A DNA stretch of 64,000 nt from Ferrovibrio terrae (GTDB taxonomy: Bacteria > Pseudomonadota > Alphaproteobacteria > Ferrovibrionales > Ferrovibrionaceae), in NCBI RefSeq assembly GCF_007197755.1, contig NZ_CP041636.1, positions 3,260,001 through 3,324,000 on the forward strand. Reading direction: 5' to 3'. Positions 1 through 64,000 of the stretch are shown here, piece by piece. Each line of letters opens with the position of its first letter. The stretch's first letter is position 1. The translations under genes and the position numbers were made by a program. The notes beneath the pieces were generated by a model, which saw only the letters and a program-made list of their open reading frames with translations, made no database searches and had not been told where the DNA came from.

Positions 1-137
1 CTGCGGCCCAGCTCCGGCATCGGTGAATCTGGAGGCGGGAGCGGCTATTGATTTGTCGACACTGACCCGGTACACACCGCCTCGCGCCGGGCAACCGGTG
101 CTGCTGCCGGATCATTTGATTCGCGCAGCCACAGGCC

Positions 138-213
138 GACCCCATCGTCTAGAGGCCTAGGACGTCACCCTTTCACGGTGAAGACACGGGTTCGAATCCC
201 GTTGGGGTCGCCA
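138..213 (+). tRNA. tRNA-Glu (anticodon TTC)
   Basis: The first seven bases (GACCCCA) pair fully with TGGGGTC at 203-209, followed by discriminator G210 and an encoded CCA at 211-213. The anticodon arm TCACC-CTTTCAC-GGTGA presents TTC, which reads glutamate codons. The T arm carries the usual GGTTCGAATCC core. The total of 76 nt is normal. It lies directly upstream of the copper operon, about 94 bases before that operon's promoter. The identity is seen directly in the sequence. Confidence 0.97.
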
Positions 214-306
214 GCTTACCTGGCTGGTCTGACCAGGCCATTCACGACATTCCAGATGCACCGCCCAGCTCAGGCTCGCGCCTGCGCGTGCGGGAGGTTT
301 ATCGCC

Positions 307-337
307 TTGACCTTCCCACACGGTAAGGACTTAGATT
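307..337 (+). promoter_or_regulatory. CueR-type copper-responsive promoter/operator
   Basis: TTGACC (307-312) and TAGATT (332-337) are separated by 19 bases, the over-long spacer typical of promoters controlled by MerR-family activators. The spacer carries the dyad CCTTCC/GGTAAGG, close to the known CueR sites in front of copA-type genes. The genes that follow encode copper proteins, which supports the assignment. No cueR gene lies in the window, so the regulator must be encoded elsewhere. The expected transcription start falls at about base 344. Confidence 0.75.
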
Positions 338-343
338 TCACTC

Positions 344-769
344 ATGAGCCGTCGAGGACAAGCGAATCATCAGCCCAGCAGACTGCGCCGTTTTGGCACA
401 GTCTTGGCGCTGCTCGGCCTCATCTTTGCCAGCACCATCGCTTCGATCTCGCACAGCATCGCCATGCCGATGATGGCCGGCGCGGTCCTGCAGTCGGTTG
501 AGCAGGACAGCGCGCCGGGTGGTCATTACATGGCCAGAATGGCGCATGACTGCGAGAGTGAAGCAAGCGCGGAGGCCGCGCCGCAACAGCCGCAGGGCCC
601 CTGCGATGAAGGCTGCATGCTATGCAATGACTGCACGATGACGAGCTTCACGCTGATATCGCCGATCGGCGTTGGCCTGGCCGAAGGCTACAGCATCTAT
701 GCGCCGGCTGCCGTTCTTGTCCCGGCGAGCATTACACCTCCGTCTCCCAGTGAGCCTCCGAGAGTCTGA
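344..769 (+). CDS. Small Cys-rich exported protein heading the copper operon (DUF2946-like)
   Basis: This 141-residue protein has an N-terminal basic stretch followed by a hydrophobic segment at about residues 18-40 that looks like a signal peptide or anchor. A cysteine cluster (CDEGCMLCNDC) lies at about residues 88-98, and the C-terminus is proline rich. Small proteins of this build occur at the head of copper gene clusters in proteobacteria, often labelled DUF2946 or CopL-like; I assign that only tentatively. The clustered Cys and Met residues could bind Cu(I), which is inference. The ATG coincides with the predicted transcription start, so the message may be leaderless. It is the first gene after the CueR-type promoter. 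Confidence 0.7.
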   Translation: MSRRGQANHQPSRLRRFGTVLALLGLIFASTIASISHSIAMPMMAGAVLQSVEQDSAPGGHYMARMAHDCESEASAEAAPQQPQGPCDEGCMLCNDCTMTSFTLISPIGVGLAEGYSIYAPAAVLVPASITPPSPSEPPRV

Positions 770-847
770 GCCACAGCACATCTGCGCCTGACGCCACAAC
801 CGTCAGTCGCAGTCGGAGTTTGTTGCTCAACGTCGTGAGGTATTTCC

Positions 848-1195
848 ATGTCTTCCCGCATGCAGTCGGCAGCTTTTACGTTGCTGATGCTGACACTCGG
901 TCTGGCTGAAGCGGCCAGTGCCGGTGACAAGCGCCCGGATCCCGCGGATCCAGAGGCTGTTGTTCCGCCGCATCGCTACGTCTCGAATTTTACGTCCTAC
1001 CGTCAGCCGCAGCTCGAACAGAAGCTCGACTGGCGTCAGGCCAATGACACCGTCCGCGATGTCGGCGGCCATGCCGGCGCCTTGAAGGGCGCACCCACGC
1101 AGGCAGCCGGGCAGCCTGCCGATCAGTCGCCCGCACATCACAGGCCAGCGATGCCTCACGCAGGGCATGCCGGTCATGGAGGGCATAAGCCATGA
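848..1195 (+). CDS. Small periplasmic His-rich protein of the copper operon
   Basis: This is a 115-residue protein with an N-terminal signal peptide (cleavage near AEAASA, about residue 25) and a C-terminal tail rich in His and Gly (HAGHAGHGGH). The middle has no recognised domain. A His-rich secreted tail beside a multicopper oxidase suggests Cu(II) binding or buffering, which is inference. GAGG lies about 7 bases before the ATG. The stop overlaps the start of the TolC-like gene by four bases, so the two are translationally coupled. Confidence 0.75.
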   Translation: MSSRMQSAAFTLLMLTLGLAEAASAGDKRPDPADPEAVVPPHRYVSNFTSYRQPQLEQKLDWRQANDTVRDVGGHAGALKGAPTQAAGQPADQSPAHHRPAMPHAGHAGHGGHKP

Positions 1196-2610
1196 GCGCG
1201 AAGATCACGTTGCGACGCGTGACAGCGTCGGTTGCGCTTGTCGCCCTTCTCGCGGCCTGCGCCAGCCCGGTGGCGAATGGCGCGTTTGACGAGGTGGCAG
1301 ACACCACCGAGCAGCGCATCGGCAAACGCCCGCTCTGGATCAAGAGCGAACAGGAAGAGCAGACGGTCCGCGAGGCGTTGGACAGGCTGCTGGCAAAACC
1401 GCTGACGGCCGACGATGCTGTTCAGGTCGCGTTGCTGAACAACCGGCGCCTGCAGGCCGGTTTTGCCGAACTGGGCATCGGCGCCGCTGACCTGACCAGT
1501 TCATGGCGTCCGGCAAATCCGGGCTTCACCTATGGGCGCCTGCGCGGCGGCGGCGAGACCGAGATCGAACGCGCTGTCACGCTTGATGCCCTGAGCCTGC
1601 TGGTGCTGCCCATCTCGGCCGGGATCGAAAGCCGGCGATACGAGCGCACCAAGCTCAACACAGCAACGGAAGTCCTGTCGCTGGCTGCCCGCACCCAGCG
1701 CGCCTGGTATGAGGCGGTCGCGGCTGAGCAGATCGCAAAATATGCCGTGGATGTCCGGGAAGCGGCCGATGCGCAGGCCGAACTGGCGCGGCGCATGAAG
1801 CAGGTCGGCAATTTCTCCATGCTGGCCTATGCGCGCGAGCAGCTGTTCTACGCGGATACCACAGCCCGTGTCGCAAAGGCACGCATGGCCGCCACCGCCG
1901 CCCGCGAACGGCTTGGCCGTCTGATGGGGCTATGGGGCAGGGATATGGCATTCAAGCTGCCCGAGCGCCTGCCTGACATCCCGAAGCAGCCGCGTGACAT
2001 CGAGAATATCGAGGCCAAGGCAATTGCCGAGCGGCTCGATGTGCGGATGGCCAAAGCCAATGCTGAAGCGACGCGCAAGGCCAATGGCCTGACCCAGGCG
2101 ACACGCTTCGTCAATGTGCTTGAAACCGGCTTAATGCGGAACAGCGAGACCGGCAACAAGGACAAGACTGGCTACGAAATCTCGATTGAAGTACCGATCT
2201 TCGATTTCGGCGATGCCAAGGCGACCAAGGCGGAGAATCTGTACATGCAGTCGGTCAACCTGCTGGCCGATACCGCCATCAATGCCCGCTCGGCGGCCCG
2301 AGAAGCCTATACCGGCTACCGCACGGCTTACGACCTCGCGCAGCATTACGCGTTCCACATCATCCCGCTGCGGCAGAAGGTCTCGGAGGAAATGGTGCTG
2401 CGCTACAACGGCATGCTGATCTCGACATTCGAGCTGCTGGCCGATGCCCGCGACCAGATTGCCGATGTGAGCGCCGCGCTCGAAGCGCAACGCGATTTCT
2501 GGATCGCCGATACCGATCTGACCTTTGTCACCATTGCACCCGTAGACGCATCGGGCAGCCCGTCCTCCCTGGGGATGGTGGCTGCGCGATCCGGCGCGGC
2601 TGGTCATTAA
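1192..2610 (+). CDS. TolC/CusC-like outer-membrane efflux lipoprotein
   Basis: This 472-residue member of the outer-membrane efflux family carries a lipoprotein signal with lipobox LLAAC at about residues 19-23, as in CusC. Long alternating helical stretches with Ala/Arg/Glu repeats fit the duplicated TolC barrel-and-tunnel fold. In this operon it probably forms the outer-membrane exit duct for copper export. The matching inner-membrane pump and periplasmic adaptor (CusA/CusB type) are not in the window. It starts with an ATGA overlap on the upstream His-rich gene, and the multicopper oxidase follows 10 bases after its stop. Confidence 0.88.
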   Translation: MSAKITLRRVTASVALVALLAACASPVANGAFDEVADTTEQRIGKRPLWIKSEQEEQTVREALDRLLAKPLTADDAVQVALLNNRRLQAGFAELGIGAADLTSSWRPANPGFTYGRLRGGGETEIERAVTLDALSLLVLPISAGIESRRYERTKLNTATEVLSLAARTQRAWYEAVAAEQIAKYAVDVREAADAQAELARRMKQVGNFSMLAYAREQLFYADTTARVAKARMAATAARERLGRLMGLWGRDMAFKLPERLPDIPKQPRDIENIEAKAIAERLDVRMAKANAEATRKANGLTQATRFVNVLETGLMRNSETGNKDKTGYEISIEVPIFDFGDAKATKAENLYMQSVNLLADTAINARSAAREAYTGYRTAYDLAQHYAFHIIPLRQKVSEEMVLRYNGMLISTFELLADARDQIADVSAALEAQRDFWIADTDLTFVTIAPVDASGSPSSLGMVAARSGAAGH

Positions 2611-2620
2611 GGAGGCCATC

Positions 2621-3949
2621 ATGCTGTCACGTCGTACCCTGTTTGCTGCCGCTGCTTCCGGCATTGCTGCCACAGCCGTCAGCCGCACGGCTCTCGCGAA
2701 CCTGCCTGACCCGGTCTATTCGCCAGGCCCGAAAACCGCGCCGCCGCCACAGCCCTCCAGCGGTCGGCCGTTCAACCCGGTTGTCACCCTGAATGGCTGG
2801 TCGGCGCCCTGGCGCATGAATGGTGACTGGAAGGAATTCCATCTCGTTGCCGAACCTGTCGTGCGCGAACTGGCGCCGGGTATGAAGGCCAATCTCTGGG
2901 GTTATAACGGCAGTTCACCCGGTCCGACCATCGAGGCAGTCGAAGGCGACAAGGTGCGCCTGTTCGTCACCAACAAGCTGCCGGAACACACCACCATCCA
3001 CTGGCATGGCCAGCTGCTGCCGTCGGGCATGGATGGCGTCGGCGGTCTGAGCCAGCCGCATATCAAGCCGGGCGAGACTTACGTCTACGAGTTCCAGCTC
3101 AGGAAATCCGGCACCTTCATGTACCACCCGCATGCCGATGAAATGGTGCAGATGGCCATGGGTTTGATGGGCATGTTCATCGTGCATCCGCGCGATCCGA
3201 ACCAGTATCGGGTGGACCGGGATTTCGTCTTCCTGATGAGTGCCTATGACATCGATCCCGGCGCCGCCACGCCCAAAGTCGCCGAGATGCTGAACTTCAA
3301 CCTGTGGACCTGGAACAGCCGGGTCTTTCCCGGCATCGACAGCCTGCCGGTGCGGCTCGGCGATCGCGTGCGCATCCGCTTCGGCAACCTGACCATGACG
3401 AACCATCCGATCCACCTCCACGGCTATCACTTCTCGGTCACGGGTACGGATGGCGGCTGGGTGCCACCTTCGGCGCGCTGGCCGGAAGTCACCATCGATG
3501 CGCCGGTGGGTGCGATGCGTGCTTTCGAGTTCGACGCCGATGCGCCGGGCGATTGGGCATTCCACTGCCACAAGTCGCATCACACCATGAATGCCATGGG
3601 CCATGACGTGCCCACCATGATCGGCGTCGATCATCGTGGCATGACCAAGCGGCTTGTCTCGCTGATTCCCGATTACATGACGATGGGCGAACGTGGCATG
3701 GCCGATATGGGTGAGATGGAGATGCCGCTGCCGGACAACACGTTGCCGATGATGAGCGGCAGCGGGCCGTTCGGTCCTCTTGAGATGGGCGGCATGTTCA
3801 CCGTGGTGAAGGTGCGCGAGGGGCTGGCCCGTGGCGATTACCGCGATCCCGGCTGGTACAGGAACCCGCCTGGGACAGTGGCCTACAAGCTCAATGCCAG
3901 TTCGATAAACGCGGCACCCCAGCCGCCCAAACCCACGCACAACCACTAA
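2621..3949 (+). CDS. Multicopper oxidase, copper-resistance type (CopA/CueO-like)
   Basis: This 442-residue protein is exported by a twin-arginine-type signal (SRR at residues 3-5, then a hydrophobic stretch ending in ALA near 26). All four copper motifs are present: HWHG at 127-130, HPH at 169-171, HPIHLHG at 262-268, and HCH at 315-317 with His321 and axial Met326, completing type 1, 2 and 3 sites. Such enzymes oxidise periplasmic Cu(I) to the less toxic Cu(II). The last 100 residues are Met/Gly rich, which may supply extra copper sites. AAGGAGG sits 6 bases before the ATG. It lies mid-operon between the efflux lipoprotein and the cupredoxin. Confidence 0.93.
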   Translation: MLSRRTLFAAAASGIAATAVSRTALANLPDPVYSPGPKTAPPPQPSSGRPFNPVVTLNGWSAPWRMNGDWKEFHLVAEPVVRELAPGMKANLWGYNGSSPGPTIEAVEGDKVRLFVTNKLPEHTTIHWHGQLLPSGMDGVGGLSQPHIKPGETYVYEFQLRKSGTFMYHPHADEMVQMAMGLMGMFIVHPRDPNQYRVDRDFVFLMSAYDIDPGAATPKVAEMLNFNLWTWNSRVFPGIDSLPVRLGDRVRIRFGNLTMTNHPIHLHGYHFSVTGTDGGWVPPSARWPEVTIDAPVGAMRAFEFDADAPGDWAFHCHKSHHTMNAMGHDVPTMIGVDHRGMTKRLVSLIPDYMTMGERGMADMGEMEMPLPDNTLPMMSGSGPFGPLEMGGMFTVVKVREGLARGDYRDPGWYRNPPGTVAYKLNASSINAAPQPPKPTHNH

Positions 3950-3960
3950 GGAACAGTCCC

Positions 3961-4425
3961 ATGTCGTCTATTTTCCTAAAGGCCGCTTTCACCGTTGCGA
4001 CTGCCGTGGTCATTCCTGTCGCCGCTCTGGCCCATGGTCCGGAAGCGCATTCACCCGTGGGGGAACCCGGCAAGGCCAGCGCCGTCACCCGCACCATCGA
4101 CGTCAAGATGAGCGACACCATGCGGTTTCATCCGGAAAACATCTCGGTCCGGCGCGGCGAGACCGTGAGGTTTGTGGTGAAGAACGATGGCCTCGAGCCG
4201 CACGAATTCATGCTCGGCGAGATCAAGGCGCTGCAGGAGCATGCCGAGGTGATGCGCAAGCATCCGACTATGGTGCATGACGAGCCGAACGCCATCACCG
4301 TGAATCCCAGCCAGACCGGCGAACTGGTCTGGACATTCACCACATCCGGTCGTGTCGATTTCGCCTGCCTGATTCCCGGCCATTTCGAGAAGGGCATGAA
4401 GGGCGACATCCGGGTTTCACAATAA
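3961..4425 (+). CDS. Periplasmic cupredoxin (plastocyanin/azurin-like) protein
   Basis: This is a 154-residue protein with a signal peptide ending at about ALAH (residues 22-25). The cupredoxin type 1 copper ligands are visible: a His in the EPHEF motif, then Cys, His and Met in CLIPGHFEKGM near the C-terminus, with the C-x4-H-x4-M spacing. The N-terminus after the signal is His rich. It could shuttle electrons or copper to the neighbouring multicopper oxidase, which is inference from the operon. AAGGAA precedes the ATG, and it lies 11 bases after the oxidase. Confidence 0.9.
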   Translation: MSSIFLKAAFTVATAVVIPVAALAHGPEAHSPVGEPGKASAVTRTIDVKMSDTMRFHPENISVRRGETVRFVVKNDGLEPHEFMLGEIKALQEHAEVMRKHPTMVHDEPNAITVNPSQTGELVWTFTTSGRVDFACLIPGHFEKGMKGDIRVSQ

Positions 4426-4436
4426 GGGGTACTGAC

Positions 4437-4724
4437 ATGAAGTTCAGTGCATTCGCGTTCGCCGCAATCCTGCTGGCGTCTGCCGCCAGCTTCGCCCAGA
4501 CCGGCAAGACGGAGGGCGATATTCGCAAGGTCGATCCGGAGACCGGCAAGATCACTTTGCGCCACGGTCCGATTGAAGGCGAGTTGGAGATGCCCGCCAT
4601 GAGCATGGTGTTCCAGGTCAAGGACGCGTCCCTGCTCAACAGGCTGAAGGTCGGCGACAAGGTCGCGGCCACGATCTCCAAGGAAGACGGCGTCTTCTAC
4701 ATTCAGTCAGCCGAGAAGAAATGA
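4437..4724 (+). CDS. CusF-like periplasmic copper-binding protein
   Basis: This 95-residue protein has a clear signal peptide (residues 1-20, cleaved after SFA). The mature part fits the CusF small beta-barrel family: a GDIRKVDPETGKITLRH opening, then PIEGELEMPAMSMVF, in which the His and the two Met residues correspond to the Cu(I) ligands. CusF hands periplasmic Cu(I) to a CusCBA-type pump. No cusA or cusB is in the window, although a CusC-like lipoprotein lies upstream. AAGGGG precedes the ATG. Confidence 0.9.
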   Translation: MKFSAFAFAAILLASAASFAQTGKTEGDIRKVDPETGKITLRHGPIEGELEMPAMSMVFQVKDASLLNRLKVGDKVAATISKEDGVFYIQSAEKK

Positions 4725-4732
4725 GGACAGCC

Positions 4733-5302
4733 ATGAAAGCAGTTATCGCCAGCCTGTTGGTTCTCATGGGATGGGCAGGCACCGCCCATGCGCAGCATCA
4801 GCATGGCAGCGGCTATGCCGCCATGGCGACGCGGCCCATCAAGGCGCTGTCGGAGGACCAGATCACGCAGCTCAGGGAAGGCCGGGGCATGGGGCTGTCC
4901 CTGCCGGCCGAACTGAACAGCTATCCCGGACCGATGCATGCGCTCGAACTGGCCAATGCACTCAGGCTCACGCCGGACCAACGCACGCGACTCAACGCGA
5001 TCAAGCAGCAGATGAGCAGCAGGGCCATTGCCCTGGGCCATCAGGTGATCGCTGCCGAGGCGCAGCTCGATCGCGCTTTCGCCTCAGGCCAGGCCGACCC
5101 GTCAGCCGTCGTCCAACAACTCTCCGATATCGGGCACCTGAACGGCGAACTGCGATCCGTTCATATCCTGGCGCATATGGAAACGAGAGCACTGCTGACG
5201 CCCGACCAGGTGGCGCGGTATGACGCGGAGCGCGGGTATCGGCCTGCCGGTCATCAGGCGCCGCAGCGGCACAATTCAGGAGAACACCGGCGGCAGCATT
5301 GA
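4733..5302 (+). CDS. Spy/CpxP-like periplasmic protein with LTPDQ motifs
   Basis: This 189-residue protein has a signal peptide (cleaved near TAHA, about residue 20). It contains two LTPDQ motifs, near the middle and at about residue 160, a signature of the Spy/CpxP/ZraP group of helical, dimeric periplasmic chaperones and metal sensors. His residues cluster at both ends of the mature chain (QHQHG; HNSGEHRRQH), fitting metal binding. I chose the ATG at 4733 because GAGGA lies 5 bases upstream; an in-frame ATG at 4721 overlaps the cusF-like stop. It is the last gene of the copper operon. Confidence 0.8.
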   Translation: MKAVIASLLVLMGWAGTAHAQHQHGSGYAAMATRPIKALSEDQITQLREGRGMGLSLPAELNSYPGPMHALELANALRLTPDQRTRLNAIKQQMSSRAIALGHQVIAAEAQLDRAFASGQADPSAVVQQLSDIGHLNGELRSVHILAHMETRALLTPDQVARYDAERGYRPAGHQAPQRHNSGEHRRQH

Positions 5303-5428
5303 CAACCTCCGGGGCATCATGTGGTCAGCGCCTACTGCGAACGACATCGCTGCTGTCGTCTGACGGTTTCCCGCGAGTTTTGGAGCAGAATCTGACCGAT
5401 TCGTATTTAATTCTTAATCCATTCAAGA

Positions 5429-5458
5429 TTGCAGCGAGGCGAAACCTGGCCATATAAT
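5429..5458 (+). promoter_or_regulatory. Sigma70-type promoter for the 5477 gene
   Basis: TTGCAG (5429-5434) and a consensus TATAAT (5453-5458) are spaced by 18 bases in a locally AT-rich stretch. The predicted start near 5465 leaves a leader of about 12 bases before the ATG at 5477. This separates the gene from the copper operon upstream. Confidence 0.6.
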
Positions 5459-5476
5459 CTGGGTAGAGACTAGATT

Positions 5477-6295
5477 ATGCCTGCGCCGACCAAACTCGCT
5501 CAGCTGAACGACCTGCTCAACAAGGCGGAGCTGCATGGGGTGGCCATCATCCGCAAGATGGCCGAGCCGGAGAAGTTTGCCGCCAGCTTCGATCAGTTCC
5601 GCGGCTATATCGACGAGATCGACAAGTTCTACGTGCTGGTCGACCTGGTGGAAGACCAGTTGCCGCTGTTCGAGGCCGCGCGGCGCGACAAGCTGGCGCA
5701 TAACCTGGTGAACCTGCGCTGGCAGGTCTGCATCGTCGAAGTCAACGCCACGCGCATCTTCATCCTGCAGATCGGCGAGAAGGGGCGCAGCATGCCGTTC
5801 GGCAGCCGCGACTTCCTGCAGCGCCGGCGCGACCGGCTGGGCGACATCGACCTGTTTTACGACCGCTTTGGCGAGCAGCACGGCTTGCCCAAACTGCAGG
5901 CCGAACTGGTCGACACCGTGCGCCGCCTGCTCGACAACGTGATCGGCAAGAGCAGCTCGCTGCCCGACCTGCTGGCGGACGCGATGGAGCAGAGCCGCGA
6001 CGAACCGGTTATCCAGCAGCCGCGCCTGCGTTCTCCGGGCGAGATCACCGGCAGCGTCACCCAGAAGCGCAGGCCGGCCGAACTGAAGGTCAAGGTGGTC
6101 TACGGTCGCTACTATGCCGATGGCATGTCGCTGCAGGCGGTGGCCGAGGCTTGTGCTGAATCGAAGATGACGATGGACCAGCTGGCGCAGCAGCTCGGCG
6201 TCAACCGCACCCAGCTCGGCCTGATGCTGAATGGCGCCGATGCGATGTCGAAGCGGATTTATGAGGACCTGCGCGATTTCCTGCGCAAGGGCTGA
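5477..6295 (+). CDS. Unknown protein with C-terminal helix-turn-helix-like module
   Basis: I do not recognise the first 200 or so residues of this 272-residue soluble protein, which is rich in charged residues and predicted helices and has no signal peptide or membrane segment. The last 60 residues resemble a small helix-turn-helix (MTMDQLAQQLGVNRTQLGLM, then a capping helix). That segment aligns with nearly the whole 73-residue product at 62228-62449, so the two are paralogues. DNA binding or protein-protein recruitment is possible, but neither is shown. It has its own TATAAT promoter. Confidence 0.7.
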   Translation: MPAPTKLAQLNDLLNKAELHGVAIIRKMAEPEKFAASFDQFRGYIDEIDKFYVLVDLVEDQLPLFEAARRDKLAHNLVNLRWQVCIVEVNATRIFILQIGEKGRSMPFGSRDFLQRRRDRLGDIDLFYDRFGEQHGLPKLQAELVDTVRRLLDNVIGKSSSLPDLLADAMEQSRDEPVIQQPRLRSPGEITGSVTQKRRPAELKVKVVYGRYYADGMSLQAVAEACAESKMTMDQLAQQLGVNRTQLGLMLNGADAMSKRIYEDLRDFLRKG

Positions 6296-6321
6296 AAGTC
6301 CCTTCAAGCAAAATCAATAAC

Positions 6322-6350
6322 TTGCCTTACGACGGAATGGTTGCTATAAT
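6322..6350 (+). promoter_or_regulatory. Sigma70-type promoter upstream of arfB
   Basis: TTGCCT (6322-6327), a 17-base spacer and a perfect TATAAT (6345-6350) make a strong candidate. The start would lie near 6357, about 177 bases before the arfB start codon. The AT-rich leader between them (6357-6533) contains a tiny 5-codon reading frame at 6366 but no gene I can support. Confidence 0.6.
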
Positions 6351-6533
6351 GTTCCGAGTGGCCTTATGCTGCTTTTTAAGTAATTGAATTTACGTCGAAA
6401 ACAGAAATTAAGCAGAAATAAGTACCGAATAAGCCGGAATACGCCGAAACAGACTGCGGGCAAGGCCGGGAATGACTGGATCAGGCGTCCTGACGGGAAA
6501 GAACAGCCGCTTCCGATGAGCAGGGACACCTCC

Positions 6534-6953
6534 ATGATCCGGGTCACCGGCCGCATCAGTCTCGATCCGCGCGAGCTGGAGATCAGCTTCATCCGCGCAT
6601 CGGGGCCGGGCGGGCAGAATGTCAACAAGGTGTCCAGTGCCGTGCAGCTGCGCTTTGACGTGCGGCAGTCGCAGGCCTACAGCGACGATGTGCGGGCCCG
6701 GCTGGAAAAGCTGGCCGGCAACCGGCTGACGCTGGACGGCGTGCTGGTGCTGACGGCGCAGGAACATCGCAGCCAGGAGCGCAACCGCGAGGACGCGATC
6801 GAGCGGCTGCTGGGCCTGATCCGCGCGGCGGCCGTCGTCCCCAAGGTGCGGCGGGCGACCCGGCCGACGCTGGGCTCGAAGAAGCGCCGCCTGGAATCCA
6901 AGAGCAAGCGGTCGGGCGTGAAAAGCATGCGCTCGCGCCCCGGGATGGATTGA
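6534..6953 (+). CDS. arfB: Alternative ribosome-rescue peptidyl-tRNA hydrolase ArfB (YaeJ)
   Basis: This is a 139-residue class I release-factor-like hydrolase. The catalytic GGQ loop is at residues 26-28 within SGPGGQNVNK, and the C-terminal tail from about residue 105 is very basic (KKRRLESKSKRS), the segment that enters the empty mRNA channel of stalled ribosomes. It releases nascent chains when no stop codon is present. The start at 6534 gives the family's usual length of about 140; the frame extends upstream without an ATG until 6516, and those extra residues do not look conserved. A strong promoter lies 177 bases upstream. Confidence 0.93.
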   Translation: MIRVTGRISLDPRELEISFIRASGPGGQNVNKVSSAVQLRFDVRQSQAYSDDVRARLEKLAGNRLTLDGVLVLTAQEHRSQERNREDAIERLLGLIRAAAVVPKVRRATRPTLGSKKRRLESKSKRSGVKSMRSRPGMD

Positions 6954-7012
6954 GTATGATGTTCGCCGCGATCATGCCACATTCCCCCAGCAAGACAGAC
7001 GGGCCATATCCC

Positions 7013-8050
7013 ATGACGAGTCCGTCCCGCCAGATGTTTTCCCGCACACCCGCCTTTGTCTTCGCGACCACACTGCTGGTCGCGCCTGCGGTTTTTGCCG
7101 CCGACCCGCCGGATCTCGCCAAGCAGGCCGAACCGCAGGTCGGCATTTTCAGTTTCGTGCTGGAGAACGACCTTTTCTACAACACCGACCGGCGCTACAC
7201 GAGCGGGTCGCGCCTGAGTTACCTGACGCCGAAGAACGGCGAGCCGGAATGGCTGCGCGATCTGGCCTATGAAGTGCCGATGCTGGCCTGGCACAGCGAT
7301 ATCCGCGTCGAATATTCCATCGGCCAGAATATGTACACGGCGTCGAACAAGCTGCTGCGCGATCCGCCGCGTGATGATCGCCCCTATGCCGGCTGGCTCT
7401 ACGGCTCGGTTGGTGTGGTTGCGCGTACCGGACAGGTGCTCGACCAGTTCTCGGCCAGCGTCGGCGTCGTCGGCTCGGCCTCGCTCGCGCATGAGACGCA
7501 GGATTTCATCCACTCGATCGTCGATTCACCCGAGGCGCAGGGCTGGAGCAAGCAGCTCAAGAACGAACCGACCCTGCAGCTGACCTACCAGCGCAGCTGG
7601 CAGTCGCCCGAATTCAAGCTGCCGGGCGGTTTCGGCATCGATGCCACGCCGCATGCGGGCGCCGCCATCGGCAATGTCTACGACTATGCCAATATGGGCA
7701 TGATGTTCCGCTTCGGGCAGAACCTGCCGATCGATTACGGTCCGCCGCGCGTGCAGCCCAGCCTGCCGGGCTCGGGCTATTTCGAGAAGGCGCCGGGCGG
7801 TTTCGGCTGGTATCTGTTCGCCGGTGTCGATGGCCGCGCCGTGGCGCATAATATCTTCCTCGATGGCAACACCTTCCGCGACAGCCGCAGCGTGGAGAAG
7901 GAAAACTTCGTCGGCGATGCGCAGTTCGGCCTCGCCGTGGTGGTGGATGGCGTGCGGCTGGCCTACACGCATGTGTTACGCACGCGTGAATATGTCGGCC
8001 AGGATGCCAGCGACCAGTTCGGCGCGTTCAGCGTGTCCTTTGCTTTCTGA
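7013..8050 (+). CDS. LpxR-like outer-membrane lipid A deacylase (DUF2219)
   Basis: This 345-residue protein begins with a signal peptide (cleaved near VFAAD, about residue 28). The motifs ENDLFYNTDRRYTSG just after the signal and RDDRPYAGW in the first third are the hallmark of the LpxR/DUF2219 outer-membrane barrel family, whose Salmonella member removes the 3'-acyloxyacyl group of lipid A with calcium. Length and the terminal aromatic residue (SFAF) fit a beta-barrel. The ATG at 7013 is preferred; the same frame opens further upstream at 6956, overlapping arfB. No strong ribosome site decides the start. Confidence 0.85.
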   Translation: MTSPSRQMFSRTPAFVFATTLLVAPAVFAADPPDLAKQAEPQVGIFSFVLENDLFYNTDRRYTSGSRLSYLTPKNGEPEWLRDLAYEVPMLAWHSDIRVEYSIGQNMYTASNKLLRDPPRDDRPYAGWLYGSVGVVARTGQVLDQFSASVGVVGSASLAHETQDFIHSIVDSPEAQGWSKQLKNEPTLQLTYQRSWQSPEFKLPGGFGIDATPHAGAAIGNVYDYANMGMMFRFGQNLPIDYGPPRVQPSLPGSGYFEKAPGGFGWYLFAGVDGRAVAHNIFLDGNTFRDSRSVEKENFVGDAQFGLAVVVDGVRLAYTHVLRTREYVGQDASDQFGAFSVSFAF

Positions 8051-8146
8051 CCGGTAAGCGGCTCAGCCCAGCGGTGCCGTCCGGGCTCTCGCCCTTGTGA
8101 CCCGATAGCGCTTGCCCGCGAGGGCGATTTACGGGAATTTTATGGC

Positions 8147-10309
8147 ATGCGCCGCTTCGGTTTTTTCCGCCGCCTGCACCAGGCCGCCCTTGTGGCTGTC
8201 CTGGTCTTTGGTTTGCTGCCAAGCGTTCAGGCGCAGCCATCGGGAAACGACCTCGTCGATGCCGCGCTGATCGCCGAGCCGCAGAGCATTCGCGCCGGTC
8301 AGCCGTTCTGGGTCGGCGTGCGCCTGCGCATGGCCGAGCACTGGCATACCTACTGGCGCAACCCGGGTGACTCCGGCCTCGCCACTGAAATCAGCTGGGC
8401 CTTGCCGCCGGGCTTCAGCGCCGGACCGATCGTCTGGCCCGTGCCGGAGCGTATCCCGGTCGCGCATCTGGTCAATTATGGCTACGAGGGCGAGATCGTT
8501 CTGCTGACGCAGATCACGCCGCCGGCTGCATTGCCGGGTGGCGATGTGCCGCTGCGCGCCGATGTGAACTGGCTGGTCTGCCAGAAGGAATGCATCCCCG
8601 GCGAAGCAACCGTCGATCTCGCGCTGCCCGGCGGCAATGGCGACATCAATGCGGCGACGAAATCTGCGTTCGATGCCGCGCGCCAGAAGGTGGCACAGGT
8701 CTCGCCCTGGCCGGCGCGCATGCAGATGACCGATGGCGGCTTTGTCCTGTCGGTTGCGGCAGCGGGACTGGAGGCCGGCCGCATCCGCGAGGCAACATTC
8801 CTGCCGCACCAGGAATCGATGATCGAGCATGCCGCCGCCCAGCTGCTTAGCATCGACGCCAATGGTCTGGCCCTGAGGATGCAGCGCGGCAGCTTCGCCA
8901 CAGCCGGCCTGCCGCAGCAGACCGGCGGCCTGCTGCTGATCACGGAAGACATTGGCGGCAAACTGCAGCAGCAGGCGTTTGAATTCTCCCAGATCGCCTA
9001 TGGCGCAGCACCTGCTGTCGCCACAGTTGCCGATTGGGCCACCGTGCTGCAGGCGGCGTTGCTGGCTTTGCTGGGCGGGGTGCTGCTCAACCTGATGCCC
9101 TGCGTCTTCCCGGTGCTGTCGATCAAGATACTTGCGCTGGTGTCGCACAGCGGCCAAGACGGAGAAAAGGCGCGCAGGGCGCAGATACGTCGTCATGGCA
9201 TCGCTTATACACTCGGCATTCTCGTCAGCTTCGCGGCGCTGGCTGGCCTGCTGCTGGCGCTGCGTGCCTCTGGTGCGCAGATCGGCTGGGGCTTCCAGTT
9301 GCAGATGCCGCTGGTGATCGCGCTGCTGGCCTATCTGCTGTTCGCCATGGGCCTCAGCCTGTCGGGCGTGTTCCATGTTGGCGGCAGTTTCGCCGGCATC
9401 GGCGACGCGCTGACGCGGCGCGGCGGTTATCAGGGCTCGTTTTTCACCGGTGTGCTGGCAGCCGTCGTCGCCACGCCCTGTACCGCGCCGTTCATGGCCA
9501 CCGCAACAGGCTTCGCTTTGACCCAGCCGGCGACTGTCGGCATCGGTATCTTCCTCGCGCTGGGTTTCGGCCTGGCACTGCCATTCCTGATTCTCACCCT
9601 GGTGCCGCAACTGGCCGACCGTCTGCCGCGTCCGGGCCTGTGGATGGAGCGCGTGAAGCAGGCGCTGGCGTTTCCGCTTTATGCGACTGTCGCCTGGCTG
9701 ATCTGGGTCTTGAGCCAGCAGGTCGGACAGCAGGGACTGCTGACCGCCATGCTCGGCCTCGTACTGGTGGCGGCTGCGGCCTGGAGTTTTGGTTTGCGCG
9801 GACGTGTGGCGATGGCAAGCGCCGCGCTTCTGCTGGTTGCCGCCGCCGGGGCGCTGTACAGCACCGCGCGCGATCCTGCGGCACCGGCTGCATCGGTGGC
9901 CCAGACTCAGCCGGGTGGTGCGACGACCGAAGCCTTCAGCCGCCAGAAGCTCGATGGCCTGCTGGCGCAGCAGACGCCGGTCTTTGTCAACATGACGGCG
10001 GCCTGGTGCATCACCTGCATGGTCAACGAGCGCACGGCGCTGTCGAGTGACACCGTGCAGGCCGCCTTCCGCGAGCGCAGCATCGTCTACATGAAGGGCG
10101 ACTGGACCAACCAGGATCCCGAAATCACCCGCGTGCTGGAACAGAACGGCCGCAGCGGCGTGCCGCTCTATCTCTATTACGCTGGCGGCAAGAGTGTCGT
10201 GCTGCCGCAGATTCTCACCCCGGCCATCGTGCTCGAGCATCTCGACCAGCTCGACCGGCCGCAGAAAAGTGTGTCGCTTTCCAACCCAACCCTCAATCCT
10301 CAACGATAG
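8147..10309 (+). CDS. ScsB/DsbD-like thiol:disulfide interchange reductase
   Basis: This 720-residue protein is built as signal peptide (1-28), periplasmic alpha domain with VCQKECIPG (about residues 143-151), an eight-helix membrane domain starting near residue 295 (cysteine in NLMPCVFPVLS, second in ATPCTAP) and a C-terminal thioredoxin domain with WCITC near residue 622. It passes electrons from cytoplasmic thioredoxin to periplasmic partners. The long N-terminal region resembles ScsB, the suppressor of copper sensitivity, more than E. coli DsbD. The redoxin 12 bases downstream is a likely partner. A copper-stress role is inference from family and location. Confidence 0.9.
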   Translation: MRRFGFFRRLHQAALVAVLVFGLLPSVQAQPSGNDLVDAALIAEPQSIRAGQPFWVGVRLRMAEHWHTYWRNPGDSGLATEISWALPPGFSAGPIVWPVPERIPVAHLVNYGYEGEIVLLTQITPPAALPGGDVPLRADVNWLVCQKECIPGEATVDLALPGGNGDINAATKSAFDAARQKVAQVSPWPARMQMTDGGFVLSVAAAGLEAGRIREATFLPHQESMIEHAAAQLLSIDANGLALRMQRGSFATAGLPQQTGGLLLITEDIGGKLQQQAFEFSQIAYGAAPAVATVADWATVLQAALLALLGGVLLNLMPCVFPVLSIKILALVSHSGQDGEKARRAQIRRHGIAYTLGILVSFAALAGLLLALRASGAQIGWGFQLQMPLVIALLAYLLFAMGLSLSGVFHVGGSFAGIGDALTRRGGYQGSFFTGVLAAVVATPCTAPFMATATGFALTQPATVGIGIFLALGFGLALPFLILTLVPQLADRLPRPGLWMERVKQALAFPLYATVAWLIWVLSQQVGQQGLLTAMLGLVLVAAAAWSFGLRGRVAMASAALLLVAAAGALYSTARDPAAPAASVAQTQPGGATTEAFSRQKLDGLLAQQTPVFVNMTAAWCITCMVNERTALSSDTVQAAFRERSIVYMKGDWTNQDPEITRVLEQNGRSGVPLYLYYAGGKSVVLPQILTPAIVLEHLDQLDRPQKSVSLSNPTLNPQR

Positions 10310-10321
10310 GAGCATGCAGTC

Positions 10322-10966
10322 ATGACCATCTCTCGTCGCATCCTGCTTTCCGCCGCCGCCATCGGCGCTGTTGGTCTGCTGGCCATCCCGCAATTCGGCA
10401 ATGCCTCATCCGGCGTTCAGGTTGGCCAGCCGGCACCGGCCTTCAGCGTCAAGGACACCAACGGCAAGACCGTCTCGCTCGCCGACCTCAAGGGCAAGAC
10501 CGTGGTGCTGGAATGGTCGAACCACGAATGCCCCTTCGTGAAAAAGCACTACACCGGCAACAACATGCAGACGCTGCAGAAAAAATGGACCGGCCAGGAG
10601 GTGGTCTGGCTCACCATCGTCTCCTCGCCGGTGGGTGAGCAGGGCTATGTCGATGCCGGCCAGGCCAACAAGCTGACCACCGAACGCGGTGCCGCCCCGT
10701 CGGCCGTGCTGCTCGATCCGAAGAGCCAGATTGCCCGTGCCTATGGCGCGACGGTGACGCCGCATATGTACGTGATCGACAAGACCGGCAAGCTGGCCTA
10801 TGCCGGCGGCATCGACGACAAGCCCTCGGCCCGCATTGACGACCTGAAGGGTGCGAAGAACTTCGTCGATAGCGCCCTGACCGAACTGGCGCAGGGCAAG
10901 GCGGTCAGTACCACCACGGCACGTCCCTATGGCTGCACGGTGAAATACGCGTCGCCGTCGGCCTGA
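10322..10966 (+). CDS. Exported thioredoxin-fold redoxin (AhpC/TSA-TlpA type)
   Basis: This is a 214-residue protein with a signal peptide (SRR then a hydrophobic core, cleaved near residue 28) and a peroxiredoxin-like fold. It opens with GQPAPAFSVKDTNGK, has the active-site segment HECPFVKKHY with a single cysteine rather than CxxC, and the cis-proline region VTPHMYVID. A further cysteine is near the C-terminus (YGCTVKY). Proteins with this ECPFVKKHY motif are common companions of periplasmic thiol systems. It follows the ScsB/DsbD-like gene and probably receives electrons from it. Confidence 0.85.
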   Translation: MTISRRILLSAAAIGAVGLLAIPQFGNASSGVQVGQPAPAFSVKDTNGKTVSLADLKGKTVVLEWSNHECPFVKKHYTGNNMQTLQKKWTGQEVVWLTIVSSPVGEQGYVDAGQANKLTTERGAAPSAVLLDPKSQIARAYGATVTPHMYVIDKTGKLAYAGGIDDKPSARIDDLKGAKNFVDSALTELAQGKAVSTTTARPYGCTVKYASPSA

Positions 10967-10990
10967 TCCTGATATCGCTCTGAAATGGAA

Positions 10991-11016
10991 ACGCCCGGTT
11001 CTGAACCGGGCGTTTT
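10991..11016. terminator. Bidirectional rho-independent terminator
   Basis: ACGCCCGGTT (10991-11000) pairs perfectly with AACCGGGCGT (11004-11013) around a 3-base loop. TTTT follows on the plus strand and a run of T on the minus strand. It lies between the convergent redoxin gene (ends 10966) and iorB-like gene (ends 11018) and can serve both. Confidence 0.85.
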
Positions 11017-11017
11017 C

Positions 11018-12526
11018 TTATTCGGCGGCCTGCGGGACTGCCGGACGCAGGCTGGCCTCGAAATCACCCAGCATGTTGCCCAGCGACTGGCCGTCCGGGT
11101 CGGCCAGCGCGGCGGTGCGTGCCTGCACCAGCGCATCGGTCGCGGCAGTCGTCGAGAGGCGGTGCTCCAGCGCCGGCAGGATCACACGATCGCGGATGCG
11201 TTCGAAATTGCCGGCGCCACGTTTGAAGGTATCGCCATAGCCCTTGATCAGCCGGGCGCAATCGACGATCTCGCGGGCCAGATGGAGATTCAGCGCGGCG
11301 GCGCGGCGGATCAGGTCAAGCCAATCCTCGATACGGGCCTGCTCCTCGGCGTAACGCGCGCTGCGCGGCCGCCAGCCCCGCAGGCCGGCCAGCATCCGCA
11401 GTTTCAGATAGCCGCCGATGCGGTTGGACTGCACGGTCATCGCCAGATGCAGCTTCTCGGTCCAGCCCCTGCGTTCGCAGAGTGCGATCACGCTGCGCGC
11501 CATGGCCGGCGGCAGCAGCGAGGCGATCTCTTCCACGCCGGGTTTGAGAAATTCGGCTACGGTATAGGGCTGGCCGGGTTTCACGCGCTGCTCGCGTTCG
11601 ATGGCGGCAAAGCGTTCGGGTTTCAGCTTCAGTTGCGCGACGCGGATCACGTCTTCGAAGCTCATGCGCAGCGCCAGATGCCGCGCGGTCTCATTGGCCA
11701 GCGCCTCATCGCCCAATTTCGCGACGGTATCAAGGCGGTCGAGATAGAGGCGGGCGTAAGCCACGCCCTGATAGTCGACCAGACGCTTGATGCCTTCGGC
11801 GGCAAATTTCTGCACGGCCATCGGCAGGCGCGCGATACGGTCGGCCAGCGCCGGCATAGCGGCAGCCGGTGGCAGCGACGACAGTACGTCGGCGCGTGCC
11901 TCGATCTCGTTCTGGCCATGGCTGAGGCCGAAGCGGAAGCCGGCGAGATTGCTTTCCACCGCTTTGCCCTCGGTGCGGATGCCGTCCTCGAAGGCGGCGG
12001 CGTCTAGCGGCAGGGTGCCGGAGCCGGCCAGCGCACCGAGCAGCACGGCATTCAGGATGCTGCCGGCATCTTTCGCGGCCTGGTCCATGTCGAACAGGAT
12101 GGTGTGGCGGGCATGGTCTTTCGCGGCCCGGAACAGCTTGCCGGTGTCGTAACGGCCGTCGCCCATGGCGCTTTTCTCGGCCACGGCAAAGATGCGATGC
12201 GTGGAGGCGATCAGCAGCGTACGGTCCGGCGAGACAAAGCCGTTGGCGATGGCGCGACCGGCCTCGACGAATTCACTGGCGATCATCACGTCGACCTGGC
12301 CCGGCATCGGGTTCAGGCACATCACCGGGCGCTGTGTCGTCTTTTCCGGCCAGATCTCGATGTAGTAGGTGGTGGCGCCGGTGCGCTGGGCGACGCCGGG
12401 AATGGATGTGCTCTGCACCGGATAGCCGGCGCGTTCGGCGGCATCGACGATCCAGCCGGTCAGCACGCCGCCGCCTTCGCCACCCATGGCGGCGATCAGG
12501 ATGCAGAGAGGGCGAGTCTGATTCAT
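11018..12526 (-). CDS. Indolepyruvate oxidoreductase, beta-subunit family (long form)
   Basis: This 502-residue protein begins with an IorB/gamma-domain motif (ILIAAMGGEGGGVL) and SIPGVAQRTGATTYYIE, typical of the pyruvate:ferredoxin oxidoreductase gamma-type domain. The region after about residue 200 is an added helical domain found in the long alphaproteobacterial form of this subunit. Together with the upstream alpha subunit it oxidatively decarboxylates aryl pyruvates such as indolepyruvate or phenylpyruvate to acyl-CoA. GGGAGAG precedes the ATG. The alpha subunit ends one base before this gene begins, so they form one operon. Confidence 0.9.
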   Translation of the reverse strand: MNQTRPLCILIAAMGGEGGGVLTGWIVDAAERAGYPVQSTSIPGVAQRTGATTYYIEIWPEKTTQRPVMCLNPMPGQVDVMIASEFVEAGRAIANGFVSPDRTLLIASTHRIFAVAEKSAMGDGRYDTGKLFRAAKDHARHTILFDMDQAAKDAGSILNAVLLGALAGSGTLPLDAAAFEDGIRTEGKAVESNLAGFRFGLSHGQNEIEARADVLSSLPPAAAMPALADRIARLPMAVQKFAAEGIKRLVDYQGVAYARLYLDRLDTVAKLGDEALANETARHLALRMSFEDVIRVAQLKLKPERFAAIEREQRVKPGQPYTVAEFLKPGVEEIASLLPPAMARSVIALCERRGWTEKLHLAMTVQSNRIGGYLKLRMLAGLRGWRPRSARYAEEQARIEDWLDLIRRAAALNLHLAREIVDCARLIKGYGDTFKRGAGNFERIRDRVILPALEHRLSTTAATDALVQARTAALADPDGQSLGNMLGDFEASLRPAVPQAAE

Positions 12527-12527
12527 T

Positions 12528-14690
12528 TTACTCTCCCGCAGCCGGCATGGGCGCAGGTGCAGCCTTGCTGCCGCCGAGCCAGCCGATCACGGCGCGATGC
12601 AGGCGGTCGCTGAAGCGGTCCCACCAGCCCGGGTTATGCACGATCTCGGTCTTGTAAAAGGACGGGCACAGCACGGCGGCATGCGCCACCTCACCGCAAT
12701 GGCCGCAACCGACGCAGCCGCTGTTCACGCTGGCCACCGGATCGGTGCGCAGCGGGTCGGGATTGGGCTTGATGGTCAGCGACGGGCAGCCCGACAGGCG
12801 GATACAGGAATGGTCGCCGGTGCAGACCGCGTCGTCGATACCGAAGCGGGTGCGTAGCACGCGCTCTCCCGACTTCAATGCCTTGGCCTCGTCGCTGCGC
12901 AGGCGGCGCTGACGTGCCAGCTGGCATTCGCCTTCGGCCAGGATGATCTTCAGGCCCTTGGTCGTGGTGGTGAGCGCGTCACGCAGGGTCTCGCGCATGG
13001 TGCCGAGGCTGTAGGAGCGGATGCGTTTGACCCATTTGACGCCGAGCGCCTTCACCGTCGTCTCGATATCCGAACCGCTGGCGAGGCCGTCGACGCGGTT
13101 GCCGGCCGAGGAGGGAATGTACTGCACGCCGGTGGCCGACGTGTAGCCGTTCTGCATCACCACCAGCACGCCGTCGCCACGATTGAACATGGCCGAGGCC
13201 ACGCCCGACAGCACGCCGTTATGCCAGAAGCCGCCATCGCCCATGATGGCGAGTGAACGCGTGTTCATGAGCGGTCCGACGCCAGCCGCCGAGGCCAGCG
13301 ACATGCCGTAACCGAGAATGGAATGACCCAGCGAAAACGGCGCGAAGGTCGCCAGTGCATGGCAGCCGATATCGGCGGCGACATGCACCTTGCCGATCTC
13401 GCGCTCGACCAGCTTGATCGCTGTGAACACTGGCCGCTCGGGGCAGCCGGTGCAGAAGGTAGGCGGGCGCAGCGGCAGGTTGGTGCCGATGAGCGTCTGC
13501 GCGGTCTTGCGATTTTCAAGCGCACCATTGAATGCGGCGTCGGCGGCAGACACATCGATCTGCGGCTGCTCGGTCTTGACGAAGGCGAGCAGGCCGCGGG
13601 TCAGCGCCTCGATGGAATATTCGCCAGCCGCCGGCAGCATGCCCTTGCCATGCACGCGGGTATTCACATCGGCACGGCGCAAGGCAGTGTGCAGCGCCTG
13701 CTCGATATAGTCCGGCGAGCCTTCCTCCACCATCAGCACGGCGCGCTTGCCGGTGCAGAACTGCACCAGCTGCTCCGGCACAAGCGGGTAGGTGACATTC
13801 AGCACCAGCGTCGGTACGCGGCTGTTGCCGAAGGCATCGGCCAGGCCGAGATTCATCAGTGCGCGGTTGAGCGCATTGTACAGGCCACCCTGCACGACAA
13901 TGCCGATCTCCGATAGATCGCCCGGCATGGTCTCGTTCAGCCCGCGCTCGAGGATGAACTTGCGCGCCGCCGGCAGGCGCTGCTCCAGCTTGAGCTTTTC
14001 CTGCATGAAGGTGGCGGGTGGATGCGCGAGGCGGTCGTAGTTGAAGGCCGCGGGGCCGGGCAGGCGGCTGTTGCGCGAGACTTTCGCCGGCTTGTTGTTC
14101 TTGGCCGGGAACTCGCCGGTGACATGGCAGGCGCGGATGCGCAACTCCAGCATGACCGGCGTGTTGGTGGCTTCGGAAAGTTCGAAACCCTCTTCGACGC
14201 AGCGGGTGATCATCGGCAGGTCGGGGCGCGGATCGAGCAGCCAGATGGACGACTTCATCGCATAGGCGTGGCTGCGTTCCTGGATCACGCTGGCGCCTTC
14301 GCCGTAGTCTTCACCGACCACGATCAGCGCGCCGCCGGCGACACCGGGAGAGGCAAGGTTGCTGAGCGCGTCAGACGCCACGTTGGTGCCGACGATGGCC
14401 TTCCAGGTGACGCAGCCACGCGCAGGATAATGGATCGAGGCGCCGAGCAGGGCGGCAGCCGAAGCTTCATTCGTGCAGGTTTCGAGATGGATGCCGAGAT
14501 CGTCGAGCATGTCCTGCGCCTGCACCAGCACGTCGACCAGATGCGATACGGGCGCGCCCTGGTAGCCGCCGACATAGGAGACGCCGGACTGCAGGATGGC
14601 CTTGGTGACGGCGAGAATGCCTTCGCCGCGGAAGATGTCGCCATCACCCAGACGCAGCGATTCAATCTCTTTGGCGAAAGAGCGTTCCAT
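12528..14690 (-). CDS. iorA: Indolepyruvate ferredoxin oxidoreductase, alpha subunit
   Basis: This 720-residue subunit carries the pyrimidine and PP domains for thiamine diphosphate: the N-terminal GYQGAPVSHLVD region, then GDGGFWHNGVLSG with NGYTSATG for Mg/ThDP binding (about residues 440-490). A C-terminal ferredoxin-like cluster is also present, with CTGDHSC, then CVGCGHC and a later CPSF. It catalyses CoA-dependent oxidation of arylpyruvates. The ATG at 14690 is chosen because GGGAGGA lies six bases upstream; the frame runs to 14741 without a better site. It is divergent from the TRAP transporter genes. Confidence 0.92.
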   Translation of the reverse strand: MERSFAKEIESLRLGDGDIFRGEGILAVTKAILQSGVSYVGGYQGAPVSHLVDVLVQAQDMLDDLGIHLETCTNEASAAALLGASIHYPARGCVTWKAIVGTNVASDALSNLASPGVAGGALIVVGEDYGEGASVIQERSHAYAMKSSIWLLDPRPDLPMITRCVEEGFELSEATNTPVMLELRIRACHVTGEFPAKNNKPAKVSRNSRLPGPAAFNYDRLAHPPATFMQEKLKLEQRLPAARKFILERGLNETMPGDLSEIGIVVQGGLYNALNRALMNLGLADAFGNSRVPTLVLNVTYPLVPEQLVQFCTGKRAVLMVEEGSPDYIEQALHTALRRADVNTRVHGKGMLPAAGEYSIEALTRGLLAFVKTEQPQIDVSAADAAFNGALENRKTAQTLIGTNLPLRPPTFCTGCPERPVFTAIKLVEREIGKVHVAADIGCHALATFAPFSLGHSILGYGMSLASAAGVGPLMNTRSLAIMGDGGFWHNGVLSGVASAMFNRGDGVLVVMQNGYTSATGVQYIPSSAGNRVDGLASGSDIETTVKALGVKWVKRIRSYSLGTMRETLRDALTTTTKGLKIILAEGECQLARQRRLRSDEAKALKSGERVLRTRFGIDDAVCTGDHSCIRLSGCPSLTIKPNPDPLRTDPVASVNSGCVGCGHCGEVAHAAVLCPSFYKTEIVHNPGWWDRFSDRLHRAVIGWLGGSKAAPAPMPAAGE

Positions 14691-14712
14691 TCGATTCCTC
14701 CCAAGCGCGCGG

Positions 14713-14741
14713 AATCTTGCACCGCACACTCGCAGGGTCAA
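14713..14741 (-). promoter_or_regulatory. Predicted iorAB promoter
   Basis: Read on the minus strand, TTGACC (14736-14741) and AAGATT (14713-14718) are separated by 17 bases, leaving a leader of about 20 bases with the strong ribosome site. The dyad at 14750-14762 sits directly upstream of the -35. This is a pattern match only. Confidence 0.45.
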
Positions 14742-14749
14742 GAAATTAG

Positions 14750-14762
14750 TTTGGTATCCAAC
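14750..14762. promoter_or_regulatory. Candidate operator dyad between iorA and dctP
   Basis: The core TTGG-TAT-CCAA is a perfect 11-bp dyad, extended as an imperfect symmetry to about 21 bases (TTAGTTTGG / CCAACAAAA). It sits in the divergent intergenic region, next to the predicted iorAB -35. MarR- and GntR-type regulators bind such sites. The MarR gene at 17830 is the natural local candidate, which is inference. Confidence 0.4.
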
Positions 14763-14865
14763 AAAACAATCTGGACAGCCCCCGCCGGGCCGGGCTACGC
14801 TGCCGCCGCAAAAACAAAAAAAGGGCTGTCAGGTTTCGCTGACGGCCCGCAAGCGGAGGAAACAC

Positions 14866-15912
14866 ATGACCAGCAAACGCCACAGTTATGTCTGTGCCGC
14901 AGCCCTCGGGCTCGGTGTCGCGCTCGGCCTCGCCGCCGTTGCGCAGCCCGCCATCGCGCAGGACAAGCCTGTGAACCTGCGGCTCGGCCACTGGCTGCCG
15001 CCGTCGCATCCCCTGCATCCGGCTTTCACCGAATGGGGCGCTTCGCTGGAAAAGGCGACCAACGGCACGGTGAAGACGCAGATTTTCCCGGCGCAGCAAC
15101 TCGGCCAGGCAAAAGACCATTATGACATGGCGCGTGACGGCATTGCTGACATCACCTATGTGAATCCAGGCTATACGCCGGGCCGCTTCCCGGTGATCGC
15201 CGGCAGCGAAATCCCGTTCCTGTTCTCGAACGGCAAGAGCGGTTCGGCCGCGATCGATGCGTGGTATCGCAAGTATGCCGAGAAGGAAATGAGCGACGTG
15301 AAGGTCTGCATGACCTTCGTGCATGATCCGGGCACCTTTCACAGCAAGATCAGGATCGCCAAACCGGATGATCTGAAGGGCCACAAAATCCGTCCCGGCA
15401 ATGCCTCGGTGGCTCGTCTGGTGACACTGGCTGGCGGCACCAACGTGCAGGTCACCGCACCGGAAGCCCGCGATGCGCTGGAACGCGGCCTGGCCGATGC
15501 GATCAGCTTCCCGTGGGGCAGTGTGTTCATCTTCGGCTTCGAGAAGGCCGTGAAGTATCACATGGACGCGCCGCTCTATATCAGCAACTTCGTGCTGGCG
15601 GTGAACAAGGCAGCCTATGGCAAGCTGTCGGCGAACCAGAAGAAGGCATTTGACGCGCATTGCACTTCGGAAATGTCGGAGAAGGTCAATACGGCCTGGT
15701 CGGATGCCGAATCTTCGGGAAAAGCCAAGATGCTGGCATTGCCGGGACATGAAGGCGTGAAGCCGAGCGACAGCGATATCGCGGCCTGGCGCAAGCTGTC
15801 GGATGAAATGACCAAGGCCTGGTACGAAGACGCCAAGAAGGTTGGCGTCAACGGCGAACAGGCGCTGAATGAATTGAAGGCGGAGCTGAAGAAGCGCAAC
15901 GCTGCCTTCTGA
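14866..15912 (+). CDS. dctP: TRAP transporter substrate-binding protein (DctP family)
   Basis: This 348-residue periplasmic protein has a signal peptide (cleaved near AIAQD, about residue 30) followed by the DctP opening VNLRLGHWLPPSHPLH. The segment with HKIRPGNASVARLV carries the conserved Arg that normally salt-bridges the carboxylate of the ligand. It delivers an organic acid to the DctQM membrane subunits encoded downstream. GGAGGAAACAC precedes the ATG at 14866; upstream extension of the frame lies in the divergent promoter region and is not coding. Proximity to iorAB suggests an aromatic or keto-acid ligand, which is inference. Confidence 0.93.
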   Translation: MTSKRHSYVCAAALGLGVALGLAAVAQPAIAQDKPVNLRLGHWLPPSHPLHPAFTEWGASLEKATNGTVKTQIFPAQQLGQAKDHYDMARDGIADITYVNPGYTPGRFPVIAGSEIPFLFSNGKSGSAAIDAWYRKYAEKEMSDVKVCMTFVHDPGTFHSKIRIAKPDDLKGHKIRPGNASVARLVTLAGGTNVQVTAPEARDALERGLADAISFPWGSVFIFGFEKAVKYHMDAPLYISNFVLAVNKAAYGKLSANQKKAFDAHCTSEMSEKVNTAWSDAESSGKAKMLALPGHEGVKPSDSDIAAWRKLSDEMTKAWYEDAKKVGVNGEQALNELKAELKKRNAAF

Positions 15913-15934
15913 TCGTGTAAAGCCTGCGTAAAAA

Positions 15935-15975
15935 GGGCGGCTGCGGTCCGACAATGGCCGCAGCCGCCCAATTTA
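15935..15975 (+). terminator. Hairpin after dctP
   Basis: GGGCGGCTGCGG (15935-15946) pairs with CCGCAGCCGCCC (15958-15969), a 12-bp stem with an 11-base loop, followed by an AT-rich tail (AATTTATT). The T run is poor, so it may attenuate rather than stop transcription. That would give a higher level of the binding protein than of the permeases, as is common in TRAP operons. Confidence 0.65.
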
Positions 15976-16037
15976 TTCTAGAATGACGTGATTCGGATTC
16001 CGCAGTGCTGCCGCGTACCGGCAGGGGGAGCTGCCTC

Positions 16038-16058
16038 ATGAAGACATTCATCTCATGA
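16038..16058 (+). CDS. Six-codon mini-ORF overlapping the dctQ start
   Basis: ATG at 16038 opens MKTFIS and stops with a TGA that shares bases with the dctQ ATG (ATGA at 16055-16058). The good ribosome site GGGGGAG (16024-16030) is spaced for this ATG, not for dctQ. Its first 15 bases match the dctQ start in 13 positions, so it looks like a 17-bp imperfect duplication. It may couple dctQ translation to re-initiation. Whether it is translated is unknown. Confidence 0.35.
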   Translation: MKTFIS

Positions 16059-16522
16059 AAACATTGATCGACAAGGCCGAGCTGGTGGCCGGGCTGCTGC
16101 TCGGCGCTATCGCCGTGCTGACCTTCGTGGCCGTGATGTTGCGCTGGCTGGTCAACTATGGCCTGCCGGACACCTTCGATTTCTCCCGTCTGCTGCTTGG
16201 CACCGCGATGTTCTGGGGCATCGCGCTAGCCGGGTTTCACAACCGCCATATCCAGGTCGACGGGTTCTGGGAAATGGCGCCGGCCTGGGGCAAGCGCCTG
16301 ATCGACATTTTCGCCACGCTGGTGACGCTGGCGTTCATGGCGCTGTTCACCTGGATGCTGGAAAGCAAGGTCAGCAGTGTGTTTGCCAGCAACGAACAGA
16401 CTTTCGATCTGCGCCTGCCTGTCTGGCCGTTCCATGCCGTGGCGGCGCTGGGTATCGCGCTTGCCACCGTGCTACTGGCATTGCGTCTGTTCCGCCTGAT
16501 CACCCGGCGGGAAGGGGCCTGA
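16055..16522 (+). CDS. dctQ: TRAP transporter small permease (DctQ family)
   Basis: This 155-residue inner-membrane protein has four predicted transmembrane helices (about residues 10-30, 48-66, 88-108 and 128-148), the DctQ build. It partners with DctM to form the membrane part of the sodium-driven TRAP importer. It lies 143 bases after dctP, behind a hairpin, and four bases before dctM. The start codon is embedded in a 17-bp duplication with a mini-ORF; the ribosome site upstream is better placed for the mini-ORF. Confidence 0.9.
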   Translation: MKTLIDKAELVAGLLLGAIAVLTFVAVMLRWLVNYGLPDTFDFSRLLLGTAMFWGIALAGFHNRHIQVDGFWEMAPAWGKRLIDIFATLVTLAFMALFTWMLESKVSSVFASNEQTFDLRLPVWPFHAVAALGIALATVLLALRLFRLITRREGA

Positions 16523-16526
16523 CGCA

Positions 16527-17828
16527 ATGGATCAGGATTTTGTCACCATAGCCGGCTTCGTCGTCCTCTTCGTATTGATGATGCTGCGTGTGCCAGTCGG
16601 CGTCGCCATGGGCATAGTCGGCGTTGGCGGTTTCGGCATTCTGGCCGCCACAAAGCCAGCGCTGAACCTGCTGGCACAATCGCCGATCCGTGTTGCCACC
16701 GATTACGATCTCGCCGTCATCCCGATGTTCATCCTGATGGGCAGCTTTGCCACCGCTGCCGGCATGAGCCGCGAACTGTTCCGCGCCGGCGAGGCCTGGC
16801 TCGGCCATCGTCGCGGCGGCCTCGCCATGGCGACTGTGATGGCCTGCGCCGGTTTCGCCGCGATCAACGGCTCGTCGGTGGCCACAGCCGCCACCATGAC
16901 CAAGGTGGCGCTGCCCGAGATGCGACGCTTCGGCTATCACCCGGGCTTCTCGACCGGCGTGATCGCTGCGGGCGGCACGCTCGGCATCATGATCCCGCCG
17001 TCCGTGGTCTTCGCGCTATATGGCATCCTGACCGAGCAGGATATCGGCAAGCTGTTCATCTCCGGCATCCTGCCCGGCCTGCTCGCCATCGTGCTGTATA
17101 TCATCACCATCCAGATCGTTGGCTGGTGGAAACCCGATCTGGTGCCACGCGGCCCGAAGACCAGCTGGCGCGAGAAAATCACCTCGCTGCGCGACATCTG
17201 GGCCACTGTGCTGCTGTTCGCCGGTATCGTCGGCGGACTTTATGGCGGCGTGTTCACCGCGACCGAGGCGGCCGGCTGCGGCGCCTGCGGCGCGCTGATC
17301 ATCGGCATCCTGCGTGGCCGGCTGCGCTGGACCGAGATCAGGGAAAGCCTGATCGATGCCGTGCGCACCGGCGGTTCGATCTTCACCATCGTGGTTGGCG
17401 CTTTCCTGTTCGGCTATTTCCTGGTGATCACCCAGACGCCGCAGAAGGTGAGCGATTTCCTCACTGCCCTGCCGGTCGGCCCCTACGGGGTTCTCACCCT
17501 GATCCTGATCATGTACCTCATCCTCGGCGCGCTGATGGACGAATTGGCGATCATCCTGGTCACCGTACCGATCATCTATCCGGTGATGATGCAGCTCGGT
17601 TTCGATCCGATCTGGTTCGGCGTGATCATCGTGATGGTCACCACGCTGGGCATGGTGATGCCGCCGGTCGGCATCAATGTCTTTGTCATCAACTCGATCG
17701 CCCGCGACATCAGCCTGTGGGAAATCTACAAGGGCGTGATGCCGTTCATCCTGGTCGATCTGATCCGCCTGGCGCTGCTGGTGATCTTCCCTGCGATTGC
17801 GCTTTGGCTGCCCGGGAATATGAACTGA
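16527..17828 (+). CDS. dctM: TRAP transporter large permease (DctM family)
   Basis: This 433-residue polytopic protein has twelve or so hydrophobic helices and family motifs: FILMGSFA in the first third, INGSSVATAATMTKVALPEM, GGTLGIMIPPSV, and PVGINVFV with GMVMPP near the C-terminus. It forms the ion-coupled channel of the TRAP system with DctQ and DctP. The gene follows dctQ within the same operon, and the MarR gene starts one base after its stop. Confidence 0.94.
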   Translation: MDQDFVTIAGFVVLFVLMMLRVPVGVAMGIVGVGGFGILAATKPALNLLAQSPIRVATDYDLAVIPMFILMGSFATAAGMSRELFRAGEAWLGHRRGGLAMATVMACAGFAAINGSSVATAATMTKVALPEMRRFGYHPGFSTGVIAAGGTLGIMIPPSVVFALYGILTEQDIGKLFISGILPGLLAIVLYIITIQIVGWWKPDLVPRGPKTSWREKITSLRDIWATVLLFAGIVGGLYGGVFTATEAAGCGACGALIIGILRGRLRWTEIRESLIDAVRTGGSIFTIVVGAFLFGYFLVITQTPQKVSDFLTALPVGPYGVLTLILIMYLILGALMDELAIILVTVPIIYPVMMQLGFDPIWFGVIIVMVTTLGMVMPPVGINVFVINSIARDISLWEIYKGVMPFILVDLIRLALLVIFPAIALWLPGNMN

Positions 17829-17829
17829 C

Positions 17830-18360
17830 ATGCGCGGCAAGAAGGAACAGAGCGGCGAGACCGTTGCACCCGTCCGCAAGGAAGCGAAGGTCCGCAGGCT
17901 GGACCGTGGGCCGCTGCCCGGCCTTTATGGCTACAATCTGCGCATCGCCCAGGTCGCTGTTTTCGACAACTTCATCAAGGTGGTGGGCACCGGGCTCGCG
18001 GGCCGAATGGGCGGACTGACGCCCGGACGTTTCAGCCTGCTGGTGCTGTTGCGCGCCAATCCCGGCATCAACCAGACGGATCTCAGCCGCGGAGTAGGGG
18101 TGGACAAGTCGACCCTGACGCCGGCGCTGGACCAGCTGGAGAAGAAGGGCCTGATCCTGCGCCAACGCACCGCAGCCGACCGGCGGACCTACTCGCTGTC
18201 GCTCAGCCCGGCGGGCGAACAGCTGCTGACCGAGCTGATGGTCAAGGTCGAGCAGCATGAGCGGAATATCGTGGCCGGGCTTACGACGTCGGAACGGGTG
18301 ACGCTCAACCGGCTGCTGAAGAAAATGGCGCGTAGCTTGGGCAGTGAAGCGCTCGGCTAA
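17830..18360 (+). CDS. MarR-family transcriptional regulator
   Basis: This is a 176-residue cytoplasmic regulator. After a basic N-terminal tail of about 30 residues comes a MarR winged helix: LTPGRFSLLVLLRANPGINQTDLSR, recognition segment VDKSTLTPALDQLEKKGLI, and the wing RTAADRRTYSLSLSPAG. Such proteins are usually ligand-released repressors, often of aromatic-acid genes. It follows dctM by one base and probably controls the divergent iorAB/dctPQM region, with a dyad at 14750-14762 as candidate site. The long basic tail is slightly unusual. Confidence 0.9.
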   Translation: MRGKKEQSGETVAPVRKEAKVRRLDRGPLPGLYGYNLRIAQVAVFDNFIKVVGTGLAGRMGGLTPGRFSLLVLLRANPGINQTDLSRGVGVDKSTLTPALDQLEKKGLILRQRTAADRRTYSLSLSPAGEQLLTELMVKVEQHERNIVAGLTTSERVTLNRLLKKMARSLGSEALG

Positions 18361-18829
18361 GCTGGCGTCACTGCAAGGATTTTTCTACCACAAGTCGCCC
18401 TGTTTTAACTTGGCCGTAGAGCCATTCGCAGAAAACGGCGATGCAGGCGAGCTTGGCCATAAAAGACGACATCTCTTAAGGGGTCGAACTTTCGGGGTAG
18501 CTATCGAACAAAACCTGATCATATGGATTGACAAGCCTTTGCTACATATGGCGAAATTGTCGTCGCTGGTTGGCAACTGCAGCCAGCGCATTTTGTATTC
18601 CTCCCGGTAAACTGCGGGCGATTGCCGCGAAACGCTCCGGGTGAGAGAATTAACGCGTTGATTGATATGTTCCGCCGTGACGGGGTGCAGAATCGGGTTG
18701 TAAGAGCCTACGCTTCGCCTACGGGTAGGGCTGTGCGCCGTGAGTGGCAGGATGCCTGCATCCAGTTGCCTTCGGCGCCCCGGATTGCCGGCCAGCCTGC
18801 AAACGACAGATATCGGGACATAGACCTAA
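18361..18829. other. 469-base gap without a supported gene, lower GC
   Basis: The left part (18361-18610) is clearly richer in A and T than the surroundings. It holds only short overlapping frames, including a 34-codon minus-strand frame (18368-18472, start ATG) with one hydrophobic stretch. None has a family I recognise. TTGACA occurs at 18528-18533 without a well-spaced -10. Possible readings are a decayed gene, a small-RNA locus or a long leader of the response-regulator gene. Confidence 0.5.
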
Positions 18830-19273
18830 ATGAGCGACGAAAAAGCAGTAACGATCGTGATGGTCGAGGATGACGAAGGTCATGCTCGTCTGATCGAAAA
18901 GAATATTCGCCGCGCCGGCGTCAACAACGAGATCATCTCCTTCTCCTCCGGCACGCCCGCGGTGGAGTATCTGCTGAAGGCAGGCGACAGTGACAACGGC
19001 ACGCATGGCGGCGCCTATCTGGTTCTGCTCGATCTGAACCTGCCAGACATGCAGGGCACCGAGATCTTGCGGCGCGTGAAGGAACATCCCGGTCTGCGAC
19101 GCATGCCCGTCGTGGTGCTGACCACGACTGACGACAAGCAGGAAATCCAGCGCTGCTATGATCTTGGCTGTAACGTCTACATCACCAAGCCGGTGAATTA
19201 CGAAAACTTCGCCCAGGCGATCCGTCAGCTTGGCATGTTCTTCATGGTCATGCAGGTTCCCGAGACGACGTAA
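18830..19273 (+). CDS. Single-domain response regulator (CheY/Rcp1-like)
   Basis: This 147-residue protein is only a receiver domain: acidic pair in VEDDEGHA (residues 13-15), phospho-acceptor Asp68 in LLDLNLPD, Thr in VVLTTTDD and Lys120 in YITKPVN. No output domain follows. The insert around residues 52-60 (GDSDNGTHGG) is typical of the Rcp1-like group that pairs with separately encoded kinases. Its stop overlaps the start of the hybrid kinase gene (TAATG), so the two are co-translated and probably form a phosphotransfer pair. Confidence 0.92.
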   Translation: MSDEKAVTIVMVEDDEGHARLIEKNIRRAGVNNEIISFSSGTPAVEYLLKAGDSDNGTHGGAYLVLLDLNLPDMQGTEILRRVKEHPGLRRMPVVVLTTTDDKQEIQRCYDLGCNVYITKPVNYENFAQAIRQLGMFFMVMQVPETT

Positions 19274-20853
19274 TGACCCCCGATCGGCCTCGTCTGCTCT
19301 ATATCGACGATGATCCGGGCCTCAGCCGCCTGGTGCAGAAGGAATTCGAGCGCAACGGATTCACCGTCGAACTGCTGACCAGCGGTGCGGCCGGTGTCGA
19401 ACGGCTGCGGACATCGAACGATGTGGATGTTGTCGCGCTGGATCATCACATGCCGGACCAGCTGGGTCTCGACACGCTCCACATGATTTCCGCTTTGCCC
19501 AATCCGCCGCCGGTGGTTTATGTGACGGGCGAGTCCGAAGGGCGTGTTGCGGTGGCGGCACTCAAGGCCGGCGCGGCCGATTATGTGATCAAGGATGCCA
19601 GCCCTGAATTCCTGACCCTGCTGCGCGCAGCCATCGATTCCGCGCTGGAAGGCCGGCGGCAGAAATTCCTGCGCGAACAGGCCGAAGCCGAGATGCGTGC
19701 CGCGCGCGACCGCTTTGAGGCCCTCGCCAACGAACGCGCCGTTCTGATCCGCGAGGTCAATCATCGCGTCTCCAACAGCTTGCAGCTGATCGCCAGCCTG
19801 CTGCAGGTGCAATCGGCCGCGCAGAGCGACATGAAGTCGGCGCAGACGCTGCTGAATGCTTACAAACGCGTATCGGCCGTGGCGCGGGTTCACAAGCGCC
19901 TGTACACCAATGCCGACGTACGATTTGTCGATCTGGCGGACTATCTCTGCGGCCTGGTGGAAGACCTGCGGCAATCGGCCGATCAGGGCAGCCGTATGCT
20001 GCAGTTCCTGGCCAGCCAGACCCGGATAGGCACAGATTTCGCCATCCCGATCGGCCTGATCGTGACTGAACTGGTGATCAACGCCTATAAATATGCGTAT
20101 CCAGACGGTGATGGTCCGATCCGGGTGAAGGCGGAGCGCACCAATGACCTGATCACCGTGCAGGTGCAGGACGACGGTATCGGCGTGACGGAGCACGACT
20201 GGCGCAGGGGCGGCGGCATCGGCAGCAAGATCGTACTGGCCATGGTCGAGAAGATCGGCGGCGCGATCAATATCGAGAGTGGGCGGAGCGGCGCCTGCAT
20301 CACCATAACCTTCACGGCCGTCGATCCTGCCCCGGAACTGGATGCGGTGGGCGACAGCCTGACGTCTGTGCTGGTGATTGCCGACAGCCTGGTGCGCGGT
20401 ATGGCGACCAGCGACGAGGCGCGGGATGAGATCGAACCACCAGTCCTGCTGCTGGTGGAAGACGATCCGCTGATGCGCATGGTTGTTGCGGGCAACCTCG
20501 AGGCTGCGGGATTCCGTGTCGAGGAGGCCGGCAGCGGCGAAGAGGCGCGCGCCATCTGGACCCGCACGGGCGGTGTGGCCGCAGCCATTGTCGATATCGG
20601 TCTGCCCGATTGCCGTGGTGATCAGCTGGCCAGCGAATTCCGCGCATCCATGCCAAACCTGCCGATCATTCTGGCGACCGGATATGACGAGAAGGTGGTG
20701 GCGCCGGGTTTCGTCGGCAGCCGCTACAGCCGCGTTCTGGCCAAGCCGTATGACGATACGGCGCTGCTCGGCATCCTGGGTGCGCTGGGCATCACCGGCG
20801 GCACTATACCGGTGAGCGAAACCGGGCCGGCGTTAGCACCGCGCGTAATGTGA
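19273..20853 (+). CDS. REC-HisKA_2-HATPase-REC hybrid histidine kinase
   Basis: This soluble 526-residue protein has an N-terminal receiver (acidic IDDDPG at 11-16, Asp57, Lys107) and a coiled linker to about residue 150. A HisKA_2 dimerisation domain follows with His164 in REVNHRVSNSLQL, then an ATPase domain with ELVINAYKYAYP and DDGIG, and a C-terminal receiver beginning LLVEDDPL with Asp in VDIGLPD. There is no membrane segment, so it senses a cytoplasmic signal or is driven through its own receiver. The HisKA_2 class is frequent in alphaproteobacterial general-stress and light signalling. It overlaps the upstream response regulator gene. Confidence 0.92.
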   Translation: MTPDRPRLLYIDDDPGLSRLVQKEFERNGFTVELLTSGAAGVERLRTSNDVDVVALDHHMPDQLGLDTLHMISALPNPPPVVYVTGESEGRVAVAALKAGAADYVIKDASPEFLTLLRAAIDSALEGRRQKFLREQAEAEMRAARDRFEALANERAVLIREVNHRVSNSLQLIASLLQVQSAAQSDMKSAQTLLNAYKRVSAVARVHKRLYTNADVRFVDLADYLCGLVEDLRQSADQGSRMLQFLASQTRIGTDFAIPIGLIVTELVINAYKYAYPDGDGPIRVKAERTNDLITVQVQDDGIGVTEHDWRRGGGIGSKIVLAMVEKIGGAINIESGRSGACITITFTAVDPAPELDAVGDSLTSVLVIADSLVRGMATSDEARDEIEPPVLLLVEDDPLMRMVVAGNLEAAGFRVEEAGSGEEARAIWTRTGGVAAAIVDIGLPDCRGDQLASEFRASMPNLPIILATGYDEKVVAPGFVGSRYSRVLAKPYDDTALLGILGALGITGGTIPVSETGPALAPRVM

Positions 20854-20857
20854 CCTG

Positions 20858-20875
20858 CCGCGGCTTTAGCCGCGG
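20858..20875. terminator. GC hairpin between convergent genes
   Basis: CCGCGGC (20858-20864) and GCCGCGG (20869-20875) pair perfectly around TTTA. It lies between the hybrid kinase stop and the purU stop and overlaps the purU end. There is no T run on either strand, so its strength as a terminator is doubtful. Confidence 0.4.
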
Positions 20876-21732
20876 AAGACAACCGTCTTGTTGCCATTCG
20901 GGAAAATGCGGTGCTCGACGTGGTATTTCACCGCGCGGGCCAGAACCAGGCTTTCGATATCGCGCCCTGTCGCCGCGAGCTGCTCCGGCGAATAGCCATG
21001 ATCGACGCGGGCGACTTCCTGCTCGATGATCGGACCTTCATCCAGGTCGGCCGTCACATAATGCGCGGTCGCGCCAATCAGCTTCACACCGCGCGCATGC
21101 GCCTGCCTGTATGGGTTCGCCCCCTTGAAGCTGGGCAGGAACGAATGATGGATGTTGATGATCCGGCCGGCATAGTCACGGCTGAAGTCGGGTGACAACA
21201 CCTGCATGTAGCGGGCGAGCACGATCAGGTCGATCTTCTCCTGCTCGATCAACTCGCGCAGCATCTTCTCCTGTCGTGCCTTGCTCTCCGGCGTCACCGG
21301 CCAGTGATGAAACGGGATGTTGTGGTTGGCGGCACGCTGATACCAGTCGCGGTGATTGGAGACGATGGCGGGAATTTCGATCGGCAGCGCATCGATCGAA
21401 TAGCGATAGAGCAGGTCGTTCAGGCAGTGACCGAATTTCGAGACCAAAACCAGCACGCGGGACTTTGCGCGCTCGTCATGGATTTCCCAGGTCATGTCGA
21501 ACGGCGCCGCGACCGGCGCGAATGCGGCGCGGACCTGTTCCAGCGGCCGCCCGTTCCCATCTGGCCCGGCTTCCAGGTCCTCGACGCTGACCCGCATGAA
21601 GAACAGGCCGGTCTCGCCATCGCCGAACTGGGCGGAATCGCGGATGTTGAAGCGATGGGTGGCGAGGAAGCCGGAGACGGCCGCGACAATGCCGGGGCGG
21701 TCGTGACAGGACAGTGTGAGGATCAGGCTCAT
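20866..21732 (-). CDS. purU: Formyltetrahydrofolate deformylase PurU
   Basis: This 288-residue enzyme starts with an ACT domain (LTLSCHDRPGIVAAVSGFL, residues 3-80), followed by a formyl-transferase-type hydrolase domain. Diagnostic motifs are SNHRDWYQRAANHNIPFHH, LARYMQVLSPDF and NIHHSFLPSFKGANPY, which carry the catalytic Asn/His/Asp set. It hydrolyses 10-formyl-THF to formate and THF, balancing one-carbon pools. Length matches the family. It is convergent with the kinase gene and stands alone. Confidence 0.95.
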   Translation of the reverse strand: MSLILTLSCHDRPGIVAAVSGFLATHRFNIRDSAQFGDGETGLFFMRVSVEDLEAGPDGNGRPLEQVRAAFAPVAAPFDMTWEIHDERAKSRVLVLVSKFGHCLNDLLYRYSIDALPIEIPAIVSNHRDWYQRAANHNIPFHHWPVTPESKARQEKMLRELIEQEKIDLIVLARYMQVLSPDFSRDYAGRIINIHHSFLPSFKGANPYRQAHARGVKLIGATAHYVTADLDEGPIIEQEVARVDHGYSPEQLAATGRDIESLVLARAVKYHVEHRIFPNGNKTVVFRG

Positions 21733-21920
21733 TGGGACGCGATAAAACCAATATTCGGGCCAGGGGCGGGCGCGACAGTACCCGCGCGGTGGCAGAGTCG
21801 CAACCGCAGGGTTAAGAAAGGGTGGACTATGCAGGCGGTTTCCCGGCTAACAAGATGCTCGCTTCGGGTGTAGGGCTTGATTAAGCTGCACTCAAACTGA
21901 ACGGACTAGGCTCTACAGAC

Positions 21921-22694
21921 ATGATCACCCGCGGCCCCGATTTACTGCGCCAGATGGCCAACAAGCTGCTTGATGCGCTGCTGCAGGGGGCTGAGGCCGA
22001 GGCCCGCAAGGCGCCGTTCACCACCGACATGCTGCGTCAGCTCGTCGAAGCGATGAAGACGGCGTCGGATTACGACCATTATTATCGGGCGTCCTACGAC
22101 AGCCTGATGAAAGTGGTGGAGGAAGACGCCCGCCGCGGCGCCCGCGTGAATGCCTTCGGCCGCCTGCTGGTGCATCCGCTCGATCCGCTGTTCAGCGAAG
22201 AGAAGCTCGACCGCCGCCTGATCGGCAACTTCTTCTTCTTCGTGCGTTCGCTGTTCGGCGACGAGGTCGAAATCATGGCGGACGAGGCGGCCACCATCGC
22301 CGAGGAAATCCGTACCCGCGCCGACGGCAACCTGGACTGGGCCAGCTTCTATGCCGACCCGCGCGCCAAGCAGCTCTATTTCAGGGTCATCGCCCGCGTG
22401 ATCCGCGCCTTCCGCGTTTTCGAGACGCGCCGCGACTGGGTGATGAAGGTGATGCAGCACGATCCTACCGCGGTGGGGCTGTCTTCGAATGTCTATATCG
22501 AGCGGCCATTCGAAGGCCAGGCGCTGCCATTCGGCAACCGCGAATTCTATCTGTTCTTTGATGGGCTGATCCGGCCGCTGGCGCAGCTCACCGCCGAAGA
22601 TGCGGCACTGTTCCAGAGCGCAACCGGCGAGGACCCGGCCAGGATTGTCGGGCACTTCCTGTCCGAACTGGAGCAGCACCGTACGCTCAGCTGA
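21921..22694 (+). CDS. Conserved-looking unknown protein, 257 residues
   Basis: I do not recognise a family. The product is soluble, mostly helical, with no signal peptide and many charged residues. The segment LIGNFFFFVRSLFG (near residue 95) is strongly hydrophobic and may be a core helix. Aromatic-rich stretches (DYDHYYRASYDSLM; NREFYLFFDGLIRP) occur near residues 50 and 205. Codon usage matches its neighbours, so it is a real gene. It stands alone between purU and an antisense pair; its promoter was not identified. Confidence 0.65.
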   Translation: MITRGPDLLRQMANKLLDALLQGAEAEARKAPFTTDMLRQLVEAMKTASDYDHYYRASYDSLMKVVEEDARRGARVNAFGRLLVHPLDPLFSEEKLDRRLIGNFFFFVRSLFGDEVEIMADEAATIAEEIRTRADGNLDWASFYADPRAKQLYFRVIARVIRAFRVFETRRDWVMKVMQHDPTAVGLSSNVYIERPFEGQALPFGNREFYLFFDGLIRPLAQLTAEDAALFQSATGEDPARIVGHFLSELEQHRTLS

Positions 22695-22723
22695 GCGTGC
22701 GATGTCCTGCTATCCGCGAACAA

Positions 22724-23164
22724 TCAGTTGGAGTTGGCGGGCTCGCGGTGATCGAGCTTGGCGGCAAACTGCTCGAACAGTTCCGACACGCAGCGGGCAA
22801 CAGTGCGCTGATGGTTGTCGTTGAGCTGGTCGGCAGCCCGCATGCACATATCGGCGAACTTGCGGGCGAGGATCACTGCGTCGCGGTTGCTTTCCAGCCG
22901 GATCTCATCGAACACAGTGACGATGAAGTCGCGCGTCTGGTTGCTTTCATGATGCGAAACCGGACGCTCGCCCATCAGTGAGTCCAGCATCGCATTGAAA
23001 GTCTGCGAGGTGTCGATGGCGATGCTCGCCAGGATCTTCTCGATCCGCTCGTTGTCTTTTGGCGCCAACTGCTTGCGGGTGCCGGTGCTGGCGCCATTAG
23101 AGCCCGCGCGGACTTCAGTCGGCTGGTTCTCGGTCTGGTTGGGTCGCTGGCTACGGTTCCACAT
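22724..23164 (-). CDS. Unknown protein, 146 residues, next to an EAL-like gene
   Basis: The first 35 residues are polar and low-complexity (Asn, Gln, Thr, Gly rich), probably disordered. The remaining 110 form a predicted helical domain (ERIEKILASIAIDTSQTFN; RDAVILARKFADMCMRAADQLN). There is no signal or membrane segment. It lies 72 bases downstream of the degenerate EAL gene on the same strand and may be co-transcribed with it. Function unknown. Confidence 0.65.
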   Translation of the reverse strand: MWNRSQRPNQTENQPTEVRAGSNGASTGTRKQLAPKDNERIEKILASIAIDTSQTFNAMLDSLMGERPVSHHESNQTRDFIVTVFDEIRLESNRDAVILARKFADMCMRAADQLNDNHQRTVARCVSELFEQFAAKLDHREPANSN

Positions 23165-23236
23165 GAGACTGAATCCTGCTGTTACGGTCAGGCGATATGA
23201 CGATCAGGGTGGTGGCCGAACGCGCCAGCGCCGGCT

Positions 23237-24481
23237 TTAGTTCACGACTTCGCGCGAGGCACGGATCATGTTGTCGATATGCCAGCCTTGGAACAGGCGG
23301 ATGCCGGCAGCCAGGCCGGCCTTCAGCGCCTCTTCGGTCTCGCAACGCGCCATGATCACCCGGTTGGCGTCGGTCTCGCCGATCTTGCTCGCCAGTTCCT
23401 TGTCGATCCAATCCTCGTGGCGGTCCTTGAAATAGAACAGCTTCACGAAATCGGCCTTCAGTTCCTTGCGGCCGAACAACTGCAGAAGATCCGGCGTGAT
23501 GCCGTCGATCAGCAGGCGATAGCCTGAATTGTGCAGGAATTCGCAGGCCAGCAGATATTCGTTGTAATCCCAGAACACATCGTAACGCTGCAGCTCGATG
23601 ATGATCTGCTCCTTCTTCACGATGTTGCCGATGCGGCTGTCGAAATCGCGGAAGGTGTCGCTCAGGATGGTGCTGACGTTCAGGTTGATGCTGAACGGGC
23701 CGCTGTTACGGGTGACGAAACCGTCCAGAAGCGCGCGGAACACGCGGGTATCCAGCGTGCGGGTGAGGTGGTGGAACAGCGAGCGGGCGCCGCGCAGGTT
23801 CACGGTCGGCGCGATCGCCTGGCGCAGTTCGTTCACGCCGACGAAGATTTCCTGGAAGATCGGCTTGGGCGGCTGGTTGCCAAAGCACAGCGTCACCGGC
23901 TGGCGCTTCATGAAGGTCGAGACGTCGGCCTTCTTCAGGATGTCGTCGATCTGCTGCAACGCGCCTGGCGTCAGCGGCGTGCCGTCGCCGGTAGTGGCGG
24001 CAGTGCCGGCCTTGGCGAGCAGGCGCTTGCGGCGCTCGGAGAAGACGCGGAAGCGCTGCTGGAAATTATCCATCAGCTCCTGCAGGTCTTCGAACTGGCT
24101 GTCGAAGCGATACCAGCGAACGGCGTTCTCGGCTTCCTCGGGTGTCAAGCCGATGGCAACGTTGTTGCGGGTGAGGATGTCGTCGATCTCAAGCACCAGC
24201 TTTTCGAAGGTCTGGTCGAAGAAGCGCTCGGAGAGACGGATGAACATCACGATCGAATAGTCGTGCAGCGTGTAGAACGTGCCTTCGTATTTCGACATGA
24301 GCGAGCGCATCGAATGCACAACGATGTTGTAGCTTTCGCGATTGCGCTCGAAAGTCTTCGGATTCACGAACTGAATCACCGAGGCGAGGCGTCCACCGAA
24401 AATCTTGCCGCGCGCAAGGCGGTCAAAGTCGGTGAACATCTTCTCGTCATCGGACGATTGGTTCTGTACAGCCTCACTCAT
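23237..24481 (-). CDS. Degenerate EAL-domain-like protein (probably not catalytic)
   Basis: In this 414-residue protein the C-terminal half follows the order of an EAL phosphodiesterase: a strand-like IIIELQRYD where ExT/E is expected, RLLIDGITPDLLQLF where DDFGxGxS is expected, VKLFYFK, and an ending GIRLFQGWHIDNM that mimics QGYxxxRP. The EAL, DDFG and other metal ligands are missing, so it should not hydrolyse c-di-GMP. The N-terminal half could be a decayed GGDEF-like or helical sensor domain. The ATG at 24481 is chosen; upstream extension needs a TTG. A role as ligand-binding or protein-interaction module is inference. Confidence 0.65.
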   Translation of the reverse strand: MSEAVQNQSSDDEKMFTDFDRLARGKIFGGRLASVIQFVNPKTFERNRESYNIVVHSMRSLMSKYEGTFYTLHDYSIVMFIRLSERFFDQTFEKLVLEIDDILTRNNVAIGLTPEEAENAVRWYRFDSQFEDLQELMDNFQQRFRVFSERRKRLLAKAGTAATTGDGTPLTPGALQQIDDILKKADVSTFMKRQPVTLCFGNQPPKPIFQEIFVGVNELRQAIAPTVNLRGARSLFHHLTRTLDTRVFRALLDGFVTRNSGPFSINLNVSTILSDTFRDFDSRIGNIVKKEQIIIELQRYDVFWDYNEYLLACEFLHNSGYRLLIDGITPDLLQLFGRKELKADFVKLFYFKDRHEDWIDKELASKIGETDANRVIMARCETEEALKAGLAAGIRLFQGWHIDNMIRASREVVN

Positions 24482-24646
24482 AGAAAAGGTCGCTTTCTCC
24501 GGTAACGGTCGTGGAGAGGGCGACAACCAGCCAATCTAAGCTGCCCCCTGCGGCACTATGGCAAATTCCACCCTTGGGAAAAAGCCGGAAGACATAGTTA
24601 ATGTCGTGCTTGTGGATAATATTCAATTAATGCCAAGGGTTTGCGG

Positions 24647-26296
24647 TTAAGACTTGATAACCCCTCGGGCTGCCAGCGCGGCTGGAGTGTCGTAATCGTG
24701 GAGGATCCCGGGATCATCCACAGACACTTCGCAGACCCATTCTGCATGCGGCCCCAACAGGCTTCGCGCTCCGCTGTCGCCGTCGAGCCGCATCAGTTCA
24801 GGCAGGAATTGCAGGCCCCAGAGTGTCGGATTGCCGCGTTTGCCGCCAATCACCGGCAGGCAGATCGCCCGGCCTTCAACCGGGTTGAAAGCGGCAATCA
24901 GTGCCTCAAAGGTTGCAGATGAAACGTCCGGCATATCGCCCAAACAGACGATGACGCCGTCCAGGCCCTGAGGCAGCGCGCTCAGGCCTGTGCGCAGCGA
25001 ACTGGCCAGACCTTCGGCATAGGCAGGATTATGGATCGCTGTGACGTCCGGTCCGGCGGCGGCACGCACCTCGTCGGCGCGATGGCCGGTCACCAGCAGC
25101 ACCGGGCTGGCCGAAGAAGCTGTCGCATGGTCGACGACATGGCGCAGCACCGGTTTGCCATCCAGATCGGCGAGCAGCTTGTGCCTGTCGCCGAAGCGGC
25201 TCGAGAGCCCGGCGGCCAAAATCAGGGCGGCGACTTTCGGTCGGCGCGGCGCCGGACTTGCCGCAGCGGCGACGTCAGTTCCGGCGCGTGGCCCCTGATC
25301 GCGGAGCATCGGCCGGGTCGGGATTTCCTTCAGCAGGCCGCCGCTGCCCATGCGCATGATGTCGCGCCGCGCGATCGGCACGCCGGCACAGAGACGTTGC
25401 AGCACCCAGTCGAAGCCGTTCAGCTTTGGCGAACGTGCGCAGCCGGGTACACCAATCACGGAAACGTCATCGTGGCGGCCGAGCATCAGCAGGTTGCCGG
25501 GATCGACTGGCATGCCGAAATGCAGCACTTCGCCGCCGGCCCGCGTCAGGCCTGCCGGCACCACGTCATGGCGATCCACCGTGGCCGAGGCACCGAAGAC
25601 GAAGATCGGCGCGCAGCCGCCGGCCTTCAGCTCGGCGATCGCCTTGGCTACCTCGGCTTCATCATGCGACACGATCCGCTGCTGTCTGATCCGGCTTCCG
25701 AACTGGGCCAGCCGCAGTGCCACCGCCTGCTCGGTCTTTTCCAGCACACTGTCCTTGGTGCTGGGGACGCGGGTCAGCACCAGGCCGACCTCGCGCGGCG
25801 CAAACGGCATCACCTGCACCAGCGGGGCATGGCCGCGCAGCAGCTGTTCGCCTCGCTCGACGGCATGGCGCGGCGCGGCGAAGGGGATCACCTTCACGGT
25901 CGCCAGCATCTGCCCGGCTTCGACCGGCTCGTAATCGGCCAGTGTCGCGACGGTCACGGCCTCGTCGATCCCGTTGAGTTCATCCAGCCGCGCTGCATCG
26001 ACGCGCACGAGGCCCGGTGCTTCCGCATAGAGGTTGGCGCGCCCGGTGAAGGCGGCAGCCGTTCTCGCATGCGGGCCGGTCAGGGCCAGCGCGATGCGGT
26101 GCGCGGCTTCGTCTTCGGCAACGTCACCGTCTTCCAGTCGGGCGACATAGATCGTGGCATGGCCGGATTTCTCAAGTGCGGTGATGTCTTCGGCGCTGAG
26201 CCGCCGGCCCTTGCGGAAACGTTCGCTGCCGGCCGACAGGCTGTGGCCAAGAATGCCGCCCTCGGCTTCGCGCACCGGCACCGGGCCGAAGAACAT
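24647..26296 (-). CDS. Molybdopterin-binding / MocA-like cytidylyltransferase fusion
   Basis: This 549-residue protein has two parts. Residues 1 to about 345 form a molybdopterin-binding (MoeA/MogA-type) region beginning GGILGHSLSAGSERFRKG, with a VFGASATVDRHDVVP segment. From about 360 comes a MobA/MocA nucleotidyltransferase with LILAAGLSSRFGDRHKLL and CLGDMPDVSS. It probably links CMP to molybdopterin for xanthine-oxidase-family enzymes. It is the last gene of the coxD-coxE-xdhC operon and overlaps the XdhC gene at its start. The fusion form is known in alphaproteobacteria. Confidence 0.88.
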   Translation of the reverse strand: MFFGPVPVREAEGGILGHSLSAGSERFRKGRRLSAEDITALEKSGHATIYVARLEDGDVAEDEAAHRIALALTGPHARTAAAFTGRANLYAEAPGLVRVDAARLDELNGIDEAVTVATLADYEPVEAGQMLATVKVIPFAAPRHAVERGEQLLRGHAPLVQVMPFAPREVGLVLTRVPSTKDSVLEKTEQAVALRLAQFGSRIRQQRIVSHDEAEVAKAIAELKAGGCAPIFVFGASATVDRHDVVPAGLTRAGGEVLHFGMPVDPGNLLMLGRHDDVSVIGVPGCARSPKLNGFDWVLQRLCAGVPIARRDIMRMGSGGLLKEIPTRPMLRDQGPRAGTDVAAAASPAPRRPKVAALILAAGLSSRFGDRHKLLADLDGKPVLRHVVDHATASSASPVLLVTGHRADEVRAAAGPDVTAIHNPAYAEGLASSLRTGLSALPQGLDGVIVCLGDMPDVSSATFEALIAAFNPVEGRAICLPVIGGKRGNPTLWGLQFLPELMRLDGDSGARSLLGPHAEWVCEVSVDDPGILHDYDTPAALAARGVIKS

Positions 26297-27015
26297 CAGG
26301 CCGCCGCCGAACTGGCCGACGCTGCCGGCTGCCGCAGGGCTGCCGTCATCTGCGCCAGGATGGAAATCGAAATCTCGGCCGGCGACTTGGCGCCGATGCT
26401 CAGGCCGACCGGACCATGGATGCGGGCAAAGTCGTCTACCTCGAAACCGGCATCCGTCAGGCGCTCGATCCGCGCGGCATGCGTCTTCTTGCTGCCCAGC
26501 GCGCCGATATAGAACACATCGGATTTCAGCCCGGCGATCAGCGCCGGATCGTCGATCTTGGGATCATGCGTCAGCGTGACCAGTGCGGTGCGGAGGTCGG
26601 GGCGCAGCTTCTCCATCGCCTCATCGGGCCAGTCGTTCGACAGCTGCACGCCGGGGAAGCGCTCGATGGAGCCGAAGGCACTGCGTGGATCGATCACGAT
26701 CACTTCGTAACCGGCGAGCTGTGCCATCGGCACCAGCGCCTGCGCGATATGCACGGCGCCGACCAGGATCAGCCGCAGCGGCGGATTGAATACATTGAGG
26801 AAAAGGGGGCCTTTTTCGGTCTCTATCGTGCGCGGCTTGTCTTCGATCAGCGCTGCGCGCGCCGCTTCGCCGATGCGCGGGTCGATGTCCTTCAGTCCCT
26901 TCTTGCCGACCAGATAGAGCAGGCGCTGTTCGCCGGTCTTGAGAAACGTGGCCAGCACCACAGGGCGTTGTTCCGCGCGGTCAGCCTGCAGCTGTTCGAG
27001 AATCTCGCGCTTCAT
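26296..27015 (-). CDS. XdhC/CoxI-family maturation protein, Rossmann part
   Basis: In this 239-residue protein the N-terminal 90 residues are an XdhC/CoxI-like segment and the rest is the XdhC C-terminal Rossmann domain: LILVGAVHIAQALVPMA, VIDPRSAFGSIERFPG, and LTHDPKIDDPAL with IGALGSKKTHAARIERL. XdhC proteins bind molybdenum cofactor and insert its sulfurated form into molybdenum hydroxylases. The typical full-length XdhC is split here across two genes. It overlaps the small XdhC gene upstream by four bases. Confidence 0.9.
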   Translation of the reverse strand: MKREILEQLQADRAEQRPVVLATFLKTGEQRLLYLVGKKGLKDIDPRIGEAARAALIEDKPRTIETEKGPLFLNVFNPPLRLILVGAVHIAQALVPMAQLAGYEVIVIDPRSAFGSIERFPGVQLSNDWPDEAMEKLRPDLRTALVTLTHDPKIDDPALIAGLKSDVFYIGALGSKKTHAARIERLTDAGFEVDDFARIHGPVGLSIGAKSPAEISISILAQMTAALRQPAASASSAAA

Positions 27016-27353
27016 GAGTCGAGCCGCTCGACATAGACCTGGATCTTGCCGCCGCAGGCGAGGCCGACTTCCCAGGCCTGTGCATCGGAGACGCCGAAAT
27101 CCAGCATGCGCGGCTTGCCGTCGGCGATCGCATCCAGCGCCTCGGTGACCACGGCACCTTCGATGCAGCCGCCCGACACTGATCCGATGAACTTGCCCTC
27201 ATCATCCACGGCCAGCTGGCTGCCGACCGGCCGCGGCGCCGAACCCCAGGTGGTGACGACGGTGGCCAGCGCCACGCCCTTGCCGGCCTGTTTCCAGTCG
27301 AGCGCGGTGGCGAGAATGTCGGCGGATACATCGGTCATCGGTTCGCTGTTCAT
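27012..27353 (-). CDS. XdhC/CoxI N-terminal-domain protein
   Basis: This 113-residue protein consists of the XdhC/CoxI N-terminal domain: GVALATVVTTWGSAPRPVGSQ, GSVSGGCIEGAVVTEAL with its conserved Cys, and a terminal GLACGGKIQVYVE with a second Cys. Such stand-alone domains partner with a Rossmann-domain XdhC, here the next gene. Cysteine-based Mo-cofactor sulfuration is known for the family. ATGA overlaps with both neighbouring genes show tight translational coupling. Confidence 0.9.
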   Translation of the reverse strand: MNSEPMTDVSADILATALDWKQAGKGVALATVVTTWGSAPRPVGSQLAVDDEGKFIGSVSGGCIEGAVVTEALDAIADGKPRMLDFGVSDAQAWEVGLACGGKIQVYVERLDS

Positions 27354-28585
27354 GCGGCCAGTCTCCCGAGATTGAGCTTCAGCCGGTTGCCTGCCTCGGA
27401 GGCATGGCTCAGGGCATGGGCCAGATCGGCAATGGAACTAAGATTGTGAACCGGACGGAAATCGTCAACATGAGGCAAAATGGCGCGGATACCGGCGGCT
27501 TTCGGCTCAAACCCGTCCCAGCGCAGCAGCGGATTGAGCCAGATCAGCCGGTGGCAGGATTTGTGCAGTCGCTCCATTTCGCGCGGCAGGCCCGCGCCGC
27601 CTTCGCGGTCCAGCCCGTCGGTCAGCAGCAGCACGACGGCGCCCTGACCCAGCACGCGACGCGACCACAGGCGGTTGAACTCGGCCAGCGTGGCGCCGAT
27701 GCGGGTGCCGCCCGACCAGTCGGGCACACGCTCGCTCACCGCATTCAATGCCTTGTCGACATCGCGCTGGCGCAGCATGCGGCTGATATTGCTCAGGCGC
27801 GTACCGAACAGGAAACTGTGCACACGGCTGCGGTCGTTGCTGAGCGCATGCATGAAATGCAGGAACATGCGGCTGTACTGGCTCATCGAGCCCGAGATGT
27901 CGCACAGCACGACCAGTGGCGGCGGGCGCTCGCCGGGACTCTTGCGCTTCAGCGGAATGATCGTGCCGCCGGTGCGCAGGCTGGCCTGGATGCTGGCGCG
28001 CAGGTCGATGCGTGTCCCGCGCGGATCTGCCTGCAGGCGGCGGGTGCGGGCAGGGCGGAACGGCCAGTCGATCCGCGCCATCGCGGCCTTGGCCTGATCC
28101 ATTTCCTCCGCCGTCATATCGGCGAAGTCTTTCTTCTGCAGCAGTTCGTCGGCCGAGAAGGTCAGCGTCGCGTCGATCTCGACCTCCTTCTTTTCATTCT
28201 CGGCCCTGCCTTCGCCGCGACCGGGCAGCAAAGCTTCGCGCAGCCGCTGCGACATCTGGTTCTTGCTTGGCTCGGCGGTGCCTTCGGCCTGCGGCAGCAG
28301 CAGGCTCATCATGCGTTCGAGAATCTTCGGATCGCGCCAGAAGATGTGGAAGGCCTGGTCGAACAGCTCGCGCTGGTCGCGCCGGTTCACCAGCACCGAA
28401 AACAGGGTCCAGTACAGATCGTCGCGCCGCCGGATGCCGGCAACTTCGACGGCGCGCACCGCATCCATCGCCTTGCCGGGCCCCAGCCGCAAACCTGACG
28501 CGCGCAGCAGCCGCACGAAATGCACGATATTGATGGCAAATGCGCCGCCGGGCCCGTCCGTAGAAGGCGGTTCAGGCAGCAGCAT
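27350..28585 (-). CDS. coxE: CoxE-like VWA-domain protein
   Basis: This 411-residue protein belongs to the CoxE family. The VWA domain in the C-terminal half has the MIDAS motif CDISGSMSQYSR, a Thr in the SGGTRIG segment and LLTDGLDREGG. The charged linker (GRAEN to EVEID, about residues 130-145) separates it from a helical N-terminal domain. With a MoxR-type ATPase (next gene upstream) it helps assemble the [CuSMoO2] or Mo centre of CO-dehydrogenase-type enzymes. It overlaps the downstream XdhC gene by four bases. Confidence 0.9.
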   Translation of the reverse strand: MLLPEPPSTDGPGGAFAINIVHFVRLLRASGLRLGPGKAMDAVRAVEVAGIRRRDDLYWTLFSVLVNRRDQRELFDQAFHIFWRDPKILERMMSLLLPQAEGTAEPSKNQMSQRLREALLPGRGEGRAENEKKEVEIDATLTFSADELLQKKDFADMTAEEMDQAKAAMARIDWPFRPARTRRLQADPRGTRIDLRASIQASLRTGGTIIPLKRKSPGERPPPLVVLCDISGSMSQYSRMFLHFMHALSNDRSRVHSFLFGTRLSNISRMLRQRDVDKALNAVSERVPDWSGGTRIGATLAEFNRLWSRRVLGQGAVVLLLTDGLDREGGAGLPREMERLHKSCHRLIWLNPLLRWDGFEPKAAGIRAILPHVDDFRPVHNLSSIADLAHALSHASEAGNRLKLNLGRLAA

Positions 28586-28593
28586 CCCGCGCC

Positions 28594-29511
28594 TCAGATG
28601 CCCAACGCGGCCATATCCTGCTGCACCTGGCGCAGGATATTCGCGGCTTCCGAGCCCTTCATCTTGGCGATGTCGTCCTGGTATTTCAGCAGCACGCCAA
28701 GCGTATTGTCGATCGTCTCGGGATCAAGGCTCACCTTGTCGAGGAAGGCGAGCGCGCGCGTCCAGTCAATGGTTTCGGCCACGCCGGGCAGCTTGAACAG
28801 TTCGGTCTCGCGCAAATGCTGCACGAAGCCGACGATCTCGCGGCTCAGCCGCTTCTGCACGCCCGGCACCTTGCGCTCTAGGATCGCCAGTTCGCGTTCG
28901 GCGCTGGGATAATCGACCCAGTAATACAGGCAGCGGCGCTTCAGCGCGTCGTGGATTTCGCGCGTGCGGTTCGAGGTGATGATCACGATCGGCGGTTCGG
29001 CTGCCTTGATCGGGCCGATTTCCGGAATGGTGATCTGGAAGTCGGACAGCACTTCGAGCAGGTAGGCCTCGAAAGGCTCGTCGGTGCGGTCGAGTTCATC
29101 GATCAGCAGCACCGGAGCGCCGGCCGGGTCGGGCTTCAACGCCTGCAGCAGCGGCCGTTCGACCAGGAAATCCGGGCTGAACAGATCGCGCGCGAGCGTC
29201 TCTTTGTCGCCCCCGCCGGTGGCTTCGGCCAGACGGATTTCCAGCATCTGGCGCGGATAGTTCCACTCATAGACCGCCGAGGAGAGATCGAGGCCCTCGT
29301 AGCATTGCAGGCGCACCAGCCGGCGGTTCAGCGTCGCGGCCAGCACCTTGGCGATCTCGGTCTTGCCGACGCCGGCTTCGCCTTCAAGGAACAGCGGCCG
29401 CCCCATCTTCAGCGCCAGGAACAGCGTGGTGGCGAGCGAACGGTCGGCAACATAATCGCCGCTGTTCAGCAGGGTTTCGACGGCATCTATGGAATCTGGC
29501 AGGATGGACAT
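28594..29511 (-). CDS. coxD: CoxD-like MoxR AAA+ ATPase
   Basis: This 305-residue ATPase has Walker A GEAGVGKTE near residue 40, Walker B LLIDELDRTDEPFE near 115, sensor motif ITSNRTREIHDALKRRC and a C-terminal helical lid. MoxR/CoxD ATPases act as chaperones with a VWA partner (CoxE) in maturing CO-dehydrogenase-like molybdenum enzymes. The ATG at 29511 gives the family's usual length; the frame is open upstream to 29649 but without matching sequence. It is the first gene of the five-gene maturation operon. Confidence 0.92.
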   Translation of the reverse strand: MSILPDSIDAVETLLNSGDYVADRSLATTLFLALKMGRPLFLEGEAGVGKTEIAKVLAATLNRRLVRLQCYEGLDLSSAVYEWNYPRQMLEIRLAEATGGGDKETLARDLFSPDFLVERPLLQALKPDPAGAPVLLIDELDRTDEPFEAYLLEVLSDFQITIPEIGPIKAAEPPIVIITSNRTREIHDALKRRCLYYWVDYPSAERELAILERKVPGVQKRLSREIVGFVQHLRETELFKLPGVAETIDWTRALAFLDKVSLDPETIDNTLGVLLKYQDDIAKMKGSEAANILRQVQQDMAALGI

Positions 29512-29626
29512 GGGCTTACATATAGGGCTGGGTCGAAAAAAGCCGGGGGAGAAATCATGCCCGGTTCGGCCTGCTGTCACAAGGCGGCACGGCTGGCCGT
29601 CTGGGCTTGGAAACCCGGAGGAAACC

Positions 29627-30109
29627 ATGATGCCCGCGCCCCATCCCAACCGCCTGATGCTGCAGCGTCATCTGGCGGCAGAAAATGCCCATGACATGGC
29701 AGCCACGCTGGCCACCGTGCATCCCGACTGCGTGTTCCGCGATCTTGCCACCGGCCAGGTGTTTCCCGGCCGGCCCGGGGCCGAGCGGCATTACCGGCAA
29801 TGGTGGGAGGCTTTCGGCAACGTGGTGGAACGTTCACCGAGCGGCAGCGCGCAGTGGATCGATGACGATACCTATGTGGCCGAACCGCAATATACCGGCC
29901 GCCATATCGGGCCGTTCCTCGGTCTGGCGCCAACCGGACGGACTTTCGTGCTGCCCTTCGTGGTCTTCGTGAAATTCCGCGATGGGCTGTTCGTGGAGGA
30001 ACGCTTCTACTACGATCTCGCCACGCTCATGCGCCAGTTGGGAGAAACGCGGATCGATCCGCAGGCGCTCCAGGCTGCGCGGGACTGGGCGGCGGGGAAG
30101 CAAAGCTAA
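29627..30109 (+). CDS. SnoaL/NTF2-like polyketide-cyclase-fold protein
   Basis: This is a 160-residue soluble protein. The opening helix (LMLQRHLAAENAHDM) followed by ATVHPDCVFRDLATGQVFPGRPGAERHYRQWWEAF is the SnoaL-like alpha+beta barrel signature, with LAPTGRTFVLPFVVFVKFRDGLFVEERFYYD near the end. These proteins are small enzymes or ligand binders of varied function; I cannot name a substrate. GGAGGAAACC precedes the ATG at 29627. It is followed 13 bases later by a YciI-family gene. Confidence 0.8.
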   Translation: MMPAPHPNRLMLQRHLAAENAHDMAATLATVHPDCVFRDLATGQVFPGRPGAERHYRQWWEAFGNVVERSPSGSAQWIDDDTYVAEPQYTGRHIGPFLGLAPTGRTFVLPFVVFVKFRDGLFVEERFYYDLATLMRQLGETRIDPQALQAARDWAAGKQS

Positions 30110-30122
30110 ACGGGAGCAGGGC

Positions 30123-30449
30123 ATGCCGAAGCCGCGTGCGGTCTACTGGATCGACTACCAGCGTGGCCCGACATGGCCGGTGGGTCAGTCCGCGCCGACA
30201 CAGGCGCTGCACGATCACCAGATCTATCTCGAACGCCTGATGCAGGACGGCAAACTGCTGATGGCCGGCCTGTTTCGCGACGATGCGGGCGGTGGCATCG
30301 CGGTGCTGGACAGCAGCGATGAAACAACGGCCCGGCGCATGATGGAAGACGATCCGGCGGTGCAGTCGGGTCTGCTGTCGGCGCGGCTGCGGCCCTGGCA
30401 GATGGTGTTCAATCCGGCCAGCGGCACATCGCCGTTTGCCGAGACCTGA
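30123..30449 (+). CDS. YciI-family protein
   Basis: This 108-residue protein fits the YCII/DGPF ferredoxin-like fold: a WIDYQRGPTW start, the conserved His in LHDHQIYLERLMQDGKLLMAGLF, and MMEDDPAVQSGLLSARLRPW at the end. Members are small dimeric enzymes or pathway accessories whose reactions are mostly unknown. GGGAGCAGGGC precedes the ATG. It is probably co-transcribed with the SnoaL-like gene upstream. Confidence 0.82.
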   Translation: MPKPRAVYWIDYQRGPTWPVGQSAPTQALHDHQIYLERLMQDGKLLMAGLFRDDAGGGIAVLDSSDETTARRMMEDDPAVQSGLLSARLRPWQMVFNPASGTSPFAET

Positions 30450-30458
30450 TGCGGCCGA

Positions 30459-30842
30459 TTACTTCGTAACCGCCAGCAGCGTGTAGCCGCGTTCGATCAC
30501 GCGCTTGGTTGCTTCGAAGGCGTGCAGCAATTCGTCGTTGGCTTCGCGCGCGGCCTTCAGCCGGTTAATGTCATCGGACGAGGGATTGGCGTTGGCGGAA
30601 AGCTCCAGTGCGATCTTCAGGTAACGGGCCCGCGCCTCGGCGACGCGGACGGCGAAGGCGACGAAGGATTCCCGGGTCAGCTCGGGGACGGCTTTCTTCA
30701 TCACCTCGCGATTGGCGTTGAAGATCGCCATCTCGGTCTCTTCCAGGAATTTCTGCAGCTTGCGTTGCGATTCCCGGTCCAGCATTTCCCTGGTGACCAG
30801 GTGATCAACTTTTTCGGTCTTGCCGTAGCCCAGAATCTTCAT
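30459..30842 (-). CDS. Unknown helical protein, 127 residues
   Basis: The product is almost entirely helical and highly charged, with no signal peptide, membrane span or cysteine. Stretches such as RESQRKLQKFLEETEMAIFNANREVMKK suggest a helical bundle or coiled coil. I do not recognise the family. It is convergent with the YciI gene and its stop lies nine bases from that gene's stop. Coding is supported by codon usage. Confidence 0.6.
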   Translation of the reverse strand: MKILGYGKTEKVDHLVTREMLDRESQRKLQKFLEETEMAIFNANREVMKKAVPELTRESFVAFAVRVAEARARYLKIALELSANANPSSDDINRLKAAREANDELLHAFEATKRVIERGYTLLAVTK

Positions 30843-30988
30843 CGCCGCCTCCTGCCGCGATTAACTACCTGAAATCAAAAGATAGCCACGCCGGAGCGGG
30901 GATAGAAGGGGGGTTATCGCCATTTAAGGTTCCCGGCGGCCGGAATGGCAGCCCGGGCGGGAAATCTGGGCGTTTTGGGAGGGGAAAT

Positions 30989-31062
30989 TGGAGGTCCGGG
31001 CCGGAATTGAACCGGCGTACGCGGATTTGCAGTCCGCTGCGTCACCACTCCGCCACCGGACC
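30989..31062 (-). tRNA. tRNA-Cys (anticodon GCA)
   Basis: Read on the minus strand, GGTCCGG at the 5' end pairs with CCGGACC before discriminator T and an encoded CCA at 30991-30989. The anticodon arm GCGGA-CTGCAAA-TCCGC presents GCA for cysteine, and T73 is the normal discriminator for tRNA-Cys. The T arm is CCGGTTCAATTCCGG. The length is 74 nt. Confidence 0.97.
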
Positions 31063-31273
31063 TCGCGCGCGCGGCCCCTTACTAAGGGTTGCCGCCCGGT
31101 GGGGTCAAGGCCTTCCGGGGCCGGGCGGCAAGGCCGACCGGTCAGGGGTCAGGGAGTGGCAGCAGCCTCCCGGCCGGCCGGCTAACCCCCAATACGACCG
31201 TTGTTTTCGCGGCATTGCAGCATTATAAACGGCGCCTGTCCCAAACACCTGTTCCAGCCCGGATTCTCACCCC

Positions 31274-31945
31274 ATGGCCACTGCAGAACGCCAATTCGCC
31301 GAAGCGCGCCGCCAGATGGTGCTGACGCAGCTCCGTCCCAACAAGGTGATCGACGAGCAAGTGATCGCCGCCATGGCCGCGCTGCCGCGCGAGCAGTTCG
31401 TGCCCAAGGCCTATCGTGGCGTTGCCTATATGGACGAGGACGTGGCGATTGCGCCCGGTCGCCACCTGATGGAACCGATGGTCCTGGCCCGCCTGCTGCA
31501 GGAAGCCGAGATCCAGCCCTCCGAAGTCGCCCTCGTGATAGGTGCTGCCACCGGATATGAAGTGGCCGTGCTTGCCCGCCTGACCAGTACCGTGATCGGC
31601 CTCGAAGTCGATGCCGCGTTGAGCCAGCAGGCCGGCCAGACCCTGCAGGCTCTCGGCATCGATAATGTAGCGCTGGTCGACGGCGCGCTGAAAGACGGCC
31701 TGGCCAAGCAGGGCCCGTTCAACGTGATCCTGTTCGCCGGCGCGGTGCCGGAATTTTCGCCCGCCGTGCTGCAGCAACTGGCCGATGGCGGCCGCCTGAT
31801 CGGCGTGCTGCGCGCGCCGGGTGCTCCGATCGGCCAGACAGTGCTGGTCAAGCGGGCCGGCGACCTGTTCCCCCATCGCGTGCTGTTCGATGCCGGTACC
31901 CCGATGCTGCCCGGTTTCGAGCGCCCGGCCGGCTTCGTATTCTGA
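31274..31945 (+). CDS. Protein-L-isoaspartate O-methyltransferase family protein
   Basis: This 223-residue methyltransferase resembles Pcm: RRQMVLTQLRPNKVIDEQVIAAM at the start, ALPREQFVPKAYRGVAYMDEDVAI, then the AdoMet region VALVIGAATGYEVAVLARL and GLEVDAALSQQA. In canonical Pcm the motif reads GtGSGY; here GAATGYE is a looser version often found in the alphaproteobacterial paralogue preceding a TolC gene. It may not repair isoaspartate. The rhodanese gene follows five bases downstream. Confidence 0.85.
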   Translation: MATAERQFAEARRQMVLTQLRPNKVIDEQVIAAMAALPREQFVPKAYRGVAYMDEDVAIAPGRHLMEPMVLARLLQEAEIQPSEVALVIGAATGYEVAVLARLTSTVIGLEVDAALSQQAGQTLQALGIDNVALVDGALKDGLAKQGPFNVILFAGAVPEFSPAVLQQLADGGRLIGVLRAPGAPIGQTVLVKRAGDLFPHRVLFDAGTPMLPGFERPAGFVF

Positions 31946-31950
31946 CCGGC

Positions 31951-32280
31951 ATGACCGACGCACCCCTGGAAATCGGCGTTGCCGAACTCGACTCCTGGCG
32001 CAAGAGCGGCAAGGACGTTGCGGTTCTGGATGTGCGCGAGGATTGGGAAGTGGGGACGGTATCGCTGCCGGGCACGCTGAATATTCCGATGCAGCAGGTG
32101 CCGCTGCGGGTTACCGAATTGCCACGTGACAAGCCGTTGGTGGTGATGTGCCATCACGGCGGTCGCAGCCGCCAGGTGACCGGCTGGTTGCGACAGAACG
32201 GCTTTACGCAGGCGACCAACCTTGCCGGCGGAATTCATGCCTGGGCCGAACAGATCGAACCTGGCATGGCGACATACTGA
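31951..32280 (+). CDS. Single-domain rhodanese-like sulfurtransferase
   Basis: This 109-residue protein has one rhodanese domain: VLDVREDWEVGTVSLPGTLNIP, then the active-site loop MCHHGGRSRQVTGWL with the persulfide-carrying Cys, and NLAGGIHAWAEQI. It is cytoplasmic. Such proteins move sulfur or act on thiols; the true acceptor is unknown. It sits between a Pcm-like gene and a TolC gene, a linkage often conserved in alphaproteobacteria. Confidence 0.9.
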   Translation: MTDAPLEIGVAELDSWRKSGKDVAVLDVREDWEVGTVSLPGTLNIPMQQVPLRVTELPRDKPLVVMCHHGGRSRQVTGWLRQNGFTQATNLAGGIHAWAEQIEPGMATY

Positions 32281-32361
32281 GTGCATAACAAAAATATAAG
32301 AGTTCGGGGACTACGATTGGGACGCGCCGCGGCGACAACAATGAAACGGAACGAAGGACGG

Positions 32362-33747
32362 ATGCGCGTCATGAGCTTCACGAAAACCATCTTGGCCACG
32401 GCGGTTGCCGTGAGCTGCATCATGTTGACGCAGCCCGCCAGTGCGCAGTCGCTGACCGATGTGTTCAGCGCGGCCTACAACAACAACCCCACGCTGCTCG
32501 CCGCCCGAGCGGCCCTGCGCGCCACCGACGAAGGTGTGCCGCAGGCGAAGTCGGGCTGGCGTCCGACCGTCAGCGTCAGCGGTGAACGCGGCTGGCAGGA
32601 TGTCGAGTACACGCCGGAATCGGCGAGCGCACAAAGCGGCTCGATGAATCCGAACACGCTGCAGCTGACCGTGTCCCAGCCGCTGTATCGCGGCGGCCGC
32701 ACCGAAGCCGCAACCGACTCTGCCGAGGCGCTGATCCTCGCTGGCCGCCAGGATCTGGCCAGCACCGAACGCCGCGTGCTGCTCGATGCCGTCACCGCCT
32801 ACATGGACGTTGTGCAGAACCAGGCCGTGCTGGACCTGACCCGCAACAACGAGGAAGTGCTGCGCCGCCAGCTCGAGGCCGTGCGTGAACGCTTCCGCGT
32901 CGGCGAAATCACCCGTACCGACGTGGCGCAGTCTGAATCACGCCAGGCGCGTGCGACCGCTGATCGCATTTCGGCGGAAGGCGTGCTGGTGTCTTCGCGT
33001 GCCGTGCTGGCCCGCGTGATCGGTGAGATGCCGCGCACGCTTTCAGCACCGCCGCCGCTGCCGCAGTTGCCGAAGAGCGAGGAGGAAGCACTCGCGATTT
33101 CCTATGACGAGAACCCGGATCTGCAGGGCGCGCGTTTCCGCGAAGTTGCCGCCAAGAACGATGTGCGCGTTGCATCCGGTGCGCTGCTGCCATCGGTGTC
33201 GCTGAACGCATCTGCTTCAAAGGCGGATGAAAACACCCGCAACAACTTCCGGCAGGACACCCAGAGGGTTGGTCTTGTGGTGACGGTGCCACTGTATGAA
33301 GGTGGCGCGGTGTACAGCCAGACGCGCCAGCGCAAACAGACGCACAACCAGCGTCGCATCCAGGTGGAAGAGCAGCGTCGCAGCGTGCGCCAGTCGGTCG
33401 TGCAGTCCTGGGAAAATCTTGGTACCGCGCGGTCCAACATCACGGCGCGTGTCAGCCAGGTGCAGGCGTCGCGCATCGCGCTTGAGGGCGTGCAGCAGGA
33501 AGCCGAAGTCGGTTCGCGCACCACGCTGGATGTGCTGGACCAGGAGCAGGAGTATCTTGACGCCCGCGTGGCCGAAGTGCGTGCTCGCCGCGATGAGTAT
33601 GTCGCTGGCTTCGCGCTGCTGTCGGCGGTTGGCCGGCTCAATGCCCGTGGCCTCAGCCTGCCGGTCGAATATTATGATCCGACCGAAAATTACGAGCGCG
33701 TACGCGACAAGTGGTTTGGCACCGACGGCGGTCTGAACGTCGAGTAA
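32362..33747 (+). CDS. tolC: TolC-family outer-membrane efflux protein
   Basis: This 461-residue outer-membrane factor has a signal peptide ending at PASAQ (about residue 27). Motifs of TolC are clear: SLTDVFSAAYNNNPTLLAARAALR, LQLTVSQPLYRGGRTEAATDSAEA, a repeat of that type in VGLVVTVPLYEGGAVYSQTRQ, and TLDVLDQEQEYLDARVAEVRA. It forms a trimeric channel for type I secretion and RND efflux. The ATG at 32362 is preferred (AAGGAC just upstream); the frame also begins at a GTG at 32281 immediately after the rhodanese stop. Confidence 0.93.
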   Translation: MRVMSFTKTILATAVAVSCIMLTQPASAQSLTDVFSAAYNNNPTLLAARAALRATDEGVPQAKSGWRPTVSVSGERGWQDVEYTPESASAQSGSMNPNTLQLTVSQPLYRGGRTEAATDSAEALILAGRQDLASTERRVLLDAVTAYMDVVQNQAVLDLTRNNEEVLRRQLEAVRERFRVGEITRTDVAQSESRQARATADRISAEGVLVSSRAVLARVIGEMPRTLSAPPPLPQLPKSEEEALAISYDENPDLQGARFREVAAKNDVRVASGALLPSVSLNASASKADENTRNNFRQDTQRVGLVVTVPLYEGGAVYSQTRQRKQTHNQRRIQVEEQRRSVRQSVVQSWENLGTARSNITARVSQVQASRIALEGVQQEAEVGSRTTLDVLDQEQEYLDARVAEVRARRDEYVAGFALLSAVGRLNARGLSLPVEYYDPTENYERVRDKWFGTDGGLNVE

Positions 33748-33988
33748 TCCCGAATGCTTTGAGCCCGGTTCGCGGTGGAAAGCGCCGCGAATCGGGCGAA
33801 AAGCGCAACCGGACCGGCGATTTGGGGAGAATCCCCTTAACCCAGGTTAACAGTTCGGTTATCTTTCCCCCGCATACCATTGACCTGATTGATTCGGCCC
33901 GGGTTTCAGCCTTGGCTGGGTTGGCGATGGCCTGCATGCCATGCCGTCATCCTGACGGCTCGCGTAACAGAATGAGTGTATCGGGCGG

Positions 33989-34639
33989 ATGAGCGACCCC
34001 AAGGCAGGCCAGAATGAACCGACCATGGAGGAAATCCTTGCCTCCATTCGCCGGATCATTTCCGAAGATGGCGCCGACCAGGGTGCAGCCGCGCCTGCAG
34101 CGGACCCTGCGCCGCCGCCAGCCCCCGAGCCGGAGCCTGAACCCGAGCCGATGATGGCAATGCCGGAACCGGAGCCTGAGCCGGAACCGGAGCCCGAACC
34201 TGAGCCGTATATGCCGGAACCGGAGCCCGAGCCGGAACCGGAATTCGAGCCGGAATACGAACCCCCGCCGCCACCTCCGCCGCCGCCGCCGCGACCCCGT
34301 CGCGCTGCTGCGCCGCCGCCGCCGCCGCCGCCGCAATACGGCGACGATATCCTCGAGCTCACCGATGTGGTGCGCGACGAAGCAGAGGGTCTGGTGTCGC
34401 AGCCCACGGCTGCCCGTGCGGCCGCCCATCTGGGTCAGTTGTCTGGCGCCATCGCCGGCAGCCGCGCCATGGGGCTGGGCAACAGCCAGCGCACCCTTGA
34501 GGAGCTGGTAAAGGAATTGCTGCGCCCGATGCTGAAGGAATGGCTGGACGCCCATCTGGCCACCATCGTTCAGCGTATCGTCGAGCGCGAAGTCGCCCGC
34601 CTGACCATCCAGGCGGAAGAAGAGCAGGACCACCTCTAG
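33989..34639 (+). CDS. popZ: PopZ-like polar organising protein (DUF2497)
   Basis: In this 216-residue protein, an N-terminal helix (EPTMEEILASIRRIISED, residues 10-27) and a C-terminal helical region (TLEELVKELLRPMLKEWLDAHL and following) match the PopZ/DUF2497 pattern. PopZ of Caulobacter self-assembles at the cell pole and anchors ParB-bound origins through such helices. Between them is a disordered linker with Pro-Glu repeats (about residues 45-91), a run of prolines (92-115), and a middle helix (YGDDILELTDVV). The linker is longer and more repetitive than expected. valS lies downstream, a common neighbour in alphaproteobacteria. Confidence 0.88.
   Translation: MSDPKAGQNEPTMEEILASIRRIISEDGADQGAAAPAADPAPPPAPEPEPEPEPMMAMPEPEPEPEPEPEPEPYMPEPEPEPEPEFEPEYEPPPPPPPPPPRPRRAAAPPPPPPPQYGDDILELTDVVRDEAEGLVSQPTAARAAAHLGQLSGAIAGSRAMGLGNSQRTLEELVKELLRPMLKEWLDAHLATIVQRIVEREVARLTIQAEEEQDHL
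34121..34261 (+). repeat. In-frame Pro-Glu repeat array within popZ
   Basis: Six-base units of the form CCNGAR are repeated almost continuously, encoding PEPEPE stretches interrupted by MMAM, YM and F/Y residues. A polyproline stretch (34262-34333) follows at once. Such tandem repeats are prone to length change by slippage. The repeat is coding and acidic, matching the spacer that controls condensate behaviour in PopZ. Confidence 0.85.
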
Positions 34640-34742
34640 AAACTGCGGTTTTGGCCGTGTCTCTGCTCTCCGACCGCCCGGCCGGGGGCTGGACTGCTGC
34701 TGCCGGATCGTCTTTTATTTCCGCCCTTTCCCGTAAGCCCCG

Positions 34743-37400
34743 ATGACTGAGTTGCCACCCATGCTGGACAAGAGTTTTTCCCCCCAGGACGTCGAAGCCC
34801 GCCTGTACAAGGCCTGGGAAGAGGGCGGCGCGTTCAAGGTCGGCGTGAAGTCGGGCAAGCCCTATACCATCGCCCTGCCGCCGCCGAACGTGACCGGCAG
34901 CCTGCATATGGGCCATGCGCTCAATCACACGCTTCAGGATATCCTGATCCGCTATCACCGCATGCGCGGCTTCGACGCGCTGTGGCAGGCGGGCACCGAC
35001 CATGCCGGCATCGCCACCCAGATGGTGGTGGAGCGCCAGCTGGCCGAAAAACAGATGAACCGCCACGAGATGGGGCGCGACAAGTTCGTCGAGCGCGTCT
35101 GGGAGTGGAAGGCGGAATCCGGCGGCATGATCACCAGCCAGCAGCGCCGCCTGGGCGAAAGCTGCGACTGGAGCCGTGAACGCTTCACCATGGACGAGGG
35201 CCTGTCCGAGGCCGTGCTCAAGGTCTTCGTCGAACTCTATCGCCAGGGCCTGATCTACAAGGATCAGCGGCTGGTGAACTGGGACCCCAAACTGCTGACC
35301 GCGATTTCTGATCTAGAGGTCGAACAGCATGAAGTGAAATCTCACCTCTGGTACTTCCGTTATCCTGTTGAAGGTATGGAAAATACTTTCATTACGGTGG
35401 CCACGACGCGACCCGAGACAATGCTGGGCGACACCGGAATCGCCGTGCATCCGGATGACGAGCGCTACAAGCACCTGATCGGCAAGCACGCCGTCCTGCC
35501 GCTGGTCGGTCGCCGCATTCTCATCGTGGCCGATGAGTATTCCGATCCCGAGAAGGGCTCGGGCGCGGTGAAGATGACGCCTGCGCATGACTTCAACGAC
35601 TTCGAGGTCGGCAAGCGTCACAAGCTCGAGATGATCAACATCTTCGACAAACATGCGAAGCTGAACGAGAACGTGCCCGAGAAATACCGTGGCATGGAGC
35701 GCTTCGCCGCCCGCAAGCAGATCGTCGCCGATCTGGAAGAACTGGGCCTGGTCGAGAAGATCGAGCCCAACACCCATATGGTGCCGCATGGCGACCGCTC
35801 GCAGGTGGTGATCGAGCCCTGGCTGACCGAGCAGTGGTATGTGAATGCCGAGGTGCTCGCCCGTCCGGCCATCGAGGCGGTAGAGAAGGGCGACATCCAG
35901 TTCGTGCCCAAGAGCTGGGAAAAGACCTACTTCGAATGGATGCGCAACATCCAGCCCTGGTGCATCTCGCGCCAGCTGTGGTGGGGCCACCAGATTCCGG
36001 CCTGGTATGGCCCCGACGGCAAGGTTTTCGTCGCTCATGACGAGGCCGAGGCGCAGGCCGAAGCGACGACGCATTACGGCAAGGCCACCGAGCTGAAGCG
36101 CGACGAAGACGTGCTGGACACCTGGTTCTCGTCGGCGCTATGGCCGTTCTCGACACTCGGCTGGCCGGAACAGACGCCAGTGCTGAAGTCGCATTACCCG
36201 ACCGACGTCCTGGTCACCGGCTTCGACATCATCTTCTTCTGGGTCGCCCGCATGATCATGATGGGGCTGCACTTCACGAAGAAGGCGCCGTTCCACACGG
36301 TCTACATCCATGCCCTGGTCCGTGACGAGAAGGGCCAGAAGATGTCCAAGACCAAGGGCAACGTGATGGACCCTCTGGATGTGATCGGTAAATACGGCGC
36401 CGATGCACTGCGGTTTGCGCTGACCATCTTCGCCGCGCAGGGCCGCGACGTGAAGATGTCGGAACAGCGCGTGGAAGGTTACCGCAACTTCGCTACCAAG
36501 CTGTGGAATGCCGCGCGCTTTGCCGAAATGAACGGCTGCGCGCTTCCGGCTGATTTCAAGCCGGAAGCCGTGCAGAACACTGTCAACAAGTGGGCGATCG
36601 GCGAAGTGGGCAAGGCGGCCCGCGAGGTCGAGACGGCGCTTGCGGCCTACAAGTTCAACGAGGCCGCCGGCGCGCTCTATCATTTCACCTGGGGCACCTT
36701 CTGCGACTGGTATCTGGAGCTGATCAAGCCGGCGCTGATGGGCGAGGATGCCGCGCTCAAAGCCGAGACGCAGGCGACATGTGCCTATGTGCTGCGCCAG
36801 CTGATCCACCTGCTGCATCCCTTCATACCCTTCGTCACGGAAGAGCTGTGGGACAAGCTGTACGGCGCCCCTGAAGGCTTCCTGATGCTGCGCGACTGGC
36901 CGAAGGACGGCGAGCGCGGCGAGGATAAGGCGGCGTCTGCCGAGATCGACTGGCTGATCCGCCTGATCGACGGCGTGCGCGCGGCCCGCGCGGCCCTGAA
37001 TGTGCCGGCCGGTGCCAAGATCGCCATGATCGCCAATGGCGGCAATGCCGAGACGGCGGCGCGTCTTGCCCGCCATGCCGATCCGATCAAACGTCTGGCG
37101 CGCATCGAGACGCTGAGCGAGAACCAGCCGGCGCCGCAGGGTTCGGCGCGCATCGTGGTGGACGAAGCCACCTTCGTGCTGCCGCTGGCCGAGGTGATCG
37201 ACATTGCCAAGGAAAAGCAGCGTCTGGGCAAGGAACGCGAGAAGGCACTGGCGGAGATCGCCAAGATCGACGCCAAGCTGGGCGACCAGACCTTCATGTC
37301 GCGCGCGCCGCAGGCGGTGGTTGACGAGCAGCATGAGCGCCGCGCCACCCAGTCGTCGCTGGCTGAGAAGCTGGCCGACGCGCTGCAGCAGCTGGGTTGA
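34743..37400 (+). CDS. valS: Valyl-tRNA synthetase
   Basis: This 885-residue class Ia synthetase has the HIGH-type motif PPPNVTGSLHMGHALNHTL near residue 45 and KMSKTKGNV near residue 533. The editing-domain segment TTRPETMLGDTG is near residue 220, and a C-terminal coiled coil (about residues 815-885, EKQRLGKEREKALAEI) is typical of ValS. It charges tRNA-Val and clears mis-attached Thr. The cytidine deaminase-like gene follows one base after the stop. Confidence 0.97.
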   Translation: MTELPPMLDKSFSPQDVEARLYKAWEEGGAFKVGVKSGKPYTIALPPPNVTGSLHMGHALNHTLQDILIRYHRMRGFDALWQAGTDHAGIATQMVVERQLAEKQMNRHEMGRDKFVERVWEWKAESGGMITSQQRRLGESCDWSRERFTMDEGLSEAVLKVFVELYRQGLIYKDQRLVNWDPKLLTAISDLEVEQHEVKSHLWYFRYPVEGMENTFITVATTRPETMLGDTGIAVHPDDERYKHLIGKHAVLPLVGRRILIVADEYSDPEKGSGAVKMTPAHDFNDFEVGKRHKLEMINIFDKHAKLNENVPEKYRGMERFAARKQIVADLEELGLVEKIEPNTHMVPHGDRSQVVIEPWLTEQWYVNAEVLARPAIEAVEKGDIQFVPKSWEKTYFEWMRNIQPWCISRQLWWGHQIPAWYGPDGKVFVAHDEAEAQAEATTHYGKATELKRDEDVLDTWFSSALWPFSTLGWPEQTPVLKSHYPTDVLVTGFDIIFFWVARMIMMGLHFTKKAPFHTVYIHALVRDEKGQKMSKTKGNVMDPLDVIGKYGADALRFALTIFAAQGRDVKMSEQRVEGYRNFATKLWNAARFAEMNGCALPADFKPEAVQNTVNKWAIGEVGKAAREVETALAAYKFNEAAGALYHFTWGTFCDWYLELIKPALMGEDAALKAETQATCAYVLRQLIHLLHPFIPFVTEELWDKLYGAPEGFLMLRDWPKDGERGEDKAASAEIDWLIRLIDGVRAARAALNVPAGAKIAMIANGGNAETAARLARHADPIKRLARIETLSENQPAPQGSARIVVDEATFVLPLAEVIDIAKEKQRLGKEREKALAEIAKIDAKLGDQTFMSRAPQAVVDEQHERRATQSSLAEKLADALQQLG

Positions 37401-37401
37401 C

Positions 37402-37830
37402 ATGACGCTGCCGGCCGCCGATCAGGAACTGCTGGATGCCGCCACGGCGCTGATCCGCCAGCGCTACATCGTCGGCCGGCATCACATCGCAGCGGCACTG
37501 CGCACGAAGTCTGGCAAGATCATCACCGGCCTGCATCTCGACACTTACGTGGGGCGCGCCTCGGTCTGCGCCGAAGCGGTAGCAGTCGGCCAGGCTATGG
37601 CGCAGATCGGACCGAATGATCCGATCACCGATATCGTCTCGGTGCGCCATCCGCGCCCCACCGAGCAGAACCAGGATATCCAGGTGGTGGCGCCCTGCGG
37701 CATCTGTCGCGAGATGCTGCGTGACTTCGCGCCCGATGCCCGCGTTCTGCTGACCGACGATACGTCTGGCGGCCTGCGCGCCTATGCGCCTTCCGACCTG
37801 CTGCCGCTGAAATACCACCGCAAGCCCTGA
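37402..37830 (+). CDS. Cytidine-deaminase-fold zinc hydrolase
   Basis: In this 142-residue protein of the CDA fold, the zinc and proton-shuttle motif is HLDTYVGRASVCAEAVAVG, with Cys-Ala-Glu, and the second zinc site is APCGICREML. It differs from standard Cdd in the CAE motif context (ASVCAEA) and resembles blasticidin-S-deaminase-like and free-nucleoside deaminases. Substrate unknown. It begins one base after valS and may be read through from it. Confidence 0.85.
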   Translation: MTLPAADQELLDAATALIRQRYIVGRHHIAAALRTKSGKIITGLHLDTYVGRASVCAEAVAVGQAMAQIGPNDPITDIVSVRHPRPTEQNQDIQVVAPCGICREMLRDFAPDARVLLTDDTSGGLRAYAPSDLLPLKYHRKP

Positions 37831-37902
37831 TTGTCGGGATGCATTGCCGCGCTTGACCCTGCCGCGCCCGGCTGATCTGCTGCGTATCAGCAGGAGGACA
37901 GC

Positions 37903-38289
37903 ATGAGCAACGCGCAGATCAACGACATTCTCGCCACCGTACAGGTCTATCTCGACGGTCTCTTCGAAGGCGACACCGCGAAGATCCGCCAGTCTTTCCA
38001 TCCTGCCTCCAGCCTGTTCGCTGTGGCCGCCGACGGTAAGCTGGTGAACATGCCGCGTGAAGAATGGTGCAAGATGATCGAGGGACGCGCTTCACCCAAG
38101 GCCAGCGGCATGACGCGCGAGCATGAGCGGATTCTCTCGGTCGACATCACTGGGCCGAACACGGCGCTGGTCAAACTGAACTGCGCCATCGCGCCGCGCT
38201 TCTTCACGGATTATCTGAGCCTGATTAAGCTCGACGGCCGCTGGGTGGTGATCAACAAGACCTTTGTGGCCGAGACACTGACGGCTTAA
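37903..38289 (+). CDS. NTF2-like / lumazine-binding-type small protein
   Basis: This 128-residue soluble protein has a SnoaL/NTF2-like fold: INDILATVQVYLDGLFEGDTAKIRQSFHPASSLFA at the start, and TDYLSLIKLDGRWVVINKTF near the end, which matches the putative lumazine-binding subgroup. It is a common stand-alone family with no known reaction. AGGAGGACAGC precedes the ATG. It lies 72 bases after the deaminase. Confidence 0.8.
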   Translation: MSNAQINDILATVQVYLDGLFEGDTAKIRQSFHPASSLFAVAADGKLVNMPREEWCKMIEGRASPKASGMTREHERILSVDITGPNTALVKLNCAIAPRFFTDYLSLIKLDGRWVVINKTFVAETLTA

Positions 38290-38417
38290 CCCTGCGCTGA
38301 CTGTGTCTGCATCCTGCTAACGAGGACGGCCTGCGCCATACAGGATTAATCAGGCAAGATACGCCCGAATTCTGCCGCAATCCTGCGGCCTGCTGCCGCT
38401 CAAGAAAACGGGGGCAG

Positions 38418-38924
38418 ATGATGGTGAATATCCGGCTTTGGGTCATGGTCTTCGCGCTGGTAATTGCAATCGCTACCAGCCTTGTCTTCGTCGCCGATTG
38501 CTCAGCGGCAGACAGCAGCATCCGCAGCAACAGTCCCTATCAACGCCCTGTCTTGCGCAAGCAGTATCCGACAATGGCCCGGGGGGTCGAACGCATCCAG
38601 TTCGAAGCAGGCGAAAGTCTGCTGACGCCGGCCGCGATCAACATTCTGGATCGACAGGTGGCTAGTATCCGCGCGCAGCCCAAAGCGCCCGTAACAATCT
38701 ACGGCTTCGCCGATGCTGAGGAAGGGGAAGCGCAGGTCGTCGAACGCCTGGCGCGCCGCAGGGCTGAAACAGTGCGCGATTACCTCTTGGCAAAGAGCCT
38801 GAATCTCTACCGGCTGAAGTTGGAGACCATTCTGCCATCGGCCGGTTACGCCCCGCCATTGGCAAGCGGCTGGCCGCGACCAACCCGATATACACTCACG
38901 CAACTGTCGCCCTGGGACGAGTAA
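38418..38924 (+). CDS. OmpA-like C-terminal domain protein
   Basis: This is a 168-residue protein with an N-terminal hydrophobic signal or anchor (residues 5-25). The OmpA-type peptidoglycan-binding segment follows (about 60-150): VERIQFEAGESLLTPAAINILDRQVASIRAQP, then VTIYGFADAEEGEAQVVERLARRRAETVRDYLL. The usual NX2LSX2RA motif is changed to VVERLARRRAE, so binding to meso-DAP is uncertain. It lies end-to-end with the MFS gene (one base between stops). Confidence 0.75.
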   Translation: MMVNIRLWVMVFALVIAIATSLVFVADCSAADSSIRSNSPYQRPVLRKQYPTMARGVERIQFEAGESLLTPAAINILDRQVASIRAQPKAPVTIYGFADAEEGEAQVVERLARRRAETVRDYLLAKSLNLYRLKLETILPSAGYAPPLASGWPRPTRYTLTQLSPWDE

Positions 38925-40175
38925 TTACTCCGCCGCGACGGCAGTCGTCTTCTTCGTGGAGGATTGCCGGATCGCGACTGCTGTCAGCGTGGTGAGCGCG
39001 AGCATTAAGGCCACGAACCACAGCACGTAGTCAGCACGGCCATGATCGAGCAGCAAGCCGATCACCAGCGGCGCGATCGCCGAACCGGCATCGAGGCCGG
39101 AATAGACGAAGCCGAAGACGCGGCCCGAGGCACCCTTGGGCGCAGCGCCGCGCACGATCAGGTCGCGCGACGGCGTGGTGAAGCCCTGCAGGAAGCCGGC
39201 CGCGGTAATGGCTGCCACCAGCGCGCCAGCGGGCAGGTCGAGATTGGCAATCAACAGGATCAGCGCTGCCGCGCCGAGCAGGCCGGAGATCACGATGGCT
39301 TCCAGCTTCACGCCCTTGTCCGCGACCCAGCCGCCGACCATCACGCCGGCGGACGCGCCAAGCAGGAAACCGGTCAGCGCCGTGGTCGCCAGTGCGAACG
39401 GCGTGGCATAGAGCGCCGCGAGCGTCGCCGGCAGGAAATTCTGTGTGCCAATCAGCGCGAATGACAGCAGCAGGAAATAACCGAAGCACATCACCACCGG
39501 CAGGCTGAGCAGGGGCCCAAGCGCCTCGGTTTTCTCACCGGCCTTGGTGGCTGCGCGCCGCGCGGCGCCGGCATCTTCCTTCAACAGGTCGCGGTTTAGC
39601 AGCAAGGCAGCAAGAATGGCGTAACCGACCAGCGCTGCGATGATGGGGGCGGCGCGCCAGCCGAGCATCGCTGCGCCGCCGGCCATCAGCACCGGCGCGA
39701 GGCCCCAGCCGAGATTGCCGCCCAGCGTATGTGTGCCATAGGCGCGGCCGAGCCGCTTCTGGTCGACCGAGGCATTGAGGATCGAGAAATCGGCAGGATG
39801 GAACACGCTGTTGCCTGCGCCAGCGAGAACAGCGACGGGCAGCAGCATCCAGTAGCTCGGCACCAGACCATAGAGCAGGATCGCAGTGCAGAAGAGGGCG
39901 AGGCCGCCAATCAGCACATTGCGCGCGCCGATACGGTCGACCAGGAAACCGGCCGGGGTCTGCAGCACGCCGGAGGTGACGTAGAACAGCGTCATTACCA
40001 GGCCAAGTTCGGTGTAGCTGACTGCGAAGTCGTTTTTCAGGAAGGGGAACAGCGGCGGCAGCACCAGTTGGAAGAAATGGCTGCAGCCATGCGCGACGCT
40101 GATGAGCGCCATCACCTTGATGTCGCGATTGGGAATGGAGGAGGGGCTGCCGGCGGGAATGGCGAAGTCGGTCAT
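38925..40175 (-). CDS. MFS transporter
   Basis: This 416-residue protein has 12 predicted transmembrane helices. Major facilitator features are GFLVDRIGARNVLIGG in the first loop and VGGWVADKGVKLEA in the second repeat. The order and the ASVDQKRLGRAYGTHTLGG segment resemble the FSR (fosmidomycin resistance) and related families, but substrate cannot be named. It is convergent with the OmpA-like gene and lies 130 bases from the terminator of the binding-protein gene. Confidence 0.88.
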   Translation of the reverse strand: MTDFAIPAGSPSSIPNRDIKVMALISVAHGCSHFFQLVLPPLFPFLKNDFAVSYTELGLVMTLFYVTSGVLQTPAGFLVDRIGARNVLIGGLALFCTAILLYGLVPSYWMLLPVAVLAGAGNSVFHPADFSILNASVDQKRLGRAYGTHTLGGNLGWGLAPVLMAGGAAMLGWRAAPIIAALVGYAILAALLLNRDLLKEDAGAARRAATKAGEKTEALGPLLSLPVVMCFGYFLLLSFALIGTQNFLPATLAALYATPFALATTALTGFLLGASAGVMVGGWVADKGVKLEAIVISGLLGAAALILLIANLDLPAGALVAAITAAGFLQGFTTPSRDLIVRGAAPKGASGRVFGFVYSGLDAGSAIAPLVIGLLLDHGRADYVLWFVALMLALTTLTAVAIRQSSTKKTTAVAAE

Positions 40176-40305
40176 GATGAGGGCCTGCGAGACGAAATCT
40201 TGGGTATTGGCGGGACTGCTCCGGCTGTCTCGCCGGTTGTGCCAAGCCTAGCAGAGAATGCCGCACGGGCCAGTGAAAACTCTTGCCACGGAGTAAACTG
40301 CGCAT

Positions 40306-40335
40306 AAAAAAGCGCGGGGCTTTGAGGCCCCGCGC
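40306..40335 (-). terminator. Rho-independent terminator of the ABC binding-protein gene
   Basis: GCGCGGGGC (40312-40320) pairs with GCCCCGCGC (40327-40335) around six bases, and a run of six T follows on the minus strand (40306-40311). It lies 38 bases beyond the stop of the binding-protein gene. Confidence 0.88.
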
Positions 40336-40373
40336 CGGTACTCAAACCTGACTGCCAGTAGCGTGGCAGCGGC

Positions 40374-41372
40374 TTACTTCTTCATCTTCACGGTCTTGTC
40401 GAGAAAGTCGTTGCTGTAGACCTTGGTGACGTCGAAGTCCTTCTCCATGCCGAAGTAGGTCTTCACCATGTCGTAGTCGTTCTGCATGCGCTTGGCGTCG
40501 AAGGCGCCGAGCGCGACGCCGGTGGTGGCCGGGTCGGTCATCAGTTCCTTGATGCGGTTCCACTGGTCGCGCTGGTTGGCTTCGTCCAGACCGCTGACGC
40601 CGGTCATCAGCGCCTTCAGGCAGGGGCTGACATCGGCGACGCAGGCGGCAAAGGCCTTCTGCGAGACCGACACGAACTTGGCGACTTTATCCTTGTTCTT
40701 GCCGAGGTATTCGCCGTTCACGATGATCGAGTTGCCATAAAGGTTGAGGCCGATATCGCGCCAGGCCAGGAAGCCGAGATCGGCGCCGAACTCGCGTACC
40801 TTCAGGTCATGTTCGTTGTAGAAATCGCTGGTGATGTCGATCGCCTTGGCCTTCAGTGACGCCACCTTGGCCTGCGGCGTGATGTTGACGAAGGTCACGC
40901 TGTCGGTGGCGATGCCGACCTGCTTGGCAAAGGCCGGCCACATCACGCGCGAGGCGTCGCCCGGCGGATTGCCCAGCTTCTTGCCGGGGAAGTCCTTCGC
41001 CCCAGTGATCCCGGAGCTCTTGAGCCAGTAGAAGCCCTGCGGCGAGTTGGCATAGACGGTCATCACCGCCACCACATCGGCGCCCTTGCTCTTGGCGACC
41101 AGCGCGGTGGCCATGTCGGCGATGGCAAATTCGGTGTTGGCCGCGCCCACGCGCTGGGCCGAAACGCCCGACCCCTTGCCGCTTTCGATATTCACATCCA
41201 GGCCAGCCTGCTCGTACCAGCCCTGCGCCTTGGCGTAGTAGTAGGGGGAGTGATCGGCGGTCGGCACCCAGTTCAGCAGCAGGTTAACCTTGTCCTTGGC
41301 CTGGGCGAGCGCGCCCCCGGCCGGCAGCAGGGCCGCCGCTACCGCGATGGCAAGAAGTCGACGTGATGTCAT
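40374..41372 (-). CDS. ABC transporter substrate-binding protein (NMT1/THI5-like)
   Basis: This 332-residue periplasmic protein has a signal peptide (MTSRRLL and following, cleaved near ALAQA). The mature chain opens VNLLLNWVPTADHSPYYYAKAQGWYEQAGLDVNI, the NMT1/THI5-like signature found in pyrimidine, taurine and sulfonate importers. The GKKLGNPPGDASRVMWPAFAK segment is the central hinge region. It belongs with the permease and ATPase at 42277 and 46011. It is transcribed away from the TetR gene from a promoter close to the shared operator. Ligand unknown. Confidence 0.9.
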   Translation of the reverse strand: MTSRRLLAIAVAAALLPAGGALAQAKDKVNLLLNWVPTADHSPYYYAKAQGWYEQAGLDVNIESGKGSGVSAQRVGAANTEFAIADMATALVAKSKGADVVAVMTVYANSPQGFYWLKSSGITGAKDFPGKKLGNPPGDASRVMWPAFAKQVGIATDSVTFVNITPQAKVASLKAKAIDITSDFYNEHDLKVREFGADLGFLAWRDIGLNLYGNSIIVNGEYLGKNKDKVAKFVSVSQKAFAACVADVSPCLKALMTGVSGLDEANQRDQWNRIKELMTDPATTGVALGAFDAKRMQNDYDMVKTYFGMEKDFDVTKVYSNDFLDKTVKMKK

Positions 41373-41436
41373 GATGGTCCCCTGTATGTTGTGATTCGGC
41401 CAAGTCTGGGCCCGGCCCCCGCCGGGTCTGAAAGAA

Positions 41437-41466
41437 ACTCTAGCCAGACCGCAGCGAACCGGTCAA
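41437..41466 (-). promoter_or_regulatory. Predicted promoter of the binding-protein gene
   Basis: On the minus strand TTGACC (41461-41466), 18 bases and TAGAGT (41437-41442). The TetR-type site at 41470-41493 lies just upstream of the -35. This is a pattern match only. Confidence 0.45.
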
Positions 41467-41469
41467 TAA

Positions 41470-41493
41470 TTAATCAACTAGTTGGATGATAAG
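41470..41493. promoter_or_regulatory. TetR-type operator, copy 1
   Basis: This 24-base site matches the site at 42209-42232 in 18 positions, including AATCAACT, GTTGG and TGAT. It contains the 10-bp palindrome CAACTAGTTG. It ends just before the TetR ribosome site and start, so it would block its own expression, and it lies beside the divergent binding-protein promoter. Confidence 0.7.
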
Positions 41494-41501
41494 AGATGAG
41501 T

Positions 41502-42185
41502 ATGGCAGGCCCTGCTGCAGATCGAGCCGCCTCCCGCGAAATGGGGGCCCGCGAAGACGGCGACGGACGCCGCCGCGACCCCGTGGCGACGAAAGCCGCA
41601 CTGTTGCGCGCGGCGGTGGCGGAATTCGCCGGCAAGGGCCTGGCCGGTGCTCGCATCGACGAGATTGCCCAGCGGGCCGGGGTCAACAAGCAACTCGTCT
41701 ATCACTACTTCGGCAGCAAGGACGACATTTACGCGGCGGCGCTGGAGACGGTGTATGCCGAGATCCGCGAACGCGAGCGTGGCTTGCATCTGGGCGATCT
41801 GCCGCCCGAAGCGGCGATGGAGCGTCTGATCGGCTTTTCCTTCGACTATCTCGCCGAGCACCCGGAATTCCTCGCGCTGCTGAATGATGAGAACCGCCAG
41901 GAAGCCCGCCATGTGCGCGGTTCGCAGCGGCTCGAGCAGATGCATTCGCCGCTGGTCAGCCTGATTCAGGAAACCATCGAGCGCGGTGCGAAGGAGGGCG
42001 TGTTTCGCGCCGATCTAGATCCGGTGCAGCTCTACATCTCGATTGCTGGCCTGTCGTATTTCTTCTTCTCGAACAACCGCACGCTGTCGGCCATTTTCGG
42101 TCGCGCGCTCGACAAGCCCAAGGCCGTGGCCGAACGCCGCCGCCATATTATCGCTTTCGCGATGGGCGCTTTACGGCCCGAATAG
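41502..42185 (+). CDS. TetR-family transcriptional regulator
   Basis: This 227-residue regulator has a polar tail of about 25 residues, then a TetR helix-turn-helix (TKAALLRAAVAEFAGKGLAGARIDEIAQRAGVNKQLVYHYF, about residues 29-70). The ligand-binding region follows, with LIGFSFDYLAEHPEFLALLNDENRQEA. The C-terminal part resembles the RutR/pyrimidine-type subgroup. ATG 41502 is preferred as AAGAG lies six bases upstream; an ATG at 41496 is too close to it. The two near-identical 24-base sites in front of this gene and of the transporter operon are its likely targets. Confidence 0.88.
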   Translation: MAGPAADRAASREMGAREDGDGRRRDPVATKAALLRAAVAEFAGKGLAGARIDEIAQRAGVNKQLVYHYFGSKDDIYAAALETVYAEIRERERGLHLGDLPPEAAMERLIGFSFDYLAEHPEFLALLNDENRQEARHVRGSQRLEQMHSPLVSLIQETIERGAKEGVFRADLDPVQLYISIAGLSYFFFSNNRTLSAIFGRALDKPKAVAERRRHIIAFAMGALRPE

Positions 42186-42208
42186 CGCCGATTTCAACGA
42201 TCCAGCTT

Positions 42209-42232
42209 CCAATCAACTGGTTGGTTGATTAA
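42209..42232. promoter_or_regulatory. TetR-type operator, copy 2
   Basis: AATCAAC (42211-42217) and GTTGATT (42224-42230) form perfect 7-bp arms around six bases. The site overlaps the predicted -35 of the transporter operon, so a bound repressor would block polymerase. It is an 18/24 match to the copy at 41470-41493. Confidence 0.75.
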
Positions 42233-42253
42233 CTCAAAACAGCCTGCTAGGCT
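42225..42253 (+). promoter_or_regulatory. Predicted promoter of the permease-epimerase-ATPase operon
   Basis: TTGATT (42225-42230), 17 bases and TAGGCT (42248-42253), 23 bases before the ATG, which is preceded by AGGAGGGGAG. The -35 lies within TetR operator copy 2. Confidence 0.5.
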
Positions 42254-42276
42254 GCCGTCAGCAGGAGGGGAGCCAT

Positions 42277-43074
42277 ATGGCCGCAGCCGAACCGGACACG
42301 CCGCAGGACAAGCCGAAAGGTCCTTACCTGCGCTGGCTGATGATCCTGGCGATCCATGTCGCCGCCATCATCCTGTGGGAACTCGCGGTTCGCGCCACCA
42401 AGCTGCCGGCCTTCATCCTGCCGGCGCCGAGCGCCATCTTCGCCACGCTGGCCAAGACCAACTACGCATGGGCGAGCAACACCTGGGTGACGGCGCAGGA
42501 AATCTACGGCGGCTATCTGCTGTCGGTGATCGCCGGCGTGGCGCTGGCGCTGATGTTCACCTGGTCGCGACTGCTGACGCTGCTGATGTTCCCGCTATTC
42601 ATCACGCTGAACATGATCCCGAAGGTCGCGCTGGGTCCGCTGATCATCGTCTGGTTCTCGTATGGCATTGGCACCAACATCCTGATCACCCTGTCGCTGT
42701 GCTTCTTCCCGATCCTGCTCACCACTGTACGCGGCCTGAAGGAAGTCGAGCCCGACCTGCTCGATCTGGTGAAATCGCTGAAGGGCTCGCAGTGGCAGAC
42801 CTTCATCTACATCCAGCTTCCAGGATCGTTGCCGTATCTGTTCTCCGGCATGAAGGTGGCGGCCATTCTGGCTGTTGCAGGCGCCGTGGTCGGTGAGTTC
42901 ATCTCGTCCGACAAGGGGCTTGGCTACCTGATGATCCAGGTGCAGGCCGCGCTCGATACGCCGGCCATGTTCATGGCCGTCATTCTCATTACCCTGCTCG
43001 GCATCGCGCTGTATCTGCTGGTGCTGCTGCTGGAACATCTGCTGGTTCGCAAGGATGCGAGGATTTCGTCATGA
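42277..43074 (+). CDS. ABC transporter permease (SsuC/TauC/ThiX type)
   Basis: This 265-residue inner-membrane protein has six predicted helices. The cytoplasmic EAA loop is in [32 protein letters not shown], the docking site for the ATPase. It pairs with the NMT1-like binding protein at 40374 and the ATPase at 46011. AGGAGGGGAG lies about 10 bases before the ATG. It is the first gene of a five-gene operon and overlaps the epimerase gene by four bases. Confidence 0.92.
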
Positions 43075-44135
43075 CCAAGCACGACATGAAAAAAGACCTC
43101 TGGCTCGACGATAGCGCGCTGCCGACCGGTTTTGCCGATGAAGCCGCGCTGGAAGAATTCATGACGCGGCCGAGCCGCGCGCTGGCTGCCGATCTTGAGG
43201 CCCTGGATGGTGACATCATGATCCTCGGCGTCGGCGGCAAGATGGGGCCGACCATGGCGCGTCTGGCCAAACGTGCGGCACCGAACAAGCGCGTGATCGG
43301 CGTGGCCCGCTTCAGCGAGAAGGGCCTCAAGGACGGCCTCGAAAGCCACGGCATCGAAACCATTGCTGCCGATCTGATGGATCGCACCGCCGTCGACAAG
43401 CTGCCGCGAGTGAAGAACGTGATCTTCATGGCTGGCCGCAAGTTCGGTGCCAGCGGCAATCAGGCGCTGACCTGGGCGATGAATGCCCATGTGCCGGCGC
43501 TGGTGGCGGAAAGCTTCAGCGATGCGCGCATCGTTGCCTTCTCGACCGGTTGCGTCTATCCCTTCGTGCCGGTCGCCAGCCAGGGCTCGACCGAGGAGAT
43601 GGCGCCCAATCCGCCGGGCGAATATGCGATGTCCTGCATCGGCCGTGAACGCATGTTCGAGCATTTCTCGCAGGTGCATAACACGCCAGGCCGGCTGTTC
43701 CGCCTGAACTACGCCATCGACCTGCGCTACGGCGTGCTGCATGACGTGGCCGCTTCGGTCATGCGTGGCGAACCGGTCGATGTCACCATGGGTCATGTCA
43801 ACGTGATCTGGCAGGGCGATGCCAATGCGCAGGCACTGCGCTGCCTGAAGGCCGCCACCGTTCCGACCACGCCGCTGAATATCACTGGCCCGGAAACCAT
43901 CGCCGTGCGCTGGCTGGCCGAAAGCTTTGGCAAGCGCTTTGGCAAAAAGGCGGTGATCACAGGCGAGGAAGCGCCGACCGCCTGGCTCAACAATGCCGCC
44001 GAAGCCGCGCGGCTGTTCGGCTATCCGCGCATTTCGCTGGCCAGCATGATGGACTGGGTGGCCGACTGGGTGTCGCGCAGCGGCCGCAGCCTCGGCAAGC
44101 CGACCCATTTCGAGGTGCGCGATGGCACCTATTAA
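43071..44135 (+). CDS. NAD-dependent epimerase/dehydratase-family protein with altered catalytic motif
   Basis: In this 354-residue extended-SDR protein, the Rossmann motif GVGGKMG (about residues 53-59) and [10 protein letters not shown] are clear. The catalytic YxxxK motif is changed: [12 protein letters not shown] keeps the Tyr but has Cys where Lys is expected. The remaining sequence ([15 protein letters not shown]-type segment and [11 protein letters not shown]) fits the family. It may bind NAD(P) yet use a different chemistry. It lies in the transporter operon with ATGA overlap upstream and 14-base overlap downstream, so it belongs to the pathway. Confidence 0.82.
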
Positions 44136-44937
44136 GGCGTTCGATATCGATCGTCTTGATAGCGCCGGTCTGCCCGGGGCGCTGGCGCTGTCGGCCGAGG
44201 CCGGCTGGAACCAGAGCGCGGATGACTGGCGCGTTTTTCTCGAACAGGGCCAGGTCTTCATCATTCGCGATGACGGTCGCATCGTTGCCACGGCCGCCAT
44301 CCTGCCTTATGGCGATTTTGCCTGGATCAGCATGGTGCTGGTCACCGCCAGTCATCGCCAGCGCGGGCTCGGTACGCTCCTGCTGCGTCACTGTATTGCC
44401 GAATTGCAACGCAGGGGCTGCACGCCCTATCTCGATGCCACGCCGGCCGGTGAAAATGTTTACCTGCCGCTGGGCTTCCGGCCGGTGATGGAGATCACCC
44501 GCTGGCAGGGCCGGGGTGCGGGGCTGGCGGTGCCGGCGTCACTGGCCGAGCTCGATGCCTGCCTGGCGCGCGACACGATTGCCTTCGGGGCGAGCCGCGA
44601 ACCGCTGCTGCGCGCTTTCCTGAGCGGTGTTCCGGAACTCGCGATCCGCAGCAACAACGGCTTCGTTGCCGCCCGCAGCGGCCGGCTCGCCATCCAGATC
44701 GGACCGCTTGGCGCCGACAGTGAGGCCGATGCTCTGGCGGTGCTCCGCACGGCGCTCGATCGCGTGACCGGCCCGGTCTTCCTCGATGTGCCGAACCGCT
44801 GGACCATGCTCAGCGACGAACTGAAATCGCGCGGCTTCACGGTGCAGCGCGGCTTCCGCCGCATGGCACTGCATACATCAAAGTGCAATGGCAATCCCGA
44901 CCAGAGCTTCGTGCTGGCCGGGCCTGAATTCGGATAG
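44122..44937 (+). CDS. GNAT-family acetyltransferase with C-terminal extension
   Basis: In this 271-residue protein, the N-terminal 140 residues form a GNAT domain with the acetyl-CoA motif [22 protein letters not shown] (about 75-95) and the [19 protein letters not shown] segment. The C-terminal 130 residues (from about 145) form a second, degenerate GNAT-like or SCP2-like part ending in [13 protein letters not shown]. Two-domain acetyltransferases of this size are found in uncharacterised catabolic clusters. The 5' end overlaps the epimerase gene. Confidence 0.85.
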
Positions 44938-44952
44938 CAGGGGACGTCAATC

Positions 44953-46014
44953 ATGGGTTTGCATCATTCCAAACTGCCGGCTGATGTTCTGGCCAATCTG
45001 CGCAAGGGCGTGGCGATCCCCGCACACCCGCTGGCGCTGGATGCCAACCGAAAGTTCAACCGCAAACGCCAGCGCGCGCTGAGCCGCTACTATGTCGATG
45101 CCGGTTCTGGTGGCCTTGCGGTCGGCGTGCACACGACGCAGTTCGCCATCCGCGAGGTCGGGCTCTATGAGCCGGTGCTGGCCGCCGCGATGGAAGACGC
45201 CAAAGCCTGGACCGATCGTCCGCTCGTCATGGTCGGCGGTCTGGCCGGCAAGACCGCGCAGGCCGTGAAGGAAGCGCAGACCGCCGTGAAGCTCGGCTAC
45301 CATGCCGGCCTGCTCAGCCTGGCCGCCATGAAAGACGCCGGCGTCGATGCCATCATCGCGCATTGCGAAGCCGTGGCGGCTGAAATCCCGCTGGTCGGCT
45401 TCTACCTGCAGCCCGCCGTCGGCGGCGTGGTGCTGGATGCCGAATTCTGGCGGCGGTTCGCCAGTATCGACAACGTGATCGCCATCAAGGTGGCGCCGTT
45501 CCACCGTTATCGCACGCTGGATGTGATGCGCGGTGTTGCGGCGGCGCGGGCCGAGAAGCGTATCTCGCTCTATACCGGCAACGACGACCATATCGTGCTC
45601 GACCTCACCATTCCCTTCACGGTGAAGCGCGATGACGAGACCGTGAACCTGCGCTTCGTCGGCGGCCTGCTTGGCCACTGGTCGGTCTGGACCCAGCAGG
45701 CGGTCAAGCTGCTCGACAAGGCCCATGCCGCTGTCGCTTCCGGCAGCGTGTCGCCCGAACTGCTCGGCCTCGATGCGCGCGTCACCGACTGCAACGCCGC
45801 CTTCTTCGATGTTGCCAATGATTTCCACGGCTGCATCGCCGGCTGCCACGAGATCCTGCGCCGTCAGGGCCTGCTGGAAGGCATATGGTGCCTCGACCCG
45901 CAGGAAGGTCTCAGCCCCGGCCAGGCCGCACTGCTGGATCGCGTCAGCCGCGAGCACGCCGACCTGTCGGACGACGCCTTCGTGAAGGCCAATCTGGAAC
46001 GGTGGCTGTCATGA
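44953..46014 (+). CDS. Dihydrodipicolinate synthase (DapA/NanA) family aldolase
   Basis: This 353-residue TIM-barrel protein is longer than biosynthetic DapA (about 290). The Schiff-base lysine is in NVIAIKVAPF and the conserved Tyr in GFYLQP (in place of YNxP). The substrate-binding segment near the start has GSGGLAVGVHTTQFA, in place of the usual GTTGE. It should be a class I aldolase or hydrolyase acting on a pyruvate-type donor. It lies between the acetyltransferase and the ATPase gene, which it overlaps by four bases. Substrate not determined. Confidence 0.87.
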   Translation: MGLHHSKLPADVLANLRKGVAIPAHPLALDANRKFNRKRQRALSRYYVDAGSGGLAVGVHTTQFAIREVGLYEPVLAAAMEDAKAWTDRPLVMVGGLAGKTAQAVKEAQTAVKLGYHAGLLSLAAMKDAGVDAIIAHCEAVAAEIPLVGFYLQPAVGGVVLDAEFWRRFASIDNVIAIKVAPFHRYRTLDVMRGVAAARAEKRISLYTGNDDHIVLDLTIPFTVKRDDETVNLRFVGGLLGHWSVWTQQAVKLLDKAHAAVASGSVSPELLGLDARVTDCNAAFFDVANDFHGCIAGCHEILRRQGLLEGIWCLDPQEGLSPGQAALLDRVSREHADLSDDAFVKANLERWLS

Positions 46015-46799
46015 TCACGCAGACTGCTGCTACAGGCAGCGCGCCGTTCATTCATCTCGAGAACGTCCGCAAGACCTATCGCGGTCGCGGCAAGGAGTTC
46101 GTCGCCGTTTCCAATGTCACCTTCGATGTCTACGAGGGCGATCTGGTCTCTCTCGTGGGCCCGTCGGGCTGCGGCAAGACGACGGTGCTGAAGATCCTCG
46201 CCGACCTTCATTCGGCAGATGACGGCTGCAAGGTCGAGATCGGTGGCGGCACGCCGTTCACGCCGGGGCGTGACGTAGGCATGGTCTTCCAGCAGGCGTT
46301 GCTGCTGAAGTGGCGCACGATTATCGACAACGTGCTGCTGCCGGCCGATATCCTCGGCCTGCCGCGCAAGGCCGCGAAAGCGCGCGCGCGCGACCTGCTC
46401 GCCATGGTCGGTCTCGCCGGGTTCGAGAGCAAATATCCGTATGAACTTTCCGGCGGCATGCAGCAGCGCGCCGCCATTGCGCGTGCGCTGGTGCATGATC
46501 CGAAGCTGATCCTGATGGACGAGCCGTTCGGCGCTCTGGATGCGCTGACGCGCGAGAAGATGAACCTCGAGATGCTGCGCATCTGGCAGGAGAGCCGCAA
46601 GACCATTCTGTTCGTCACCCACAGCATCCAGGAAGCGGTCTTCCTCGGCTCGCGCTGCGCGGTGCTGACGGCCGGTCCGGCGCGCATGGCCGATTTCTTC
46701 GAGATCGATCTGCCATTCCCGCGCGCGCTGGATGTGAAGACCACCGAGAAATTCGGCGATTATACCAAGCGCATCTACCGCCAGCTCGGGATGGACTGA
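46011..46799 (+). CDS. ABC transporter ATP-binding protein
   Basis: This 262-residue ATPase of the nitrate/sulfonate/taurine type has Walker A GPSGCGKTT, signature LSGGMQQRAA, Walker B LILMDEPFGALD and a His switch in FVTHSIQEA. It powers the importer formed by the 42277 permease and 40374 binding protein. It starts inside the preceding aldolase gene (ATGA overlap) and is the last gene of the operon. Confidence 0.94.
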   Translation: MITQTAATGSAPFIHLENVRKTYRGRGKEFVAVSNVTFDVYEGDLVSLVGPSGCGKTTVLKILADLHSADDGCKVEIGGGTPFTPGRDVGMVFQQALLLKWRTIIDNVLLPADILGLPRKAAKARARDLLAMVGLAGFESKYPYELSGGMQQRAAIARALVHDPKLILMDEPFGALDALTREKMNLEMLRIWQESRKTILFVTHSIQEAVFLGSRCAVLTAGPARMADFFEIDLPFPRALDVKTTEKFGDYTKRIYRQLGMD

Positions 46800-46802
46800 G
46801 TT

Positions 46803-47312
46803 TTAAACCGGCTGGCTGCCGATCCAGTCGAGATAGGCCTGCAGGATATAGCTGGCCGCCAGCTTGTCGACCAGTTCGGCGCGGCGCGCGCGGCTCAGAT
46901 CGGCCTCGTCGGTCATCATCCGCTGCACCGCCATGGTGCTCATCCGCTCGTCCCACAGCGCGATCGGCAGTGGCAGCAGCTGGGCGAAGTTGCGCGCAAA
47001 CGCCCGCGTCGCCTGGCAGCGCGGTCCTTCGGTGCCGTCCATATTGACCGGCAGGCCCAGCACCAGGGCAGCCACGCCTTCCCTGGCGATGATCTTCTGC
47101 AATTCGCCGGCATCCTGGCCGAATTTCTTCCGGGCGAGCGTCAGGTAGGGCGAGGCGATGCGGTGCCCGGCATCGGACAGCGCGAGTCCAATCGTCTTGG
47201 TGCCGAGATCGAGCCCGAGATAGCGCTGGCCGGTCTGCAGCCGGACCGGGCCTTCTGCGGGCTTGAACAAGGACTTAGCTTGGGGTGAGGCGGGGTTGCC
47301 GGGGCCGGTCAC
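46803..47312 (-). CDS. ruvX: Holliday junction resolvase-like RuvX (YqgF)
   Basis: This 169-residue RNase H-fold protein has [16 protein letters not shown] (first catalytic Asp) about 32 residues from the start, then [17 protein letters not shown] and [13 protein letters not shown]. The acidic residues of the YqgF family are kept. It functions in pre-16S rRNA processing or recombination. The first 25 residues form an extra N-terminal tail. It is divergent from gatC. Confidence 0.93.
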
Positions 47313-47378
47313 GAGTGTTATTTTCCGCCGCTATTTCAATGGATTCTCCCCAGTTTACCACCAGAGAACGGACAGCGC

Positions 47379-47666
47379 ATGTCACTGGATAAAGCGGCCG
47401 TGGCGAAAATCGCCAAACTGGCCCGGCTGAAGATGGAGCCGGACCGGCAGGAGGCCCTGGCTTCCGAGCTGAACAGGATTCTTTCCTTCGTCGAGGAATT
47501 GCAGGCGGTGAACACCGACAACGTGCAGCCGATGACCTCGGTGGCCCCGATGAAGCTGCGCCACCGCGAGGATGCCGTCACCGATGGCGGCAAGCCGGAA
47601 GCCGTGCTCAAGAACGCCCCGCAGCGCCAGGGCGACTTTTACACCGTGCCGAAAGTGGTTGAGTAA
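47379..47666 (+). CDS. gatC: Asp/Glu-tRNA amidotransferase subunit GatC
   Basis: This 95-residue subunit has [21 protein letters not shown], the standard GatC start, and [25 protein letters not shown] in the second half. It stabilises the GatAB complex. Its stop overlaps the gatA start. It is the first gene of gatCAB. Confidence 0.96.
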
Positions 47667-49144
47667 TGACCATCGATCCCGACAAGTTCACCATTGCCAG
47701 CGCCCTGGAGGGCCTGGCGAAGAAAGAGTTCACTTCGGTCGAGCTGACCCAGGGCAGCATCAAGGCGATGCAGGCGGCCAAGCCGCTGAATGCCATGATC
47801 ACCGAGACGCCGGAGAAGGCGCTGGAGATGGCCAGGGCCGCCGATGCGCGCCGTGCCAAGGGCGAGGCCGGATTGCTGGAAGGCATTCCGCTGGCGATCA
47901 AGGACCTGTTCGCCACCCAGGGCGTGCTGACCACGGCGGCCAGCCATATCCTCGACGGCTTCCACCCGGAATATGAATCGACCGCCACCGCCAACCTGTG
48001 GAAGCAGGGCGCGGTGATGCTGGGCAAGCTCAACCTCGATGAATTCGCCATGGGCTCGTCGAACGAGACCAGTTATTACGGGCCAGTGGTCAATCCCTGG
48101 CGCGCCAAGGACGGCACCAGGCTGGTGCCCGGCGGTTCGTCGGGCGGCTCTGCGGCTGCCGTGTCCGCCGGATTCGCGCTTGGCGCCACCGGCACCGATA
48201 CCGGTGGCTCGATCCGCCAGCCGGCCTCGCTCTGCGGTATCACCGGCATCAAGCCGACCTATGGCCGCGTGTCGCGCTGGGGCATCGTCGCCTTCGCGTC
48301 CTCGCTGGACCAGGCCGGTCCGATGGCTCGCACCGTGCGCGACTGCGCCCTGATGCTGCAGGCCATGGCCGGTTTCGATCCCAAGGACAGCACCTCGGTC
48401 GACCGCCCGGTGCCGGATTACGTCGCCAATCTGGACGGCGGCGTGAAGGGCATGCGCATCGGCATTCCGCGCGAATACCGCATGGACGGCATGGACCCCG
48501 AGATCGTGGCGTTGTGGGAGCAGGGCAAGCAGTGGCTCAAGGAGGCGGGTGCCGAGATCGTCGACATCAACCTGCCGCATACTCATTACGCGCTGGCGAC
48601 CTACTACATCGTCGCCCCGGCCGAAGCCTCGTCGAACCTCGCTCGCTATGACGGCGTGCGGTATGGCCTGCGCGTGCCGGGCAAGGACCTGACCGAGATG
48701 TACGAAAATACCCGCGGCGAAGGGTTCGGCCGCGAGGTGCAGCGTCGCATCATGATCGGCACGTATGTGCTGTCGGCCGGCTATTACGACGCGTATTACA
48801 CCAAGGCACAGAAGGTGCGGACGCTGATCAAGAAGGACTTCGAACAGGCCTTCCAGCGCGTCGACGCCATCCTGACGCCGACTGCGCCGAATGCGGCTTT
48901 CCCGATCGGCATGAAGAACGACGATCCGGTCACCATGTATCTGAACGACGTGTTCACCGTGCCGACCAGCCTGGCGGGTCTGCCCGGCATGTCGGTGCCG
49001 GCGGGGCTGTCCAGCGGCGGGCTTCCGCTGGGCCTGCAGCTGATCGGCAAGCCGTTTGAGGAATCGCAGCTGCTGCGCGTCGGTCGGACGCTCGAAAAGG
49101 CCGCCAACTATACGGCGAAACCTTTCCATTGGTGGGAGTCGTAA
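47666..49144 (+). CDS. gatA: Asp/Glu-tRNA amidotransferase subunit GatA
   Basis: This 492-residue amidase-signature protein has Lys in [11 protein letters not shown], and the segment [27 protein letters not shown] carries the Ser-cisSer-Lys triad residues. It generates ammonia from glutamine for tRNA-bound Glu/Asp. It lies between gatC and gatB in one operon. Confidence 0.97.
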
Positions 49145-49145
49145 G

Positions 49146-50606
49146 ATGGCCGAGAAGGATTATATCCAGGGCGCCACGGGTCCGTGGGAGATCGTGATCG
49201 GCATGGAAGTCCATGCCCAGGTTGCGTCGAAGTCCAAGCTGTTCTCAGGCGCCGACACCACGTTTGGCGCCGAACCGAATCATCAGGTCAGCCTGGTGGA
49301 TGCGGCGATGCCGGGCATGCTGCCGGTGATCAACGGCTTCTGCGTCGAGCAGGCGGTGCGCACCGGTCTCGGCCTGAAGGCGCAGATCAACCTGCATTCG
49401 GTGTTCGACCGCAAGAACTACTTCTACGCCGACCTGCCGCAGGGCTATCAGATCAGCCAGTATCTGCAGCCGGTCGTGGGCAAGGGCGAACTGCTGCTCG
49501 ACATGCCTGATGGCAGCACGCGGATGATCGGCATCACCCGCCTGCACCTGGAACAGGATGCGGGCAAGAGCCTGCATGACCAGAGTCCACGCGAGAGCTT
49601 CATCGACCTGAACCGGTCTGGCGTGGCGCTGATGGAAATCGTCTCCGAGCCCGACATGCGCAATTCGGAAGAGGCCGGCCTCTATCTGAAAAAGCTGCGC
49701 ACCATCGTGCGCTATCTCGGCACCTGCGACGGCAACATGGATGAAGGCTCGATGCGCGCCGATGTCAATGTGTCGGTGCGCAAGCCGGGCGGCCCGCTTG
49801 GCACGCGCTGCGAGATCAAGAACGTCAATTCCGTGCGCTTCGTTCAGCAGGCTATCGAATACGAAGCCCGCCGCCAGATCGAGATTCTGGAAGATGGCGG
49901 CAAGATCGACCAGGAAACCCGCCTGTTCGACACCGGCAAGGGCGTGACGCGCAGCATGCGCTCGAAGGAAGAGGCGCATGACTACCGCTACTTCCCCGAT
50001 CCTGACCTGCTGCCGCTCGAATTCGAGCAGGGCTGGGTGGATGGCATCAAGGCCACGCTGCCCGAACTGCCGGATGAGAAGAAGGCGCGCTTCATCGAAA
50101 AGCTGGGCCTGAGCCCCTATGACGCCGCCGTGCTGGTGGCCGAGAAGGAATCGGCCGACTTCTACGAGAAGGTGGCCAAGGGCCGCGACGGCAAGCTGGC
50201 CGCCAACTGGGTGATCACCGAGTATTTCGGCCTGCTTAACAAGTCGGGCCAGTCGATGGAGGATTTTGTCATCACCGCCGAGAAGCTTGGCGGCCTGATC
50301 GACCTGATCGCCGACAACACGATCTCCAATCGCCTGGCCAAGGATGTTTTCGCCCTGATGGTGGAAACCGGCAAGGACGCCGCCACCATCGTGGAAGAGA
50401 AGGGCATGCGTCAGGTCACCGATACCGGCGCCATCGAGAAGGTGATCGACGAGGTGATGGCGGCCAACCAGGACAAGGTGGCCGAATATCGCTCAGGAAA
50501 AGACAAGTTGTTCGGCTTCTTCGTCGGCCAGACCATGAAGCTCTCGGGCGGCAAGGCCAATCCGGCGGCGGTCAACGAACTGCTGAAGAAGAAGCTGGCC
50601 GGCTGA
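49146..50606 (+). CDS. gatB: Asp/Glu-tRNA amidotransferase subunit GatB
   Basis: This 486-residue kinase/transferase subunit has [37 protein letters not shown] and the C-terminal YqeY-like domain (from about residue 335) that binds tRNA. It phosphorylates the Glu or Asp on mischarged tRNA and transfers ammonia from GatA. The ATG at 49146 follows the gatA stop by one base. Its presence implies indirect Gln-tRNA and/or Asn-tRNA synthesis. Confidence 0.97.
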
Positions 50607-50642
50607 TTGCCGTGACCAAGCTGTGAACAGAAAGCTGTGCCA

Positions 50643-50672
50643 GGCCGGGGTGGTTTGACCCCGGCCTTTTTT
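50643..50672 (+). terminator. Rho-independent terminator after gatB
   Basis: GGCCGGGGT (50643-50651) pairs with ACCCCGGCC (50658-50666) around six bases, followed by six T (50667-50672). It closes the gatCAB operon. Confidence 0.92.
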
Positions 50673-50737
50673 CTGGCAGTTTCGCGGGATTATTTCCGAT
50701 CTGCGTCGTTATGCTCCGCCCCAGATAAGGAATCCCC

Positions 50738-51334
50738 ATGATCCGGCCCGTTCTTCTTTCGGCAGCGCTGCTGCTTGTTCTGACTGCCTGCAGCGGACGG
50801 CGCGAGACCGATCCGGTTCGCTCCGCATCCGAGATGCTGCTGGTGTCCACCGCGGCTGACCGTGCCGCCGACAAGCTGACCTTCAGTCTGCAGCCCGGCA
50901 CGAAGGTGTTCATTGATGCCAGCTATGTCGAGGGTACCGACAGCAAATACATGATCAGTGCCCTGCGTGACCGCGTGGCGCGCAAAGGCGGCGATCTGGT
51001 GGACGACAAGGGCAAGGCCGATCTGCTCATCGAGCCGCGCATCGGCTCGCTGTCGATTGATCGCGACAGGACCCTGTTCGGCACACCGGCCATTCCGGTT
51101 CCGCTGGTGGGTGTCGAGGTGCCCGAAATTGCGATCTTCAAGCGCAGCTATCAGCAAGGTGTCGTGAAGCTGGCGGCCACGACCTATGACCCCAAAACCG
51201 GCCTGATGGTGCAGTCGCATGAACCGGTCTACGCTTTCTCCAACCGCAAGGACTGGACCTTCCTGATCTTCTTCTCCTGGACCACGACTGACCTGATGCC
51301 GGAGGAGGACAAGAAGCACTGGATCGGCGATTGA
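50738..51334 (+). CDS. Unknown lipoprotein (DUF6655-like)
   Basis: This 198-residue lipoprotein has lipobox LTAC at about residues 15-18. The mature N-terminus (DPVRSASEMLLVSTAADRAADKL) and a later VFIDASYVEGTDSKYMISALRDRV segment recall a proteobacterial family of unknown function (DUF6655, recalled by memory). The C-terminal hydrophobic stretch WTFLIFFSWTT may contact membrane. Its function is not known. ATAAGGAA precedes the ATG. Confidence 0.75.
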   Translation: MIRPVLLSAALLLVLTACSGRRETDPVRSASEMLLVSTAADRAADKLTFSLQPGTKVFIDASYVEGTDSKYMISALRDRVARKGGDLVDDKGKADLLIEPRIGSLSIDRDRTLFGTPAIPVPLVGVEVPEIAIFKRSYQQGVVKLAATTYDPKTGLMVQSHEPVYAFSNRKDWTFLIFFSWTTTDLMPEEDKKHWIGD

Positions 51335-51478
51335 GACCTGTAATCACGGCAGGCTAGTGTTTCCAACCATTCAAAGCAGGTACGGGTAGCATTTCGCTCT
51401 GCGACAGCATGGATGGTTGCGGAGCAGGGCTGTGCGCGTTAAGCCAGCGGCAGCTTTCCCCGGAAATCCGCCAGTTCG

Positions 51479-52948
51479 ATGTTCTGCGAAACCGATGCCG
51501 ATGCCTTTGCCGACCCGGCCCGTGAACTGATTTTTCAGGTCGCGCGCGGCTATCTGGAGCGTCAGGGCATCACCAGCACCAATCTTGTCTTCGATCCCGC
51601 CCAGCATCGCGCGATGCTGGATGACGGTGCGCGCTTCCAGGAAATCCTGCAGCGCGTGGCGCTGCTGCAGGGACAACATACGCGGCGCCCGGTCAGCGAA
51701 CGCATGAAGGAACTTACGGCGCTTGCCGAGGCCGGTATGCAGCGTGTCGAGACGATCTCGGCCGCATTGCCCGCTATTGTGTCTTTCGCCGATGCGCAGC
51801 GGCAGGGCCTGTTCGGCGGCCGCAATCTGGATGAATGGATCCGCGGCGGCGTCGCGCTGGCCCGTCTGCTGGCCCTTGCCGGGGACTGGGAGAAGCGGGC
51901 AGCACTCTGCCTGGATGTGCTGGAAGCGGCGGCGGAGGGCAGCGAAAGCCATGGCATGGCCGACCAGACGCTGGCCGAAATCCTGCGCCTGCAGCCAGCG
52001 GCCCCGGTGTTGTTCGGCGAGAAGGCCAATCGGCGGCGCATGATCGCCCTGTCCCTGGGCGTGGGCGGCGGCGACATCCCGGCCGATACGCATGCGGTGT
52101 TGCGGCGTCTGCGCGATGTGGTGACGAAACAGACCCTGCCACGCACGACTGACGCCCTGCGGGCCCGTCTGGTCGAGATGATGCATGGTACGGCGACTAT
52201 CTTCTCGCCTGAGCCGCAGGATGAATGGCGGGCGATGCAGGGCTTGAAGCAAAAGATCAGCGATCTGAAGCTGTTCTCGGGCGATCCGGAGATTGCCGCG
52301 AGCCTGACGCGGCGTTTCACACGCTTCGCCGGCCCGGAAATGCTGAATCCGATCCTGGCGCGCGAAACCGAAATCGCCCGCAAGCTGCTTTTCCTGCTGC
52401 AACTCTATGCCGAGATCGACGATGGTAATGCCCGCTTCGAACTGCAGGGCATCCTGACGCATTATATGGATCATCGCGATTTCAAGACGCAGTTCATTGG
52501 CCCGCAGACCGGACGCGAGGATTTCGCCAGCCTGGCCGCTGCGATTTCCGGCGCACTGGCCGCGATCGACATACCCGAACCGCGCAAGGGCAGGCTGCTG
52601 GAGCAGTTCCGCAACCAGCTTGCGGCTGTCGTGAAGCCGTCGGGCGCGCGCAGCAACCAGCGCGGCATTGGCGGTGCCAAGGATGCAGTGATCGTGCGCG
52701 GCCTGCGGTTCCCGTTGAAAAACTGGAGTCCGGTCGGATTGCAATTCGGCCCATGTTCGCCGGCGCTGACCAGCAAACTCGAAGCCGGCAGCAAGCTCTC
52801 GGTCGCGGTCGAAATCCGCAACAGTCTAATCAGTCTGGATTTCGCGGCAGAGGCCGAGGTGCTGCGCGTCGGCGATGGCATGATCGCCGCGCGCTATATC
52901 TGCAGCGATATTGCCGTGCAGCAGCGCATCAAGACCTATTTCGCCTGA
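51479..52948 (+). CDS. Unknown protein with C-terminal PilZ-like domain
   Basis: This is a 489-residue cytoplasmic protein. The first 400 residues are helical and unfamiliar. The last 90 fit a PilZ beta-barrel: RFPLKNWSPVGLQFG has the NxSxxG motif, followed by strands VAVEIRN and AEVLRVGDGMIAARYI. The RxxxR motif that normally clamps c-di-GMP is not evident, so nucleotide binding is doubtful. No good ribosome site was seen before 51479, so the start is uncertain. Confidence 0.65.
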   Translation: MFCETDADAFADPARELIFQVARGYLERQGITSTNLVFDPAQHRAMLDDGARFQEILQRVALLQGQHTRRPVSERMKELTALAEAGMQRVETISAALPAIVSFADAQRQGLFGGRNLDEWIRGGVALARLLALAGDWEKRAALCLDVLEAAAEGSESHGMADQTLAEILRLQPAAPVLFGEKANRRRMIALSLGVGGGDIPADTHAVLRRLRDVVTKQTLPRTTDALRARLVEMMHGTATIFSPEPQDEWRAMQGLKQKISDLKLFSGDPEIAASLTRRFTRFAGPEMLNPILARETEIARKLLFLLQLYAEIDDGNARFELQGILTHYMDHRDFKTQFIGPQTGREDFASLAAAISGALAAIDIPEPRKGRLLEQFRNQLAAVVKPSGARSNQRGIGGAKDAVIVRGLRFPLKNWSPVGLQFGPCSPALTSKLEAGSKLSVAVEIRNSLISLDFAAEAEVLRVGDGMIAARYICSDIAVQQRIKTYFA

Positions 52949-53018
52949 ATTTTTATCTGTCCGGGCGGTCCGGCCTGCCCTGATCACCGGATAGGGGCGC
53001 TCAGAGCAGGACCATGTT

Positions 53019-53465
53019 TCAGCGTATGCCTGCCAGGCTCTGGCCGTGCAGACCGCCAGCTTCGGACACCTTCTTCAGGGCTTCGCCGGCATGGCGTGGC
53101 TGAGTCTCGGTCGCCACATCGCCCAGCGACACGATGCCGACCAGACGCTTCTGGCGGTTCAGCACCGGCAGGCGGCGGACCTGGATATTACCCATATTTT
53201 TGGCGACATGGGCGAGATCCTCGTCCTCGAAGCAATATTTCACATCCGGCGTCATCACCTCGCGCACCTTGGTGTCGGGCTCGCAACTCTTGGCGACGCC
53301 GCGAATGGCGATGTCGCGGTCAGTGATCATGCCGACCAGCCGGTCTTCCTCGCCGACAGGCAGGCTGCCGGCATCGATCTCGGCCATGATCTGGGCCGCT
53401 TCGGCAATACTCTGGTCCGGAGAGGCGATCCGCACCTCGCGGCTCATGGCTTCGCTGACACGCAT
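53019..53465 (-). CDS. CBS-domain-pair protein
   Basis: This 148-residue protein is made of two CBS motifs: VSEAMSREVRIASPDQSIAEAAQIMAEIDAGSLPV...LVGMITDRDIAIR, then VREVMTPDVKYCFEDEDLAHVAKNM...RLVGIVSLGDVA. These pairs bind adenine nucleotides and regulate partners or act as stress proteins. A helical tail (GEALKKVSEAGG) follows. AGGAGG lies close upstream. It stands alone. Confidence 0.92.
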   Translation of the reverse strand: MRVSEAMSREVRIASPDQSIAEAAQIMAEIDAGSLPVGEEDRLVGMITDRDIAIRGVAKSCEPDTKVREVMTPDVKYCFEDEDLAHVAKNMGNIQVRRLPVLNRQKRLVGIVSLGDVATETQPRHAGEALKKVSEAGGLHGQSLAGIR

Positions 53466-53659
53466 GATTCCATCCTCCTTTTCAACACCTGCAATGGCTT
53501 GAAATAGGTAAGAACCATCCGGCGGATCGCAACCTGAGCCGCAGCCTGCAGGCCATGGGTCACAGGCGGGCCACAGCCATGCCGCGCAAATGGCTGGCGT
53601 CGGTTAAGCTATGCTAGAGTAAGGCGGGAATCGCCGGGAAGACATCTGGGAAAGCGATT

Positions 53660-54031
53660 ATGAATCTGATGGAAGCCACCATCTTTGCCCTGCTGATCAG
53701 CACACCGCCGACCGATGGGCCGCCCTTCGGCTGCCGGGCGACGGCCGAGAAGGAAGCGCTCTGCACCAATGACCTGGTGATCAAGGAATTCCAGGACGGC
53801 ACGCTGGAATTCGGATCGAAGGTAACAGTGAAGAAGAGCCGGCGCCGCGACCTGATCTTCTCCAATGGCATCTCGTCGTATTTCGACAGCTTCGGCTGGC
53901 TGCAGTTTTCCAACGGCTATGCCGTGCGCCGTATCGAAGGCGATATCTTCAAGATCACGCAGCAGGGTGCGCGCGAATTCACCTGCCGCTATGCCATCCA
54001 GGGCAAGCAGACGCGCTGCACGGTAGGTTGA
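53660..54031 (+). CDS. Unknown small protein, 123 residues
   Basis: No family recognised. The start MNLMEATIFALLISTPPTDG gives a short hydrophobic N-terminus that could be a weak signal peptide or core strand. The rest is beta-rich with three Cys (FGCRATAEKEALC...FTCRYAIQGKQTRC), suggesting disulfides if exported. It is convergent with the flgE-like gene. Confidence 0.6.
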   Translation: MNLMEATIFALLISTPPTDGPPFGCRATAEKEALCTNDLVIKEFQDGTLEFGSKVTVKKSRRRDLIFSNGISSYFDSFGWLQFSNGYAVRRIEGDIFKITQQGAREFTCRYAIQGKQTRCTVG

Positions 54032-54053
54032 CGATCTGCAGACGGGTGGCGCT

Positions 54054-55391
54054 TTAGCGCTTCATGTCGACAGCGCGCGACAGCATGGTGTCGGCGGCGC
54101 TGATCACCTGGCCGTTCATTGAATAGGCCTGCTGCGCCACCATCAGTCTGGTCATCTGCTCTGCGATATCGACGGTCGACTGTTCCAGCGCGCCAGTGAT
54201 AAAACCGCCAACGCCGTTAGTGCCCGAAGTCGGTCGACCGAAGACGACCTCGCCCGAGGCAGTACTCTCCGTAAAAACGGTGCCGTCCAGACGCTCAAGC
54301 CGGTCTGGCTCGCGGAAATTGGCCAGCATGATCACGCCACCGATGGCGCTGCGGCCATTCTCATAGTTGTACATGATGCGGCCGTCATCCTCGAAGGAGA
54401 CGTATTTGAATTCACCGCCGCGCAAGCCATTCTGATTGATGCTGATGTTGCTGGCTTCGCGATCCTCGCCGGCATACTGCGTCAGGCTAGGCAGTTCGGT
54501 TGGATCTACGACACCATTGCTGCCCATGTCGAGGCGGATGGTTTGCGACCCTGAACCATAATCAACTGCGACATCGACCCAGATTGCTCCATTGGCGCCG
54601 TCAGCGATTGTGGCATTGGGATCGGCTGTAACGGCAGTAGCGAGCACACCGTTGTTGAATGTGTAAGTGATCGGGCCGAAATTGTTTGGTGTCGCCTGAG
54701 TGGTGTTGATGTTCAGGTCCCAGGTATTGTTCCCGGTCTTCGTCCAGATCAGCTGGAAATTCTGCTCGTTGCTCTCAGCGTCGATCACGCCGATGCCAGT
54801 GACGATTTCCTTACCGGCCAGCGCGGTGGCCGGCAGGTTGATGCTATAGCCGACAGTGGAGGTCGGCACGGCGGCGATCGGACGCGTATCGACCACAAAA
54901 TCGCCTGGCGTAGCCGTGTCGAGGTTGACTGTCTGCCCTGGCTGCGCCGTCACGGCCTGTAAATAGAAGCCTGCCGAGTTGACCAGGCGATTCGACGACT
55001 CCATGCGAAAGTCGCCAAGGCGGGTGTAATAGGTCGTGTCCTCGAAACCGCTCGGTTCCCGCGTTAGGGCATCGACGCCGGTCGCCCGCGAGACCGGGAT
55101 GAAACCGGCGCCGTTCACGGCGATCGAGGTCGTGTTGGACCCGTCGCGGATGATTGTGCCCTGGCGGCGGTTGCCGAAGTCGGCAGTTGCCGTAACGCCC
55201 ATATGCTTGTTGGAGTCGATGATCTTGCTGTCGCCGATCACCTTGTTATTCACAAGGTCGCCAAACAGGGTGTTGACCTGCTTGTAGCCGATGGTGGAGG
55301 CATTGGCGACATTGTCGGAGATGTGTCCGATGGCCGTCGCCTGGGCAGTGATACCCTGCACGGCCGTGCCGAGGGCGCCGAAGAAAGTCAT
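54054..55391 (-). CDS. flgE: Flagellar hook protein FlgE family
   Basis: This is a 445-residue axial protein. N-terminal FlgE/rod signature: FGALGTAVQGITAQATAIGHISDNVANASTIGYKQVNTLFGDLV. C-terminal signature: LRGGEFKYVSFEDDGRIMYNYENG and STVDIAEQMTRLMVAQQAYSMNGQVISAADTM. These coils pack in the hook tube. It is the only flagellar gene in the window, so the operon lies elsewhere or this is an extra copy. AGGAG precedes the ATG at 55391; the longer frame to 55463 is not needed. Confidence 0.88.
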   Translation of the reverse strand: MTFFGALGTAVQGITAQATAIGHISDNVANASTIGYKQVNTLFGDLVNNKVIGDSKIIDSNKHMGVTATADFGNRRQGTIIRDGSNTTSIAVNGAGFIPVSRATGVDALTREPSGFEDTTYYTRLGDFRMESSNRLVNSAGFYLQAVTAQPGQTVNLDTATPGDFVVDTRPIAAVPTSTVGYSINLPATALAGKEIVTGIGVIDAESNEQNFQLIWTKTGNNTWDLNINTTQATPNNFGPITYTFNNGVLATAVTADPNATIADGANGAIWVDVAVDYGSGSQTIRLDMGSNGVVDPTELPSLTQYAGEDREASNISINQNGLRGGEFKYVSFEDDGRIMYNYENGRSAIGGVIMLANFREPDRLERLDGTVFTESTASGEVVFGRPTSGTNGVGGFITGALEQSTVDIAEQMTRLMVAQQAYSMNGQVISAADTMLSRAVDMKR

Positions 55392-55576
55392 GTCTGGACT
55401 CCTGGTCCGCAGAATCGTCTCGGACCTGCCGGAGCAAGCCCCGTGCCAACCGGGGCCTGACACTATGTTTCTGAAATAAAGGCGAAAAACTGTATCAGCC
55501 GGGGCTGGTCACTAGGCAAAATTTGCCTCCGCCTTTCCCCCGAGGGGGCCGGGGGTCATAATGTGCCGGGGACTCA

Positions 55577-57826
55577 ATGCTGCAACCGCCGCCATCATCA
55601 CTGCTGCAAGCCGCCGACGACAGGCGCCTGTTCCTGTGGACCGGTGAGTTTCGCGACCGCCGGGTCGAGGAGATGTACCGCCAGCAGCGGCTGGAGCCGG
55701 TGCGCGTTCTGCTGCTGGCCTGCGGTGTGGCGGCCACCACGGTTTTCTTCCTGCTGATCATCCGGCAGTACTTGCTGTTCGGCGACAGCCTGACCTTCTG
55801 GCTCGACGCCGCGGTGCGCGGCATCGGCCTGCTGATCGGTGTGATCTATCAGGTGCTGGTCCGTCGCGCTTCGGCGATTGCCATGCTGGATGTCATTGGC
55901 GGCGTTGGTATGGCGTCGCTGACGACGCTGACGTTCATGACATGGCTGATCGGCGCGCCACCGGCGCTGAATGCCGGCACGCTGAGCTTCGGCTACCTGC
56001 TGGTTTTTTTCCTGCTGATGCCGTCGCCGGCCCAGATCGTCCTCGCCAATGCAATCTATCTCACTCTCGGCACGCTGCTCCTCACCATGCTGTGGCTGCC
56101 GTCGCAGACCTCGGCCGCCTTCAGCGTCGTGCTGTTCCTGATGATCGGCAATGGCCTCGGCGCGGTCGGCATGCGGCAGTTCAAGCTGGAACGCCGGCGT
56201 AACTTTCTCGCTCGCGAAGAAGCCCGCCGCGTCACCGAGGCATTGACCCTGGCGCGTCAGGAGGGGCGGCGGCGTAACGAATACCAGGCCTGGGCGCTGG
56301 ATGCGCTGCAGGTCGGCGTCATCCTGTTCCATCCCGGCGGCGAAGTGCACAGCCTGAACCGCCGCGCCACCGAGCTGCTGGCGCTGCCGGCGGGCGCGCT
56401 GCGGCCGGGCGACACGCATGAAACCCTGATGCGCTTCCTGTTGCAGCGTCGCGACTTCGGCGATCTTGAACTGAGTGATGTGCGCTATCATGTCGACCGC
56501 CTGCTGCGCGGCGCCGGCTCCATCGCCGCGATCCGTCACGCCGGCACCGGAAAGATACTCGAATTCACCCTGAACCGGCTGCCCGACCAGTCGGTCGCCG
56601 TCACCATTTTCGACGCCACCGAACGCTATGCGCTGAACCGCCGGCTGCGCCATGCGGTGGAAGTCGCCGGCGACGGTTTCGCCATCTACGACGCGCAGGA
56701 CCGCATCGCCATCTGCTCCAGCCGTTTCGCCGCGCTCTACGGCCTGACCGCCGATCAGGCGATCGGCAAATCCTTCGAGGACCTGCTGGCGCTGGGCTAC
56801 GAGCGCGGCGTGTTCGGCCGCGACGAGCGTGAAGCCGGCAGCACCGCCGGCGCCACCACCACCTCGCGTCGCCATATCCCCGAGCGCATGATCGAAATCC
56901 GCACCACGGCGGGCGAGTGGTTCCTGGTGCACGAACGCGTCACGCCGTCGGGCGACCTGGTCGTGGTGCGCACCAACATCACGGCGCGGCGGCGCATGGA
57001 AGACGAACTGCGCCGCGCCAAGGAAGAGGCGGAGCGGGCGCTGGCCGACCTGCGCGGCGCGCAGGCCAACCTGATCCTGGCTGAGAAAATGGCCTCGCTT
57101 GGCTCGCTGGTCGCCGGCATGAGCCACGAGATTTCCACGCCGCTTGGCATTGGCGTGTCGGCCGCCTCGCATCTGTCGGAAGAGGTCGAGCAACTGACCA
57201 ACAGCTTCCGCGACGGGCAGCTCAAGCGTACCGACCTGGAAGACTTCCTTGAAACCGCCACGGAAGCGACGCGCATCATGCAGGGCAACCTGACGCGTGC
57301 TGCCCGCCTGATCCAGGCCTTCAAACAGGTCTCGGTCGACCAGACCACAGACGAGATCCGCGATTTTGGCCTTGGCGAATACCTGCAGGAAATCATGCTC
57401 AGCCTGGCGCCGGCCATGCGCCGCACCACGCATCGCGTTGAGATCGACTGCGCGCCGCATCTGATCATCCGCAACCGGCCGGGCGCGCTCGGCCAGATCG
57501 TTACCAACCTGCTGATGAATGCGCTCCAGCATGCCTATGAGGGCCGCGCCGAGCCGGGCATCATCCATATCGCCGTGTCGGTACCACGCGAGGGCCGCAT
57601 CGTCATGGAATTCCGCGACGATGGCAAAGGCATCGCGGCCGAAGACCTGCCGCGCGTCTTCGATCCGTTCTTCACCACGAAGCGCGGCACCGGCGGCACA
57701 GGCTTAGGGCTCCACATCGTCTACAACCTGGTCAGCCAGGTGCTGGGCGGCACCATCGCGGTGTCGAGCCGGCCCGGCGAGGGTACGCGCTTCACGATAA
57801 GTTTCCCGCAATCCGCATCGTCCTGA
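55577..57826 (+). CDS. Membrane-bound PAS sensor histidine kinase
   Basis: In this 749-residue protein, N-terminal helices span the membrane about five or six times (residues 40-200). A coiled linker (RRNFLAREEARRVTEALTLARQEG) leads to two PAS-like domains (about residues 235-355 and 355-470). Then come HisKA (GSLVAGMSHEISTPLG), and the HATPase with NLLMNALQHA, DDGKGI and GTGLGLHIV. No response regulator gene is adjacent. Its signal may be membrane-associated; unknown. The msrQ gene follows 15 bases after the stop. Confidence 0.88.
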   Translation: MLQPPPSSLLQAADDRRLFLWTGEFRDRRVEEMYRQQRLEPVRVLLLACGVAATTVFFLLIIRQYLLFGDSLTFWLDAAVRGIGLLIGVIYQVLVRRASAIAMLDVIGGVGMASLTTLTFMTWLIGAPPALNAGTLSFGYLLVFFLLMPSPAQIVLANAIYLTLGTLLLTMLWLPSQTSAAFSVVLFLMIGNGLGAVGMRQFKLERRRNFLAREEARRVTEALTLARQEGRRRNEYQAWALDALQVGVILFHPGGEVHSLNRRATELLALPAGALRPGDTHETLMRFLLQRRDFGDLELSDVRYHVDRLLRGAGSIAAIRHAGTGKILEFTLNRLPDQSVAVTIFDATERYALNRRLRHAVEVAGDGFAIYDAQDRIAICSSRFAALYGLTADQAIGKSFEDLLALGYERGVFGRDEREAGSTAGATTTSRRHIPERMIEIRTTAGEWFLVHERVTPSGDLVVVRTNITARRRMEDELRRAKEEAERALADLRGAQANLILAEKMASLGSLVAGMSHEISTPLGIGVSAASHLSEEVEQLTNSFRDGQLKRTDLEDFLETATEATRIMQGNLTRAARLIQAFKQVSVDQTTDEIRDFGLGEYLQEIMLSLAPAMRRTTHRVEIDCAPHLIIRNRPGALGQIVTNLLMNALQHAYEGRAEPGIIHIAVSVPREGRIVMEFRDDGKGIAAEDLPRVFDPFFTTKRGTGGTGLGLHIVYNLVSQVLGGTIAVSSRPGEGTRFTISFPQSASS

Positions 57827-57841
57827 GCTATATCGGCGGTT

Positions 57842-58738
57842 ATGAACGTCGCAACACGCACAACACCCCAGAAGAATCTCCCGGCGGCCTGGAAACGTGG
57901 CTGGCCCTGGCAGGAAGGAGCCGCCGGGCGCTTCTCGCCGTTCAAGGCCGTGGTTTTTGCCCTGCTGCTGCTGCCGGCTTTGTGGCTGCTCTGGCGCACG
58001 GCGGAGAATGATCTCGGGCCCCGGCCGCTCACTGAACTGATCCTGCAGACCGGCACCTGGGGCGTTCGGATCCTGCTGGTGTCGCTGTTCGTCACGCCGC
58101 TGCGCCAGATTCTGCGCTACGGCCGGCTGGCGCTGCTGCGTCGCATGACCGGCGTCGCGGCGGCGTTGTATCTTCTGTCACATTTCATCCTTTACATGGC
58201 GAACCACGCATTTGTGCTCGACAAGATCGTCACCGAGATCGTCAAGTCGAACTACCTGATCATCGGCCTGGTCGCGCTTACCGCGCTGCTGCTGCTGCTC
58301 GCCACCTCGACCGATGCCATGCTACGCCGGCTCGGTGGCCGCCGCTGGCAGATGCTGCATCGCCTGGTGTTTCCGGCCGCCATGCTGGGCGCCTGGCATT
58401 ATTTCCTGCAGGTCAAGGCCGACATCTTCCAGCCGCTGCTGATCATCGGCTTCCTCACCTGGCTGCTGGGCTACCGGGTGTGGCGCAAGTGGCAGCCGCA
58501 GGGGGGCACGCTGCCGGTCGGGGCCGTCGCGGTGCTTGGAATTTTTGCAGCGGTGCTGGTGGTGGTCATCGAAGCTGCCTATTTCAGCTGGAAGATTGGT
58601 CCGGCGGTGGTTCCGCGCGTGCTGGAGGCCAACCTGTCCATCGACATGGGGCTGCGTCCGGGAATATGGGTGCTGCTGGTGGCGGCAGGGGTGACACTGA
58701 CCGCCGGACTCGCCACAATACGGGCTCGTCGTTCCTAA
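57842..58738 (+). CDS. msrQ: MsrQ-like heme-binding membrane subunit
   Basis: This is a 298-residue ferric-reductase-like transmembrane protein with about seven or eight helices. His residues in YLLSHFILYMANHAF and the later MLHRLVFPAAMLGAWHYFLQVKAD fit the heme b ligands of MsrQ. MsrQ passes electrons from the quinone pool to MsrP, which repairs periplasmic methionine sulfoxide. MsrP is not adjacent. Compared with E. coli MsrQ (about 211 residues), this form is longer, with an extra C-terminal pair of helices. Confidence 0.85.
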   Translation: MNVATRTTPQKNLPAAWKRGWPWQEGAAGRFSPFKAVVFALLLLPALWLLWRTAENDLGPRPLTELILQTGTWGVRILLVSLFVTPLRQILRYGRLALLRRMTGVAAALYLLSHFILYMANHAFVLDKIVTEIVKSNYLIIGLVALTALLLLLATSTDAMLRRLGGRRWQMLHRLVFPAAMLGAWHYFLQVKADIFQPLLIIGFLTWLLGYRVWRKWQPQGGTLPVGAVAVLGIFAAVLVVVIEAAYFSWKIGPAVVPRVLEANLSIDMGLRPGIWVLLVAAGVTLTAGLATIRARRS

Positions 58739-58753
58739 CAGCGAGAGTCGCCC

Positions 58754-59665
58754 GTGCGTGCCGTTTTCGTCGATGCCAACCCCACGCTTGGCGATCTCGC
58801 CGGGCGTCTGCACAAGTCTTCCGATCCCGCCGTCGCCGTCAATCGCGACCCCGATGTGAAGCCGGCCGATCTGCCGACTGTCCTGGGCGACGCTGAAATT
58901 GCCTGGATCGACCACACTTATCTGCCGACCGACGTGGCGAAGCAGTGCAAAGGGCTTAAACACGTCGTGTTCCTCGGCACCGGCGCGCGCAGCTACATGA
59001 ATGTCGAAGAACTGGCCGCACTCGGCATCGAGGTGCATCTGATCAAGGGCTATGGCGATACCGCCGTGGCCGAATGTGCCTTTGCCCTGATGTGGGCCGC
59101 CGCCAAGGGCTTCGCCACGATGGATCGCGGCATGCGTGGCGGCAACTGGCTGCGCATGGATGGCGTGCAGCTGACCGGCAAGACGGTCGGCCTGATCGGC
59201 TATGGCGGCATCGCCGCTGAAATGGCGCGGCTCTGCCTCGGCGCCGGCATGAAAGTGCTGGCCTGGAACCGGACGAAGAAAGACGCCGCCGACGGCGTCA
59301 CCTTCGTCGAACTCGACCAGCTGCTGAATCTGAGCCATGTCATCTCGATGCACCTGCTGCTGAACGACGAGACGCGCGGCTTCCTGTCCGCCGAGCGGAT
59401 CGCGAAACTGCGTCCCGGTGCCATTCTGGTGAATACCGCGCGCGGCGCCGTGGTGGATGAAGCCGCGATGATCGCCGCGCTGAAGTCGAAGCAGATCGGC
59501 GCTGCCGGCCTCGACGTGTTCGACGTCGAGCCGTTGCCCAAGGATCACCCACTGACCAAAATCGACAACGTCACGCTCTCGGCGCATTCGGCCTTCCGTA
59601 CACCGGAAGCCAGCGAGAACCTGATCGAGGCGGCGCTTAACCATACCCGTCGGATCGCGAAATGA
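58754..59665 (+). CDS. NAD(P)-dependent D-2-hydroxyacid dehydrogenase family protein
   Basis: In this 303-residue enzyme, the Rossmann motif is GLIGYGGIAAEMARL (near residue 147), the catalytic Arg is in VNTARGAVVDEAAM, Glu in GLDVFDVEP and His in SAHSAF. The nucleotide-binding Asp is replaced by Asn-Arg (AWNRTKKDA), which favours NADP. The start codon is GTG at 58754. It is followed by an overlapping amidohydrolase gene. Confidence 0.87.
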   Translation: MRAVFVDANPTLGDLAGRLHKSSDPAVAVNRDPDVKPADLPTVLGDAEIAWIDHTYLPTDVAKQCKGLKHVVFLGTGARSYMNVEELAALGIEVHLIKGYGDTAVAECAFALMWAAAKGFATMDRGMRGGNWLRMDGVQLTGKTVGLIGYGGIAAEMARLCLGAGMKVLAWNRTKKDAADGVTFVELDQLLNLSHVISMHLLLNDETRGFLSAERIAKLRPGAILVNTARGAVVDEAAMIAALKSKQIGAAGLDVFDVEPLPKDHPLTKIDNVTLSAHSAFRTPEASENLIEAALNHTRRIAK

Positions 59666-61116
59666 CCCGGCGCTACGATCTCGCCATCCGCAACGCCCGT
59701 ATCTTCGACGGCAGCGGCGCGCCACCCGTCACCGGCGATGTCGGTGTCAGCGGCGACCGTATCGTGGCGGTCGGCGACCTCGGCGCGCAGGCGGCTGATC
59801 GCGAGATCGATGCCAAAGGCCTGGCCATCGCGCCGGGCTTCATCGACGCCCATACCCATGACGACAATGCCGTGCTGCACGGCCCGGACTGCATGCACTG
59901 CAAGCTCAGCCAGGGCGTCACCAGCGTGGTGACCGGCAATTGCGGTATCAGCCTGGCGCCCGCCACGATGAACCGCCGCCCGCCGCCGCCGCTTGACCTG
60001 GTCGGCCTCGAAAGCGCCTGGACCTTCCCGACGTTTGCCGACTACGCCAAACAGCTGCGCAAGACGCCGCCAGCCACCAACACCTATGCGCTGGTCGGAC
60101 ATATGTCGCTGCGCGTCGTTGCCATGGACCACGACGTTCAGCGTGCCGCCACCGATAAGGAAGCGGCGCAGATGCAGCAGCGGCTGGAAGAGTCGCTCGA
60201 TGCCGGTGCATCCGGCCTGTCGTCCGGTCTGTGGTATCCGCCCAGCCGGTCTGCGCCCACCTCGGAAGTGATCGCCGTGGCCGAAGGCCTGCGCTCGCGC
60301 GGCGGGCTTTACGTGACGCATATGCGCGATGAAGCCGATGGCGTGATCGACAGCATCCAGGAGACGCTGAAGATCGGCCGCGACAGCGGCTCGGCCGTGG
60401 TGATCAGTCACCACAAATGCACCAATCCGGAGAATTTCGGCCGCTCGACCGAAACGCTGGCGCTGATCGACAAGGCTGCGAAAGAGCAGATGGTCGATTT
60501 CGACGTCTACCCTTACGCGGCCAGTTCCACTGCGCTGCTGCCGGATCGACTGCGCGACGACATGGCGGTGCAGATCGCGTCGTCCGAGCCGTATCCCGAA
60601 ATGCGCGGCCGCATGCTGGCCGATATCGCGAAGGAATGGGGCACCGATATCGTGACGGCAGCCAATCGCCTGCTGCCGGCCGCGGCGATCTATTTCATGA
60701 TGAACGAAGACGACGTGCAGCGGATCATCGCGCATCCGCGCAGCATGATCGGCTCCGACGGCATCCCGTCCAACGACATGCCGCATCCGCGCCTGTGGGG
60801 CACGTTCCCGCGCGTGCTGGGCCATTACAGCCGCGATCTGAAGCTGCTGAGCCTTGAACAGGCCGTGCACAAGATGACCGGGCTCACCGCCCGCGTCTTC
60901 GGCATGGTTGATCGCGGCGCGATCCGCGCAGGCGCCTTTGCCGATCTGGTGCTGTTCGATCCCGAAACGGTGATCGACACAGCCACGTTCAACAACCCGA
61001 TCCAGCCGGCGGCCGGCATCCGGGAAGTCTGGGTGAACGGCGCGTCCAGTTATGTGGGTGGCAAAGGTGTCACGGGTGCGGCCAACGGCCGGCTGATCAC
61101 CCGCAACAAGGCCTGA
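59662..61116 (+). CDS. N-acyl-D-amino-acid deacylase / D-aminoacylase family amidohydrolase
   Basis: This is a 484-residue metal-dependent hydrolase. The zinc motif FIDAHTHDD (near residue 68) and the second-site Cys in GNCGISLAP match D-aminoacylases. Further motifs are THMRDEADGV, ISHHKCTNP and MIGSDGIPS. It cleaves N-acyl-D-amino acids or related amides. It starts inside the preceding dehydrogenase gene with a four-base overlap. Confidence 0.92.
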   Translation: MTRRYDLAIRNARIFDGSGAPPVTGDVGVSGDRIVAVGDLGAQAADREIDAKGLAIAPGFIDAHTHDDNAVLHGPDCMHCKLSQGVTSVVTGNCGISLAPATMNRRPPPPLDLVGLESAWTFPTFADYAKQLRKTPPATNTYALVGHMSLRVVAMDHDVQRAATDKEAAQMQQRLEESLDAGASGLSSGLWYPPSRSAPTSEVIAVAEGLRSRGGLYVTHMRDEADGVIDSIQETLKIGRDSGSAVVISHHKCTNPENFGRSTETLALIDKAAKEQMVDFDVYPYAASSTALLPDRLRDDMAVQIASSEPYPEMRGRMLADIAKEWGTDIVTAANRLLPAAAIYFMMNEDDVQRIIAHPRSMIGSDGIPSNDMPHPRLWGTFPRVLGHYSRDLKLLSLEQAVHKMTGLTARVFGMVDRGAIRAGAFADLVLFDPETVIDTATFNNPIQPAAGIREVWVNGASSYVGGKGVTGAANGRLITRNKA

Positions 61117-62135
61117 TGCGCCGGCTGGCGGTTTTACTGGCAGTGCTGGTTGCCGGCAGCGCCGTCGCCGCCGAGCTGCCGCGCGAACAGATCGTGCTCC
61201 GCTCGGCGGTCAGCGTCGATGCCGAAGCCAATACGGTGACGTTGCCACTATTTCGTGGCGAGGTCTCCGGCAAGACCGTCTGGTACATCGTGACAGACTC
61301 ATCCGACGCTGCCGATGCATTGGCGCGCGGTGTGGTGCATGCGCCGCTGCTGGCCCGCGCCGGCCATGTGCAGGCGGCAACGCGGAAGGGCGGACTCCTG
61401 CATTTTGCCGCCGCGCCTGATTTCGCACCCCGGCGCGGGCTGACGCCCGGTCCGCAGGGCTTTCCGCCGGCCGAAGCGGTTCCGGGCGCGACGGCTCCGG
61501 CAGCCTATTCGCCGTTCATTCGACTTTCGTCTGATGGCCCGGTGCTGAATGCCCCCATCGTGGCAACCGGCGAAGGGCCATTTGATCTTGCCGGCCATAC
61601 CGATGTGATGGATCGCGTGCTGGCCATCGACACCGGCCGGGGCACGGTCACGCTGCTGCTCAGCCATGGTTTCGCCGAAGGCCGCCGTGTCGTTTATATC
61701 AGCACCGAAGCCTCCGACTCCGCCGCAGCGGCGCTGGAGCGTGCAACCTGGGTGCCGCGACTTGGCGAAGGCGAGGCGGATATCGCGCTGCTGGTCTTCA
61801 TGTCAGCGCCTGATCAGGGCATGGCGCAGGCCCTGCTGCGCGGCGGACTGGCGCGCGAAGCAACACTGGGGGCAGCCAGGGAACTGGGCGCGCCGCTGAA
61901 CATCCTTTCGGCCTTTCCGATGGGAAAGACGGCGCGCGGATATTCTCCGTCCTGGCGCGTCACATTGCTGCAATGGGCCGAGGGTGCATCGCCGCGCCGC
62001 CTGGAGGGACAAGCGGAAATCTGGCGCCTGATCTCGGGCAAACAGATCCTCGGTCCAGGAGGCGTACCGCCGGCGCCGGGCGACATGGTGGTGAATTGTC
62101 CGGTCATCGCCTGGCTGGATGGCCCGGTACCATAG
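61116..62135 (+). CDS. Exported protein with two related halves, unknown
   Basis: This is a 339-residue secreted protein with a signal peptide (RRLAVLLAVLVAGSAVAAE). It contains an internal repeat: VTLPLFRGEVSGKTVWYIVTDSSDAADALARG in the first half and VTLLLSHGFAEGRRVVYISTEASDSAAAALERA in the second, each followed by a PxLxxxG-type turn. No enzyme motif is seen. It begins on the amidohydrolase stop (TGATG) and probably works with it. Confidence 0.75.
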   Translation: MRRLAVLLAVLVAGSAVAAELPREQIVLRSAVSVDAEANTVTLPLFRGEVSGKTVWYIVTDSSDAADALARGVVHAPLLARAGHVQAATRKGGLLHFAAAPDFAPRRGLTPGPQGFPPAEAVPGATAPAAYSPFIRLSSDGPVLNAPIVATGEGPFDLAGHTDVMDRVLAIDTGRGTVTLLLSHGFAEGRRVVYISTEASDSAAAALERATWVPRLGEGEADIALLVFMSAPDQGMAQALLRGGLAREATLGAARELGAPLNILSAFPMGKTARGYSPSWRVTLLQWAEGASPRRLEGQAEIWRLISGKQILGPGGVPPAPGDMVVNCPVIAWLDGPVP

Positions 62136-62174
62136 GCAAACCAATCCCGCAGCGGGGCTGCCGATTGCCTTTTT
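62135..62174 (+). terminator. Terminator-like hairpin after the 61116 gene
   Basis: GGCAA (62135-62139) and TTGCC (62165-62169) form the outer stem with GCAGC/GCTGC (62149-62153 and 62157-62161) as inner stem, followed by TTTTT at 62170-62174. The internal loops are large, so the structure is imperfect. Confidence 0.55.
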
Positions 62175-62227
62175 GCGGGCGATCCCGTCTACTGATTTGC
62201 ATACGGATTCGCCCTTTTGAGCTATAA

Positions 62228-62449
62228 ATGATCCTTCCAGACACCACCGTGCAGGGGAATGCTCGTTATTTTCCCAAGTCGACCGATCTCGTCGTGCTGC
62301 GCTGGTGCAGCGCGCGCGGTGTGACGATGGATGAGCTGGCAACGCAGGTCGGCGTGCCCCGCATCAATCTCGGCCTGATCCTGAAGGGGCTCGACCCCGT
62401 CACCTCCGCGCTGGAACGCAAACTGCGTACCGTCATCGACGGCAACTGA
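62228..62449 (+). CDS. Small stand-alone helix-turn-helix-like protein, paralogue of the 5477 C-terminus
   Basis: This 73-residue protein has ARYFPKSTDLVVLRWCSARG followed by VTMDELATQVGVPRINLGLIL and a final helix. It matches the C-terminus of the 272-residue product at 5477-6295 over nearly its full length (TMDxLAxQxGV and LGLxLxG shared). It is probably a DNA-binding or dimerisation module. TATAAA sits right at the start codon (62223-62228), so the true promoter and start remain open. Confidence 0.6.
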   Translation: MILPDTTVQGNARYFPKSTDLVVLRWCSARGVTMDELATQVGVPRINLGLILKGLDPVTSALERKLRTVIDGN

Positions 62450-62452
62450 CCA

Positions 62453-63133
62453 TCAGGCCAGCAGCGCCTGCATGAACTCCGGCACCCGTCGCTTTTCCCC
62501 CAGCAGATAGCGCGCCATCGCGCCGGCCACCTGACGCACGCTGGCACGTTCGCCGATGCGGCCGCGCCAGGCGATCAGGCGATGGTGCGACACCGGGATC
62601 GGTGCGCCCATGCGATCACCGAAAACCTGCGCCATGTAGAAGGCGATGTCGGCATAGGTGAAGGCCGCGCCGGCCAAGTATCTGCGGCCGTCATCAAGCA
62701 AGGCTTCCAGCTCGTCGTAGAATTTTGCGGCACCCGCCCGCGCCGCAACGGCGGCAGGATCGTCAGGCGCCTGCTGCAGGCCCATCAGCCGAATGATATG
62801 CGGGAAATAGACCTCGTCGGATTTCAGTTCCAGCAAGCGGGCACGTGCGCGCTCTGCCGGCACCTGCGGCCACAACCGTGGTTCCGGTGTCAGGTCTTCC
62901 AGATATTCGAAGATCTGCGTGGAGTCGAAAATCTCCAGATCACCATGCACCAGAACCGGCACCTGTCGCTTCGGATTGATGCGGAGCACGTCAGGGTGCT
63001 TGGGTTCGTACAGCGCTTTCATCTCGAAAGGCACCATGATCACGGCGGCGTCGATCCGCTTCTCCAGCGCGGCGATCTGCGCCTTCGCGCCGAACATGCT
63101 GAGTGGACCGGAATAGAGCTGGATGGCTGCCAT
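62453..63133 (-). CDS. Glutathione S-transferase family protein
   Basis: This 226-residue GST-like enzyme has a thioredoxin-type N-terminal domain (QLYSGPLSMFGAKAQIALxxK-type start, then NPKRQVPVLVHGDLEIFDSTQIFEYLED with the cis-Pro and Ser/Thr glutathione site). An all-helical C-terminal domain follows, with YLAGAAFTYADIAFYMAQVF. The ATG at 63133 has GGGAGG at a good spacing; the upstream extension to 63157 is not needed. Substrate unknown. It is convergent with the 62228 gene. Confidence 0.9.
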   Translation of the reverse strand: MAAIQLYSGPLSMFGAKAQIAALEKRIDAAVIMVPFEMKALYEPKHPDVLRINPKRQVPVLVHGDLEIFDSTQIFEYLEDLTPEPRLWPQVPAERARARLLELKSDEVYFPHIIRLMGLQQAPDDPAAVAARAGAAKFYDELEALLDDGRRYLAGAAFTYADIAFYMAQVFGDRMGAPIPVSHHRLIAWRGRIGERASVRQVAGAMARYLLGEKRRVPEFMQALLA

Positions 63134-63203
63134 GATTTTCCTCCCGAGGCGGATCAAACCTAGAGAGCGCGCGCGTTGCGGGCAATCAGTCCCGGAAACA
63201 CTA

Positions 63204-63220
63204 CTGACAACCCCTGTCAG
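63204..63220. promoter_or_regulatory. Candidate operator palindrome upstream of the GST gene
   Basis: CTGACA-ACCCC-TGTCAG is a perfect 6-bp inverted repeat, 71 bases upstream of the GST start and 131 bases before the sensor gene at 63351. Its half-sites resemble operators of TetR or LysR type, but no regulator is nearby and no second copy was noticed. Confidence 0.3.
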
Positions 63221-63350
63221 ACTCGACCCGGTCTGGATCGGCGATATCTCAAATTGCGCGACTTCGCGGCGCTGCCCTCCAAGGTAGGGGTAAGCCTTGT
63301 TGGAAAACAGCAGATGACACCTATGAAAACTAAGTCATACAGTCGTAGCC

Positions 63351-64000
63351 ATGGGGGCGCTGGAAAGCGGGTTTGAGCTGCCGCGGCGCGCGATACGGGT
63401 ATCATCGGTCGCGCTGGTTTGCGTTGTCGTGCTGCTGGCTTGCCTGGCACCGATCGGCTTCGTCACATGGCATGCCTGGCAATCGCGTGCTGCCGCGCTG
63501 GAGCGTGGCTTCGCTGAGGCCGAAGACCTGGTCCAGGCGCTGAGCCAGCATGCCGCGCGCACTTTCGCAGAACCCAACCTGATCCTTCAGGATGCCATCG
63601 AGCATGTGCAGTCCGATGGTACCGGACCGGCAGCACAGCAGCGCCTGCATAAAATCCTTGTGAATCACATCAAGACTTCGCGGGTGATCCGCGAACTCGG
63701 CGTTCTGGATGAGCGGGGCTACTGGCGGAACTCGTCGCTGCCCGTGCTGCCGACGCACAGCAACGGCGACCGTGAATATTTCATCTACCATCGCAACAAC
63801 CCCGACGGCGGGCTGCGCATCAATACGCCGATCCTCAGCCGCCTGACCGGCAAATGGACAATTCTGGTCACCCGGCGCATCAACGATGCCGACGGCGGCT
63901 TCGCAGGCATCGCGCTTGCTTCCATCGGCACCGAGTACTTCCAGGCTTTCTACGATACGCTGAATGTCGGCACCCTTGGTCATGTCGGGCTCTATCGCGA
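63351..64000 (+). CDS. Membrane sensor protein with dCache-type domain (partial, runs off the window)
   Basis: The frame from ATG at 63351 is open to the last base, giving at least 216 residues. Residues about 18-45 are a transmembrane helix (VALVCVVVLLACLAPIGFV). The periplasmic part that follows (QALSQHAARTFAEPNLILQDAI, ELGVLDERGYW, SNGDREYFIYHRNN, LTGKWTILVTRRINDADGGFAGIALASI) fits a double-Cache/PDC sensor domain, as in diguanylate cyclases and histidine kinases. The output domain lies beyond the window. Confidence 0.85.
   Translation, partial: MGALESGFELPRRAIRVSSVALVCVVVLLACLAPIGFVTWHAWQSRAAALERGFAEAEDLVQALSQHAARTFAEPNLILQDAIEHVQSDGTGPAAQQRLHKILVNHIKTSRVIRELGVLDERGYWRNSSLPVLPTHSNGDREYFIYHRNNPDGGLRINTPILSRLTGKWTILVTRRINDADGGFAGIALASIGTEYFQAFYDTLNVGTLGHVGLYR

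Follow-up and report, generated by a model that had tools for sequence, protein, structure and literature searches.

A conserved SDR/DapA-like enzyme pair in a candidate catabolic operon of Ferrovibrio terrae

Does the gene cluster around an NMT1-like ABC importer in Ferrovibrio terrae encode an uptake-and-degradation pathway that has so far escaped description, and which of its genes form its core? The cluster lies within a window of 64,000 nucleotides, that is, the whole stretch of DNA that was analysed. A sequence-only reading had proposed that the importer is interleaved with an SDR-type protein, a two-domain acetyltransferase and a DapA-family aldolase in one tightly overlapping operon under a TetR regulator. 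Pfam/NCBIfam profile comparison found all seven genes at the positions and with the families claimed for them, and the features of the region are as follows:

40311–40336, minus strand: terminator-like hairpin with T tail, 3' of the SBP gene (consensus match only)
40374–41372, minus strand: NMT1/SsuA-like ABC substrate-binding protein, SBP (PF09084, 146.7 bits)
41473–41490, no strand assigned: palindromic operator-like site ATCAACTAGTTGGATGAT in the SBP-tetR gap (pattern ATCAACCANNTGGTTGAT, 2 mismatches)
41496–42185, plus strand: TetR-family regulator (TetR_N and TetR_C_29)
42212–42229, no strand assigned: palindromic operator-like site ATCAACTGGTTGGTTGAT in the tetR-permease gap (pattern match)
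42277–43074, plus strand: ABC permease (BPD_transp_1)
43071–44135, plus strand: atypical extended SDR ('epimerase'; PF01370, 32.5 bits, cut-off 20.9)
44122–44937, plus strand: two-domain GNAT acetyltransferase (PF00583 at residues 35–114, PF18014 at residues 151–262)
44953–46014, plus strand: DHDPS/NAL-superfamily class I lyase, aldolase or dehydratase (PF00701, 30.7 bits, cut-off 22.1)
46011–46799, plus strand: ABC transporter ATPase (ABC_tran; start placed at the ATGA overlap)

The tight operon beside tetR held up, except that the SBP gene is transcribed from the minus strand in divergence from tetR and therefore falls outside the overlapping run. Within this run, the permease and SDR genes overlap by 4 bp, the SDR and GNAT genes by 14 bp, and the DapA-like and ATPase genes by the 4 bp of an ATGA, while 15 bp separate the GNAT and DapA-like genes; the start of the ATPase is most likely 46011 rather than 45885. 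Terminator-like hairpins gave a weak signal (2 in the region versus a mean of 4.3 in shuffled sequences), and open reading frames on the strand opposite the lyase and ABC genes were set aside as spurious frames of high-GC genes. An MFS gene at 38925–40175 was seen near the SDR/lyase pair only in Ferrovibrio loci (L036–L038 and L068), and was excluded from the cluster for this reason.

A neighbourhood comparison for conserved co-occurrence, as the earlier reading had suggested, was run on 112 loci fetched via the DapA-like protein. The order SBP (minus strand), TetR, permease, SDR, GNAT, DapA, ATPase (all plus strand) recurred exactly in 35 of them, which argues that the gene set is more than a chance assembly, even though these 35 loci are not independent, given that 19 records are named Bradyrhizobium and some genomes are present twice. 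The relatives included Bradyrhizobium, Ramlibacter, Mesorhizobium and other soil/rhizosphere Pseudomonadota. One relative set kept the best 80 out of at least 591 and is thus biased towards close relatives, and the locus counts are not independent because L036–L067 and L068–L147 partly overlap (examples are L036/L068, L039/L073, L042/L117 and L047/L101). Alignment A1 comprised the window protein and 21 loci from a set of 35 (L-numbers up to L035), selected by no strict rule (L001, L003, L009, L010, L012, L014 with its stop, L016, L017, L021, L023, L030, L031, L032 and L034 were left out), and alignment A2 held 13 rows in which the SDR frame was cleanly called. Before extra genes were clustered, 21 Bradyrhizobium-type loci were removed. 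Some clusters carry PhyH, MetE-like, FAD oxidoreductase, amidase or, by eye, nitrilase-like genes, too patchily to be assigned.

The conserved core of the cluster is the SDR/DapA-like pair. Profiles of the two proteins matched the identical 12 genomes, spread over 6 genera, among 398 from Pseudomonadota (7 of the 12 belong to a single genus), and no genome had only one of them; the two genes lay less than 1 kb apart in 10 genomes, about 6 kb apart in one and unlinked in one. Twelve of the 112 loci carried no SDR on the stretch examined. The SDR was located elsewhere in all six whole genomes searched, which stand behind seven of these 12 loci, and in G670 it was present as three fragments on two contigs; G045, the genome of SDR-less locus L057, also has an SDR elsewhere, and this check spans the SDR-less loci other than L062, L072, L131 and L147. 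On plasmids (20 records matched), the pair occurred together with at most one gene between in 8/8 regions examined. Six of the eight lie outside Pseudomonadota (Rhodococcus, Glaciihabitans, Streptomyces, Paenibacillus, Mesobacillus and Aquisphaera), and the pair is thus found together also in Actinomycetota, Bacillota and Planctomycetota, with CUT1 ABC, Gfo/Idh, sugar phosphate isomerase, LacI and hydroxyacid dehydrogenase genes among its plasmid neighbours. The import genes are indeed present with the operon, but the ABC importer did not stand as a defining part, as the transporter type near the pair varies and includes tripartite tricarboxylate, CUT1, MFS and, by eye, CUT2-like systems; the imported compound may therefore differ between species.

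The SDR is an unusual one. It kept its GxxGxxG motif (G53, G56 and G59) in 106/108 loci, the remaining two being outside match coverage, and probably binds NAD(P). Its predicted model (pLDDT 84.8) was closest to nucleotide-sugar epimerases/dehydratases and to the biosynthetic oxidoreductase TerB (Z 27.0, about 21% identity). With the extended SDRs GalE, RmlB and TerB it has in common the predicted fold, the GxxGxxG motif and an active-site Ser and Tyr; unlike them, it carries Cys (106/108 loci) or Val (2/108) and in none of the 108 loci Lys at the position of the YxxxK catalytic lysine, which is Cys189 in the window protein and aligned with the Lys of 3ehe (GalE) and TerB. The GNAT, for which acetylation of the imported compound had been proposed, was found in 48 of the 61 long named loci and was the most divergent enzyme of the set, with 78/83 matches at 52% identity or less. 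It is an accessory protein, and an obligatory acetylation step is unsupported.

For the lyase, the earlier assignment as a DapA-family aldolase gained strength, and an enzyme of the class I aldolase type is likely, based on the invariant Schiff-base lysine and the predicted DHDPS fold (pLDDT 93.1; Z 31.1–32.5 over about 290 residues among the matches listed). This lysine, K179, aligns with that of DHDPS and was present in 120/120 loci; the active-site Y151 was present in 118/120, with Ala in L148 and Ser in L150, so that the lyase chemistry may vary. The lyase has the TIM-barrel fold, the lysine and the conserved Tyr in common with the class I aldolases and dehydratases of the DHDPS/NAL superfamily (among them DapA, NanA, KdgA, KdgD and KdaD). 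With 353 residues, it is longer than the solved relatives listed (about 290–330); it reaches no NCBIfam subfamily cut-off and co-occurs with the SDR. It also differs in its Tyr from KdaD, to which an excerpt of PMC13398020 assigns a Glu.

The window genes might not be the whole of the pathway, since a further operon, located outside the window at about 563.6–572.2 kb of the genome, probably belongs to it as well. This second operon encodes a transporter, an enolase-superfamily protein, a Gfo/Idh protein, a DUF993 protein and two xylose-isomerase-like (AP_endonuc_2) proteins, and was present in the F. terrae genome and six others. In L103, L117 and L144, all five of its enzymes are encoded at the same locus as the pair; at least one of its genes lay near the pair in only 26 of the 61 long named loci. 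A DUF993 protein was found in 11 of the 12 pair genomes (all except G083) versus 36/398 overall (genus-level Fisher p 2e-5), and the enolase-type protein in 10 of the 12 (the profile matched nothing in G045 and G608) versus 15/398 overall (p 6e-6). The DUF993 gene also occurred in 25 genomes and the enolase-type gene in 5 genomes without the pair, which argues that the second operon is independent of it. DUF993 had no match in the open-access literature searched. Invariant stretches in these proteins, IK and YTGDD, made a second DHDPS-like aldolase look tempting on visual inspection, but profile comparison with the lyase gave a non-significant 2% probability, and this identity is retained as no more than an idea. 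The MR_MLE_C match of the enolase-type protein was marginal (28.8 bits in L044 and 34.5 in F. terrae, cut-off 29.4), and one orthologue queried had no solved relative at E 0.001. K230, K232, D263, E298, D323, E324 and K346 were invariant in 10 sequences, and we take the KxK with the later Lys to be the pattern of the muconate-lactonizing subgroup.

The two operator-like sites were the only window matches of their pattern at 2 mismatches (0.10 expected), and a site was seen at the equivalent position in some relatives. The palindrome occurred in 50 of 74 TetR-bearing loci (46 beside tetR; 24 had none) compared to 2 of 38 loci without TetR, counts that include some of the loci from which the consensus was derived. 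Across the F. terrae genome, there were 35 pattern positions at three or fewer mismatches versus 3 for a reversed-pattern control, and five with 2 mismatches, two of them in the cluster. One further palindrome-like site, at 1,357,577, is flanked by ORFs that look unrelated on inspection and precedes the gene of a copper-type ATPase. No site with three or fewer mismatches was found beside the TetR gene of the second operon in the seven loci scanned, so that a common regulon and shared regulation of the two operons are unsupported. L173 has one 3-mismatch match, away from that TetR gene.

Could the cluster instead be explained by familiar biochemistry? The lyase might be an ordinary DHDPS/NAL paralogue (DapA, NanA, KDG aldolase, KdgD or L-KDA dehydratase) in a sugar-acid pathway that is already known but has had its neighbouring genes exchanged, as its superfamily fold, its Schiff-base lysine and the sugar-acid type of the neighbours would suggest. 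We consider this unlikely, given that the lyase scores far under the NCBIfam cut-offs of DapA (TIGR00674, 24.6 bits versus 206.15), KdgD (TIGR03249, 20.9 versus 373.95) and nanA (TIGR00683, 17.6 versus 382), its NCBIfam matches including no KdgA or KdaD model, and that its best Foldseek match was only 22–23% identical. Furthermore, Arg138 of DapA, which binds carboxylate, is replaced by Val156 (Val in 117/120 loci), and we know of no partner of known DHDPS/NAL enzymes that resembles the lysine-less SDR. DHDPS-type aldolases are reversible, and the pair could also be anabolic, building or remodelling a sugar-like metabolite, for instance by aldol condensation with pyruvate, from a precursor supplied by the importer. 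The structural neighbours of the SDR and one glycosyltransferase gene, about 2.8 kb beyond the operon in a Sulfitobacter plasmid, fit such a role, which we nevertheless regard as quite improbable: no glycosyl- or nucleotidyl-transferase was recognised within the clusters, catabolic clusters typically carry uptake-type transporters and local TetR/LacI/IclR/ROK regulators, as seen here, and the distribution of the pair is patchy (those 12 of 398 genomes).

The importer itself opens two further explanations, as it shares the makeup of one SBP, a single permease and an ATPase with the NMT1 importers SsuABC, TauABC and ThiXYZ. Scavenging of a pyrimidine or thiamin precursor, with enzymes that alter the base, would agree with the NMT1/THI5-like SBP, whose closest solved structures were 4nmy, THI5, THI13 and 3ix1 and include a formyl-aminopyrimidine binding protein, and with RutR (TIGR03613) as the best NCBIfam model of the TetR. 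However, both proteins remained far under the curated cut-offs (51.7 bits versus 368 for RutR; 54.7 versus 163.5 for SsuA_fam, TIGR01728), no thiamin or pyrimidine gene was among the identified neighbourhood genes, and the pair elsewhere adjoins sugar and carboxylate transporters, which makes this explanation distinctly improbable. Uptake and desulfonation of an aliphatic sulfonate or other organosulfur compound, to which the resemblance to SsuABC/TauABC might point, is highly improbable, as the window operon has no monooxygenase or desulfonase and the importer genes reached none of the SsuA_fam, SsuC, TauC and taurine-ATPase cut-offs. In contrast to those systems, this importer scores under all of the curated NCBIfam cut-offs listed for it and is replaced elsewhere by other transporters.

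The claim that no characterised pathway has this gene set stood: none was found in the open-access literature, among the matches listed, and the excerpts of PMC13398020, PMC9795676, PMC9608346, PMC11778176 and PMC10434189 do not describe the cluster. Some DHDPS/NAL members work in non-phosphorylative sugar-acid pathways (excerpts of PMC13398020 and PMC9795676), and an Arthrobacter 'dihydrodipicolinate synthase family protein' is PEG-induced, with no pathway given in the excerpt of PMC9608346. The yagEF/XynR-type operon likewise places a DHDPS-family protein, YagE, in a regulated sugar-acid operon, but there its partner is D-xylonate dehydratase, not an SDR, and no NMT1 ABC system was seen in the excerpt (PMC11778176).

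Dehydrogenase-, dehydratase- and DHDPS-type enzymes are common to the two operons and to the non-phosphorylative sugar-acid pathways of the Weimberg/Dahms type, as are Gfo/Idh and AP_endonuc_2 (xylose-isomerase-like) proteins to the second operon and inositol-type pathways. In contrast to both, the recurrent set has no kinase or aldehyde dehydrogenase, includes DUF993, which has no known function, and has an enolase-type protein with the muconate-lactonizing-like KxK.

We lean, if slightly, towards a catabolic pathway that is undescribed and encoded by two operons, with the window operon as one of them. The proposal builds on the observed gene set, its order, conservation and co-occurrence, the predicted folds, the lyase lysine, the lost SDR lysine and the recurrent palindrome; from these we infer substrate class, step order, products and regulation. 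The TetR would probably repress both divergent units via the paired palindromes, with the substrate or a metabolite causing its release. The NMT1-type ABC system may import a small, probably anionic, sugar-like compound, the candidates being polyhydroxylated carboxylic acids, cyclitol acids and amides of such acids. The second operon would contribute its enolase-superfamily enzyme, Gfo/Idh-type oxidoreductase, two xylose-isomerase-like proteins and DUF993 protein, and the window operon the obligate pair of a probably NAD(P)-binding, lysine-less SDR and a DHDPS-superfamily enzyme. The latter would be expected to bind a 2-keto acid as a Schiff base and to split or dehydrate it, the products most likely being pyruvate and an aldehyde. 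Stepwise breakdown of the sugar-like acid or its amide would thus end in a class I aldolase/dehydratase step. Of the uptake, acetylation and aldol cleavage initially envisaged, the import genes, a probably catabolic operon and a likely class I aldolase remain, without the acetylation.

More broadly, the lysine-less SDR and a new DHDPS subfamily might form the core of a multi-phylum catabolic module, fed in many Pseudomonadota by the DUF993-containing second operon and involving at least one new reaction type, a view that we hold tentatively and stop just short of favouring. For enzymology, the co-occurring SDR/lyase pair offers a compact and clearly delimited target. If the proposal is true, it would add a degradation route to many soil/rhizosphere Pseudomonadota (Bradyrhizobium, Ramlibacter, Mesorhizobium and others), the core pair of which reaches three more phyla, give DUF993 a pathway context, and make the mechanism of an SDR without its catalytic lysine testable.

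All seven genes of the cluster at 40374-46799 were present, and family profile matches placed them in the families named in the sequence-only reading, which had described an NMT1-type importer, an SDR, a two-domain acetyltransferase and a DapA-family aldolase in one operon under a TetR regulator. The SBP gene is divergent from tetR, with a 123-base spacer between both, while 91 bases past tetR begins a compact run of the permease, SDR-like, GNAT, DapA-like and ATPase genes, in that order, whose junctions overlap by 4, 14 and 4 bases apart from a single 15-base gap (46011 being the best start for the ATPase). An MFS transporter gene (window 38925-40175) adjoins the cluster and was seen beside it in Ferrovibrio loci only. 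The palindrome ATCAACCANNTGGTTGAT, allowing up to 3 mismatches, has two matches in the window (0.10 expected), at 41473 and 42212, one on each side of tetR. It was likewise found in 50 of the 74 loci with TetR, adjoining tetR in 46 as read by eye from the listing, and in 2 of the 38 loci without TetR, the consensus having come from part of the same loci. We infer that TetR is autoregulated via these candidate palindromes.

A 98% identical lyase was found in another genome of the genus Ferrovibrio, and the DapA-like protein was present within the same order in 14 of 18 genomes, within the class in 24 of 289 (identity of at least 62%) and within the phylum in 12 of 398. The genome-neighbourhood comparison that the sequence-only reading had proposed covered 112 loci, comprising 80 named loci (the best 80 of at least 591) and 32 others. 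The exact gene order recurred in 35 of them, 19 of which are named Bradyrhizobium and some of which represent genomes counted twice. Two loci with this order, L088 and L145, bear the name Bradyrhizobium diazoefficiens. Among the 61 named loci of at least 16 kb, matches were seen for the SDR (59), ATPase (50), GNAT (48), permease (46), SBP (43), TetR (43), enolase-type protein (21), xylose-isomerase-like protein (TIM9; 19), tripartite-transporter SBP (18), amidase (11) and DUF993 protein (7), the ABC gene counts taking in unrelated low-identity ABC genes. The exact operon also lies on a Sulfitobacter dubius plasmid (L155:4368-10856), enclosed by two ParDE-type toxin-antitoxin pairs and with IS110 transposases farther upstream, a plasmid setting that suggests horizontal spread of the operon.

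The most constant element was the pair formed by the SDR and the lyase, whose profiles matched the identical 12 of 398 genomes. These fall into the same six of 213 genera for both proteins, with 7 of the 12 genomes coming from a single genus (p 8e-12 at genus level, a statistic that ignores deeper kinship). The two genes were less than 1 kb apart in 10 of the 12 genomes; in G608 they are ~6 kb apart, with genes of another transporter in between, and in G045 both are present but unlinked. As a test of the pair reading, we turned to the 12 of 112 loci where an SDR was not detected close to the lyase, and searched six whole genomes behind seven of them, leaving out four short loci; all six genomes proved to have the SDR elsewhere, as does G045. 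In all 8 plasmid regions opened (from 20 plasmid matches), six of them from Actinomycetota, Bacillota or Planctomycetota, the two genes were either adjacent or separated by a single gene. Among their neighbours were hydroxyacid dehydrogenase, Gfo/Idh, CUT1 carbohydrate transporters and sugar phosphate isomerases, along with LacI, IclR or ROK regulators.

The structure model of the lyase (pLDDT 93.1) has a DHDPS-type fold, with Z scores reaching 32.5 and an rmsd of 2.4 over 296 residues, the best Foldseek match being 3eb2 at 22% identity; none of the NCBIfam profiles reached its cut-off against this protein. K179, which aligns with the superfamily lysine, was kept in 120 of 120 loci and Y151 in 118, whereas the position of the DapA arginine was Val in 117. 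The DHDPS superfamily is described as holding aldolases plus two dehydratase subgroups (PMC13398020), so that the lyase may catalyse either aldol cleavage or dehydration. For the SDR (pLDDT 84.8), the nearest structure was TerB (6d2v; Z 27.0, 21% identity), an NADP-dependent oxidoreductase by its entry title. Its conserved residues are G53xxG56xxG59, S158 and Y185, and the YxxxK lysine position of extended SDRs is occupied by Cys in 106 of 108 loci and by Val in the other two, Rhodococcus L148 and Glaciihabitans L150. This Actinomycetota subgroup combines SDR Val189 with loss of the lyase Y151 (Ala/Ser151), its two loci being those that account for the missing Y151 among the 120, and its pair lies near genes for a CoA transferase, an enoyl-CoA hydratase and an FAD oxidoreductase. 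Since both changes coincide in these loci, they give a hint, from two cases in a single phylum, that SDR and lyase might act on linked intermediates.

A second operon lies elsewhere in the same genome: counted along the contig, its enolase-type and xylose-isomerase-like genes (566.8-569.0 kb) and the window cluster are ~2.7 Mb apart. Homologues of these genes stand beside the pair in other species. Its features, given on the retrieved locus L170, are:

G000:C1 ~563,580-573,000 (own genome), equal to L170:7083-16504: second operon
L170:10255-11691 and orthologues: a divergent member of the enolase superfamily, in which KxK, Asp/Glu/Asp-Glu and a later Lys are invariant
L170:7916-9073 and orthologues: DUF993 protein with invariant IK and YTGDD stretches, resembling those of the DapA-like lyase

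In transcription order, L170 carries TetR, a tripartite tricarboxylate transporter (SBP, a TctB-like protein under its Pfam cut-off, and TctA), xylose-isomerase-like, enolase-type, Gfo/Idh, DUF993 and xylose-isomerase-like genes. It is flanked on one side by CT_A_B and CT_C_D carboxyltransferase-domain genes, which we take to be 5-oxoprolinase-like, and on the other by ureD and, by eye, probable urea-transport genes. The enolase-type protein has a marginal Pfam score, and a search with one orthologue found no solved relative at E 0.001. Homology between DUF993 and the lyase, considered from the likeness of their IK and YTGDD stretches, was unsupported by profile comparison.

Six other genomes were picked for having matches, three of them from genus g229, which is presumably Bradyrhizobium-like. 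All six carry, in this order, genes for TetR, an ABC system of NMT1 type, and enolase-type, Gfo/Idh, DUF993 and xylose-isomerase-like proteins. DUF993 was present in 11 of the 12 pair genomes vs 36 of 398 overall, and the enolase-type gene in 10 of 12 vs 15 of 398. At least one second-operon enzyme occurred near the pair in 26 of the 61 long named loci, and L103, L117 and L144 hold all five at one locus with it. We read both operons as parts of one pathway; this reading is qualified by the fact that the second also occurs without the pair, and that the palindrome was not found beside its TetR gene in the 7 loci scanned.

From the presence, conservation and co-occurrence of these genes, their predicted folds and their catalytic residues, we infer a route in which a sugar-like acid or amide would be imported, then epimerised, oxidised and dehydrated by the second operon's enzymes, and finally converted by the SDR and then the Schiff-base lyase to pyruvate or a related 2-keto product. 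Acetylation, which the sequence-only reading had made a pathway step, is more likely accessory than required, because the GNAT diverges more than the other enzymes, with 78 of 83 matches no higher than 52% identity, and is not found in every locus (matched in 48 of 61). The sequence-only reading knew of no characterised pathway with this gene set, and no description was found in the literature searched. The outline of the earlier interpretation thus stands, while its extent was too small: the cluster probably represents one piece of a conserved pathway that is larger.
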